Shown here: piece after piece, positions 1 to 40,379 of the stretch
Layout of the letters: the number at the start of each line of letters is the position of its first letter
How positions within the stretch are numbered: position 1 is the stretch's first letter
IMG/VR virus record: IMGVR_UViG_3300013131_004432
Span: 1-40,379 of that record
Length of the DNA: 40,379 nucleotides
Strand: one strand, 5' to 3'
Source of the DNA: a virus
Notes under the pieces: generated by a model
Told to the model about the DNA's origin: nothing
Database searches by the model: none
What the model saw: only the letters and a program-made list of their open reading frames with translations
Made by a program: the position numbers and the translations under genes

Positions 1-2
1 AC

Positions 3-206
3 ACCTTTGCGTCCTTGCTTGTCAGCAGTGGCGCCTCCCTGGAAATGATTGGCCGCCTGCTCGGGCACACCCAAATGACGACCACGCAGCGCTATGCGCA
101 TCTGATGGACACGCCGCTGCGCGATGGCGTCAATCAGGTTGCCGATATCATGCGCGCGCGGCCGAGGTTGGTACATTCCAGCGAACCTCTGGCGAGGACC
201 GCGTAA
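3..206 (+). CDS. Phage integrase (tyrosine recombinase), C-terminal end only
   Basis: The window opens inside this gene; the reading frame is open from base 3 with no start in view. The visible 67 residues are the catalytic C-terminus of a phage-type tyrosine recombinase: the end of the R-box region (TFASLLVSSGA), the LGHTQ segment carrying the conserved His, and QRYAHL carrying the nucleophilic Tyr that forms the covalent 3'-phosphotyrosyl DNA link. These enzymes integrate and excise a prophage at att sites. Being at the extreme left of an otherwise phage-like region, it probably marks one end of the prophage, with attL outside the window. The family call is firm; whether the full-length gene is intact cannot be seen. 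Confidence 0.9.
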   Translation, partial: TFASLLVSSGASLEMIGRLLGHTQMTTTQRYAHLMDTPLRDGVNQVADIMRARPRLVHSSEPLARTA

Positions 207-249
207 TCGCAGCCCTCGATTTTATGAAGTGCCGCGCGCTGGGCTTGGC

Positions 250-858
250 TCAAAGTTTGTCTTGTAGCCGCCACCAGACCCGCGCGAAGCGTTTGCGCAC
301 GGTGCTTGCATCCGGCACATCACCGTCCTCGCTTTCTGCCGCGAACCAATCGAGCATCATCTTCAAGAATTCTTCTTGGGTGCGCGGCAATCCCTTGCTG
401 GCCACATCCGCAATCACATCCACCAGCATGCCTTCCCAGTCGTAGTTGGTCGAGCGGCCACCCCGGCGCCCTGTTTTGCCGCCCAGACCCAACAGATCAT
501 TGATTTGCTCAAACTCAGCCACGTCATCAGCGGCCAACATCAGATCTTCGAGGCGCACCTCTATTCCCTGCGCTGGGTCCGTGATGAATTGCCACTCGAG
601 CACCCGCTCGGTCCTGATGCGGCGCACCCAGCAGCTGCGGTTCGGATCCCGGCCTCCAAAGAGGAGGCGCGCAACATCTGTTGCATTCACCCCGACCATC
701 CCGGCCGCGACCTCCTTGTCGCATCGAACAGGGCCAATCGGAATGACGATCGGCAAGCGCCCCGAAAAGGCCCAACTACTGATATCGGTGAGGCTGTGGC
801 CCCAGCGCGCGGGCAGATCAGCAAGCAGAAAGTAGGATTTGGTGATTTTCGACATCAT
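250..858 (-). CDS. Hypothetical phage-associated protein
   Basis: A leftward gene of 202 residues whose product I do not recognise. It starts MMSKITKSYFLLADLP and ends VWWRLQDKL. The protein is soluble, without signal peptide or membrane segment. The C-terminal third is acidic, followed by a basic stretch (STVRKRFARVWWRLQ) that could contact nucleic acid, but no named fold is evident. It is transcribed towards the integrase end and away from the early operon, the place where lysogeny or excision functions often lie in temperate phages; that is context only. The ATG pair at its start and consistent coding composition support it being real. Confidence 0.55.
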   Translation of the reverse strand: MMSKITKSYFLLADLPARWGHSLTDISSWAFSGRLPIVIPIGPVRCDKEVAAGMVGVNATDVARLLFGGRDPNRSCWVRRIRTERVLEWQFITDPAQGIEVRLEDLMLAADDVAEFEQINDLLGLGGKTGRRGGRSTNYDWEGMLVDVIADVASKGLPRTQEEFLKMMLDWFAAESEDGDVPDASTVRKRFARVWWRLQDKL

Positions 859-1419
859 CGTCTTCTCTTGAACCGCGCACGGCCCGCAGCGCGGCGATCC
901 AGTGCTGCGGCATTGTCATGCCGGAGCGCGGTCTGCGTTTCCGGCCCGACACCAAGGGCACCCGGGTGCTGCAGCACAACTGCAATGCCGATGTGACCTG
1001 CAAGATATGCGAAGTGATGCGTCCGGCCTCCTTGGGCCAGACTCCAACACTCAGCCAATTCGCCTAAAAGCGTGCAACCTCGCCTAAGATACGGGCACCC
1101 ACCCTGCCGGCGAGACGCGTCACTGCATCCGCAAGCATCATGGCCACCCCCTTCCGAAGCGGCCATTCGTCCTCAAACGCAATGTCACGCAGTTTGCGCC
1201 GAATATTATTTCCATTTGCCGACTTGGCGCGTTCCGCCCCCCGGTGAAGCGGGCCGCTGGCTCACGCTCTTCGCATCGAAAATTCCGCTTAACTCATTGT
1301 TTTATAACATCCGGAATGATCGTCATTTCTAAATTCCGGTTCGTTCCTAAATTCCGGATGAGGTGAGCTGCTTTCTTCCCTGCACCGGGATTGTCCCCGG
1401 GTGAACATTGGAGAAAGCG
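859..1419. other. 561-bp non-coding stretch between divergent genes
   Basis: No convincing intact gene lies here. On the minus strand a frame beginning with two ATGs at 1141 runs 25 codons, meets TAG at 1066-1064, and then continues open to about 818, overlapping the next gene; it may be a decayed gene or chance. The right end is AT-richer than its surroundings and holds the repeat cluster at 1308-1360, described separately, plus a TATAAC hexamer at 1303-1308 that could be a -10 element. This is where the promoters of the leftward gene at 250-858 and of the early operon should be. Confidence 0.5.
1308..1360. promoter_or_regulatory. Operator-like repeat cluster upstream of early operon
   Basis: CATCCGGAAT at 1308-1317 is the exact inverse of ATTCCGGATG at 1351-1360. 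Inside the span CTAAATTCCGG occurs twice as a direct repeat (1329-1339 and 1347-1357, 18 bp apart). A half-match (AAAATTCCG) lies at about 1279-1287. The cluster sits 60 bp upstream of the first early gene, as expected for operators of a phage or excisionase-type regulator. The core resembles the CCTAAATCCGGACA iteron at 2800-2812. The binding protein is unknown; the HTH product of 1420-1665 is one candidate. Confidence 0.5.
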
Positions 1420-1665
1420 ATGTCGGTGCAGACCGTCGAAACTGAGGCCAAGAAGCCTATCCTTGGAGAGCTGATCAGCCGCGCCGATCTGGCAGCCGCG
1501 CTGCGCATGTCCCCCGAAACCCTCTGCCGCTGGGGCACGCAGCGCGTCGGTCCTGCCCCGACCCGGATCGGGCGCAAGGTCTATTACCGCCGCGCCAGCG
1601 TCGAGGAGTGGCTGCGCGGCCAAGAGCAGGGCATGCCCAACCGTCAAGCACGGGGGCGTCGATGA
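1420..1665 (+). CDS. HTH (MerR/excisionase-like) DNA-binding protein
   Basis: An 81-residue protein beginning MSVQTVETEAKKP. The ATG at 1420 is chosen over the in-frame TTG at 1408 because GGAGA lies 5-9 nt upstream of it. Residues about 18-68 (SRADLAAALRMSPETLCRW, then RIGRKVYYRRASVEEWL) match the winged-helix layout of the MerR-like/excisionase family (helix_turn_helix_17 type): a recognition helix after the first turn, a wing with RIGRKVYYR, and a closing helix VEEWL. Such small proteins act as excisionases or early regulators in temperate phages. It is the first gene of the early operon and overlaps the next by ATGA. The DNA-binding role is well supported; excisionase versus repressor is undecided. 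Confidence 0.75.
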   Translation: MSVQTVETEAKKPILGELISRADLAAALRMSPETLCRWGTQRVGPAPTRIGRKVYYRRASVEEWLRGQEQGMPNRQARGRR

Positions 1666-1931
1666 GCTTCCCCCTGCCCTTTCGCAAAGATCGCGGCCGC
1701 GATCAGGCACGGCAAGACTGGATCGAAGAGCGGCTGCGCGAGGCGCGCGTCGTCGTGGCCGATGTCGGGAACCATTCCGATCACCTGATCCGGCTCGCCT
1801 GTAATGTGCTGGTCCAACATGGGCAGACACCAGAGGAGCGTGAAGATGCGCGGATCCTGCTGGTGGTCCTCGATGCCAGATCGCCTGTGCGCGCCGGTCG
1901 CGATGCGCATGACCGGGAGGGCAGCGTATGA
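1662..1931 (+). CDS. Hypothetical small early-operon protein
   Basis: An 89-residue protein beginning MSFPLPFRKDRGRDQ. The start at 1662 overlaps the previous stop as ATGA, which implies translational coupling and decides against the longer frame reaching back to 1608. It is highly charged, soluble, and largely helical in appearance (WIEERLREARVVVADVGNHSD). I do not recognise a family. Its position between an HTH regulator and a VRR-NUC nuclease suggests an early phage function. Confidence 0.6.
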   Translation: MSFPLPFRKDRGRDQARQDWIEERLREARVVVADVGNHSDHLIRLACNVLVQHGQTPEEREDARILLVVLDARSPVRAGRDAHDREGSV

Positions 1932-2323
1932 AACGGCGCGGCACACCTGAAGCGGATTTGCAGCGTGCCGTGGTCACGGCGCTGCGCTTTGCCCTCCCCA
2001 ATGGAGCGATTGTCCATCACTGCCCCAATGAGGTCACTGAAGCCGGCCCGCGTGGCGCAAAGCATCAAGCGATCCTCGTTAGCATGGGCGTTCAGCCCGG
2101 CTTTGCGGACCTGATCGTGCTCTGCGAAGGTCGTGTGCTATTTCTTGAGCTGAAATCCCTCAAGGGACGCCTCAGCCCAGCGCAAGCGGCGTTTCGCGAT
2201 GCGGTGGCGGCGCAGGGCTTTGGCTGGGCGCTGGTGCGGTCCATGGACGACGCGCTAGGCGCATTGGCGGATCACGGGTTCACCACGCGTGTGTCCCCTC
2301 CAGTGAGGAGATCTGCGCCATGA
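1928..2323 (+). CDS. VRR-NUC domain nuclease
   Basis: A 131-residue single-domain protein of the VRR-NUC family (PD-(D/E)XK-type nucleases; stand-alone phage and bacterial members are reported to cut Holliday junctions or flaps). The active-site pattern is visible: PGFADLIV with D61, then LFLELKS with E74 and K76, then the LSPAQ segment with Q86 that follows in this family. An N-terminal E8xxxQ also fits. It probably processes branched DNA during phage replication, recombination or packaging. The start overlaps the upstream stop by ATGA, and its own stop overlaps the next start in the same way. The basic tail (SPPVRRSAP) shows no motif. Confidence 0.85.
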   Translation: MKRRGTPEADLQRAVVTALRFALPNGAIVHHCPNEVTEAGPRGAKHQAILVSMGVQPGFADLIVLCEGRVLFLELKSLKGRLSPAQAAFRDAVAAQGFGWALVRSMDDALGALADHGFTTRVSPPVRRSAP

Positions 2324-3333
2324 GCCATGCCGCCACCCACTGGGCGCTCCAGCAGCGCGGGTTGAAGCCCACGACGAAGATCGTGCTTTGGCACCTTTGC
2401 GATCGATTCAATCCGGATTACGGCTGCTTCCCCTCCCAGGAGCAACTGGCCGAAGACTGCGAAGTCAGCCGATCTACGCTGAACGAGCACCTGGCCCGAC
2501 TCGAAACCGCTGGCCTGATCCGCCGCGTCCAGCGGCTCAATCCTGGCACCAAGCGACAGATGCCCACCCGCTACATCTTGGCCTTCGAGCAGGGCTTTGG
2601 CCAGCATCACGCGGCCCCGTGTCCGGAAATCGGACATGGCGCTGACATGCAGGACGACCAGCCCTTCGCGCACCCCGAAAACACTGCGGATTTCGGCGCA
2701 TTTCTGATGGACCACCGCGCCCCATGTCCGAAAATCGGCCGCGGTGCCGTGTCCGATTTTGACCCTGAGCCGTGTCCGGAAAATGCCCCGAGCCGTGTCC
2801 TAAATCCGGACAGTAACCTTGTAAGAGAACCAGTAAGGGAACTTGTAAAGGAGGAGGAGGACGCGCGGGCGCGCGACGGCCTCGATGAGGAATTGTTCAG
2901 GCCGCTGTTGTTGGCGCTGGGCTTTGATCCTGACGGGTCCCTGCCCGGCTGGTGGCAAGGTTGGCCGCCCCGAGAGCATGTTCGGCGCTGGCAAGTGGAT
3001 CTCGAGTTGACGTCAGTCGAGATCCTCAATGCCGCAGGGGCCTCGCGGCTAGAACACCCCGAGCCCCCCGATGGGCCCAAGGCTCTGGACCGGATCATGC
3101 AGCGTGTCGCCCAGCGCAAGGCGGTTGAGGCCTCTCGTAAGCGGCGCAAGCCGAAGGCTTCACCTACTGAGCCCACGCATAGGCCGATTGCCGACGTGCC
3201 TGCCTTCTATGCCGATCTGGTCAACTCTGATCGCTATCTGCCGGTCAGCGCGATCACGAACTCCACGCGCGACGCAATGCTGGCCCGTGGGTTGGTAACG
3301 GCCGAGCGCCTTCGCGAACGAGGCATTCAATGA
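2320..3333 (+). CDS. HTH replication-initiator-like protein
   Basis: A 337-residue protein. Residues about 5-85 form a winged helix of the HTH_36 type seen in phage and plasmid replication proteins (TKIVLWHLCDRF, then SQEQLAEDCEVSRSTLNEHL, then ETAGLIRRV). Residues about 100-185 are a low-complexity linker with repeated Cys-Pro motifs (CPEIGHGA, CPKIGRGA, PEPCPENA) followed by a VREP/VREL/VKEE tetrapeptide repeat; the DNA coding this linker holds phased palindromic repeats annotated separately. The C-terminal half (about 190-337) is an unassigned domain with a basic patch (RKAVEASRKRRKPKA). A DNA-binding N-terminus plus iterons inside the gene matches lambda O and similar initiators, but initiator activity is inferred. 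It is coupled to its neighbours by ATGA overlaps on both sides. Confidence 0.7.
   Translation: MSHAATHWALQQRGLKPTTKIVLWHLCDRFNPDYGCFPSQEQLAEDCEVSRSTLNEHLARLETAGLIRRVQRLNPGTKRQMPTRYILAFEQGFGQHHAAPCPEIGHGADMQDDQPFAHPENTADFGAFLMDHRAPCPKIGRGAVSDFDPEPCPENAPSRVLNPDSNLVREPVRELVKEEEDARARDGLDEELFRPLLLALGFDPDGSLPGWWQGWPPREHVRRWQVDLELTSVEILNAAGASRLEHPEPPDGPKALDRIMQRVAQRKAVEASRKRRKPKASPTEPTHRPIADVPAFYADLVNSDRYLPVSAITNSTRDAMLARGLVTAERLRERGIQ
2620..2856. repeat. Iterons and AT-richer tract: candidate phage replication origin
   Basis: Five copies of a TGTCC(G)+A/T motif lie inside the initiator-like gene, starting at 2620, 2725, 2750, 2773 and 2796. The last four are 25, 23 and 23 bp apart, about two helical turns. 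Copies one and five are near-palindromes: TGTCCGGAAATCGGACA (2620-2636) and TGTCCTAAATCCGGACA (2796-2812). Directly after the last copy, 2821-2856 holds three 12-bp repeats beginning GTAA (GTAAGAGAACCA, GTAAGGGAACTT, GTAAAGGAGGAG), lower in GC than the surroundings. Iterons followed by an easily melted repeat tract inside the initiator gene is the lambda O origin design. The repeats are seen directly; origin function is inferred. A repeat in the protein alone could explain part of the pattern. Confidence 0.55.
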
Positions 3334-4007
3334 AACATGATCGTAACTTGCATGGGGGCATCTGTGGCACTGCGCGTGGGCGGCAGAAGCGCATGCTGTC
3401 GGTGCAGCAGGCCCTGGAATGGGCCTTCGGCAAGGAAAAGGCCGAGTTGGAATTGCCGGAGCGTCCAGACCCCGAACGCGGGCAAGGTTATGGCTTCGGC
3501 CTCGAATACATTCTCATCCAGCGCGCGGCGCTGGGCTGCAAGATCGACGGCGGGCAGCACAAGGTCGGCAGTTACACCCATGAGGATGCAGAGGTTATCG
3601 CGGCAACCGTGGCTGGGATGCCCGACAGTCTCGGCGGCAAGCGCATGGCGATCCGCGTGGCGGAACTCGCGCGCGCTGGGCTTACGCCGGACTGGATGCC
3701 AGGGGTAGTGCCGCGCTGTGTGCCTGTGGAGGTGAAGATGAACCAGCATGGGGAGCGGGCCACCACCGTCGTGGTTGGGACTGAACGTGTGCTGTCGCGC
3801 GGCAAGTGGCGGACGGTGGAGGTGTTGGCCTGTCCGGTGACCTATTTGCCGCATCCGCAGCAGATCGAGGCTGCCCGGCGGGGGTATGAGGATTGGTGTG
3901 CCGCGTTGGGCTGGGTGCAGGAGGGGTTGCAGGCGGGCGGCTTGCTGCGGGAGATCAATGTGACGGATGTGATGCCGAGGGAGAGGCCGTGGTGGCGGAG
4001 GGCGTAG
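3330..4007 (+). CDS. Hypothetical early-operon protein
   Basis: The last gene of the ATGA-coupled early operon, 225 residues, beginning MKHDRNLHGGICGTARGRQKR. I recognise no domain. Visible features are a basic N-terminus, a central GYGFGLEYILIQRAALGCK segment, a likely beta-rich middle (VPVEVKMNQHGERATTVVVG), and a C-terminus rich in Trp, Arg and Pro (MPRERPWWRRA). The protein appears soluble. Its fixed place next to a replication-initiator-like gene makes a replication or recombination accessory role reasonable, but nothing in the sequence proves it. Confidence 0.6.
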   Translation: MKHDRNLHGGICGTARGRQKRMLSVQQALEWAFGKEKAELELPERPDPERGQGYGFGLEYILIQRAALGCKIDGGQHKVGSYTHEDAEVIAATVAGMPDSLGGKRMAIRVAELARAGLTPDWMPGVVPRCVPVEVKMNQHGERATTVVVGTERVLSRGKWRTVEVLACPVTYLPHPQQIEAARRGYEDWCAALGWVQEGLQAGGLLREINVTDVMPRERPWWRRA

Positions 4008-4083
4008 CGGCGAGATGGGCGGGGTGGCGCCGTTCGCTGCCGACGCCAGTTCGACAAATTCCAGACTGAAAATTCAACATGCG

Positions 4084-4097
4084 TACCTCGTAAGGTA
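4084..4097. promoter_or_regulatory. Palindrome in the 251-bp gap before the helicase gene
   Basis: The gap 4008-4258 holds no gene. It contains TACCT-CGTA-AGGTA at 4084-4097, flanked by a looser outer symmetry (GAAAAT before, ATTTTC after) and a doubled TCAACATG. This region is AT-richer than the genes on either side. An operator for the promoter of the large helicase gene is the simplest reading; no clear -35/-10 pair can be assigned with confidence. Confidence 0.3.
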
Positions 4098-4258
4098 AAT
4101 CTCAACATGGATTTTCTTGTGACAGTTGTGTGCATAAATAGCGGCATGGCCGGCATGATAGTACATCCGCGCCCTCTGCTATGGGGGTCAATTGGGTTGC
4201 CGGGCGGTTAAGGGAGCCGTAGGATTAGGAAAATCCGCCGATTACATGACTGGACTGG

Positions 4259-7200
4259 ATGCCTTTTCTCAGCTTCTTGAGACCCAAAATCAAAGATAAA
4301 CCGTTCCTGCTGGAGCGGTGCCTTTCCATCGATCTTGAAGTCAATCCCAAGTCCGCAGAGATCTTTGATCTTGCAGCCGTGCGCTATGGTTCTGGCCCGG
4401 CCGTTGTGGCGGCAAGAGGGCAGCTTCAGCAAGCGCTCGACAGGTTGGAAGCGGCGCTCGAGTCGACCATTCACATCATTGGCCACAATATTCTGCGTCA
4501 TGACATCGAGCACCTTCTGGCTGCTCGACCACGGCTTCGTGACAAGATGGATGCACCCATCGACACGCTTTGGCTGAACCCTTTGGCATTTCCGCGCAAC
4601 CCTTACCATCACCTCGTCAAGCATTACCACGACGGGCGCTTGCAGGCGGGACATGTGAACGACCCGGAGCTTGACGCTCGGCTGGTGTTTGAGGTGCTGG
4701 AAAACCAGATCGAAGCCTTCAAGGGGCAGGCTCCCGATACACTTCTGGCTTGGCACCATCTGGTGACCCGGATGGATCGCTCCGCAGGCTTTGATGCGGT
4801 CTTTCGCCATATCCGCAACGCGAGCGCGCCCGACCGGGCGACAGCCTTTGCGGCAATCCGCAGGCTCTTGCATGGGCAGGCTTGCGGCGCACAGGTCGAT
4901 CCAGCGCTCGAGGCGCTGCAGGACACGCAGATGGCCTGGCCGATGGCCTATGCCTTGGCATGGATATCGGTTTCGGGTGGGGAATCTGTGATGCCGCCCT
5001 GGGTGCGGGCCTCCTTTCCGCAGGCGGCACTGATCGTTCGTCGGTTGCGCGACACCAACTGCAGCGCCCCTTCCTGCGCTTGGTGTGCCACAATGAACGA
5101 CCCCAAGGGCGCGTTGAGGAAGTGGTTTGGTTTCCCCGCCTTCCGCGCTGAGCCTGCGGATGCCGAGGGCCGCCCGCTGCAAGAGGTCATCGTCGCAAAG
5201 ACCATGGCCCACGCCCATGTTCTCGGCGTTCTGCCCACCGGCACTGGCAAGTCAGTCTGCTATCAGGTCCCTGCTTTAAGCCTTTACGACAAAACCGGCG
5301 CGCTCACGGTTGTCATCTCGCCTCTCGTGGCCTTGATGGCCGACCAGGTCCAGGGGATGGAACGCACGGGAATATCCTCAGCGGTGACAATCAACGGCAT
5401 GCTATCGATGCCCGAGCGCCAAGAGGCATTGGACCGGGTTAGGCTTGGTCAGGCGTCTATTCTGTTGATATCGCCAGAGCAATTGCGCTCGGTTTCGGTG
5501 CGCTCTGTCCTTAGACAGCGTGAGGTCGGGTTATGGGTTTTGGACGAGGCGCATTGCGTCTCGAAGTGGGGGCATGATTTCCGGCCCGATTATCGCTACA
5601 TTGGTCGCTTCATCCGCGAATTTTCGGGTGATGCGCCACCGGCCCCGGTCCTTTGCCTGACGGCCACCGCCAAGCCCGAGGTCGTTCGTGACATCACCGA
5701 CCATTTCCGTGGGAGGCTCGGGATCGACCTGGCCCTTTTCGACGGCGGGGCGGCACGGACAAATTTGTCATTTTCGGTCCTAGCGACACGGAAAGAGAGC
5801 AAACTTGGAGATGTTCTAACGGCGATACAGGATCGCTTGCCCGAGGGCCGCTCCGGTGCGGTTGTCTACTGCTCCACGCGAAAAGAGACCGAACGGATTG
5901 CAGCGTTTCTCAAGGTGCAAGGCTTGGCAGCAGCGCATTTCCATGCCGGGCTGACAATTGATGACAAGCGGTCCATCCAAGAGGCTTTTCGTGTGGGCGA
6001 TTTGCGCGTGATCGCTGCCACAAATGCCTTTGGCATGGGGATCGACAAACCCGACATCCGGCTGGTTGTCCATGCCGATATCCCGGGCTCGCTGGAGAAT
6101 TACTTACAAGAAGCGGGCCGGGCCGGGCGCGACAGGATGCCGGCGGATTGCGTGTTGCTCTATCACACCGACGACGTCGAGCGGCAGTTCACGCTCTCTG
6201 CCCGATCCCGCCTCGAGCGGCACGAGATCGGCGCGATCCTCAAGGCGCTCCGACGGATCGACGAACATGGCCGAAATGGTGGCACGGTGGTCGCAACAAC
6301 CGGGGAAATTGTGCGCGAGGAGAAGGACCGCGAGTTTGTTCGCGACAGCGCAACGGATGACACGCGGGTCAAGACGGCGGTCTCGTGGCTGGAAGAGGCA
6401 ACCCTTGTTTCGCGTGAAGAGAACCGGGTGCGAGTCTTTCCGTCGTCGCTGATGGTCCGCACTTTGGATGAGGCCGCGGCGCGGCTCGATCAAGCGCAGA
6501 TCACGTCGGCGCGGCGCAAGCAGCTTCTGGACATCGTGCTCCATCTGATGAATGCGCCGGCCGACCAAGGCATCTCGGCTGACGAGTTGACGGGGATTGC
6601 AGGCCTAACGCATCACGGGCTTTCCAAGGCTATGGCGGACCTCGAGACCCTAAGACTGGCCAAGAATGACATCGCCATCACGGTTCAAATTCATGTCGGG
6701 GTTGAAAACGCCTCCCGTCAACGCTTCGCGGCGGCGCGGGCGCTGGAACGTGCGCTGATCGGCACAATGCGAGAAATGGCCCCGACCGCCGATGCAAATG
6801 GTGGTTGCCAGCTCGACCTGACGATTGCCAGCCAGAAGATGCGGGAGTTGGGTAATTCGGGTGCAGGTCCTCATATCCTAGAACGCCTCTTGCGCAGCAT
6901 CGAGCGGGACGGGCGAAACGAGGATGGCGGCCATGGAAACATTCGGCTGCGGAAGCTCTCTTCCAAGACGCTCGAACTCGTGCTGCTGCGCTCTTGGCGC
7001 GCCGTGGACCAAACGGCGGCCCTGCGCTGGGCGGCTGCCGAGAGGCTCATGGAATTTCTGATCGCCAAGGTGTCAACCGGCTCGAAGGGCAAGGACATTC
7101 AGGTCGAGACGACGCTTGGTGACCTTCTGGCTGTGCTGAACGGGGATGCGGTTATCAAGGCCTCCGGTGTCAAGGATATGACCAAGCTGATGGAGCGCGC

Positions 7201-9388
7201 TCTCTTGTGGCTGCACGAACAGCAGGTGTTGACGCTTGGCAAGGGTCTGACGGTGTTCCGCTCGGCCATGACAATCCACCTGAACCCCGAGCGGGTACCT
7301 TTCACAACCAAGGACTTCTTGCCGCTGCAGGAGCATTACCGCGAGCAGACCTTGCAGACCCATGTCATGGCCGCCTATGCCGAAAAGGGGCTGGAGCGGA
7401 TTGATGAGGCGCAACGTCTCTCTCAGGATTATTTTACCCTAGACCAGGATCGCTTCCTGCGCCGCTGGATGCCCGGGCGTGGCGTCGAAACCCGACGTCA
7501 AACCACCGGGCGGGCTTGGAAACAGATCGTCGAGGATCTCGGCAACCCCGTCCAGCAAGAGATCGTGGCCGATGACCGAGAGCAGACCAACGTCCTTGTG
7601 CTGGCTGGCCCCGGGTCAGGGAAGACAAGAGTTCTGGTCCACCGAATTGCCTATCTTCTGCGCGTCCGGCGCGAGGATCCACGGGGAATCCTCGTCTTGA
7701 CCTACAATCGCCATGCCGCAGCCGAGATACGTGCCCGCCTGCGCCACCTTGTGGGCGACGATGCGGCCTGGGTCACCGTCTCGACCTGCCACGCGCTCGC
7801 CATGCGATTGGTGGGGGCAAGTTTTGCGGGTGGTGCAACTGAGACGCGCGACTTCGATGCAATTCTGCGCGATGCCGTGCGCATGATTACGGGCGAAGGG
7901 CTTAGCCGGGCCGAAGCCGAGGCGCAGCGCGAGGCCCTGATCCAAGGCTATCGCTGGATCCTTGTTGACGAATATCAAGACATTGGCCCTGAAGAGTATG
8001 CGCTGATCGCCGCCGTCGCCGGTCGATCACTTGAGGATGCGGATCAACGCCTGAGCCTCTTTGCGGTCGGTGATGACGACCAGAACATCTATGCGTTCAC
8101 AGGCGCCTCAATCTCCTTCATCCGCCGTTTCGAAGAGGACTACCGCGCCAAGCCCAAATTTCTGACGGAGAACTACCGCTCAACCAGCTTCATTATCGAC
8201 GCGGCCAACCAAGTCATCGAACCGGCCCGGGGCAGGATGAAGGCGGGCCACCCGATTACCGTGGACAAATTGCGCGGCCTCCAACCGGGTGGTGGCGCCA
8301 TGGCGACCTACGACCCGGTGGGCCGAGGGCGTGTGCAGTTTCTCGACGTGGCAGGGGATGATGTCGCTCAGGCGGTGGCGGCTGTGGATGAACTCATCCG
8401 CCTTTCACGGCTTGACCCGGATTTCTCATGGTCACGTACGGCCATCATCTCGCGTGATTGGCGCCGCCTCGGGCCGGTACGGGCCTATGCGGAGAAAATG
8501 AGTCTTCAGGTCGAGATGGCCAATGAAAAGCTGCCAAGCGTCTGGCGGCTACGCGAGATGCAGTTTTTGGTGGCAGGTCTGCGGCAGCAACCCACGGCGA
8601 TGCTCACGATTCAGGACATCTTCAATGTGCTGAATCAACAGCGCCAAACGCGCTGGGTCGAGTTGATTGCCGAGGGCATCGCTGACTTGGCCCGCGATCT
8701 TGGCACCAAGACGATCTCGGTTCCCGATGTGCTGGAATGGCTGGCCGAGTGGTCGCAGGACATCCGGGGAGAGCAGCGCGGGCTTTTGCTCTTGACCGCC
8801 CATCGGTCCAAAGGGTTGGAGTTCGATCATGTAATCATTCTAAACGGCGGTTGGCAAACGATCTCGCGGGGCGAGGACGGCGAGGCACCGCGGCGTCTCT
8901 TCTACGTCGCCATGACCCGAGCGCGTCACAGCCTGGCCGTGGTGACCTGCGGCGCCCATGCTTTCGTCCGCGCAGACAGCGATAGCGAGCTTTTGCGCAA
9001 AGTTGAGACACCCCGACAGCTAGACCTGCCCGAGCCGGACCAATATCAGCTGCCAGATATGGGCTCAGTCGACCTCTCTTTTGCCGGTCGCCTCGCGGAG
9101 ACGAGCCAGACGCATGCAGCCATCGCCGAGGCCGAAATTGGCGACAAGGTGGCGCTGGAACGGCGCGAGGGAAAATGGATGATCCTAGACGCACAGGGGC
9201 GCGTACTTGGGCGCATGGCAGGAAGTTGGGGGCCACCTGAAGGCACAGATCTAGTTTCGGGCAAGGTCGGTGCTATCGTCCGCTGGCGCAAATCAGATAG
9301 CGAGGAGGCGTTTCAGACCTACATAAAACGTTGCGAATGGGAGACCGTTTTGCCGGAGCTTGTGTTTCGAGGACGCGGCAGGAGCTGA
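4259..9388 (+). CDS. DEDDh exonuclease - RecQ - UvrD triple-fusion helicase
   Basis: A 1709-residue three-enzyme fusion. Residues about 20-145 look like a DEDDh 3'-5' exonuclease: D25 and E27 (IDLEVNP), D82 (GHNILRHDIEHL), H132 and D139 (HVNDPELDARL). A Cys cluster (C268, C273, C276) follows. Residues about 300-690 are a RecQ-type SF2 helicase: Walker A PTGTGKS near 326, DEAH at 429-432, GMGIDKPD near 592, then QEAGRAGRD. Residues about 700-1100 form an unassigned helical linker. Residues about 1100-1600 are a UvrD/Rep SF1 helicase: GPGSGKT 1117-1123, VDEYQD with D1237/E1238, DDDQNIY near 1272, LTAHRSKGLEF near 1512, FYVAMTRAR near 1548. The last 100 residues are unassigned. All key residues are present, so all three activities are plausible. 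It probably unwinds and degrades DNA in repair, recombination or anti-phage defence. The start rests on the open frame; the ribosome site is weak. Confidence 0.9.
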   Translation: MPFLSFLRPKIKDKPFLLERCLSIDLEVNPKSAEIFDLAAVRYGSGPAVVAARGQLQQALDRLEAALESTIHIIGHNILRHDIEHLLAARPRLRDKMDAPIDTLWLNPLAFPRNPYHHLVKHYHDGRLQAGHVNDPELDARLVFEVLENQIEAFKGQAPDTLLAWHHLVTRMDRSAGFDAVFRHIRNASAPDRATAFAAIRRLLHGQACGAQVDPALEALQDTQMAWPMAYALAWISVSGGESVMPPWVRASFPQAALIVRRLRDTNCSAPSCAWCATMNDPKGALRKWFGFPAFRAEPADAEGRPLQEVIVAKTMAHAHVLGVLPTGTGKSVCYQVPALSLYDKTGALTVVISPLVALMADQVQGMERTGISSAVTINGMLSMPERQEALDRVRLGQASILLISPEQLRSVSVRSVLRQREVGLWVLDEAHCVSKWGHDFRPDYRYIGRFIREFSGDAPPAPVLCLTATAKPEVVRDITDHFRGRLGIDLALFDGGAARTNLSFSVLATRKESKLGDVLTAIQDRLPEGRSGAVVYCSTRKETERIAAFLKVQGLAAAHFHAGLTIDDKRSIQEAFRVGDLRVIAATNAFGMGIDKPDIRLVVHADIPGSLENYLQEAGRAGRDRMPADCVLLYHTDDVERQFTLSARSRLERHEIGAILKALRRIDEHGRNGGTVVATTGEIVREEKDREFVRDSATDDTRVKTAVSWLEEATLVSREENRVRVFPSSLMVRTLDEAAARLDQAQITSARRKQLLDIVLHLMNAPADQGISADELTGIAGLTHHGLSKAMADLETLRLAKNDIAITVQIHVGVENASRQRFAAARALERALIGTMREMAPTADANGGCQLDLTIASQKMRELGNSGAGPHILERLLRSIERDGRNEDGGHGNIRLRKLSSKTLELVLLRSWRAVDQTAALRWAAAERLMEFLIAKVSTGSKGKDIQVETTLGDLLAVLNGDAVIKASGVKDMTKLMERALLWLHEQQVLTLGKGLTVFRSAMTIHLNPERVPFTTKDFLPLQEHYREQTLQTHVMAAYAEKGLERIDEAQRLSQDYFTLDQDRFLRRWMPGRGVETRRQTTGRAWKQIVEDLGNPVQQEIVADDREQTNVLVLAGPGSGKTRVLVHRIAYLLRVRREDPRGILVLTYNRHAAAEIRARLRHLVGDDAAWVTVSTCHALAMRLVGASFAGGATETRDFDAILRDAVRMITGEGLSRAEAEAQREALIQGYRWILVDEYQDIGPEEYALIAAVAGRSLEDADQRLSLFAVGDDDQNIYAFTGASISFIRRFEEDYRAKPKFLTENYRSTSFIIDAANQVIEPARGRMKAGHPITVDKLRGLQPGGGAMATYDPVGRGRVQFLDVAGDDVAQAVAAVDELIRLSRLDPDFSWSRTAIISRDWRRLGPVRAYAEKMSLQVEMANEKLPSVWRLREMQFLVAGLRQQPTAMLTIQDIFNVLNQQRQTRWVELIAEGIADLARDLGTKTISVPDVLEWLAEWSQDIRGEQRGLLLLTAHRSKGLEFDHVIILNGGWQTISRGEDGEAPRRLFYVAMTRARHSLAVVTCGAHAFVRADSDSELLRKVETPRQLDLPEPDQYQLPDMGSVDLSFAGRLAETSQTHAAIAEAEIGDKVALERREGKWMILDAQGRVLGRMAGSWGPPEGTDLVSGKVGAIVRWRKSDSEEAFQTYIKRCEWETVLPELVFRGRGRS

Positions 9389-9433
9389 AAAGATTGACCC
9401 AAGGGGCAGAATGGGGACATTCCGGGGCTGTTT

Positions 9434-10114
9434 TCAGTCGGGCTGTCTGCCGCGGTAGCCAACGCCGGGCTCAGTCTGGATAAGGATAGGGCGGGACGGG
9501 TCGTCCTCAACCTTTTGGCGCAGTTGGCCGATGAAGACGCGCAGATAGGGCACGTCTTCGACATGGGCGGGGCCCCAGATACGGACGAGAAGCTGGCGGT
9601 GGGTCAGGACGCGGCCGGGCGTCTCGGCGAGGGCTGCCAGCAGATCGAACTCCTTGGGGGTCAGGTGGATCTCGTCAGCTCCCCGCATCACCTGATGGGC
9701 TGCCAGGTCGATCTGCAGCTGCCCCAGACGCAGCAGGGGCTCCGACGCCTTGCGGGCCGGGCGCAGGCAGACGCGAAGCCGCGCCAGAAGCTCGCCGATG
9801 GCGAAGGGCTTGGCCACGAAGTCATCAGCGCCAAGGTCCAGAGCCATGATCTTCTCCATCTCCTGATCCCGGGCCGACAGAACAATCACCGGCAGATCAT
9901 GGGTGGCCCGCAGCCGCTCGATCACGGCTTTGCCGTCCATGTCTGGCAGGCCGAGGTCCAGGACAATGAGATCCGGCCGGCGCTCAAGGGCCGCGAGCGC
10001 ATCGACTCCGGTCGCGGCGGTACAGGTGTCATAGCCTGCGGCCTGCAGGGCGGGAGAAAGAAAGCGCAAGATCTGCGCCTCATCGTCAACGATCAAGATC
10101 AAAGGGCGGGTCAT
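9434..10114 (-). CDS. kdpE: KdpE-like response regulator
   Basis: A 226-residue OmpR/KdpE-family regulator. The receiver domain (about 4-118) has the acidic pair D10/D11, phospho-acceptor D53 (VLDLGLPD), S80 and K102 (AKPF). The winged-helix effector domain (about 130-222) has LTPKEFDLLAALAETPGRV, the KdpE-like IWGPAHVEDVPYLRVFIGQLRQKVE, and a final GVGYRG. It would be phosphorylated by the kinase encoded directly upstream, whose stop overlaps this start (ATGA), and would bind promoters of potassium-uptake genes. No kdpFABC is in the window; the nearest potassium gene is kup, just beyond the kinase and divergent, so kup is the likely target (inference). It ends 45 bp from the convergent helicase gene. 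Confidence 0.88.
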   Translation of the reverse strand: MTRPLILIVDDEAQILRFLSPALQAAGYDTCTAATGVDALAALERRPDLIVLDLGLPDMDGKAVIERLRATHDLPVIVLSARDQEMEKIMALDLGADDFVAKPFAIGELLARLRVCLRPARKASEPLLRLGQLQIDLAAHQVMRGADEIHLTPKEFDLLAALAETPGRVLTHRQLLVRIWGPAHVEDVPYLRVFIGQLRQKVEDDPSRPILIQTEPGVGYRGRQPD

Positions 10115-11553
10115 GTCGGAAGCCTGAAGGTGAAGGTTGCGCCCTCGGAGGTCAGTTGACCGCCAAGGTGGCGCGCGATGCCCTTGGCGACTGCGAGACC
10201 AAGGCCACCCTGCCCCAAGGCAGGGCGCAGGTCCGGCCCCGAAAGCCAGGCCGCGAGGGCCGCAGGCAAGCCGTGGCCTGCATCGCTAACGGCGACGCAA
10301 AGGCTCTCGTTGGTTGCCATCGCCGTCACCGTGACGGGAGGGCAGCCATGGGCAAACGCATTATCCATAAGGTTGAACAGCGCCTGCTCGATCAGTCCGC
10401 CTTCCGAGCGCAACATCGGCAGATCACCCAAGTCTAGGCGAATCTCGCCCCTGCGAGCGCGGCGCAGCCTCGCGGCCGCAGCGGTGGCGAGGTCGCCGAT
10501 ATCCACCCAATCGCACCGCATCGGAGCCTGCGCCTCCAGCCGGGAGAGTTGCATCAGGTTGCCAACATGTGCGTTCAGCCGTAAGGCCTCTTCCTCGATA
10601 GCGGTCAGAAGGTCGGTGCGGGCCGGCGGCGCAAGCTCCAGGTCTTTCAGCGCTGAGGCCGCGCCGAGGATCGTGGCCAAGGGTGTGCGCAAGTCATGGC
10701 CGAACGATGCCAAGACGGCGGCCCGCGTCGCCTCGGCCTCGGCACGCTGGCGTTCGGCGCGGGCATGGGCAGCGAACGCCAGCCGCTGCAGGGCAAGTTG
10801 GGTCAGGCGCACTGCTTGTACAATGGCTATTTCGCGCAAGTGCCCTTCGCGTCCCGGAGGCGGCGTGTGACCCAGAACCAATCCTTCGGCCAGGGGGACG
10901 AAGGTCAGCCGGCTTCCCTCCCAGCCCGGGGCGGCGGCGGCTTGCGGTTGCTGGCTGCGCAAGGCCCGGTCGCAGGCCGCCTGGGTCACTGGATCGAGGC
11001 CGGCGCCATCGGGCAGCAGACCCTCTGGCGTCATCACGACCGCCTCACCCTGGCAAAGCCGGGCGAGCGGCGCAAGCGTGGCCTGCAGGGCGGCTTTTTC
11101 GGTCTCTGCACCGGCCAGCGACATTGATAGATCGCCAAGGACTGCCAAGGCTTCGGCCCGCACGCGGGCGGCCTCGGCCCGTTCGTGTAACCGGCCCGTC
11201 AACCAGCCAGCCAGCCCCGCGACGAGCAGGAACTCCACGAGCGCTACGAGGTCTGAGACCCTTGTGACGTTGAAGGTGTAAAGCGGCGGGGTGAAAAGGA
11301 AATTCAGTGCAGCAAAGCTGGTGCACGCTGCAAGCAACCCGCTCCAGAAGCCGAAGGCCACCGCCGCGACAAGGACTGCAACGAGAAAGACCAGCGGCAA
11401 GAGGTCGGGGGCAAAGACCGGGAGGAAGTCGGTCGCCAGCTTGGCGAGGCTTGCGGAAAGGGCGACCAGGGTCAGGGTCGCCGCGACGGCACCGGCCCCT
11501 GGGGCCGGGGGCCAGGGTCTGGTGTCAGGCAAAAGGTCGGTCGTTGCATCCAT
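10111..11553 (-). CDS. KdpD-like sensor histidine kinase lacking the N-terminal KdpD/Usp domains
   Basis: 480 residues, against about 900 for classical KdpD. It begins at the membrane part: hydrophobic segments between residues about 20 and 120 (DUF4118-like, including LPLVFLVAVLVAAVAFGFWS and the NFLFTPPLYTF signature). Then comes a GAF-like region (about 135-255), a dimerisation/phospho-acceptor helix with H286 (SFGHDLRTPL), and an ATPase domain with N394/N398 (NLMDN), DAGHG 424-428 and GQGGLGL 447-453. The missing N-terminus is the part that in E. coli carries the ATP-binding KdpD domain and the universal-stress domain. The start looks natural, with its own ATG and a non-coding stretch upstream, so this is a short-form family member rather than a broken gene. 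It is coupled to kdpE downstream and divergent from kup. Confidence 0.85.
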   Translation of the reverse strand: MDATTDLLPDTRPWPPAPGAGAVAATLTLVALSASLAKLATDFLPVFAPDLLPLVFLVAVLVAAVAFGFWSGLLAACTSFAALNFLFTPPLYTFNVTRVSDLVALVEFLLVAGLAGWLTGRLHERAEAARVRAEALAVLGDLSMSLAGAETEKAALQATLAPLARLCQGEAVVMTPEGLLPDGAGLDPVTQAACDRALRSQQPQAAAAPGWEGSRLTFVPLAEGLVLGHTPPPGREGHLREIAIVQAVRLTQLALQRLAFAAHARAERQRAEAEATRAAVLASFGHDLRTPLATILGAASALKDLELAPPARTDLLTAIEEEALRLNAHVGNLMQLSRLEAQAPMRCDWVDIGDLATAAAARLRRARRGEIRLDLGDLPMLRSEGGLIEQALFNLMDNAFAHGCPPVTVTAMATNESLCVAVSDAGHGLPAALAAWLSGPDLRPALGQGGLGLAVAKGIARHLGGQLTSEGATFTFRLPT

Positions 11554-11593
11554 AGGTCCAGCTTTTCGGCCTTGGGGCAGCCTTGTCCACCGT

Positions 11594-11645
11594 CTTTATG
11601 CAATCCTTATAAATCACTGCGCATTCCCCATCGCATCCTTATGCA
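11594..11645. promoter_or_regulatory. Direct repeats in the kdpD/kup divergent promoter region
   Basis: The 147-bp gap 11554-11700 separates the divergent kinase and kup genes and should hold both promoters. ATCCTTAT occurs at 11603-11610 and 11635-11642, 32 bp or about three helical turns apart, and TTATGCA at 11596-11602 and 11639-11645. Same-face spacing of AT-rich repeats beside a KdpE homologue suggests a response-regulator site. The binding assignment is inferred from position only. Confidence 0.35.
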
Positions 11646-11700
11646 GGCCCGGGCGAGAAGGAGGCGCCGTCGCACAGGCGGTGCCACCCGAGCCCTCCTC

Positions 11701-13596
11701 ATGACCGACCTCTCCGTCCCACAGCCCCATGCCCCCGGCAAGGCCGGGCTCCTGTCGCTTTCGCTCGCCGCCATTGGCGTGGTCTACGGCGACATCGGTA
11801 CATCGCCGCTTTACGCCTTCCGCGAAGCGATGAAGGCGGCAGGCGCCCAGCATGGCGAGGTCAATCCGGCCGATGTCCTGGGCGTCCTGTCGCTGATCAC
11901 CTGGGCCCTGATGATCATCGTGACTGTCAAATACGTGGCGCTCCTGATGCGGGCCGACAACCAGGGCGAAGGAGGGACGCTCTCCCTTCTGGCTCTTGCC
12001 GAGCGGTCCTTGGGAGGTCGCAGGCGGTTGGTTCTGGCGCTCGGCCTGGTCGGCGCGGCGCTGTTCTTCGGCGATGCGGCGATCACGCCTGCCATCTCGG
12101 TCTTGTCGGCGGTCGAGGGCCTGAGCCTGATCACCACGGCCTTCGACCCCTGGATCGAGGCGATCTCAGTCGTCATCATTATTGGCCTCTTCTTGGTGCA
12201 ATTCCGCGGCACGGCGGCGGTTGCGGTCTTCTTCGGGCCGATCACGCTCGTTTGGTTCGTCCTGATGGCTGCGGGGGGGCTTTGGCACATCGCCGATGCG
12301 CCCCAAGTGCTGGCCGCGCTGAACCCGCTGCAGGCGCTGGAGTTCCTGACGTCGAACGGTAAGCTTGGCTTGATCGTCCTCGGCGCGGTCTTCCTTGCCG
12401 TCACCGGGGCTGAGGCGCTTTACGCGGACATGGGCCATTTCGGCCGCCGTCCGATCCAGCTGGCCTGGATCGTCGTGGCCCTGCCTTCGCTTCTGCTGAA
12501 CTACTTCGGTCAGGGTGCCCTGATCCTGAAGGACCCCGCCGCGCTGGAAAACCCTTTCTTCCGGCTTTACCCTGAGAGTCTGCTTCTGCCTGTCGTCGTT
12601 CTGGCCACCGCCGCCACGATCATCGCCTCCCAAGCCGTGATTTCTGGGGCCTTCAGCCTGACCCGCCAGGCGATCCAATTGCGGCTCCTTCCGCGCATGC
12701 GCATCCGCCACACCTCGGACGCGCAGGAAGGTCAGATCTATATGCCCGCCGTCAACCAAGGCCTGATGGTCGCCGTCCTGGTCTTGGTGGTGGTGTTCGG
12801 CAATTCCTCGGCGCTGGCTTCGGCCTATGGCATCGCGGTGACCGGGACCATGGTCGTGACGGCGACCCTAGCCATGGTCGTCGCGCACAAGCACTGGGGC
12901 CTGCGCGCCCCTCTGGCCGTGGCACTCTTCGCACCCTTCCTCGCTTTGGACCTGACCTTTTTGGGCGCCAACCTCCTGAAACTCTTCGAGGGCGGCTGGC
13001 TGCCCTTGGGACTGGCCACATTAATGGTGATCACCATGACCTGTTGGATCAAAGGGACGGGCGTCGTGCTCGGCAAAGAGGCGCAGGGCGAGATGGGCCT
13101 CGTCAAGCTCATCAGCATGCAGATGACCAAGCCATTGCCGAAAGTCCCCGGGACGGCGGTCTACCTGACCTCGGACCCCGACTATGCCCCTGCTGCGCTC
13201 TTGCACAGCCTGAAGCACTTCAAGGTCCTGCACGAACAAAACGTCATCCTGACGATCCGGACCGCCGATATCCCCCGCGTCGCACCCGAGGATCGCGTGA
13301 CCATGATCGACCTCGCTGCCGGTTTCCGGCAAGTCACTCTGACCTGGGGCTACGCTGAGGAACCCGACGTGCCCAAGGGTCTGGCGCTCTGCCGCAAGCT
13401 CGGGTGGAAGTTCGACATCATGGCGACCTCCTTCATCCTGTCGCGTCGCAGCTTGCGCCTCTCGTCCCGACGCGAGATCCCCGCTTGGATGGCGCGGCTC
13501 TTCATCCTGATGGCCCGCAACTCCACACCGGCCTCGGATTACTTCCGCATCCCCGCTGGCCGCGTTGTGGAACTCGGAACCCAGGTCAACGTGTGA
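11701..13596 (+). CDS. kup: Kup low-affinity potassium transporter
   Basis: A 631-residue Kup/HAK/KT potassium transporter (K+/H+ symport into the cell). The N-terminus carries the family signature GVVYGDIGTSPLYAFREA. Some twelve hydrophobic segments follow up to about residue 450, including GDAAITPAISVLSAVEGL and AVTGAEALYADMGHFGRR. The last 180 residues are the cytoplasmic C-terminal domain (for example GTAVYLTSDPDYAPAALLHSLKH) with a basic end. The ATG at 11701 is chosen over the track-length start at 11572 because homology begins there and the upstream part is Arg-rich nonsense; AGAAGGAGG lies well upstream at about 11658. Length is normal for the family. It is divergent from the kdpD-like kinase, its likely regulator. 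Finding kup between phage early and late genes is unusual. Confidence 0.92.
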   Translation: MTDLSVPQPHAPGKAGLLSLSLAAIGVVYGDIGTSPLYAFREAMKAAGAQHGEVNPADVLGVLSLITWALMIIVTVKYVALLMRADNQGEGGTLSLLALAERSLGGRRRLVLALGLVGAALFFGDAAITPAISVLSAVEGLSLITTAFDPWIEAISVVIIIGLFLVQFRGTAAVAVFFGPITLVWFVLMAAGGLWHIADAPQVLAALNPLQALEFLTSNGKLGLIVLGAVFLAVTGAEALYADMGHFGRRPIQLAWIVVALPSLLLNYFGQGALILKDPAALENPFFRLYPESLLLPVVVLATAATIIASQAVISGAFSLTRQAIQLRLLPRMRIRHTSDAQEGQIYMPAVNQGLMVAVLVLVVVFGNSSALASAYGIAVTGTMVVTATLAMVVAHKHWGLRAPLAVALFAPFLALDLTFLGANLLKLFEGGWLPLGLATLMVITMTCWIKGTGVVLGKEAQGEMGLVKLISMQMTKPLPKVPGTAVYLTSDPDYAPAALLHSLKHFKVLHEQNVILTIRTADIPRVAPEDRVTMIDLAAGFRQVTLTWGYAEEPDVPKGLALCRKLGWKFDIMATSFILSRRSLRLSSRREIPAWMARLFILMARNSTPASDYFRIPAGRVVELGTQVNV

Positions 13597-13767
13597 TCTC
13601 ATACCCCCGCTCAAGGCAGGTTTTAGACGCGTCATGGTGCAGCTCGACCGTCCGCTTTGGGCCGATCACGCCCCCCGGCATGGTTCCTCCCCGGCCCCTT
13701 TCGTATACGGGGGGGCGTTGCCCGGCATTTCGCTAGCGACTGGCAATTTCACCGGGGAATCCACCCG

Positions 13768-13848
13768 GAATCCAGCGCGCGAAGGTCGTGATTTTTAATG
13801 AATCATTTTCAATAACTTACAAAATCACGACTTTGCCGCGCTGGATTC
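13768..13848. repeat. Inverted repeat, 28-bp arms, AT-rich 25-bp loop
   Basis: The left arm 13768-13795 and the inverse of the right arm 13821-13848 match at 25 of 28 positions: both read GAATCCAGCGCG, then five bases with three differences, then GTCGTGATTTT. The 25-bp centre is AT-rich and contains TGAATCA. No coding or terminator role fits, since there is no T-run after the right arm on either strand. Candidate roles are a recombination or attachment site, the ends of a lost element, or a large operator. It lies at the right-hand edge of the potassium module, where the sequence returns to phage genes. Confidence 0.6.
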
Positions 13849-14000
13849 TTTTGCGGAATCCAATGAATCCACGTTGAGGAAGCCACCTCGCTGCAAGCCA
13901 CCCCTGTGAAACCACCTGCTGAGAAGCCATTGAATCCGCCTGCATTTTTCGTTTGACAAAGCTGCCCCTCTTGCCCTACCCCTTGATTATCGAAGAATTG

Positions 14001-14035
14001 CGCCCGGAGGATACCCTCTCGGGCGTTTCTTATTT
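14001..14035 (+). terminator. Rho-independent terminator
   Basis: CGCCCG (14001-14006) pairs with CGGGCG (14020-14025), and inner GAGG (14007-14010) pairs with CCTC (14015-14018), leaving a 4-nt loop and one bulged T. TTTCTTATTT follows at 14026-14035. It would stop rightward transcription entering from the kup side before the methyltransferase gene. Confidence 0.7.
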
Positions 14036-14121
14036 CCCCCATAGCGGATCCCGATACTGACGCAGCCCTTTGCGGTGGCGCGCATTGTCTTGTCCGCCAT
14101 GCCCCAGACGAGACCCACCCC

Positions 14122-15383
14122 ATGGACCTGGTGTTCACACCGAGCCAGATCGAGACTTGGCCTCTCGACCGGCTGCGCCCCTATGCGCGGAACGCCAAGA
14201 TCCACGGCACTGACCAGGTGGCCAAGATCGCCGCCAGCATGGCGAAGTTCGGCTGGACCGTGCCCTGCATGGTCGCAGATGATGGCGAGCTGATCGCCGG
14301 GCATGGCCGGGTGCTGGCCGCGACCATGCTGGGGCTGAAGGACGTGCCGGTGATCCGGCTCGGCCATCTCGACGAGTCGGAACGTCGGGCCTACCGGATC
14401 GCAGACAACAAGCTGACCGAACTCGGGGAATGGGACGAGGCGACGCTGCGCGAGGAGATCGCGGGGCTATTGGCTGAAGATTTCGACCTGTCGCTGCTTG
14501 GGATCGCCGACGAGGATCTCGACGCGCTGCTGCGGGATCCAGGCGCGCTGGGCGGCGATGGCCCGGTCGAGGGCGAGGACGACGTGCCCGAGCCGCCGGT
14601 CACACCGGTTTCCGCTGCGGGTGATCTCTGGCAGCTTGGTCCGCATCGGCTCATCTGTGGCGACAGCACCTCGGCCGATGTGGTCGGACGGTTGCTGGGC
14701 GACGTGAAGCCGCTGCTGATGGTCACCGATCCGCCCTATGGCGTGGAATATGACCCGTCTTGGCGCAATCAGGCTGGGGCCGCCAAGACCAAGCGCACCG
14801 GCAAGGTGCTGAACGACGACCGGGCCGACTGGCGCGAGGCCTGGGCGCTGTTCCCCGGTGATGTCGCCTATGTCTGGCACGGCGCGCTGCACTCCTCGAC
14901 CGTGGCGGAAAGCCTGGTGGCGGCGGGGTTCACCGTGCGGTCGCAGATCATCTGGGCCAAGGACCGCCTCGTCCTGAGCCGCGGCGACTATCACTGGCAG
15001 CACGAACCCTGCTGGTATGCGGTCCGCAAGACCGGCAAGGGCATTGGGCGGGTGACCGCAAACAAACGACGCTCTGGCAGATCGCCAACAAGGATCAGGA
15101 TGCCGAAACCGTTCATGGCACACAAAAGCCGGTCGAATGCATGCGGCGCCCCATCCTGAACAACTCGAGCCCCGGCCAGGCTGTCTATGAACCCTTCATG
15201 GGGTCGGGAACCACGCTGATTGCGGCCGAGACCACCGGGCGTGTCTGTTTCGGGGTCGAACTGAACCCTGCCTATGTTGATGTCGCCATTGAACGCTGGC
15301 AGCAGTTCACGGGTGGCGCCGCCACACTGGCGGAAACCGGCGAGAGCTTCGCCGATCTGAAAGCCAAGCGACTGGCGGCGTGA
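14122..15383 (+). pseudogene. ParB-domain DNA methyltransferase, frameshifted
   Basis: Two adjoining frames together make one about 420-residue protein. Residues 1-110 are a ParB/Srx-like nuclease domain (RPYARNAKIHG, then GHGRVLAATMLGL, then YRIADNKLTELG). The rest is a beta-type amino-methyltransferase with catalytic motif DPPYGVEY first and the SAM-binding motif FMGSGTT last. Frame one (14122-15159) goes wrong after KTGKG; inserting one base after about 15042 restores WAGDRKQTTLW and joins MRRPILNNSSPGQAVYEP in frame two (ending 15383). Frame one alone lacks the SAM motif, so the gene is non-functional as read. No homopolymer lies at the break, which argues against simple phase variation; a sequencing error remains possible. 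Such orphan methyltransferases are common just before the terminase in alphaproteobacterial prophages and modify phage DNA. Confidence 0.88.
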
Positions 15384-15398
15384 CGCCGCACGGCGGGA

Positions 15399-15947
15399 TC
15401 AAACAGCCGGATTGATCCGGTAGACCATTCCCCGGCCGCCTTCCTTTGCGGCAGTGATGCTCAGCCCCAGTTTCTTACGCAAGGCGCTAGAGATCACAGC
15501 TCTCGCCGTGTGCGACTGCCATTGCATCGCGGCGGTGATTTCCACCAACGTAGCACCTTCGGGCAGCCGCAGCAGCTCGATGAGGTGCGCCTGCTTGGTG
15601 CCGGCGCGCGGGCTCGGCGCTTTCGGTTCGGCTTCGGACCCGGCTTTCACCGTCACGCGGATCGCCGACATGGTTTGGACCACCACCGGGTCGATGCCGA
15701 TGGCCAGAAGCCCTTCGTCGGTGACGACAAGCGTGGTGCCGAAGCCGTCACCCTTCTCGTGCCAAAGCGGGTCACCGCGCCGAATATTGGCCGCGACCTC
15801 CTGAAGCCAGCCGCTGTCGATCATCTTGCCAACGGCCATCTTGGCCGCCGCACCGACGAGACCCTTGGGCAGTGGCAATGCAAGGTTGCGGGGGCACTGG
15901 GCCCCAGCGGTCAGGATCTGGGTTTGGGTATCTGTGAGTTTGTGCAT
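15399..15947 (-). CDS. DUF3489 domain protein
   Basis: 182 residues from MHKLTDTQTQILTAG. The ATG at 15947 has GGAGA 5-9 nt upstream and is preferred over a GTG at 15986. The C-terminal 75 residues match DUF3489, a small winged-helix-like domain: GTKQAHLIELLRLPEGAT, then ITAAMQWQSHTARAVIS, then GRGMVYRI. The middle (GDPLWHEKGDGFGTTLVVTDEGLLAIG) is the usual companion region. The function is unknown; the HTH-like fold hints at DNA binding. It is the last gene of a leftward group opposed to the phage late operon and converges with the methyltransferase gene. Confidence 0.8.
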   Translation of the reverse strand: MHKLTDTQTQILTAGAQCPRNLALPLPKGLVGAAAKMAVGKMIDSGWLQEVAANIRRGDPLWHEKGDGFGTTLVVTDEGLLAIGIDPVVVQTMSAIRVTVKAGSEAEPKAPSPRAGTKQAHLIELLRLPEGATLVEITAAMQWQSHTARAVISSALRKKLGLSITAAKEGGRGMVYRINPAV

Positions 15948-15972
15948 CTGCGTCTCCGGGGCTATTGTTCGG

Positions 15973-16374
15973 TCAGGCGCTTTCACCCTGCGCTGCGGCT
16001 GCGGCGAAGTACTGCACCCAGCCGGTCAGGTAAGGCAGCCCTGCCGGGATCCCCTCAAGGCGCTGGGTCTGGGCCGAGATGCTCCAGCCCTGCCATTTGG
16101 CAATGGTGGCTTTGATGGCACTTGCGCTGTCGGGTGTCCCGCTTTGCAGGGCCCCCATCACATCATCGGCGAAATGGCGGCCCGAGCGGCTATCCAGAAA
16201 GTCTCGCACCCCAATCAGGTCTTTCTCGCTCTTCGCGCGAACCGCGGCGGCGATCATGGTCGAGGCCAGCGCCCAGACCTCTGCGCTCCGCCGCTCGCGC
16301 AGGGGGCAGGTCGTCATGGCCCCGAAAAAGCCTGCGTCTTCGTTGCGGCTGGGCAGAGTGGCGTGCTTGGTCAT
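15973..16374 (-). CDS. Hypothetical accessory protein
   Basis: 133 residues from MTKHATLPSRNEDAGFFGAM; this ATG at 16374 is preferred to the frame opening at 16401 because the preceding residues look random. The protein is soluble and helical (EVWALASTMIAAAVRAKSEKDL, then LDSRSGRHFADDVMGAL) and ends in an Ala-rich stretch. I know of no function. It lies 25 bp upstream of the DUF3489 gene in the same leftward group, and probably travels with it. Confidence 0.65.
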   Translation of the reverse strand: MTKHATLPSRNEDAGFFGAMTTCPLRERRSAEVWALASTMIAAAVRAKSEKDLIGVRDFLDSRSGRHFADDVMGALQSGTPDSASAIKATIAKWQGWSISAQTQRLEGIPAGLPYLTGWVQYFAAAAAQGESA

Positions 16375-16786
16375 GGCGGGCTCCGGTGGGCTGAGTTGCA
16401 TCGTTTTCTTGGGACGACCATCGCTCTCACTCCGCGATTATCGTAGTGCAATCAGCGCAATAGGATTGCTATCTGGCCTGCTGATCCCGAGGGGTAGCGT
16501 CCACCCATTCCCCGTCTTTCCAGAGGTAGAGGTGCGCGAATTGGCAAGTGGGGGCAGCGAAGACCTGCGCGGGGCGCGGAGGATCTAAGCACTCCAGCGC
16601 GTCTGAGCGAACCTGCCGAAGCTCGCGCGCGGCGACGATGTCCTCCGGCGTCCAAGCGGCCAGCGCAGGCAGCATGTGGGCGGGGTAGCCATCATAGTGA
16701 ATGGAATGGTTGCCGCCCTCCCCCGAGTGCATCGCAATATGCCAAAGTGGCAACAATCGCCACGAACGCATGGAAGGAGGGCAATC

Positions 16787-17818
16787 ATGACGATGGACAC
16801 GATCATTGGGGTTGATTTGGCAAAGAACGTCTTTCAGCTTCACGGGGCTTCAGACAGCGGCGAAGTCAAGTTCCGAAAGAAGCTGACGCGCGAACAGTTC
16901 CGCCGGTTCATGGCGGATCATCCGCCAGCAATCGTCGCGATGGAGGCTTGCGGCAGCGCACATTACTGGGCCCGCGAAATGGAGAAACTGGGCCATGCCG
17001 TAAAACTGATCGCGCCGCGCTATGTGAAGCCGTTCGTCAAGCGCCAGAAAAACGATGCGGCAGATGCCGAGGCCATCGTGATCGCGGCACAGCGGCCTGA
17101 AATGCGATTTGTTGTGCCAAAGTCAGAGGAACAACAGGCGCGCGCGGTTCTGTTTCGCGCACGCGAGCGCCTCGTTCACCAGCGCACCGACCTAGTGAAT
17201 TCCCTGCGCTCGGTCCTCTATGAATACGGGCATGTCCTGCCCCAAGGGATCAAGCACCTCCCACGGATCTCGGAAATCATCGAGGCACCCAATTCCGACC
17301 TGCCGGAACTGGTTCGAGAGGAATGTCGCGAGCTGCTTGAACAGATTGCGCAGATTTCCGACCGAATTGCAGAGAAGAATGCAAAGGCCAAGAAACTGGC
17401 CGCGGAAACCGACACGGCGCGCAGGCTGCAGACCATGCCAGGTGTCGGCCCGCTGATTGCCCTGGCCATCGAAGCATTTGCGCCATCCATGGAGCACTTT
17501 CAGCGTGGTAGGGATTTTGCGGCATGGCTTGGGCTGGTACCCCGGCAGTTCTCATCAGGCGGCAAGCAAAGGCTCGGGCGCGTGTCGAAAGCGGGTCAGG
17601 CAGATATTCGGCAGCTGCTGATCATGGGCGCGATGTCACGCCTGAACTGGGCGGGGAGGAGAGGGGTCGCTGAAGGGTCATGGCTGGCGCGGATTTGCAC
17701 CAGAAAACCTCGTATGGTGGTCGCGATCGCGCTGGCCAACAAGATGGCGCGCGCCATATGGGCGATGCTTACGAAACAGCAGGATTATCGAGATCCGACG
17801 AAGGAGATTGCAGCATGA
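16787..17818 (+). CDS. IS110-family transposase (DEDD recombinase)
   Basis: 343 residues from MTMDTIIGVDLAKN; GGAGG lies about 7 nt before the ATG at 16787. The N-terminal DEDD/RuvC-like domain (DEDD_Tnp_IS110) shows D10 (GVDLAKN), E53 (MEACGSAHYW) and D90/D93 (KNDAADAEA). A coiled middle region is followed by the transposase_20 domain: MPGVGPLIALA, then FAAWLGLVPRQFSSGGKQRLG, containing the Ser-rich motif thought to supply the nucleophile. Length and all catalytic residues are intact, so the element may be active. Such enzymes insert at short specific targets guided by an RNA from the element's own non-coding end. Confidence 0.95.
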   Translation: MTMDTIIGVDLAKNVFQLHGASDSGEVKFRKKLTREQFRRFMADHPPAIVAMEACGSAHYWAREMEKLGHAVKLIAPRYVKPFVKRQKNDAADAEAIVIAAQRPEMRFVVPKSEEQQARAVLFRARERLVHQRTDLVNSLRSVLYEYGHVLPQGIKHLPRISEIIEAPNSDLPELVREECRELLEQIAQISDRIAEKNAKAKKLAAETDTARRLQTMPGVGPLIALAIEAFAPSMEHFQRGRDFAAWLGLVPRQFSSGGKQRLGRVSKAGQADIRQLLIMGAMSRLNWAGRRGVAEGSWLARICTRKPRMVVAIALANKMARAIWAMLTKQQDYRDPTKEIAA

Positions 17819-18081
17819 GGCACGCACAAGTGCGGCGCATCGCAACCTGACGTCGGTGTAGACTGTGTGAGAAGGCAACGACTTGAATGGGCAAATGATC
17901 GAAACGATCGGGATCGGGAAAACCAGTTCTATGTCCGGAGCATCAAGCTCAAGTAGTGAATTTGGACCCGCTCCGCTGATCACCATACTGGCCAGCGGCT
18001 CCTGCGAACGCCGCGTATGAAGGCCTCACAGAGAACCGCACTCGATCACCGGCTTTGAAGGTCAGATTCTTCTTGCACACT
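17819..18081 (+). ncRNA. Candidate bridge/seek RNA region of the IS
   Basis: This 263-bp region between transposase stop and right inverted repeat has no gene. In IS1111-group elements the guide RNA that pairs with element ends and target is made from this 3' side. A perfect hairpin, GATCG-AAA-CGATC, is at 17897-17909, followed by GGGATCGGG, and GC-rich segments further on could fold too. RNA boundaries and guide loops cannot be set by eye; the assignment rests on family knowledge and position. Confidence 0.4.
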
Positions 18082-18156
18082 GGGCGGCAACCACAGAGAC
18101 ATAGACATGGGCCCATGCTTCGGGGCCGGTTTGAATGGCTATCTGCGCCCGCGTGC

Positions 18157-18372
18157 TCATTGGTTCGCTCCATTGGGCCCGATCACAGATTGGCGCCCGA
18201 CCTCATAAGCCGCTTCAAGCGCCGAGCGGATCGCCCAGACCGCGACATCGTGGAAGTCGAGACGGTCAGAGTTCCGGGTCTCGAGGGTTTCTAGGAAAAA
18301 GTGCCGCTCGGCGATCTCCGTCAGCAGCGCGTCGCGTGCGGCATCCGAGGTGAGTTTGCGCTTGGTCATCAT
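18157..18372 (-). CDS. DUF6900 domain protein
   Basis: 71 residues from MMTKRKLTSDAARDALL. Two adjacent ATGs (18372, 18369) follow AGGGA, and either could be used. The core ERHFFLETLETRNSDRLDFH, then DVAVWAIRSALEAAYEVGR, matches DUF6900, a short helical domain found in phage and plasmid accessory regions; its function is unknown. It is the first gene of the leftward accessory group and its stop overlaps the start of the IS-split gene (ATGA). The promoter presumably lies in 18373-18505 next to the palindrome at 18388-18406. Confidence 0.75.
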   Translation of the reverse strand: MMTKRKLTSDAARDALLTEIAERHFFLETLETRNSDRLDFHDVAVWAIRSALEAAYEVGRQSVIGPNGANQ

Positions 18373-18387
18373 CTGATCCCTGCCTGT

Positions 18388-18406
18388 CAGGTGCACGATG
18401 CACCTG
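18388..18406. promoter_or_regulatory. Perfect palindrome in the divergent promoter region
   Basis: CAGGTGCA-CGA-TGCACCTG has 8-bp arms without mismatch, lies 15 bp upstream of the leftward DUF6900 start and 100 bp upstream of the rightward small terminase start. Its position between divergent genes, and the lack of a T-run, suggest a repressor operator controlling one or both directions, possibly the late operon. Confidence 0.45.
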
Positions 18407-18505
18407 GTCTCGCGGGTCAGACTCGCTCAGCGGGGAAGTGTAATCAACGACAAACAGACAGGCTTTCCCGTTTATTTCCAATATGTTGAAAGAATTTCGA
18501 TCCCC

Positions 18506-19084
18506 ATGGAAGGTCTATCTGAACGCGACTACGCCACCCATAGCGGGCTCTCCCGCGGGGCGGTGCAAAAAGCGCGCAAGACGGGTCGCTTGGTACTCTT
18601 TGCCGATGGCTCAATCGACGCTGCCGCGTCCGACGCACGGCGCGGCGCGATGACCGACCCAGATCAGCAAGCGCGGGCGCGGGGTGGGTTGGGTGCGAGC
18701 GGTGATGGCAGTGTTGGTCCGGCGCCGGTGCCTGGCAGCCTGCCCGGGCCTGGGGACAGCACCTCCTATCTGAAGGCACGGACGGCGCTGACCGTTTACC
18801 AGGCGCAAGAGCGTCAGCTCTCGATCCAAAAGAAGAAGGGCGTGCTGGTGGATCGAGCACGCGCCGAGACCTTGGTGTTCCGGCTGGCCCGGCAAGAGCG
18901 CGACACCTGGGTGACCTGGCCCACGCGTGTGGCAGCCCTCATGGCCGCGCAATTATCCGCAGAAATGGAGAAGGCATCGGGGCCGGCGGTGACAATCGAG
19001 ACTGCGATCCTGCAAAGGGTTCTGGAAACCCATGTCCGAGAGCAGCTCAACGCGCTTGCCGACCTCAGGGTCTCGCTTGGATGA
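18506..19084 (+). CDS. Phage terminase small subunit-like protein
   Basis: 192 residues from MEGLSERDYATHSGLSRG. The ATG at 18506 is chosen because a clean HTH starts there (YATHSGLSRGAVQKARKTGRLVLFADGSID), as in Nu1-type small terminases that recognise the packaging site. A Gly/Pro-rich linker (about 50-85) is followed by a helical region (YLKARTALTVYQAQERQLSI, then KKKGVLVDRARAETLVFRLA) like the oligomerising part of these proteins. The gene overlaps the large terminase gene by 53 bp in another frame, which supports functional pairing. It is the first gene of the late operon. Confidence 0.8.
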   Translation: MEGLSERDYATHSGLSRGAVQKARKTGRLVLFADGSIDAAASDARRGAMTDPDQQARARGGLGASGDGSVGPAPVPGSLPGPGDSTSYLKARTALTVYQAQERQLSIQKKKGVLVDRARAETLVFRLARQERDTWVTWPTRVAALMAAQLSAEMEKASGPAVTIETAILQRVLETHVREQLNALADLRVSLG

Positions 19085-21071
19085 GGAGGAAGAAACATCT
19101 GATCTGACCGGAGGCCTCGATCTCGGCTTTGACGGTGCCGAGGAGATCCTGCGCGTCTGGCGTCAGGGAATGCGGCCCGATCCGGATCTGACGGTATCGG
19201 AATGGGCAGACAAGCACCGCAAGCTGTCGTCGCGGGCTGCAGCGGAACCTGGGAAATACCGCACGGCACGGACGCCCTACCTGCGCGACGTTATGGATAC
19301 CCTCTCGCCCAGTCACCCGGCGCAGCGGATCAGCTTTATGAAAGCCGCCCAGGTGGGTGCCACTGAGGCTGGCAACAACTGGATCGGCTTTGTCATCCAT
19401 CATGCCCCTGGTCCGATGCTGGCGGTGCTGCCAACGGTGGAGATGGCAAAGCGCAGCTCGCGCGGCCGGATCGATCCGCTCATTGAGGAAAGCCCGGCGC
19501 TGAAGGAACGCGTGCAGCCCGCGCGGTCGCGCGACGCCGGCAATTCAATGCTATCGAAGGAATTCCCGGGCGGGATACTGGTGCTGACCGGCGCCAACTC
19601 GGCGACGGGCCTGCGCTCGATGCCGGCGCGCTATGTATTTCTGGACGAGGTCGATGCCTATCCGGCCTCTGCCGACGAGGAAGGTGACCCGGTCACACTG
19701 GCGGAAGCGCGCACCACCACCTTCGCGCATCGGCGCAAGGTCTTCATGGTCTCAACGCCGACGATCCGTGGGCTGAGCCGCATCGAGCGCGAGTTTGAAG
19801 CCAGCGACCAGCGGCGCTACTTTGTGCCCTGCCCGCATTGTGGCCATATGCAATGGCTGCAGTTCGAGCGCTTGCGCTGGGCAAAGGGGAAACCGGAAAC
19901 GGCAGCCTATCATTGTGCCAGTTGTGAGCGGCCCATCGCCGAGCACCACAAGACGGAGATGTTGGCACGGGGCGAGTGGCGGGCCACAGGGGTGAGTGCC
20001 GATCCGAACGCCATCGGCTTCCACCTCTCGGCGCTCTATTCACCAATCGGCTGGAAAAGCTGGGAGCAGATTGCGCGAGAGTGGCTCGCTGCCCAAGGAT
20101 CCGACGAGATGCTGCGCGCCGCCCGCAACACGCTCCTCGGCGAAACTTGGGTCGAAAGTGGGGATGCCCCAGAATGGCAGCGGTTGGCCGACCGGCGCGA
20201 GGTGTTCGCGGCGCAGATCCCGGCGGGGGGCTTGTTCCTCACGGCAGGGGCCGATGTGCAGAAGGACCGCATCGAGGTCGATGTCTGGGCTTGGGGTCGC
20301 GGTGGGACAAGTTGGCTCATCGATCACATCGTCCTTCCCGGCGGTCCGGTCGATCCGGCCTGCTGGGCGGCGCTGACCACGCTCCTCAGCCGCACCTGGG
20401 TGCATGAGAACGGCGCGGTGATGCCGCTCGCCAAACTGGCGATCGACACCGGATATGAAACCGCCGCCGTCTATGCTTGGGCACGGGTGCAGGGCATTGC
20501 GCAGGTGGCACCGGTTAAGGGGCTTGAGGGGTTCAACCGGGCGACGCCCGTCGCGGGGCCGACCTTTGTCGATGCAACCGTAAATGGGCGCAAGCTCAAG
20601 CGCGGGGCGCGGCTCTGGACCGTGGCGACGGCCACCTTCAAGGCGGAAACCTATCGCTATCTGCGGCTGGAACGGCCTTCGGATGAGGATCGTGCGCGGG
20701 GCGTGCCAACACCTGCAGGCACGATCCATCTACCCGACTGGGCTGACAGCGAATGGTTAAAGCAATTGGTCGCCGAGCAATTGGTCACGATCCGCGATCG
20801 GCGCGGCTATGCCCGGCAGGAATGGCAGAAGATGCGGGAGCGGAATGAGGCGCTTGATACCCGCGTTTACGCCCGGGCGGCGGCCTGGATACTTGGCGCT
20901 GATCGCTTCGATGAGCGGATGTGGCGGCAGTTGGAGAAGCAGGCAGGGGTCGAAACCCTGGCCGCCGTGGAGATCGCGGAGACCGAGAAAGCGACTGAGC
21001 CACAGGCCGGACAGATCACCGGTCCACGGCGGCGCGGCTGGAAGATCAGCACGCCCCGATACATGGAATGA
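19032..21071 (+). CDS. Phage terminase large subunit (GpA family)
   Basis: 679 residues, the DNA-packaging motor and nuclease of a lambda-like phage. It belongs to the GpA family: an N-terminal ATPase with a variant Walker A (KAAQVGATEAGNNW, from about 104), Walker B with D205/E206 (YVFLDEVDAYP), and a motif III region (FMVSTPTIRGLSRIEREF). A zinc-binding pair of CxxC motifs lies at C267/C270 (PCPHCGH) and about 35 residues on (YHCASCERP). The C-terminal nuclease domain shows AGADVQKDRIEVDVWAWGRG with acidic residues and a later AIDTGYETAAVYAWA. Length fits the family (about 640-700). Terminases of this family use cos sites, so cos DNA is likely near the start of this operon. Confidence 0.95.
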   Translation: MSESSSTRLPTSGSRLDEEEETSDLTGGLDLGFDGAEEILRVWRQGMRPDPDLTVSEWADKHRKLSSRAAAEPGKYRTARTPYLRDVMDTLSPSHPAQRISFMKAAQVGATEAGNNWIGFVIHHAPGPMLAVLPTVEMAKRSSRGRIDPLIEESPALKERVQPARSRDAGNSMLSKEFPGGILVLTGANSATGLRSMPARYVFLDEVDAYPASADEEGDPVTLAEARTTTFAHRRKVFMVSTPTIRGLSRIEREFEASDQRRYFVPCPHCGHMQWLQFERLRWAKGKPETAAYHCASCERPIAEHHKTEMLARGEWRATGVSADPNAIGFHLSALYSPIGWKSWEQIAREWLAAQGSDEMLRAARNTLLGETWVESGDAPEWQRLADRREVFAAQIPAGGLFLTAGADVQKDRIEVDVWAWGRGGTSWLIDHIVLPGGPVDPACWAALTTLLSRTWVHENGAVMPLAKLAIDTGYETAAVYAWARVQGIAQVAPVKGLEGFNRATPVAGPTFVDATVNGRKLKRGARLWTVATATFKAETYRYLRLERPSDEDRARGVPTPAGTIHLPDWADSEWLKQLVAEQLVTIRDRRGYARQEWQKMRERNEALDTRVYARAAAWILGADRFDERMWRQLEKQAGVETLAAVEIAETEKATEPQAGQITGPRRRGWKISTPRYME

Positions 21072-21084
21072 GCAAGAGACCCCA

Positions 21085-21294
21085 ATGACCCTCGACGAGT
21101 TGAAACTCCGCCTGCGCGCGCTCTTGACCGCGCGCTATAGCGGCACGCGGTCGGTCAGCTATGACGGCAAAACCGTGACCTATGGCACGGACGCCGAGCT
21201 CGCCGCCGCGATTGGCGATGTCGAGCGGCGCATAGCGAAGCTCGAGCGCGGCGCCGGGCGCATCTTGCGCCCCTATGCCGTGAAAAACCTGTGA
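21085..21294 (+). CDS. gpW-like head-tail joining protein
   Basis: 69 residues, MTLDELKLRLRALLTARYSG onwards, matching the small gpW family that seals the portal and allows the connector to assemble. Typical features are the N-terminal helix, the short beta hairpin (SVSYDGKTVTYG), and the second helix (AELAAAIGDVERRIAKLE) with a basic end. Its place between the large terminase and portal genes is exactly that of lambda W. The stop overlaps the portal start (TGATG). Confidence 0.88.
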   Translation: MTLDELKLRLRALLTARYSGTRSVSYDGKTVTYGTDAELAAAIGDVERRIAKLERGAGRILRPYAVKNL

Positions 21295-22820
21295 TGGGGG
21301 CTGCGATGCACTGGCGGCAGCGCCTTGGCGCCTTCATCGGCGGGTTCGATGCGGGCCAGCACCATCGGCGCCTGCGGGGGTTCCAGGCCACGCGGGCGCA
21401 TGTGAATGCGCTGATTGCGGCTTCTGGCCCTGACATCACGGCCCGCGCCCGCTGGCTCGTGCGCAACAATGGCTATGCGGTGAATGCGGTGGAAAGCTGG
21501 GCGGCCAATACCGTCGGCGACGGCATCAAGCCGATCTCAAAGCTGGTGGACGCGGCCCGGAAGGAAGAATTGCAGCGACTATGGCTTGCCTGGACCGATG
21601 AGGCGGATGCCGAGGGTCTGACCGATTTTTACGGGCTGCAGCGCCGCGCCGCGCGTGAGGTGTTCTTGGCCGGCGAGGTTTTTGTTCGGATCCGGCCGCG
21701 TCGGACAGAGGACGGGCTGACGGTGCCGCTGCAGCTTCAGATGCTCCCTTCGGAGATGCTGCCTCTTCATGAGACCGGTGTGGCCGCGAATGGCAATACC
21801 ATCCGTCAGGGCATTGAGTTTGACCGGATCGGACGGCGTGTGGCCTACCACTTCCTGCGCCGCCATCCCGGCGACAGTACCGATCCAGGCCTTGCCTTCG
21901 AGACCGTGCGGGTGCCGGCCTCTGAGGTCATTCATGTGATCGACCCGGTCGAGGGCGGGCAATTGCGCGGGGTCTCTAAACTCGCGCCGGCCATCGTGAA
22001 GTTGTTCTTGCTCGACCAGTATGACGATGCCGAGCTTGACCGGAAGAAGGTCGCGGCGATGTATGCGATGTTCGTGACCTCCCCCGCCCCAGAAAACCCG
22101 CTCGCGCCCTTGGACGATGAGGAGGCGCCGGATGGCATGCAGATCAGTCCCGGTCAGATCGTGCGGCTCGATCCTGGGGAAGATGTGACCATCGGCCAGC
22201 CTGCAGATAGCGGGGCCACTTATGAGCCCTTCCAGTATCGCACGCTGCTGCAAATCGCGGCCGCACTTGGCATCCCTTATCCTTATCTGACCAATGACAT
22301 GGTGAAGGGGAACTTCTCAAACTCCAGGCTTGCCCTTATCGAATTCCGCCGCCGGGTATCGGCCTGGCAGCATTCGGTGATGGTCTACCAGCTCTGTCGT
22401 CCTGTCTATGCGCGCTGGCTCGATCTCGCGGTACTGTCAGAGGTCTTGTCTCTGCCCGGCTATGAGGCCGAGCGGCCTCGTATGCTCGCCGCCGACTGGC
22501 TCCCCACGAAATGGGATTGGGTCGATCCCTTGAAAGACGCCAATGCCGAGATCGTCCAGATCGAGGCGGGGCTGAAATCCCGCACGCAAGCCATCGCCGA
22601 ACGCGGCTATGATGCCGAGCAGGTCGATCGCGAGATTGCGGCCGAACGGGCGCGCGAGCGGGCCCTTGGTCTCGACTTTCGCCGCCCGGGATCCCCAGCG
22701 CAGGGTGTACAGGCGGTTCCTGCTGAAACCCAAGTTGCACACTCATACAATTCCGACGGCGTCGATCAAACAGATCCTCAAAATGGTGCCGATCCGCAAG
22801 ACACCGAGGAGCAGGCCTGA
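21294..22820 (+). CDS. Phage portal protein (lambda family)
   Basis: About 508 residues of the lambda gpB portal family, which forms the dodecameric ring through which DNA enters and leaves the capsid. It shows RARWLVRNNGYAVNAVESW, then NTVGDGIKP near the N-terminus, the central FLAGEVFVRIRPRR, QLQMLPSEMLP, and PYPYLTNDMVKGNFSNSRLA, a family signature in the C-terminal third. The tail is hydrophilic and Gln/Asp-rich. The start is ATG at 21294, overlapping the gpW stop; the in-frame ATG at 21306 is an alternative. The stop overlaps the protease start by one base. Confidence 0.94.
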   Translation: MGAAMHWRQRLGAFIGGFDAGQHHRRLRGFQATRAHVNALIAASGPDITARARWLVRNNGYAVNAVESWAANTVGDGIKPISKLVDAARKEELQRLWLAWTDEADAEGLTDFYGLQRRAAREVFLAGEVFVRIRPRRTEDGLTVPLQLQMLPSEMLPLHETGVAANGNTIRQGIEFDRIGRRVAYHFLRRHPGDSTDPGLAFETVRVPASEVIHVIDPVEGGQLRGVSKLAPAIVKLFLLDQYDDAELDRKKVAAMYAMFVTSPAPENPLAPLDDEEAPDGMQISPGQIVRLDPGEDVTIGQPADSGATYEPFQYRTLLQIAAALGIPYPYLTNDMVKGNFSNSRLALIEFRRRVSAWQHSVMVYQLCRPVYARWLDLAVLSEVLSLPGYEAERPRMLAADWLPTKWDWVDPLKDANAEIVQIEAGLKSRTQAIAERGYDAEQVDREIAAERARERALGLDFRRPGSPAQGVQAVPAETQVAHSYNSDGVDQTDPQNGADPQDTEEQA

Positions 22821-24256
22821 TGCTTCACGCCCGCATTGCTGCGCGCGCCTTCAACACGCCGCTCTTGGTCGAGCCCTCAAAGGCCATGGCGTTCTTGTCG
22901 GGGCTTGGGCCGCGTATTCTTGGGCGGCAGGTCGAGCTTGCGCACCATGAGGGGGAAGCGACCGGATCTAGCGTCGCCGCCCTGCCCGCCCGGGCCAGCC
23001 TTCTGGCCACCCCCCTCAGCGATCGTCTGCGCCAACAGAGGGACGCGCCCTACGCCGTGGTGGACGGCATTGCCGTGATTGAGATCTCGGGGGTACTCAT
23101 TCACCGGGGGGCCTGGATTGGCCAGTCCTCGGGGCAGACGAGTTACGAGGGGATTGCGGCACAAATTGAAGCTGCGGCCAAAGACCCTGCCGTTCGGGGC
23201 CTTGCCTTGGAAATTGACAGTTTTGGCGGTGAGGTTGCGGGGGTCTTTGACCTTGCAGATCGGATTCGTGCAATTCGAGCTTCAAAACCTATCTGGGCCT
23301 TCGTGGCCGAACATGCCTTCTCGGCGGGCTATGCGCTCGCTTCGCAGGCGGATCGGATTCTTCTGCCGCGCACCGGTGCGGTCGGCAGTATCGGCGTCGT
23401 GGTCATGCATGCTGATCTCAGCGGTCAGCTCGATCACGAGGGGGTTCGGGTCAGCCTGATCCATTCAGGGCAGCACAAGGTCGACGGCAATCCCTATACG
23501 CCGCTGCCCGAGGCTGTGCGCGCGGACATCCAGCGTGAGATTGATGTCTTGCGGTTTTTGTTCGCCGACACCGTTGCCGCTGGACGCGGCGGCAGGCTGA
23601 GCCAGGAGGCGGCTCTCGCCACCGAGGCTGCGGTCTATCGCGGGATGGATGCCGTGGCGGCAGGTCTGGCCGATGAGGTCACCGATCTTACCCGGGGCTT
23701 TGCCAGCTTCCGGCAGGCCCTTGGCGCGTCATCAACAGGCAAGCTGTCCCGCGCCTTCAGTGCCTCTCACCTCAAACCCAAGAAGGAAGCCGTCATGGCC
23801 AGCACAAACGATCCCGACGACAGCCCGCAGGATACTGGCGCCCAACAGACGGAGGTCACAGAGGGTTCAGCCGATGGCAACGAGGCGCCAGCTGCATTCC
23901 CTGCTCCACCGCCCGCAGCCTCTCGGCCCCCCGTTACTGTCGCCCCGGCCGTCCCCTCGGTTGCAGTGCAGCCTGGCAATCTTGCGGATCTGTCGGCGCA
24001 TCTGCGCGAGGCGGCAGCTGAGATCGCGGAGATTGCGCTGCAGGCGGGTCGCTTGGGTGTTGCGATCGATGCGGCAAAAGCCTTGCGCGAGGGAACGGCG
24101 CCCGAGGCTCTGCGCAAGCTTGTGCTGGAGCGCGCTGCCGCTGCGGCCGATGCGCGCGACATCATCGCAGCACCGCCCTCCCCCGTTCTCCCGAAGTCCG
24201 CCGAAAGCCCGATTGTGGCTGCCGCGAAAAAAGCTGCCGCCGGCGCGAAGGTCTGA
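22820..24256 (+). CDS. S49-family prohead protease with C-terminal scaffold region
   Basis: 478 residues, the counterpart of lambda C. Residues about 85-300 form a ClpP/SppA-fold peptidase: VIEISGVLIHRGAW, LALEIDSFGGEVAG, EHAFSAGYALAS with catalytic S168, and SGQHKVDGNPYTPLPE with K220 for the Ser-Lys dyad. Residues after about 325 are a Pro/Ala-rich linker and helical scaffold (DLSAHLREAAAEIAEIALQA). A separate scaffold start lies inside the gene at 23795. The protease matures the prohead by cutting scaffold and capsid proteins. Order portal-protease-decoration-capsid matches lambda B-C-D-E. Confidence 0.92.
   Translation: MLHARIAARAFNTPLLVEPSKAMAFLSGLGPRILGRQVELAHHEGEATGSSVAALPARASLLATPLSDRLRQQRDAPYAVVDGIAVIEISGVLIHRGAWIGQSSGQTSYEGIAAQIEAAAKDPAVRGLALEIDSFGGEVAGVFDLADRIRAIRASKPIWAFVAEHAFSAGYALASQADRILLPRTGAVGSIGVVVMHADLSGQLDHEGVRVSLIHSGQHKVDGNPYTPLPEAVRADIQREIDVLRFLFADTVAAGRGGRLSQEAALATEAAVYRGMDAVAAGLADEVTDLTRGFASFRQALGASSTGKLSRAFSASHLKPKKEAVMASTNDPDDSPQDTGAQQTEVTEGSADGNEAPAAFPAPPPAASRPPVTVAPAVPSVAVQPGNLADLSAHLREAAAEIAEIALQAGRLGVAIDAAKALREGTAPEALRKLVLERAAAAADARDIIAAPPSPVLPKSAESPIVAAAKKAAAGAKV
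23795..24256 (+). CDS. Nested scaffolding protein (Nu3-like), internal start
   Basis: An in-frame ATG at 23795 (MASTNDPDDSPQDTG, residue 326 of the protease) has GGAAG about 4-9 nt upstream, after a Lys-rich junction (HLKPKKEAV). Starting here gives a 153-residue acidic, Pro/Ala-rich and helical protein, like the lambda Nu3 scaffold that is made from within gene C. The ribosome site and the domain boundary agree in position; separate expression is inferred. Confidence 0.6.
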   Translation: MASTNDPDDSPQDTGAQQTEVTEGSADGNEAPAAFPAPPPAASRPPVTVAPAVPSVAVQPGNLADLSAHLREAAAEIAEIALQAGRLGVAIDAAKALREGTAPEALRKLVLERAAAAADARDIIAAPPSPVLPKSAESPIVAAAKKAAAGAKV

Positions 24257-24281
24257 TCTCCCGTCCCTTTGCGCCCAACTG

Positions 24282-24318
24282 ATCCCCCGCCGCGCTCCCC
24301 GGCGGGGGATTTCTTTTT
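24282..24318 (+). terminator. Strong intrinsic terminator inside the head operon
   Basis: ATCCCCCGCCG (24282-24292) pairs perfectly with CGGCGGGGGAT (24300-24310) around a 7-nt loop and is followed by TTTCTTTTT: an 11-bp stem with T-run. It lies between the protease/scaffold gene and the decoration gene. Either it is partly read through, or an antiterminator acts on it, because the capsid genes beyond it need high expression. Confidence 0.8.
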
Positions 24319-24348
24319 GACCCCCAACCCTTCCTTCGGAGATGCCCG

Positions 24349-24729
24349 ATGTCCGTGCTGACCCAACCGCCCGTCATGGGCGATGTGCTCAAATACGAGC
24401 TCAATCCCAACTTCACCCGAGAAACCGTCACGCTGCTGGCTGGCACCAAATACCCTGTCGGCGCCGTCCTTGGCCGCATCACCGCAAGCGGCAAGTTTAA
24501 ACTCAGCACCGCCACCGGCAGTGATGGCGCGCAGACGGTGGCCGCGGTCCTGCTCTATGCGACCGACGCCGCCACGGCAGATCGGGATGCCGTTGTCCTC
24601 CTGCGCGGCCCTGCCCTTGTCTCGAAGGCGTCCCTGATCTTTGACGCCAGCGTCGATGACGCGGCCAAGACGGCAGCCAAACACGCGCAGCTCGCCGCGC
24701 TCGGCATTATCCCGCGCGACACCGCCTGA
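24349..24729 (+). CDS. Head decoration protein (lambda gpD-like)
   Basis: 126 residues, MSVLTQPPVMGDVLKYELNP onwards, of the gpD family of trimeric proteins that stabilise the expanded capsid. Seen are the early TREEV-like segment (FTRETVTLLAG), GAVLGRITASGKF, AVLLYATDAATADRDAVVLLRGPA and the Ala-rich C-terminal helix. CGGAG precedes the ATG by 8 nt. It sits directly before the major capsid gene as in lambda. It may have its own promoter after the terminator at 24282-24318, but none is obvious. Confidence 0.9.
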   Translation: MSVLTQPPVMGDVLKYELNPNFTRETVTLLAGTKYPVGAVLGRITASGKFKLSTATGSDGAQTVAAVLLYATDAATADRDAVVLLRGPALVSKASLIFDASVDDAAKTAAKHAQLAALGIIPRDTA

Positions 24730-24803
24730 TCGGGCCGCGCGGCAAAGCCTGTCGCCAGCCTGCCAGCCCTTCCCTCTGCCCCTCATTCCTTCGGAGTTCC
24801 CCC

Positions 24804-25826
24804 ATGACCCTCACCCGCAACCCGTTTGACGCGGGCGGCTATTCGCTCGCAGAGATGACGCAGGCGATCAACATCCTGCCGAACCTCTACACCCGCCTCG
24901 GCCAGATCGGCCTCTTCCGCTTTGAAGGCGTGACCCAGCGTTCGATCGTGATCGAACAACACAAAGGCGTCTTGAGCCTCCTGCCCTCGGTTCCTCTTGG
25001 GGCGCCCGCCACGGTGGGCAACCGCGAGGCGCGTTCCATGCGGTCCTTTGCTCTGCCATGGATCCCGCATGACGATGTGATCCTGCCGGCCGACATCCAA
25101 GGCATGCCAGCGCTGGGGGTTTCTGATGCCGCCGATCCTCTCGTCGAGGTGATGAACCGCAAGCTGACGCTGATGCGCCGCAAGCATGCCCAGACCCGCG
25201 AATATATGGAGATGAACGCGCTGCGGGGAATTGTGAAGGACGGGGCTGGCACCACGCTTTACAATTACTTTGCCGAGTTTGGCCTTGAGCAGATCTCGGT
25301 CGACTTTGTCTTTGGCACGGCGGGCACCAATGTGCAGGGCAAGGTGCGGACGGTTCTGCGCGGCATCGAGGACAGCCTTCTCGGCGAGACCATGACCACA
25401 GCGCATGCGCTGGTCAGTTCCGAGTTCTTCGACAAGCTCATCAGTCACCCGAAAACCGAAGAGGCCTATAAGTTCTTCTCGGCTACCGGTGGCCAGCCCT
25501 TGCGCGAAGACATGCGCCGGGCTTTTCCCTTCGCGGGCATCCTCTTTGAGGAATACAACGGCTCGGTCACGCTCTCGAACGGCACCTCGGAGCGGCTGAT
25601 CCCCGCAGGTGAAGGGATCGCCTTCCCGCTTGGTACCTTTGACACCTTCACCACTTATGGCGGGCCGGCAAACCTTCTTGAGACCGCCAATACCCTCGGC
25701 CTGCCGCTTTATGCGCGCCAGATGATCGACGCCAAGGGGCGCTGGATCGATCTGATGACCGAAGCCTCGATCCTGCCGGTGAACAAGCGCCCGCGTTTGG
25801 CCATCCGGATCTTCAGTTCGAACTGA
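24804..25826 (+). CDS. Major capsid protein (lambda gpE family)
   Basis: 340 residues of the Phage_cap_E family with the HK97-type fold. It shows SLAEMTQAINILPNLYTRLG at the N-terminus, VTQRSIVIEQHKGVLSLLPS, LPWIPHDDVILPADIQG, then RRKHAQTREYMEMNALRGIVKDG, and near the end a substrate-like GEGIAFPLGTFDTFTTYGGP. CGGAG lies 10 nt upstream. The length is typical (lambda E has 341). Many copies build the icosahedral shell. The product is well defined by family and by position after the decoration gene. Confidence 0.95.
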   Translation: MTLTRNPFDAGGYSLAEMTQAINILPNLYTRLGQIGLFRFEGVTQRSIVIEQHKGVLSLLPSVPLGAPATVGNREARSMRSFALPWIPHDDVILPADIQGMPALGVSDAADPLVEVMNRKLTLMRRKHAQTREYMEMNALRGIVKDGAGTTLYNYFAEFGLEQISVDFVFGTAGTNVQGKVRTVLRGIEDSLLGETMTTAHALVSSEFFDKLISHPKTEEAYKFFSATGGQPLREDMRRAFPFAGILFEEYNGSVTLSNGTSERLIPAGEGIAFPLGTFDTFTTYGGPANLLETANTLGLPLYARQMIDAKGRWIDLMTEASILPVNKRPRLAIRIFSSN

Positions 25827-25838
25827 GGCGGGACGGAT

Positions 25839-26150
25839 ATGACGGCCTTTGCTGTGGCAGTTGATCTGCTCTTTGCTGATCCGAACCTCGCCCATGAGGC
25901 GTGGCATCGCGACAGCGAGGGGCAGTTCACCCGCATTCGCATCATCGCGCGGCAAAGGGATGCTGTGACCGAGTTTGGCGCGGCGCGGCTTTGGTCGGAA
26001 ACCTTCCGCTTTGATGTGCGGGTCTCAGACCTGCCTGCCCCTCGCCCCGAGGAGCAGATCCTCTTTGGGGACGAGACCTTCCTCATTCAAGGTGAGCCGG
26101 TGCGGGATCGGGATCGCTTGATCTGGACCATCGAGGCAAGCCCCGCATGA
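25839..26150 (+). CDS. Head-tail joining protein (FII-like)
   Basis: 103 residues, MTAFAVAVDLLFADPNLAHEA onwards. The pattern of a short N-terminal helix, then beta strands with IRIIARQRDAVTEFG and a closing strand (RDRDRLIWTIEASPA), fits the small lambda FII-like head completion proteins found right after the capsid gene in alphaproteobacterial phages. It begins 12 bp after the capsid stop and overlaps the next gene by ATGA. The assignment rests on position and overall pattern. Confidence 0.7.
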   Translation: MTAFAVAVDLLFADPNLAHEAWHRDSEGQFTRIRIIARQRDAVTEFGAARLWSETFRFDVRVSDLPAPRPEEQILFGDETFLIQGEPVRDRDRLIWTIEASPA

Positions 26151-26779
26151 AGCTCCGTCTTGAACTCTCCGGCAGCATCGCGGCTACCATGCAAGCCGAA
26201 CTCCTCGCCGGCGAAAAGGCGGTCTCGGACGCCGTTCGAGGCGCGGCGCTCCGTCTCAAGGCCGATTGGCGGGACCAGATCGCGCAAGCGGGACTTGGGG
26301 CGCGTCTTGCCCGCACCATTCGCTCGGAAGCCTATCCCAAGGGTCAGCCCAGCTTGAACGCGGCGGCGCTGGTCTGGTCGAACGCGCCGGTGATTGTCGG
26401 GGCGCATGACAGCGGGCCCTTGATCCGGTCGAAGAGCGGGCTCTGGCTGGCTATCCCGACGGCTGCTGCCGGGAAATCCGGGCGTGGGGGGCGGATAACG
26501 CCGGGCGAATGGGAGCGGCGGCGCGGGTTGTCGCTGCGGTTCATCTACCGCGCTCGGGGGCCGAGCCTTCTCGTGGCGGAGGGGCGGCTCAACAGTCGCG
26601 GGCTTGGAGTGGCCTCTCGTGCAAAATCTGGCCGGGGGCGGACCACCGTGCCGATCTTCCTCTTGGTGCGGCAGGTGAAACTGGCAAAACGGCTGGACCT
26701 GGCGAAGGCTGCAGAAGTAGTGGTCGGGCGTATTCCGGGGGCGATTGTGGCGAACTGGGTGGAGGGACGCGCTAGATGA
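26147..26779 (+). CDS. DUF6441 / minor tail (gpZ-position) protein
   Basis: 210 residues. It has an N-terminal helical part (MQAELLAGEKAVSDAVRGAALRL), a middle with HDSGPLIRSKSGLWLAIPT and a basic C-terminal half (KSGRGRTTVPIFLLVRQVKL). The arrangement matches DUF6441, a phage protein family in the gpZ or tail-completion position. It probably helps the tail terminate and join the head. It is coupled to the previous gene by ATGA. Its stop is immediately followed by the antisense higBA module, the first of four breaks in the late operon. Confidence 0.7.
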   Translation: MKLRLELSGSIAATMQAELLAGEKAVSDAVRGAALRLKADWRDQIAQAGLGARLARTIRSEAYPKGQPSLNAAALVWSNAPVIVGAHDSGPLIRSKSGLWLAIPTAAAGKSGRGGRITPGEWERRRGLSLRFIYRARGPSLLVAEGRLNSRGLGVASRAKSGRGRTTVPIFLLVRQVKLAKRLDLAKAAEVVVGRIPGAIVANWVEGRAR

Positions 26780-27154
26780 CTAGGCGCGCGCCTCTGCCGG
26801 GCGAACACCGCGTGCAGCCTGCCGTCGACGACGCGGTTCCTCGGTATCTCCAAGCCCCTCGAGAGCCACAGGTGCCTTACCAGGAAACTCGACCACCAAT
26901 TTGAGATTACCGCCCATGGCACGCACATAGCTTGACAGCGTCGAGAGCAGCAAATCGCTCTGGCGCTCATACTTGGCGACGGTCGCTTGCTGAATATGAA
27001 GCGTTTCTGCCAGTTGTACTTGCGTCAGATCTTTGGCTTTCCGCAACTCACGCAAGGTCAGATATTCGGTCTGGAGCCGGTCTGCTTCTGCCTCGATGCC
27101 TGCGCGACGGGCTGGATCGAGCGCGGCCAACTTGTCCTTCAGGGTACGTGCCAT
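26780..27154 (-). CDS. higA: HigA-like antitoxin (XRE-family HTH)
   Basis: 124 residues. The HTH (about 35-90) reads LRELRKAKDLTQVQLAETLH, then IQQATVAKYERQSDLLLSTL, a classical XRE fold that binds the module's promoter. LKLVVEFPGKAPVALEG follows, then a basic tail. It is the second gene of a toxin-first pair (higBA order), beginning 5 bp after the toxin stop. It would neutralise the HigB-like toxin and repress the operon. The gene is antisense to the phage late operon and its stop lies one base after the DUF6441 stop on the other strand. Confidence 0.85.
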   Translation of the reverse strand: MARTLKDKLAALDPARRAGIEAEADRLQTEYLTLRELRKAKDLTQVQLAETLHIQQATVAKYERQSDLLLSTLSSYVRAMGGNLKLVVEFPGKAPVALEGLGDTEEPRRRRQAARGVRPAEARA

Positions 27155-27159
27155 GATTG

Positions 27160-27513
27160 TTATCCTTTCCGTTGTATCAGATGGCGGTCAAACCGCTCAT
27201 CCGCCCGGGCGATCAGTTGCTTGTAAAAGCGCTTCTCACTGCCACCCGACTTATCTCCGCCGACGAGTAAAATTGCCTGCCGATCAGGATCAAATGCAAA
27301 AGCGATGCGCCACACGCCGTCAGCGGCATTGCATCGCAACTCCTTCATGTTTGCATGCTTCGAGCCGGTCAGGGTGTCAGCATGTGGTCGGCCAAGCGTC
27401 GGCCCCTCGCGTTCCAGAAGCAGTGCGCGCGCGAGGATTGCATCCTGCACATCTTGCGGGAGTTCGTCGAACTCTGGTTCGAACTCCGCTGAAAACGCAA
27501 CAGTCCACGGCAT
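27160..27513 (-). CDS. higB: HigB-like toxin (RelE/Gp49 family)
   Basis: 117 residues of the phage-derived Gp49/RelE superfamily of ribosome-dependent mRNA interferases. Seen are an N-terminal strand and helix (WTVAFSAEFEPEFDELPQDV), MKELRCNAADGVWRIAFAFD with Arg residues in the catalytic sheet, and DRQAILLVGGDKSGGSEKRFY typical of this group. GGAGG lies 5 nt before the ATG. The toxin precedes its antitoxin, as usual for higBA. Transcription runs leftward from the promoter at 27532-27564. Confidence 0.85.
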   Translation of the reverse strand: MPWTVAFSAEFEPEFDELPQDVQDAILARALLLEREGPTLGRPHADTLTGSKHANMKELRCNAADGVWRIAFAFDPDRQAILLVGGDKSGGSEKRFYKQLIARADERFDRHLIQRKG

Positions 27514-27531
27514 GATGCCTCCATGTCTTGG

Positions 27532-27564
27532 AGGCTATATAGCCTTAAAGAACTATCTTTGCAA
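27532..27564 (-). promoter_or_regulatory. higBA promoter and palindromic operator
   Basis: Read leftward, TTGCAA (27564-27559) and TATATA (27541-27536) are separated by exactly 17 bp, a good -35/-10 pair. The -10 lies inside a perfect 14-bp palindrome AGGCTATATAGCCT (27532-27545), so a bound antitoxin would block the polymerase. The toxin start is 19 bp further on. Confidence 0.7.
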
Positions 27565-27582
27565 GAACGGCCGATCAGAACT

Positions 27583-28005
27583 ATGGCTTCAACACGCGAA
27601 ACCATCCTCACCGCGCTCGTCACGCGTCTTTCCGCGCTGCCCGCCACAACCTTGCGCGGGGAGGTTCTGCCGGAACGCATCCCGGCTGCGGGCCTCTTGA
27701 TCCTGCGCGACGGCGACCCCGGCGAGCCTGAGGTCACGCTGTCGCCTCTGCGCTATCACTACAGACAGAGGGCGGAACTGGAGGTGATTGTGCAATCCGC
27801 GCGTGACCGGGACGGATGCTTTGACAGGCTTGTGGCTCAGGTAGGTGCCGCACTTGGCAACGACCGCACGTTGGGCGGTCTCTGCGATTGGGTTGAAGCG
27901 GAAGCGCCGCAACCCGTCGATCTGCCGATGGAGGGGGCCGCTTCAGCGAAGGCTGCGGTCATCGCCATCGTGCTTCATTATTCGCTGGCTGATCCGCTGG
28001 GCTGA
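27583..28005 (+). CDS. Phage tail completion / terminator-like protein
   Basis: 140 residues, MASTRETILTALVTRLSALP onwards. The shape (N-terminal helix, GLLILRDGDPGEPEVTLSPL, YRQRAELEVIVQ, and a C-terminal strand AVIAIVLHYSLADPLG) fits the gpU-like tail terminator family that caps the tail tube. The gene lies between the DUF6441 and tail tube genes, cut off from its upstream neighbour by the antisense higBA pair. No clear ribosome site precedes the ATG at 27583, perhaps because the higBA insertion replaced it. Its end overlaps the convergent bactofilin gene by 28 bp. Confidence 0.7.
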   Translation: MASTRETILTALVTRLSALPATTLRGEVLPERIPAAGLLILRDGDPGEPEVTLSPLRYHYRQRAELEVIVQSARDRDGCFDRLVAQVGAALGNDRTLGGLCDWVEAEAPQPVDLPMEGAASAKAAVIAIVLHYSLADPLG

Positions 28006-28397
28006 GCGGCCGGTTCTGCGGCGGCCAATTCGGCAGGGCTCAGTTCCGTGGGCATCACCTCAACCGGCGCCATTTTGCGGATCTCCGCATCAAGGATCGC
28101 CCCGGCCTCTACGGCCAGCGTTTTATACTGCAGCGATCCGGTCAGCTGCCCTGCCGTTCCGACCGTCACATCCTCGATAAAGGCGGAGCCTTGAACGGAC
28201 CCATGGATCTTGGCCTGGAGAACTTCAACGTCCCCGATCACTTCAGCGCCTTGCTGCAGGGTCAGAGCGGCGGCTCTGATATTGCCTGTGACTTTGGCCT
28301 GAACCACCAAGGTCCCTGCATGGCGGATATCCCCGGTCACTTCGAGATCGGCCGCCAGAAACGAAGGTTTTGCCGAATGCCGTGCTGTGCTGTTCAT
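27978..28397 (-). CDS. Bactofilin family protein
   Basis: 139 residues of the bactofilin (polymer-forming, DUF583) family of cytoskeletal proteins. The core (about 15-115) is a right-handed beta-helix made of repeating hydrophobic strands: ADLEVTGDIRHAGTLVVQA, KVTGNIRAAALTLQQGAEV, IGDVEVLQAKIHGSVQG, and LTGSLQYKTLAVEAGA. Flanking tails are flexible, the C-terminal one Ala/Pro/Glu-rich. Bactofilins assemble into filaments at the membrane and affect cell shape or local wall synthesis. A bactofilin in the tail module of a prophage is odd; it is probably host-derived cargo. It is leftward and 178 bp downstream of the SNase-like gene. Confidence 0.88.
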   Translation of the reverse strand: MNSTARHSAKPSFLAADLEVTGDIRHAGTLVVQAKVTGNIRAAALTLQQGAEVIGDVEVLQAKIHGSVQGSAFIEDVTVGTAGQLTGSLQYKTLAVEAGAILDAEIRKMAPVEVMPTELSPAELAAAEPAAQPSGSASE

Positions 28398-28575
28398 CGA
28401 AGTCCTGCTTTGTCATCTGCCGCCGCTGCCGGCGCTGAAAATATCTATTCCCCTAAACATGAAGAGCCTTCGGCCTCGGCGCAACATATCGGGATTTGGG
28501 CATAAGATACCAAAAACGATACCGGCGCCTCAAACGCACGCAGGGCGACGGAACGAGAAGGAGCACCTCTCCGGG

Positions 28576-29016
28576 TCAGCAGGTGCCGTAAAAGCCGCCA
28601 GAGTAGCGGCAATACTCTGTGGCAACGCCCATGGAGATCATGGCTTCGGCGATGTCGCGGCCATTTGGCAAGAAACATTGGCCAACAAGGCGCTGGTAGC
28701 GATCGATGTCGATGAGGACGCAGGTCAGAGGTTGGCCGTCGATCAAGCCGCGCATCGCCTTGGTGGCCGCAGAACCGCCGCGCTCATCACGTTCTGGCGC
28801 ATCAAGGCCCCAGACGCGGATGGCAGGGACCACGCCACTCAGATGAAACGTGTCGCCATCCGTGACGCGGGTCACGGTGCCGGAAAACTCTTCGGCGTTT
28901 GCCGCGGTCGGCGCGAGGGCTGCGGCGAGGCACATCGTCCATACTGCCGCGAAAGTTACGCCCCGCGAGACAGCGGTACCCGTCAAGCCAGCCATATATC
29001 TCGATAATCCGTTCAT
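28576..29016 (-). CDS. Secreted SNase-like thermonuclease family protein
   Basis: 146 residues from MNGLSRYMAGLTGTAV (ATG at 29016, GGGGGTG upstream). Residues 1 to about 40 form a signal peptide: hydrophobic VTFAAVWTMCLAAALAP, then an ANA cleavage site before EEFSG. The rest is a compact staphylococcal-nuclease fold: VTRVTDGDTFHL (metal-binding Asp), IRVWGLDAPERDE (the catalytic Arg and Glu of the family) and DRYQRLVGQCFL (second Arg). Two late Cys residues could form a disulphide. It would degrade nucleic acids in the periplasm or outside the cell. It is leftward, divergent from the tail tube gene, and part of the same antisense island as the bactofilin. Confidence 0.85.
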   Translation of the reverse strand: MNGLSRYMAGLTGTAVSRGVTFAAVWTMCLAAALAPTAANAEEFSGTVTRVTDGDTFHLSGVVPAIRVWGLDAPERDERGGSAATKAMRGLIDGQPLTCVLIDIDRYQRLVGQCFLPNGRDIAEAMISMGVATEYCRYSGGFYGTC

Positions 29017-29087
29017 TCTGCACCCCCGGCCCAGGAAGCTGGCAGGCTGCGCTGTGAACACAATCTATCTTAAGAGGGAGAAACAGG

Positions 29088-30026
29088 ATGGCACGAGCCC
29101 ATGGGGCGCGGGCGCAGATGGCGCTTGCGTTTGAGACCACCTATGGCACCGCCCCGACAACGGGGTTCCGGGTGGTGCCCTTTGTCAGCACGACGCTCGG
29201 CTCCGAGCAGCCGCTGATTGCCTCGGAGCTTTTGGGCCAGGGGCGTGATCCGCTGGCCCCGATCAAGGACGCGGTGACGGCAGATGGCGACGTCGTTGTG
29301 CCGCTCGATGTCGAAAACTTCGGCCTTTGGCTGAAGGCGGCCTTCGGGGCGCCGACGAGCACCGGCACCACGCCGAAGACTCATACGTTCCAGTCGGGGG
29401 GCTGGGCTCTGCCAAGCATGGCCATCGAGACGGCCATGCCTGAAGTGCCGCGCTATGCGATGTACACGGGCTGCGTCTGCGATCAGCTCAGTTGGCAGAT
29501 GGCGCGCTCGGGGTTTTTGACGGCGACGGCCCGTCTGGTGGCCCAGGGCGAGAGTGTCACTGCCGCCACGGCCGCAGGCACGCCAAACTCCCTTTCGCTG
29601 CAGCGCTTTGGCCACTTCAACGGATCGATCAGCCGCAACGGGGTGCCGCTTGGCAATGTCATCTCGGCTGAGGTGACTTACTCTAACGGCCTCGACCGGA
29701 TCGAGACCATCCGCTCGGATGGCAAGGTCGAGGGGGTTGATCCCGGCATGGCAGCGCTGACCGGCAAGATTGAGGCCCGCTTTGCCGACACGACGCTGAT
29801 CACCCAAGCGATGGATGGCACACCTTGCGAGTTGGTCTTTGCTTGGAGCCTTGGGGCCAATGCCAGCTTCAGCTTCACGGCGCATGCTGTCTATCTGCCG
29901 CGGCCCCGGATTGAGATCCCGGGGCCACAAGGGATCCAGGCCAGTTTCGACTGGCAGGCAGCCAAGGCGGCGAGCCCCGCCCGCATGTGTACCGCCACCC
30001 TCGTCAACACTGTCACCTCCTATTGA
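29088..30026 (+). CDS. Phage major tail tube protein
   Basis: 312 residues, MARAHGARAQMALAFETTYG onwards, of the phage tail tube family found in alphaproteobacterial siphoviruses. Typical features are early ETTYGTAPTTGFRVVPFVST, DAVTADGDVVVPLDVENFG and WLKAAFGAPTSTGT, a Ser/Thr-rich beta-sheet middle, and a C-terminal Ig-like part (ELVFAWSLGANASFSFTAHA). GGGAGAAACAGG precedes the ATG. It polymerises into the tail tube. The next genes are the tail assembly chaperones, as in lambda V-G-GT. Confidence 0.88.
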   Translation: MARAHGARAQMALAFETTYGTAPTTGFRVVPFVSTTLGSEQPLIASELLGQGRDPLAPIKDAVTADGDVVVPLDVENFGLWLKAAFGAPTSTGTTPKTHTFQSGGWALPSMAIETAMPEVPRYAMYTGCVCDQLSWQMARSGFLTATARLVAQGESVTAATAAGTPNSLSLQRFGHFNGSISRNGVPLGNVISAEVTYSNGLDRIETIRSDGKVEGVDPGMAALTGKIEARFADTTLITQAMDGTPCELVFAWSLGANASFSFTAHAVYLPRPRIEIPGPQGIQASFDWQAAKAASPARMCTATLVNTVTSY

Positions 30027-30042
30027 GAGGATCCCTTCCGCC

Positions 30043-30480
30043 ATGCTGACCCTTGATCTCTGCAGTGCGCCGTCCTGGTGTGACCTTCTTCCCGGCCTGC
30101 GCGTGAAACTCCGCCCGCTAACGACAGCGCTGATGGTCGCCAGCCGCGCGGATCCCGCAATTGCGGCCCTCACCGAAGGGACAGCGCCTGAAGAGGCCGC
30201 CCTTGCCATGGCCAAGGCGCTGGCGCGGCGCGCGATCCTCGACTGGGACGGCGTTGGCGATGCTACGGGGGAGGTCTTACCTGTCAGCCCCGAGGCGATC
30301 GACGCGCTGCTTGAGCTTTGGCCGGTCTTTGAGGCCTTCCAGACCCGCTATGTCGCCAAGGGCCTGCTTTTGGATGCCGAAAAAAACGTCTCATCGCCCT
30401 TGCCGATTGGGAGTTCGGCGGGGGCGGCGGCTATTGCGCCGCCTGTGGATCCCTCTGTCCCGAGTGCCCCGCACGGCTGA
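30043..30480 (+). CDS. Tail assembly chaperone G-like, unshifted product
   Basis: 145 residues from MLTLDLCSAPSWCDLLPGLR. It starts 16 bp after the tail tube stop, and the long upstream extension to 29815 is rejected because it runs antisense-like through the tube gene. Seen are KLRPLTTALMVASRADPAIA and a helical middle (EAALAMAKALARRAILDWDG, then AIDALLELWPVFEAFQTRYV). After residue 112 the message holds a slippery A-AAA-AAC heptamer, and the in-frame tail (SSPLPIGSSAGAAAIAPPVD) looks like low-value coding. This is the gpG position; it coats the tape measure during tail assembly. Confidence 0.8.
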   Translation: MLTLDLCSAPSWCDLLPGLRVKLRPLTTALMVASRADPAIAALTEGTAPEEAALAMAKALARRAILDWDGVGDATGEVLPVSPEAIDALLELWPVFEAFQTRYVAKGLLLDAEKNVSSPLPIGSSAGAAAIAPPVDPSVPSAPHG

Positions 30481-30710
30481 ACGCGCCGCAGACTTGGGAG
30501 GGCGCGCAAATCTGGGACCTCGTTCAGCGTCTTGGCGGGCAATTGCGTCTCATTCCCGGCGCGGTGATCGGCTGGGATATGGGGGCCGCACTGGCGCTCG
30601 GGGCGGCCCTTGGCATCCCGGTGCTGGCGGTTGCGGAGCTTTTGCCGCCCATTGAGGCGGTGATGGTGCGCAAGATCAATGAAGCGATGCAGGCCGACGC
30701 TGGCGGCTAA
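30043..30710 (+). CDS. G-T tail chaperone fusion made by -1 ribosomal frameshift
   Basis: The slippery heptamer A-AAA-AAC at 30381-30387 is in the correct phase with frame zero (GAA AAA AAC). Slipping back one base opens a frame from 30387 to TAA at 30708-30710, adding 107 codons: RLIALADWEFGGGGGYCAAC, a Cys cluster with spacing CxxCxxxCxxC, then a helical domain (TWEGAQIWDLVQRLGGQLRL, GWDMGAALALGAALGIPVLA, MVRKINEAMQ). This has no start of its own and clearly codes. A 7-bp hairpin, GGCGGCG/CGCCGCC at 30423-30443, lies 35 nt downstream. The G/GT arrangement is known for lambda and many long-tailed phages. The fusion binds tape measure and tube proteins. Confidence 0.85.
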
Positions 30711-30730
30711 TCTGTCAGGCTTTGCCCCGC

Positions 30731-31021
30731 TTAGGCCGCTCGAAGGGGCTGGATTCCTGTGAGGTCTACCTTCTCGCGGGCGCGGGCCAAATCCCAGGAC
30801 CGTTGCAGGTTCATCCAGTATTCTGGCGTGGTGCCAAAGAAGGTTGCAAGGCGCATGGCCGTGTCGGCAGACAAGGTCGTCTCGCCCTTGACCAGCCGTT
30901 CGATCCGGGTGCGCGGCACAGCCAGGCGCTTTGCCAAGGCTGGCGCACTCATCTCCAGCGGCTCCAGATAGAGCAACGAGAGCACTTCACCAGGATGGAA
31001 AGGATTATGCAGCAGGCTCAT
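30731..31021 (-). CDS. higA: HigA-family antitoxin (VapI-like XRE)
   Basis: 96 residues with the HigA signature: MSLLHNPFHPGEVLSLLYLE, then MSAPALAKRLAVPRTRIERLV, KGETTLSADTAMRLATFFGT and TPEYWMNLQRSWDLARA. The XRE HTH spans about 25-75. It follows the toxin gene by 11 bp in the toxin-first higBA order. It would bind both its toxin and the operator at 31324-31340. It is leftward, beginning the second large antisense block in the late operon. Confidence 0.9.
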   Translation of the reverse strand: MSLLHNPFHPGEVLSLLYLEPLEMSAPALAKRLAVPRTRIERLVKGETTLSADTAMRLATFFGTTPEYWMNLQRSWDLARAREKVDLTGIQPLRAA

Positions 31022-31032
31022 CGTGTCTCCTT

Positions 31033-31314
31033 TCAGTGATAATCTACAAGTTCAACTTCGGCTGGACCTTGATCTGTCCAGACAAAACAAATGCGCCATT
31101 GGCCGTTGATGCGGACCGAATGCTGGCCGATCCGGTCGCCAACCAAGGCTTCCAGATGGTTGCCCGGCGGAAAGCGCAAGTCTTCCAAGACAACCGCCGC
31201 ATCCAACGCAGAAAGCATAGCACGCGTTCGCCGTACCAGATCCGCCGGAAAGCCTTTGCCGAAACGGTCAGAGAGCGCCTGCTCAGTCAGTTTGCCGCGA
31301 ATGCTGATGATCAT
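31033..31314 (-). CDS. higB: HigB-family toxin (RelE superfamily)
   Basis: 93 residues of the classic HigB family of mRNA interferases. Seen are MIISIRGKLTEQALSDRFGK, an Arg-rich VRRTRAMLSALDAA, LRFPPGNHLEALVGDRIGQH and SVRINGQWRICFVWTDQGPA, then EVELVDYH at the end, all standard for HigB. The protein cuts mRNA on translating ribosomes unless HigA is bound. It is unrelated in detail to the Gp49-type toxin at 27160-27513, so the two higBA modules are separate acquisitions rather than a duplication. Confidence 0.9.
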   Translation of the reverse strand: MIISIRGKLTEQALSDRFGKGFPADLVRRTRAMLSALDAAVVLEDLRFPPGNHLEALVGDRIGQHSVRINGQWRICFVWTDQGPAEVELVDYH

Positions 31315-31323
31315 GCCAAGTAT

Positions 31324-31340
31324 GTATCATGTCGTGATAC
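31324..31340 (-). promoter_or_regulatory. higBA operator and likely promoter
   Basis: GTATCA-TGTCG-TGATAC is a perfect 6-bp-arm palindrome 10 bp upstream of the HigB start. Read leftward, TTGATT just before it and TACATA just after are 17 bp apart and could be -35 and -10, with the palindrome between them. HigA-type antitoxins bind such sites. Confidence 0.6.
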
Positions 31341-31361
31341 GAAAATCAAGGAGCCAGAGCC

Positions 31362-31418
31362 ATGTCACAAAAGAAGATCTCCGCCCGGCTTGTCGCTATT
31401 GGGGCTGTCATCTTTTGA
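31362..31418 (+). pseudogene. Remnant 5' end of a tape-measure gene
   Basis: A 19-codon frame (MSQKKISARLVAIGAVIF, stop) on the late-gene strand. Its first 15 residues match the start of the tape-measure protein at 32072 (MSEKKVSVRLIAVGG) at nine positions with conservative changes elsewhere, and the DNA matches at about 80% over 43 bp. The leader before it (AAAATCAAGGA) also matches the leader of the true gene. Homology ends next to the stop of the vapC gene at 31408. It is the broken-off start of an earlier tape-measure gene, left behind when vapBC came in. Confidence 0.8.
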
Positions 31419-31788
31419 TCTTCTCGATCAGGGTGACCCCGGGCAGACCCTCGAAATGCTTGTCGCAGGTCAGCAGTTCCGCTCCCTTGGCGCGGGCGGT
31501 CGCAAACATGATGGCATCGGCCGTTGCAAGCTTGTGGTTGCGGCAGGCCTCTGCCGCCGCGATGGCGATTTCTGTGTCGAGCGGGACCACCTGGCAGACT
31601 TGTGTAAAGGCAATGACCTGATCTGCCTTATCCTCGCCCGCTTCCCGCGTCAGCCACTTCGCCAGTTCCAGCTGAACCATGCTGGGCACAAGCCAGTCGG
31701 ACTGTTCAGGCAGATGTGCCGCCAGTTTGTCGCCGGTCGGCGACCCGATCAGCCATTCGATCCAGGCGGATGTATCGACGAGGATCAT
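31408..31788 (-). CDS. vapC: VapC-like PIN-domain toxin
   Basis: 126-residue PIN-domain ribonuclease. Acidic metal-binding residues are in place: D5 (MILVDTSAW), E41 (VQLELAKW), D91 (LATADAIM) and D109 (LLTCDKHF). VapC toxins cut tRNA or rRNA when released from VapB. The start overlaps the VapB stop by one base (TGATG). Leftward; its stop lies directly beside the tape-measure remnant on the other strand. Confidence 0.9.
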   Translation of the reverse strand: MILVDTSAWIEWLIGSPTGDKLAAHLPEQSDWLVPSMVQLELAKWLTREAGEDKADQVIAFTQVCQVVPLDTEIAIAAAEACRNHKLATADAIMFATARAKGAELLTCDKHFEGLPGVTLIEKIKR

Positions 31789-32000
31789 CAGAAGCGGTCC
31801 GCTCGATCACGGTAATCGGCGGAAGATGCGCCGCGGGCCAGGCCCTTTAGAGCATCACGTTTGGGAACCGGGACCAGTAAGACGCCAGTGCCCTTCGGAA
31901 TGAAGGCAAAGGTCAGACCTGCCTCCCAATGCTGGGCGCTGCGGATCGCCTTTGGGATGGAGATCTGGAACTTCGAGGAAAGGGTCGCGGTCTCGGACAT
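31788..32000 (-). CDS. vapB: VapB-like antitoxin (AbrB/MazE-type)
   Basis: 70 residues from MSETATLSSKFQISIPKAIR. The ATG at 32000 lies 9 nt after GGAGG; another ATG at 32006 is only 3 nt from it. The swapped-hairpin AbrB fold is evident in the first 50 residues (TLSSKFQISIPKAIR, then GLTFAFIPKGTGVLLVPVP), and the C-terminal part (RDALKGLARGASSADYRDRA) is the toxin-binding segment. It would bind the palindrome TCGATATCGA at 32019-32028, 19 bp upstream. Confidence 0.87.
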   Translation of the reverse strand: MSETATLSSKFQISIPKAIRSAQHWEAGLTFAFIPKGTGVLLVPVPKRDALKGLARGASSADYRDRADRF

Positions 32001-32018
32001 GATCATACGCCTCCATGA

Positions 32019-32028
32019 TCGATATCGA
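32019..32028. promoter_or_regulatory. Palindrome upstream of vapBC
   Basis: TCGATATCGA is a perfect 10-bp palindrome just upstream of the vapB start and 44 bp before the tape-measure start on the other strand. It is the likely VapB operator; no firm -35/-10 pair can be assigned. Confidence 0.4.
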
Positions 32029-32071
32029 CAACGTAAGACAGCTATAGCCCAAAATCAAGGATCCCGCCTCC

Positions 32072-34531
32072 ATGTCAGAAAAGAAGGTCTCCGTCCGGCT
32101 TATCGCTGTCGGCGGCCGGCAGGTGCGGGCCGAGCTTGAAGGGATCGGCGAGGCGGGCGCGCGCGGCTTTGGCCGGCTCTCGGCTGAGATGACCGCGGCC
32201 AATGCGCGGCTCGCGGGTTTTGCCAGCAAGGCGGGGATAGCGCTGGCCGCCCTGACCGCAGCCGCCACGGCAGCCGGTGTGGCGATGATCCGCTCGGGGC
32301 TCGAGGTGATCGGCGCGCAGGCGGATATGGCGGCCTCGCTTGGCACGACGGTGGAAAGCCTGCAGGTCTTGACCTGGGCGGGGGAGTTGGCCGGGGTCTC
32401 GCTCGGAGAGATCGAACAGGCGACAAAAAAGCTGACGACGCGGCTTTCCGAGGCGGCGACGGGGTCAGGCACGGCGGTCAAGGCGCTGGCGCGTTTGAAC
32501 CTGACGGCGACGGATCTGCAGGCCTTGCCTTTGGATCAAAGGATAGTCGCCATTCAAGAGGCGCTGAATACGCTTGTCCCGGAGGCAGAGCGCGCGGCGG
32601 TGGCCTCGGACCTCTTTGGCGACAAGGCAGCCCTGGCCTTCCTGCGGGTCGATCCCGCAACCTTGCGCGCGGCGGCAAGGGATGTGCGCGACTTTGGCGT
32701 GGCGGTCAGTGCCAGTGACGCGGCGCAGATCGAACGAACGGGAGATGCGATTGCCAAGTTGAGCCTGATCTGGCTCGGCCTCACGAACCGTCTGACGGCG
32801 GCGGTTGCGCCTGCCTTGGAAGCGGTGGCCAATGCACTTGCTGACCTGGCGCGCGGCACGGGGCCGCTGGGACAGGCGATCAACGGGATCTTCGACAACC
32901 TTGGACGGCTTGCGACTTATGCAGGGACTTTTGCTGCCCTGATGGCCGGGCGCTGGGTGGCGGGACTGGCTGCGGCCGCTCTTTCGGTCAAAGGGCTGGC
33001 AATGGGGCTGACGGTTCTGCGCGGGGCGCTCATTCGCACCGGCATCGGTGCGCTGATCGTTGGCGCGGGGGAGCTCGTCTATCAGTTTACTGAGCTTGTC
33101 GGCAAAGTCGGTGGGGTTGGTGCAGCCTTTGGCCTCTTGCGCGATGTAGCGGCCGAGGCGTGGAACCGGTTGGCCCTGGCAGCGACAGGCGCCTGGACTC
33201 GCGTCGAGGCCGGCTGGGCTGGCGCGCAGGCCATGATCTACGAGGGGCTGCAATCAGCACTCGCCGCGGTGGTGGGCTGGGGCAATTCTGCGGTCGGCAG
33301 CTTCCAAGGCGCCTTTGATGCGGTGAAGGCGATCTGGGGCGCCCTGCCGCAGGCGATTGGGGATTTTGCCTATCAAGCCGCCAACGGTCTGATCGACGGC
33401 GTCGAGGCGATGCTGAATGCCGTGGTCACCCGGATCAACCGCTTCATCGAGGGGCTGAACGCGGCGCTGGACCTGTTGCCGGACTGGGCCACCGGTGAAG
33501 GTGGCATCAAGATCGGCACGCTTGATGCCGTCGATCTTGGCGGCATTGCCAATCCCTTCGCGGGGGCCGCCACCGCTGCGGGCACGGCGGCGGCAGATGC
33601 CTTCCGCGTCGCGATGGGCAAGACCTATGTAGATGCCCCCGACCTCTTCGGTGGCATGGCCACGGCGGCGCGCACCCGGGCCGATGGTTATGCTGAGGCG
33701 GCGGGGATGCTGTCAGAGGCGGCATCACGGCCGATGACCGCTTGGGCCGCCCTGAAATCCGCGATCTTCGGCGCGGGCACCGAGGGGGAAGCGGGTTTGG
33801 ACCAAGCCGCCACTGCCGCCGACGCGCTGTCGGAGGGTTTAGAAAATGCCGGCCAATCCGCCGGTGGGGCTGGAGGGGCGGCGAAGAAGGCGGCGGATGA
33901 GGCGGCCACGGGATGGGCGGCGGTCACGAAGTCGCTCTCTGACTATGCCAAGGGCGCGATGGAGTGGGGCAAGGGCCTTGGCGAGACGCTGACGGGCGCC
34001 TTCTCCTCGGCCGAAAACGCCTTCCGGCAGTTTGTCACCACCGGCAAGTTCGACTTCAGATCGCTCATCTCCTCGATCCTGGCCGATCTTGCGGTGCTGT
34101 CATTCAAACGCGCGGTGCTTGGGCCAATCGCGGATGCGCTGTCCTTTGCCTTTGGCGGCGGGAGCTTTCTGGATGGCCTTGTGGCGCATAACGGTGCCGT
34201 TGTCGGCACCAGTGGGTCGACCCGATCCGTCCCCGCCATGGTCTTCGCAGGCGCGCCGCGGATGCATGAGGGCGGCTGGGCGGGTCTCAAGCCCGATGAG
34301 GTGCCGGCCATCCTGCAGCGCGGGGAGCGCGTACTGTCGCGCCGAGAGCTTGCAAGCCAAGGGCGTGCTGGCGGGGCCGTTCCCGGTATCACGGTGAACA
34401 TCGACGCGCGTGGTGCGCAGGTGGGTGTGGCCGAACAGATCAATGCAAAATTGCGGACTGCTATCCCGGAAATCGCCCGCATCGCAAAGGAAAGCGTGGC
34501 CGACGGCCGGCGCAGAGGTCAGGGGATTTGA
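32072..34531 (+). CDS. Phage tail tape measure protein
   Basis: 819 residues. The N-terminus (MSEKKVSVRLIAVGGRQVRA) is followed by long Ala-rich helices (MTAANARLAGFASKAG), a typical tape-measure segment (AALGTTVESLQVLTWAGELA, LGEIEQATKKLTTRLSEAA), hydrophobic stretches near 285-345 (GTFAALMAGRWVAGLAAAAL) and a C-terminal part with RSLISSILADLAVLSF and HEGGWAGLKPDEVPAILQRG, the latter shared by many lambda-like tape measures. It fixes tail length and is ejected with DNA. Its leader and first 15 codons have a divergent copy at 31341-31404, on the other side of vapBC. Confidence 0.93.
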   Translation: MSEKKVSVRLIAVGGRQVRAELEGIGEAGARGFGRLSAEMTAANARLAGFASKAGIALAALTAAATAAGVAMIRSGLEVIGAQADMAASLGTTVESLQVLTWAGELAGVSLGEIEQATKKLTTRLSEAATGSGTAVKALARLNLTATDLQALPLDQRIVAIQEALNTLVPEAERAAVASDLFGDKAALAFLRVDPATLRAAARDVRDFGVAVSASDAAQIERTGDAIAKLSLIWLGLTNRLTAAVAPALEAVANALADLARGTGPLGQAINGIFDNLGRLATYAGTFAALMAGRWVAGLAAAALSVKGLAMGLTVLRGALIRTGIGALIVGAGELVYQFTELVGKVGGVGAAFGLLRDVAAEAWNRLALAATGAWTRVEAGWAGAQAMIYEGLQSALAAVVGWGNSAVGSFQGAFDAVKAIWGALPQAIGDFAYQAANGLIDGVEAMLNAVVTRINRFIEGLNAALDLLPDWATGEGGIKIGTLDAVDLGGIANPFAGAATAAGTAAADAFRVAMGKTYVDAPDLFGGMATAARTRADGYAEAAGMLSEAASRPMTAWAALKSAIFGAGTEGEAGLDQAATAADALSEGLENAGQSAGGAGGAAKKAADEAATGWAAVTKSLSDYAKGAMEWGKGLGETLTGAFSSAENAFRQFVTTGKFDFRSLISSILADLAVLSFKRAVLGPIADALSFAFGGGSFLDGLVAHNGAVVGTSGSTRSVPAMVFAGAPRMHEGGWAGLKPDEVPAILQRGERVLSRRELASQGRAGGAVPGITVNIDARGAQVGVAEQINAKLRTAIPEIARIAKESVADGRRRGQGI

Positions 34532-34533
34532 TT

Positions 34534-35121
34534 ATGGCGATTCCGATCTTGCCTCAGACGCTGGTGACCTCGCTCGAGCGGCGGCTGGTCAGTTCTGTGG
34601 CGGAGGCGCGTTCCCCGTTTACCGGCACCTCGCAGATCCAGGATTGGGGGGCCTCGTGGTGGGAGTATCAGATCGAGATGGCTGTGACCCAAGGGGCGAA
34701 TGCACGGCGGTTGTCGGCTTTCTTTGCAGCCCTTGGCGGCCTCAGGGGGCGGTTTTTGTTCCCCGATCCGTCGATCGAGGTGCCGCTGGCGGTGGGTAAT
34801 CCTTACGTGACCGCAGCCCAAAGTGCTGGTGCATCGACATTGCAAACCACCGGTTGGGGGCTGGGTCTCCGCGCGGGCGACTTCTTCCAACTCGGCGCCG
34901 ATGTGACGACCCGGCTTTATCAGCTGACCACGGATGTGGCGCCCGTGGGCGGTGAGGCGGTGCTGTCCTTCGTGCCGTCGCTCAGGTCGGCGGTATCGGC
35001 TGGCACGTTCCTTGGCGTTGACACCCCCTCCGCGCTCCTGCGGCTGACGGCCCCGGTGCCGACGGTGATAGGCCGGGCCGACCAGCACCGCTTCACCCTC
35101 TCGGCGCGCGAAGCACTTTGA
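34534..35121 (+). CDS. Distal minor tail protein (gpM-position)
   Basis: 195 residues from MAIPILPQTLVTSLERRLVS (ATG at 34534, just after the tape-measure stop). Beta-rich, with SQIQDWGASWWEYQIEMAVT, AFFAALGGLRGRFLFPDPSI and DFFQLGADVTTRLYQLTTDV. This pattern and place after the tape measure correspond to the distal tail proteins of siphoviruses (lambda M or similar), which start tail-tip assembly. The assignment is by synteny and general pattern. Confidence 0.7.
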   Translation: MAIPILPQTLVTSLERRLVSSVAEARSPFTGTSQIQDWGASWWEYQIEMAVTQGANARRLSAFFAALGGLRGRFLFPDPSIEVPLAVGNPYVTAAQSAGASTLQTTGWGLGLRAGDFFQLGADVTTRLYQLTTDVAPVGGEAVLSFVPSLRSAVSAGTFLGVDTPSALLRLTAPVPTVIGRADQHRFTLSAREAL

Positions 35122-35161
35122 AGCTTCGTCTTGTACAGGCAACGATCGCGAAAGTTCCCCC

Positions 35162-35722
35162 ATGTCGCGTGATCTCACCGCCGCCTTCGCTTCTGCGCTG
35201 GCGGATCAGACCCTGCGGCCAGTTATCTTCTTTGAGGGCCAGTTTGCTTCGGGCTGGGTGCGGATCTGGTCAGGCTTGGGAGAGGTGAGCTGGAATGGCC
35301 AGACATGGTCTGGGGCTGGGTCGCTCTTGGGCCTCGGCTCCTTGGATGAGACCGGCGAAGTCGTGGCTGGCGGAACCGCGATCTCGCTTTCTGGCGTGCC
35401 GCTCGATCTGGTGCAGATGGCCATCGAGGAAGCGCGGCAGGGATTGCCGGGCCGGATTTGGCTTGGGCTCTTGGCCGAAGATGGCAGCATCATCTCCAAC
35501 CCGGTGCAGGCCTTCTCCGGCCGTCTCGATGTTCCAGAAATCAAGGATGATGCAGACACCTGCACGATCACCATCAGCTATGAAAGCCGTCTCATAGACC
35601 TGACCGTGGCGCGGGCCTGGCGTTACACGCATGAGAGTCAGCAGGTGCTGTTCCCGGGTGATATGGGGTTTGAATATGTGACCGCGATCCAGGATCGAGA
35701 GATCACTTGGGGTCGGGGGTGA
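35162..35722 (+). CDS. Distal tail protein (gpL / DUF2163-like position)
   Basis: 186 residues, MSRDLTAAFASALADQTLRP onwards. Seen are VIFFEGQFASGWVRIWSGLG, a turn-rich WNGQTWSGAGSLLGLGSLDE and DTCTITISYESRLIDLTVAR near the end, features of the tail hub proteins between the distal tail protein and the peptidase in alphaproteobacterial phages. It probably forms part of the tail tip ring. The 40-bp gap before it has no cargo, but the vapBC pair lies directly after its stop. Confidence 0.7.
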   Translation: MSRDLTAAFASALADQTLRPVIFFEGQFASGWVRIWSGLGEVSWNGQTWSGAGSLLGLGSLDETGEVVAGGTAISLSGVPLDLVQMAIEEARQGLPGRIWLGLLAEDGSIISNPVQAFSGRLDVPEIKDDADTCTITISYESRLIDLTVARAWRYTHESQQVLFPGDMGFEYVTAIQDREITWGRG

Positions 35723-35745
35723 GACAGCGTGAGATAAACGTCGGT

Positions 35746-36144
35746 TCAGGATTTGAACGGGTTGGTGATTGTAAGCCGCCCCTCGACCAAGAGGCCATCC
35801 TGCATGTCTTCAGAATAGAGCGTGGTGCATCGATTTTGCAGGGCTGCGGCGACGATCATCGCATCATAGACAGAAAATCCGTAACGCTCGCCAAGGGCGC
35901 GCCCAATCTCATGGGTCGTGGGCGTCAGGGCAACGACAGGGCAAATCTGGCATATGCTGTCGAGGAAAACGCCAGCTTCCTGCCAGCTCATCGCGGCTTT
36001 GCGGATACAGTTGACGAGGGTCTCGTTGAGGACCTGAACGCTGATCATCCCGCCTTGGGCGATGAGGTGTTCGGCCTTCTCGGCCTTTGCGCTCTCATCC
36101 AGCAAATAGAGGATAATGTTTGTGTCGAAAAAATTAGCGCTCAT
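35746..36144 (-). CDS. vapC: VapC-like PIN-domain toxin
   Basis: 132 residues from MSANFFDTNIILYLLDESAK (ATG at 36144, overlapping the end of vapB; a GTG at 36156 is possible). PIN-domain residues are present: D7 (FFDTNIILY), E41 (QVLNETL), D94 (SVYDAMIVAAA) and D113 (YSEDMQDG). The sequence is quite different from the vapC at 31408-31788, so this is an independent module. It cuts RNA unless bound by VapB. Leftward, inside the tail-tip gene block. Confidence 0.9.
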   Translation of the reverse strand: MSANFFDTNIILYLLDESAKAEKAEHLIAQGGMISVQVLNETLVNCIRKAAMSWQEAGVFLDSICQICPVVALTPTTHEIGRALGERYGFSVYDAMIVAAALQNRCTTLYSEDMQDGLLVEGRLTITNPFKS

Positions 36145-36361
36145 GCGTATCGTCACGGCTTAGACGCGCGGTGGCGGGAAGGCGCCCACGGAAGGGCCGC
36201 AGTGCGGCCAAGACTTCCTCAGGTCGCTGATGACGCGCGAGGGCAATGCCGGTCCCATCGGCATGAATATCAATGTCGTCACCCTCTTTGAGGCCCAGTT
36301 GGCGAACAAGCTCGGCGGGGAGACGGATGGCAAGAGAATTACCCCATTTTGCGACTTGCAT
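36134..36361 (-). CDS. vapB: VapB-like antitoxin (AbrB/SpoVT type)
   Basis: 75 residues from MQVAKWGNSLAIRLPAELVR. The ATG at 36361 has GGAGG 7 nt upstream, and the longer upstream extension is rejected as it is Arg-rich noise. The AbrB fold (KWGNSLAIRLPAELVRQLGL, then GDDIDIHADGTGIALAR) occupies the first 50 residues, and the tail (LRPFRGRLPATARLSRDDTH) should wrap the toxin. It overlaps vapC by 11 bp. An imperfect inverted repeat lies upstream at 36380-36405. Confidence 0.88.
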   Translation of the reverse strand: MQVAKWGNSLAIRLPAELVRQLGLKEGDDIDIHADGTGIALARHQRPEEVLAALRPFRGRLPATARLSRDDTHER

Positions 36362-36379
36362 GGCAGTCCTCCATTGCTT

Positions 36380-36405
36380 GGATACACTGATAGAGATGTA
36401 TATCC
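36380..36405 (-). promoter_or_regulatory. Inverted repeat upstream of vapBC
   Basis: GGATACA (36380-36386) is opposed by TGTATATCC (36397-36405), an inverted repeat with a 2-nt insert in one arm, 19 bp before the vapB start. A TTGCAA hexamer just upstream in the leftward direction could be the -35. It is a likely VapBC operator. Confidence 0.4.
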
Positions 36406-36459
36406 ATTGCGAGATATTTGCAAGACCAACGGCACACATGTTGAGAGAAGGGCAGACCC

Positions 36460-36882
36460 ATGCCTCGCCTTGAACACTGGGAGCGCAGGCTTGCGGCCGC
36501 GATCGACACGGCGCGTTCCCGGCCCTTCGTTTGGGGTCTTCACGACTGCCCGACCTTCGCCTTTGAGACGCGCATGGCTCTGACCGGCGGCGAGGATGTC
36601 GCCTCGCTCTGGCGGGGCAAATATACAACCCATCTTGGCGGACTTCGCGTCATGCGTCGCTTGGGGTGGTCCTCACTTGAGGCTATGGGCAACGCGCTTT
36701 TGGGGGGGCAGCGCGACACCGTGCTTCAGGCCCAACGGGGCGACATCGTATTGGCTGATACTGGCCTGGGCTTCGGCGTCGTGATTGGCGCCACGGCGGT
36801 CGGGCTTGCCCCCGAGGGCCTGAAATTTGCTTCACTCAGCTCCTGCCGTGTGGCTTGGCCCGTTAGATCCAAACGCATTTGA
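36460..36882 (+). CDS. Tail NlpC/P60-like peptidase (DUF6950 type)
   Basis: 140 residues, MPRLEHWERRLAAAIDTARS onwards. It shows PFVWGLHDCPTFAFETRMAL with the presumed catalytic Cys in HDCPTFA, then RGDIVLADTGLGFGVVIGAT, where family members have a Gly/His region; I see no clear His, so activity is uncertain. Members of this group sit between tail hub and tip genes and help the tail pass through the cell wall. AGAAGGG lies about 10 nt upstream. It is separated from its upstream partner by the antisense vapBC. Confidence 0.75.
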   Translation: MPRLEHWERRLAAAIDTARSRPFVWGLHDCPTFAFETRMALTGGEDVASLWRGKYTTHLGGLRVMRRLGWSSLEAMGNALLGGQRDTVLQAQRGDIVLADTGLGFGVVIGATAVGLAPEGLKFASLSSCRVAWPVRSKRI

Positions 36883-37190
36883 CGTTGCTGTCGGGAAGCT
36901 GCGCGGCCCGGGCCTCCCCACCCGGACCGCGCATCGGGGCTCACATGGACCTGGAGACCGAGCAGCTTGGGTCACTGCATGGTCCAACGTCACCCCGCAT
37001 TCATCTGGCAATAGATCGGTTGGCAATTGCTCGGTGCGGGGCGCATGGTCCATGCCCGCGAAATGCGCTTGAGGAGTATGTGCCCGGTAAAAGCGGTACT
37101 CGCGGCACATCTTTAACACTTGAAGTGCAGAATACCTACGTTTTTTAGCTGAGGCGGCGCGCGCGCCCCTCAAACCCAGGACTCTCGCCC
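36883..37190. other. 308-bp non-coding stretch before the tip gene
   Basis: No gene is convincing; frames on both strands lack good starts or recognisable sequence. A GC-rich hairpin, GCGCGGCCCGGG (36901-36912) with CCCGGACCGCGC (36921-36932), 11 of 12 paired, directly follows the peptidase gene without a T-run. CACTTGAAGTG, an 11-bp palindrome, is at 37117-37127 in an AT-richer stretch. In related phages these two genes are normally close together, so this may be the scar of another cargo insertion. Confidence 0.4.
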
Positions 37191-39752
37191 ATGCCCTTCA
37201 TCGTGACAGCCGTCACCGCGGTCGCGGGGGCGATCGGCGGGGTATTGGCCGCGGGCGGGATTGGGGCAGCCCTTCTCCGGATCGGCGGCACGCTTCTTTT
37301 GTCCTACGCGGCACAGGCCTTGATGCCGAAACCGCAGGCAACGCTTGCAAACCGCACGGTGACAATCCGCGAACCGGTGGTGCCGCGCGATCTTGTCTAT
37401 GGCCGCACCCGCAAGGGCGGGGTCATTGTATTCCTGCACGCCTCGGGTCCTGCCGATCAATATCTCGATCTCGTCGTCGTGCTGGCCGCGCATCGCGTCA
37501 AATCCATTGGTGCGATCTATTTCGAAGGCGAAGCGGCGGTGAATGCCGCCGGCGTCGCGCAGGGCCGCTGGGCCGGAAAGGTTCTTGTTGAGAAGAAACT
37601 CGGCGCTACCAACCAGACCGCCTTCGCGGGCCTGAAAGCCGCGCTGCCCGACAAGTGGACAGAAAACCACCGCCTGCGGGGCTGTGCAGCCATCCGGCTG
37701 CGCCTCACCTATGACCAGGACGCCTTCCCGGGTGGCATCCCGAACATCACGGTCGATCTTGAGGGCAAGGATGACCTTTGGGATCCGCGGACGCAACGCG
37801 CGGGCTATTCGGAGAACGCAGCCCTTTGTCTGGCCGATTATATGGCGAACCCGACCTGGGGCGTGGGCGCACGGATCGGCGCGGCCGACGGGATCGATGA
37901 GATGTCGCTCGTTGAGGCGGCCAACATCTGTGACGAGACGGTCTCACTTGCCGGTGGTGGAACGGAGCCGCGCTACACCTGCAATGGGGTGATCACGCTG
38001 TCCGAGCCCCCGAAGACCATCATCGAGGGGATGCTCTCCGCTTTTGCCGGGCGCTGCGCCTTCTCGGGCGGGGCTTGGCGCCTCTACGCAGGTGCGTGGC
38101 GGGCGCCCGATCTGGCGCTGACGGCAGATCATGTCCGGGAAGGCGGGCTGACGCTGGCCACGCGGGTGACGATGTCGTCAAACTTCAACGCGGTGCGGGG
38201 TCAATTTGTTAGCCCCGAGAATGACTGGCAGCCGGATGACTTCCCGGCCTACGCATCAAGCGTCTATCTGGCGGAAGACGGCGGCGAGCAGGAATGGCGC
38301 GACATCTCGCTGCCGTTCACCATCTCGGCCGCCATGGCGCAGCGCTTGGCGAAGATCGAGTTGGAGCGCGCGCGGCGGCAGATGACGGTGCGGCTTTCTG
38401 GCAAGCTCTCGGCTTGGGCGGCGACGGTGGGCGATGTGGTGACCCTCTCATATGCCCGCTGGGGCTTTGCCGCCAAACCCTTCGAAGTGCAGGGCGTCAG
38501 CCTTGATCTCACGGCCTCTGGCGATGGGGCATTGCTCCTGCCCGAGCTTGTTCTGCGCGAGACCTCACCCTTGGTTTATGACTGGACGTCCTCGGAAGAA
38601 CAGATCTACGCCGCGGCCCCGAGGACGGCACTGCCGAGGGCCCATGACATTCCCGCCCCGGGCCCGCCGCAGGTCACGGAAGAGATCTATGTCACGCGCG
38701 ATGGCGGTGGGTTGAAGGTTCTGGCCAAGATCACTTGGGCGGCGGCACCGTCTGGCTTCGTGGCCGCGTATCAATTGCAGGCCCGTCGTTCCGAGGCGGC
38801 GGCCTGGCTTGCCGGAGAGTGGCTGGATTATGGCCGCACCGAGGGTTTGGGCTTAGAAGTCCGCGACATTGCGCCGGGGCTTTGGGACTTCCGGGTCAAG
38901 GCGATCTCTGTCCTTGGCGTCTCTTCGCCTTGGCAAGAAACTGCAGTGGAAATCCTCGGTCTGACGGCGCCGCCACAGGGGCTGGAGAATGTGACCCTGC
39001 AAACGGCGGGCGGGCTCGCGATCCTGAAATGGTCCCGATCGGCCGATCCGGATGTGCGGGTGGGCGGCAATATTGTGATCCGGCATTCCAAGGAGGCGAC
39101 GGCCACTTGGGCCGACAGCTATTCGATGGACCGGGTCTCGGGGGGAGAGGCCATCGCCGTCGTGCCGTTGAAACCCGGTACCTATCTGCTGCGCGCCGAG
39201 GACAGCGGCGGCCGCGCCGGCCCGGAGGTCCGGGTCTCGACCAAGGGGGCGCAGGTGCTGGCCTTCTCGCCCTTGGGCTTTCTGCAGGCCGATCCTGGCT
39301 TTGTCGGCGCGCAATCCGGCCTGGCGGTCAGCGGCACGAACCTGACGCTGGCAACGGCATCGGCAAATGGCGTGACGCAGGTCACCGCGATGGAGGGGCA
39401 GTACAGCTTCGCCGCTGGGCTAGATCTCGGTGCGGTGAAACGCGTGCGGCTGCGCTCCGAGATTGGGCTTGCGGCCTTGGCGCTGAATGACCGGATCGAT
39501 GCCAGGACCGCGCTTATGGATGCTTGGGCGGATTTTGACGGGTCGGCTGGTGCGGAGATCGATGTGCTCTTCGAGATCCGCGAGACTGATGATGATCCCA
39601 CGCAAACCCCCACCTGGGGTCCCTGGGGCCGTCTCGACGCCCATGAAATCGAGGCGCGGGCGGTTCAGGCGCGGGCGCATCTCATGACGAAGGACGCGTC
39701 TTATACGCCCATCGTCAGTCAATTGCGGCTTTACGCCGACGAGGTCGTTTGA
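37191..39752 (+). CDS. Phage tail tip / host specificity protein (gpJ-like)
   Basis: 853 residues. The N-terminus is a hydrophobic, Gly/Ala-rich segment (about 4-45) as in gpI/gpJ-type proteins. A J-like region follows: PVVPRDLVYGRTRKGGVIVF, then CAAIRLRLTYDQDAFPGGIP, NAALCLADYMANPTWGVGAR and FAGRCAFSGGAWRLYAGAWR. Residues about 480-700 contain fibronectin type III-like modules (GGGLKVLAKITWAAAPSGFV, then DFRVKAISVLGVSSPW). The last part is beta-rich. It forms the central tail tip and probably decides receptor binding. The start has a weak AGGACT upstream. Confidence 0.88.
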   Translation: MPFIVTAVTAVAGAIGGVLAAGGIGAALLRIGGTLLLSYAAQALMPKPQATLANRTVTIREPVVPRDLVYGRTRKGGVIVFLHASGPADQYLDLVVVLAAHRVKSIGAIYFEGEAAVNAAGVAQGRWAGKVLVEKKLGATNQTAFAGLKAALPDKWTENHRLRGCAAIRLRLTYDQDAFPGGIPNITVDLEGKDDLWDPRTQRAGYSENAALCLADYMANPTWGVGARIGAADGIDEMSLVEAANICDETVSLAGGGTEPRYTCNGVITLSEPPKTIIEGMLSAFAGRCAFSGGAWRLYAGAWRAPDLALTADHVREGGLTLATRVTMSSNFNAVRGQFVSPENDWQPDDFPAYASSVYLAEDGGEQEWRDISLPFTISAAMAQRLAKIELERARRQMTVRLSGKLSAWAATVGDVVTLSYARWGFAAKPFEVQGVSLDLTASGDGALLLPELVLRETSPLVYDWTSSEEQIYAAAPRTALPRAHDIPAPGPPQVTEEIYVTRDGGGLKVLAKITWAAAPSGFVAAYQLQARRSEAAAWLAGEWLDYGRTEGLGLEVRDIAPGLWDFRVKAISVLGVSSPWQETAVEILGLTAPPQGLENVTLQTAGGLAILKWSRSADPDVRVGGNIVIRHSKEATATWADSYSMDRVSGGEAIAVVPLKPGTYLLRAEDSGGRAGPEVRVSTKGAQVLAFSPLGFLQADPGFVGAQSGLAVSGTNLTLATASANGVTQVTAMEGQYSFAAGLDLGAVKRVRLRSEIGLAALALNDRIDARTALMDAWADFDGSAGAEIDVLFEIRETDDDPTQTPTWGPWGRLDAHEIEARAVQARAHLMTKDASYTPIVSQLRLYADEVV

Positions 39753-39769
39753 ACGCGATTTGCGTTCCT

Positions 39770-39853
39770 ATGGAGCGCGCCGTCGCTGCCGCTCAGTTCC
39801 GCCTCAAACGCGAACGCCCGCATGTCTTTTTGATTGAGAACGGAAAACGCTGA
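39770..39853 (+). CDS. Possible 27-residue leader ORF
   Basis: A short frame, MERAVAAAQFRLKRERPHVF to the stop at 39853, fills most of the gap between the tip and fibre genes and ends 1 bp before the fibre ATG (TGATATG). The composition is coding-like and basic, but no ribosome site is seen. It may couple translation to the fibre gene or be chance. Confidence 0.25.
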   Translation: MERAVAAAQFRLKRERPHVFLIENGKR

Positions 39854-39854
39854 T

Positions 39855-40379
39855 ATGCCCCAGACATCCAGCTTCGTTATCGCGAACGATGCGGGCGCGG
39901 CCGTTCGCGCGCGGATCAACGAGATCGTTGCGGCGCTGCAATCGACAAGTGCTGGGGCCTTGGCGCCGTCGGCCACGGTGGCGGGTATGCTATGGGTAGA
40001 CACCTCGGTCTCGCCGCCGGTCTTACGGCGGCGCAATGCCACCAACACCGGTTGGGATGCACTTTTGGATGCGGCGGGCAATCTGGCGGGTTTGGCAAAT
40101 ACGGCCGTGGCGCGGGCAAACCTTGGGCTTGGCTCCATGGCCCAGAAATCCGCCGCCGACTATGATGCGGTGATTGCGGAAAAGGCGGCGCTTGCTGGGG
40201 CCACCTTCACCGGCGTGGTGACCGCGCCAAACTTTGTCTCCTCCTCGGATGCGCGCCTCAAGACCGAGGTCGAGACCATCGCAGATGCCTTGGCCCTCGT
40301 CGGATCCTTGCGCGGGGTGCGCTTTACCATGGATGGAAGCCGACAGATCGGGGTGATCGCGCAGGAGGTGGCGACCGTG
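39855..40379 (+). CDS. Tail fibre with S74-type chaperone domain, partial
   Basis: The frame is open from ATG at 39855 to the window edge (175 codons, no stop). MPQTSSFVIANDAGAAVRAR opens a short N-terminal domain (INEIVAALQSTS, MLWVDTSVSPPVLRRRNATN), followed by NTAVARANLGLGSMAQKSAA and TFTGVVTAPNFVSSSDARLK, the start of an intramolecular chaperone (peptidase S74) domain, with EVETIADALALVGSLRGVRF and QIGVIAQEVATV. S74 domains trimerise the fibre and then cleave themselves off; the catalytic Ser is probably in the SSSDARLK segment. The 3' end is outside the window. Confidence 0.85.
   Translation, partial: MPQTSSFVIANDAGAAVRARINEIVAALQSTSAGALAPSATVAGMLWVDTSVSPPVLRRRNATNTGWDALLDAAGNLAGLANTAVARANLGLGSMAQKSAADYDAVIAEKAALAGATFTGVVTAPNFVSSSDARLKTEVETIADALALVGSLRGVRFTMDGSRQIGVIAQEVATV

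Follow-up and report, generated by a model that had tools for sequence, protein, structure and literature searches.

The sequence analysed, referred to here as the window, is a virus record of 40,379 bases, and all positions are those of the whole record. It comes from a tailed phage or prophage and includes terminase and portal genes. The features considered below lie in one gene, that of a predicted replication initiator:

2320–3333, plus strand: initiator gene, 337 amino acids, with an HTH_36 winged helix and a match to PHROG 345 ("replication initiation O-like")
2320–2589, plus strand: predicted N-terminal winged-helix DNA-binding domain, residues 1–90 (Pfam HTH_36, 1.6e-16; AlphaFold2 model)
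2470–2508, plus strand: recognition helix, residues 51–63; its positions 1, 2 and 6 are R51, S52 and E56, which covary with bases 5, 8 and 9 of the half-site
2620–2636, no strand: site 1, perfect 6-5-6 palindrome TGTCCGGAAATCGGACA
2629–2871, plus strand: linker predicted to be disordered from the structure model, residues 104–184, nearly co-extensive with the DNA sites
2725–2741, no strand: site 2, degenerate palindrome TGTCCGAAAATCGGCCG with two arm mismatches, 25 bp before site 3 (the majority of relatives have 37 bp)
2747–2760, plus strand: site 3, half-site CCGTGTCCGATTTT, frame 1
2770–2784, plus strand: site 4, half-site CCGTGTCCGGAAAAT, frame 0
2793–2812, plus strand: site 5, palindrome TGTCCTAAATCCGGACA (2796–2812) with one arm mismatch and a leading CCG, frame 2
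2813–2856, plus strand: A+T-rich block with GTAA at 2813, 2821, 2833 and 2845 and 12-bp tandem repeats AACCnGTAAnnG, the probable unwinding region
2857–2874, plus strand: GC-rich tail after a purine-rich stretch, GAGGACGCGCGGGCGCGC, its synonymous codons also conserved
2881–3330, plus strand: all-helical C-terminal domain, residues 188–337, unlike that of lambda O and evolving separately from the DNA-binding domain

The product of this gene matches PHROG 345 across residues 1–182 (E = 1.4e-22) as well as PHROG 391, likewise described as "replication initiation O-like", and the sole PHROG match of residues 171–337 is PHROG 35955. A Pfam search of the initiator yielded no Rep_3 or TrfA domain, and a RepC N-terminal domain below the cut-off only. 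No close relative was found among solved structures, and likewise none by sequence for lambda O; a fold search recovered only generic MarR/DnaD winged helices, the nearest solved folds being of the MarR/SlyA type. The next gene belongs to PHROG 9306, whose function is not annotated; no P-like gene was recognised in the replication region, and no helicase loader was identified. A GC skew minimum near the site is suggestive only.

In a 1709-residue protein encoded downstream of the replication module (4259–9388), a RecQ-like DEAD helicase is fused to a UvrD-like helicase. Between the early and the packaging genes lie a two-component pair resembling KdpE/KdpD and a potassium transporter of the Kup type (9434–13596); either these potassium genes are cargo or the record is chimeric. 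An IS110-family transposase is located at 16676–17818, and toxin-antitoxin-like modules, antisense among the structural genes, at 26780–27513, 30731–31314, 31408–31788 and 35746–36628; these are of the Gp49/HTH and HigB/HTH types and include two genes with a PIN domain, of which the second has a partner that, judged by eye, is AbrB-like.

In the initiator gene, TGTCC starts at 2620, 2725, 2750, 2773 and 2796, with spacings of 105, 25, 23 and 23 bp, and GGACA starts at 2632 and 2808; the TGTCC positions and their 25/23/23 spacing agree with the original prediction. All seven words of the gene fall within one 200-bp stretch, compared with 1.9 ± 0.9 words in synonymous shuffles of the gene (seven reached in 0 of 5000) and at most two in any 200-bp window elsewhere in the record, and none of 5000 shuffles matched the period-23 score. 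Scanning the whole window with loose matching revealed no palindrome excess, so that the significant feature is the clustering and spacing of the sites. Of the motifs, two of which had been described as near-perfect palindromes, 2620 is a perfect palindrome, 2796 has one arm mismatch and 2725 two, and 2750 and 2773 are half-sites. A+T content is 62.5% in the 40 bp at 2810; only 0.5% of all 40-bp windows in the record, and no other part of the initiator gene, are as rich, in line with the lower GC content claimed for the GTAA repeats. The three 12-bp-spaced copies reported there (2821, 2833 and 2845) are joined by a fourth at 2813.

Homologues of the initiator were collected from viral contigs, species genomes and annotated phages (210 distinct genes) and belong mostly to alphaproteobacterial phages, with genome matches mostly in Rhodobacterales. 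One lies on the 103.7-kb plasmid pRA03 of Roseicitreum antarcticum (L369:6001-6960), with integrase and nuclease genes nearby, and represents either an integrated prophage remnant or the replication module of a phage-plasmid. The commonest repeated linker word was found for each gene without a prior motif, and 75 non-redundant homologues were scored for the three-copy period that fits best. A period of 23 bp wins in 61.5 of the 75, compared with 12.3 in synonymous shuffles, and the mean period-23 score is 21.7 (of 24) versus 14.4 ± 2.3. The order half-site, half-site, palindrome at sites 3, 4 and 5 recurs in 53 of 61 non-redundant genes, and the equivalents of 2750 and 2773 are half-sites in nearly all homologues. 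The palindrome upstream of site 3 is 25, 37 or 34 bp away in 24, 16 and 4 of 49 genes, respectively, the shorter distance and the two longer ones being apart by about one helical turn; the in-frame distances of 28, 31 and 40 bp are absent from these 49 genes, an absence that a role of helical phase would predict. The 23/23 array is kept by several distant homologues whose words differ (AACCGGAC in Rhizobium phage PPF1 and relatives; TGTCGCA; TGTCCAG; ACACCGGA); in the two Rhodobacter capsulatus phages examined, the 23-bp spacing is lacking.

Palindromes can be operators, and with MarR/SlyA-type winged helices as the nearest solved folds, the sites might serve self-repression by the same protein rather than replication. 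The palindromes all lie about 300–500 bp inside the gene, however, with 243 perfect ones inside genes and 0 in 698 kb of flanking DNA (a count of the patterns of class A, the helix and iteron class of the window; those for classes B and C were left out because they did not match the spacers of these classes), and the fixed 23-bp array with A+T-rich 12-mers directly behind it resembles an origin. We therefore consider self-repression improbable; a reading of the protein as a global regulator is disfavoured by the same lack of sites outside the gene.

The word repeated in the linker varies in step with the recognition helix. Helices of the form SRS(T/A)LN are found with CCGTGTCC, those of the form S(I/V)S(A/S)LN with CCATCTCC, and those of the form RA(S/T)(L/V)NR mostly with GTGTCT; among the members of these classes, only a single RASVNR gene and both R. 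capsulatus phages have no scorable 23-bp triple. Helix class equals iteron class in 149 of 149 scorable relatives with the window-type C-terminal domain. Changes of the word are concerted over all sites and go in step with residues 51, 52 and 56, which stand out by mutual information: R51 occurs with G5 and I/V51 with C5 (132/132), S52 with C8 and A52 with T or G8 (131/132), D/E56 with G9 (92/92), and R56 with C9 (22/22). An AlphaFold2 model, obtained independently, has the recognition helix begin at residue 51, which makes these residues the first, second and sixth of the helix, where contacts are classically made; pairings of arginine with guanine and of an acidic residue with the cytosine across from G9 are textbook examples. 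Genes fetched via the 12-mer only fit the same rules (R51, A52 and R56 with CCATGTCTCA in L376; S51, S52 and D56 with CCATCTCCGG in L396), as do the R. capsulatus phages (V51, S52 and D56 with CCGACTCCGA). The tree shows one change of R51 and five of residue 52. An independent-pairs test of coevolution always gave the predicted direction, with too few supported pairs for significance. The covariation is near perfect in counts but has few independent switches behind it, and its strength resides in the parallel change, at each switch, of several sites in three frames. The covariation of these residues with bases 5, 8 and 9 supports the proposal, already made from the single sequence, that the protein binds the sites through its N-terminal winged helix.

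Helix and iterons together appear to form a cassette that has been exchanged repeatedly against the C-terminal domain. On a tree of that domain, the class changes 29 times; counting well-supported branches only, label A still requires 8 changes, label C 6 and label B 5. The C-terminal domain of the window is nearest that of a class B gene (L016) and is joined to a class A helix and iterons; Labrenzia phage V1 joins a class B helix and iterons to a different C-terminal domain. Helix and iterons of mixed class were never seen together among the scored genes, an absence to which linkage contributes because the two are adjacent. Across classes, the word changes together with the recognition helix that its own gene encodes, and the pairing survives repeated C-terminal exchange, which argues against a centromere-like partition site and against a target for some other regulator of phage or host. 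Iterated sites can act as centromeres, and a role of either kind does not require the encoded protein, but we regard both possibilities as very unlikely.

Because 23 is not divisible by three, consecutive sites land in different reading frames, and sites 3, 4 and 5 are in frames 1, 0 and 2 in 151 of 151 scored genes of classes A, B and C. One DNA word is thus spelled as three unrelated peptides (PCPEIGHG, AVSDF and SRVRNPDS), which excludes a repeat at the protein level. Synonymous positions were analysed in a thinned set of 133 relatives that share the window-type C-terminal domain. At conserved residues, codon entropy relative to expectation is 0.70 outside the sites and the A+T block, 0.18–0.51 in the sites, and 0.20 in the block (sites and block versus elsewhere, Mann-Whitney p about 4e-10; codon-bias divergence, p about 2e-11), so the greater synonymous conservation anticipated for the repeats is pronounced. 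Frozen codons include Val168 GTA, Arg169 AGA/AGG and Glu170 GAA (133/133 each), Thr165 ACT (118/118), and Gly105 GGA (118/119), and the high codon-bias divergence implies that most of them are minority codons within the same genes. Conservation of this kind extends to about 2874; to the right of the A+T block, 2848–2874 is purine-rich and then reads GCGCnnGCGCGC, with frozen GAG (127/129) and GCG (125/130) codons. Instead of a peptide repeat persisting after loss of the DNA palindrome, the opposite is seen, the word being kept in three frames. Since it is kept across frames and its changes are concerted over all sites, the Cys-Pro motif of the linker is a by-product of the DNA word, as originally suggested. 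The converse, that the repeats are a protein feature and the DNA similarity incidental, can be rejected even though sites 1, 2 and 4 encode PCPxxGHG-like peptides in one frame, given that sites 3 and 5 are in other frames at a spacing that is not a multiple of three, synonymous positions are frozen, and the linker is predicted to be disordered. The comparison of homologues shows constraint at the DNA level on the word, on its spacing and on the 12-mers, and shows that the word varies in step with the recognition helix.

Directly 3' of the last iteron, 40 bp have a GC content of 42.5%, compared with 61% for the gene, and the content is lower there in 61 of 61 genes; tandem 12-mers of the form AACCnGTAAnnG are found in nearly all of these genes, whatever the iteron word. 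A scan for the 12-mer pattern without protein input recovered 80 loci. Among them, 35 matches are in long ORFs, mostly initiator genes with 22- or 23-bp iterons directly upstream, and the remainder are mainly recognisable protein repeats. Matches in GSFTGSFT-type repeats (structural-looking phage genes, other strand) and in EPVNEPVN-type repeats were discarded as false positives, and the 12-mer is therefore not diagnostic by itself. In initiator genes whose iterons are unrelated, the 12-mer (2813–2856; L370–L449) still comes after the last one, and these genes include a group with 22-bp iteron spacing and the words AAATTTCCC, GACTCCACT and GACCGGCAAA. Plasmid Rep proteins bind single-stranded DNA sequence-specifically in such regions (PMC4081077), and this is a possible role for the 12-mer region. 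The 12-bp repeat is the least explained part of the array and is common to initiators with unrelated iterons.

In lambda O, the origin likewise lies inside the initiator gene, between the DNA-binding and C-terminal domains (PMC7466680), and has dyad iterons at about 20–24 bp (20/24/23 bp) with an A+T-rich stretch directly after the last, like here. Lambda has four dyad iterons (ITN1-4), each bound by an O dimer, whereas three dyads and two half-sites with strict 23/23 spacing are present here, followed by 12-bp GTAA tandem repeats that also differ from lambda, and the C-terminal domain is unrelated to that of lambda O. Both proteins match PHROG 345 over the N-terminal half; direct comparison with hhalign gave no match. 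The original assignment to a lambda O-type origin is supported by the in-gene iterons and the A+T region; the dyad layout, the C-terminal domain and the lack of a recognised P gene set it apart from lambda O in the strict sense. As two defining features were tested and are lacking, namely the four dyads and the lambda O C-terminal domain with P, we do not file the gene as a lambda O member; the evidence supports an origin that would work like the lambda O type yet is a distinct variant.

Homologous N-terminal domains and in-gene iterons are found in RcKemmy and RcHotPocket (R. capsulatus), Labrenzia V1, Rhizobium PPF1 and Mesorhizobium P1; the records examined label these initiators as HTH, regulator or initiation protein and show no origin feature in the displayed stretch. 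RcHotPocket, Labrenzia V1 and PPF1 have GTAA repeats after the iterons, as here; the R. capsulatus, Labrenzia V1, PPF1 and P1 phages have other iteron words (CCGACTCCGAA, GTGTCTCA, AACCGGAC, GGGTGACACC), and Labrenzia V1, PPF1 and P1 a different C-terminal domain. The SfV/mEp460-type replication protein (PHROG 270) also has in-gene repeats, and its 12-mers GAACCAGTCA (orf39 in SfV) are close to the GTAA 12-mer, although iteron word, C-terminal domain and host all differ. Iteron plasmids (RepE, pi, TrfA) have direct half-site repeats beside an A+T-rich region with short repeated motifs (PMC5043065, PMC4081077), but their initiators are of a different family and the iterons are usually outside the gene, mostly as direct repeats without interspersed dyads. 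No paper describing the present origin was found in the open-access literature.

Taken together, the comparative data make it very probable that the initiator carries its own origin in the linker-coding DNA, the winged helix loading the array, the A+T block opening, and the C-terminal domain bringing the helicase. In this model, in which we infer binding, wrapping, opening, helicase recruitment and the origin function itself, the winged helix, most likely as a dimer, would bind the palindromes at 2620, 2725 and 2796, and single winged-helix domains the half-sites at 2750 and 2773. The initiator would load and wrap the helically phased array, and the wrapping stress would open the adjoining A+T-rich block with its tandem GTAA 12-mers (2813–2856), after which the helical C-terminal domain might recruit the host replicative helicase, directly or via a host loader. 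This model is drawn by analogy with lambda, where O dimers sit on the iterons and the A+T region opens (PMC5043065, PMC7466680): loading of the array by the initiator would distort the block and be followed by helicase recruitment. The last step we can only infer, because the C-terminal domain is not that of lambda O and no P-like gene or loader was identified.

More tentatively, and with the balance somewhat against it, the observations could be joined into a general phage origin of mixed dyads and half-sites, in which helix and iterons follow a simple, readable code and are exchanged as a cassette and the 12-mer AACCnGTAAnnG is a specificity-independent unwinding element, common to initiators with unrelated iterons (the 22- and 23-bp types, in several proteobacterial phage groups) and recognised by a conserved factor, either as a single strand or by a host protein. 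For a large group of alphaproteobacterial phages and prophages, whose initiator genes mostly appear as "HTH protein" in the records examined, the analysis predicts an origin with exact limits and a code for protein-DNA recognition. It turns the old question of the type specificity of O proteins into a comparative data set of more than 100 natural variants and singles out a 12-bp repeat that origins differing in specificity have in common. In practical terms, these predictions may serve for minireplicons and for origin typing of Rhodobacterales phages.
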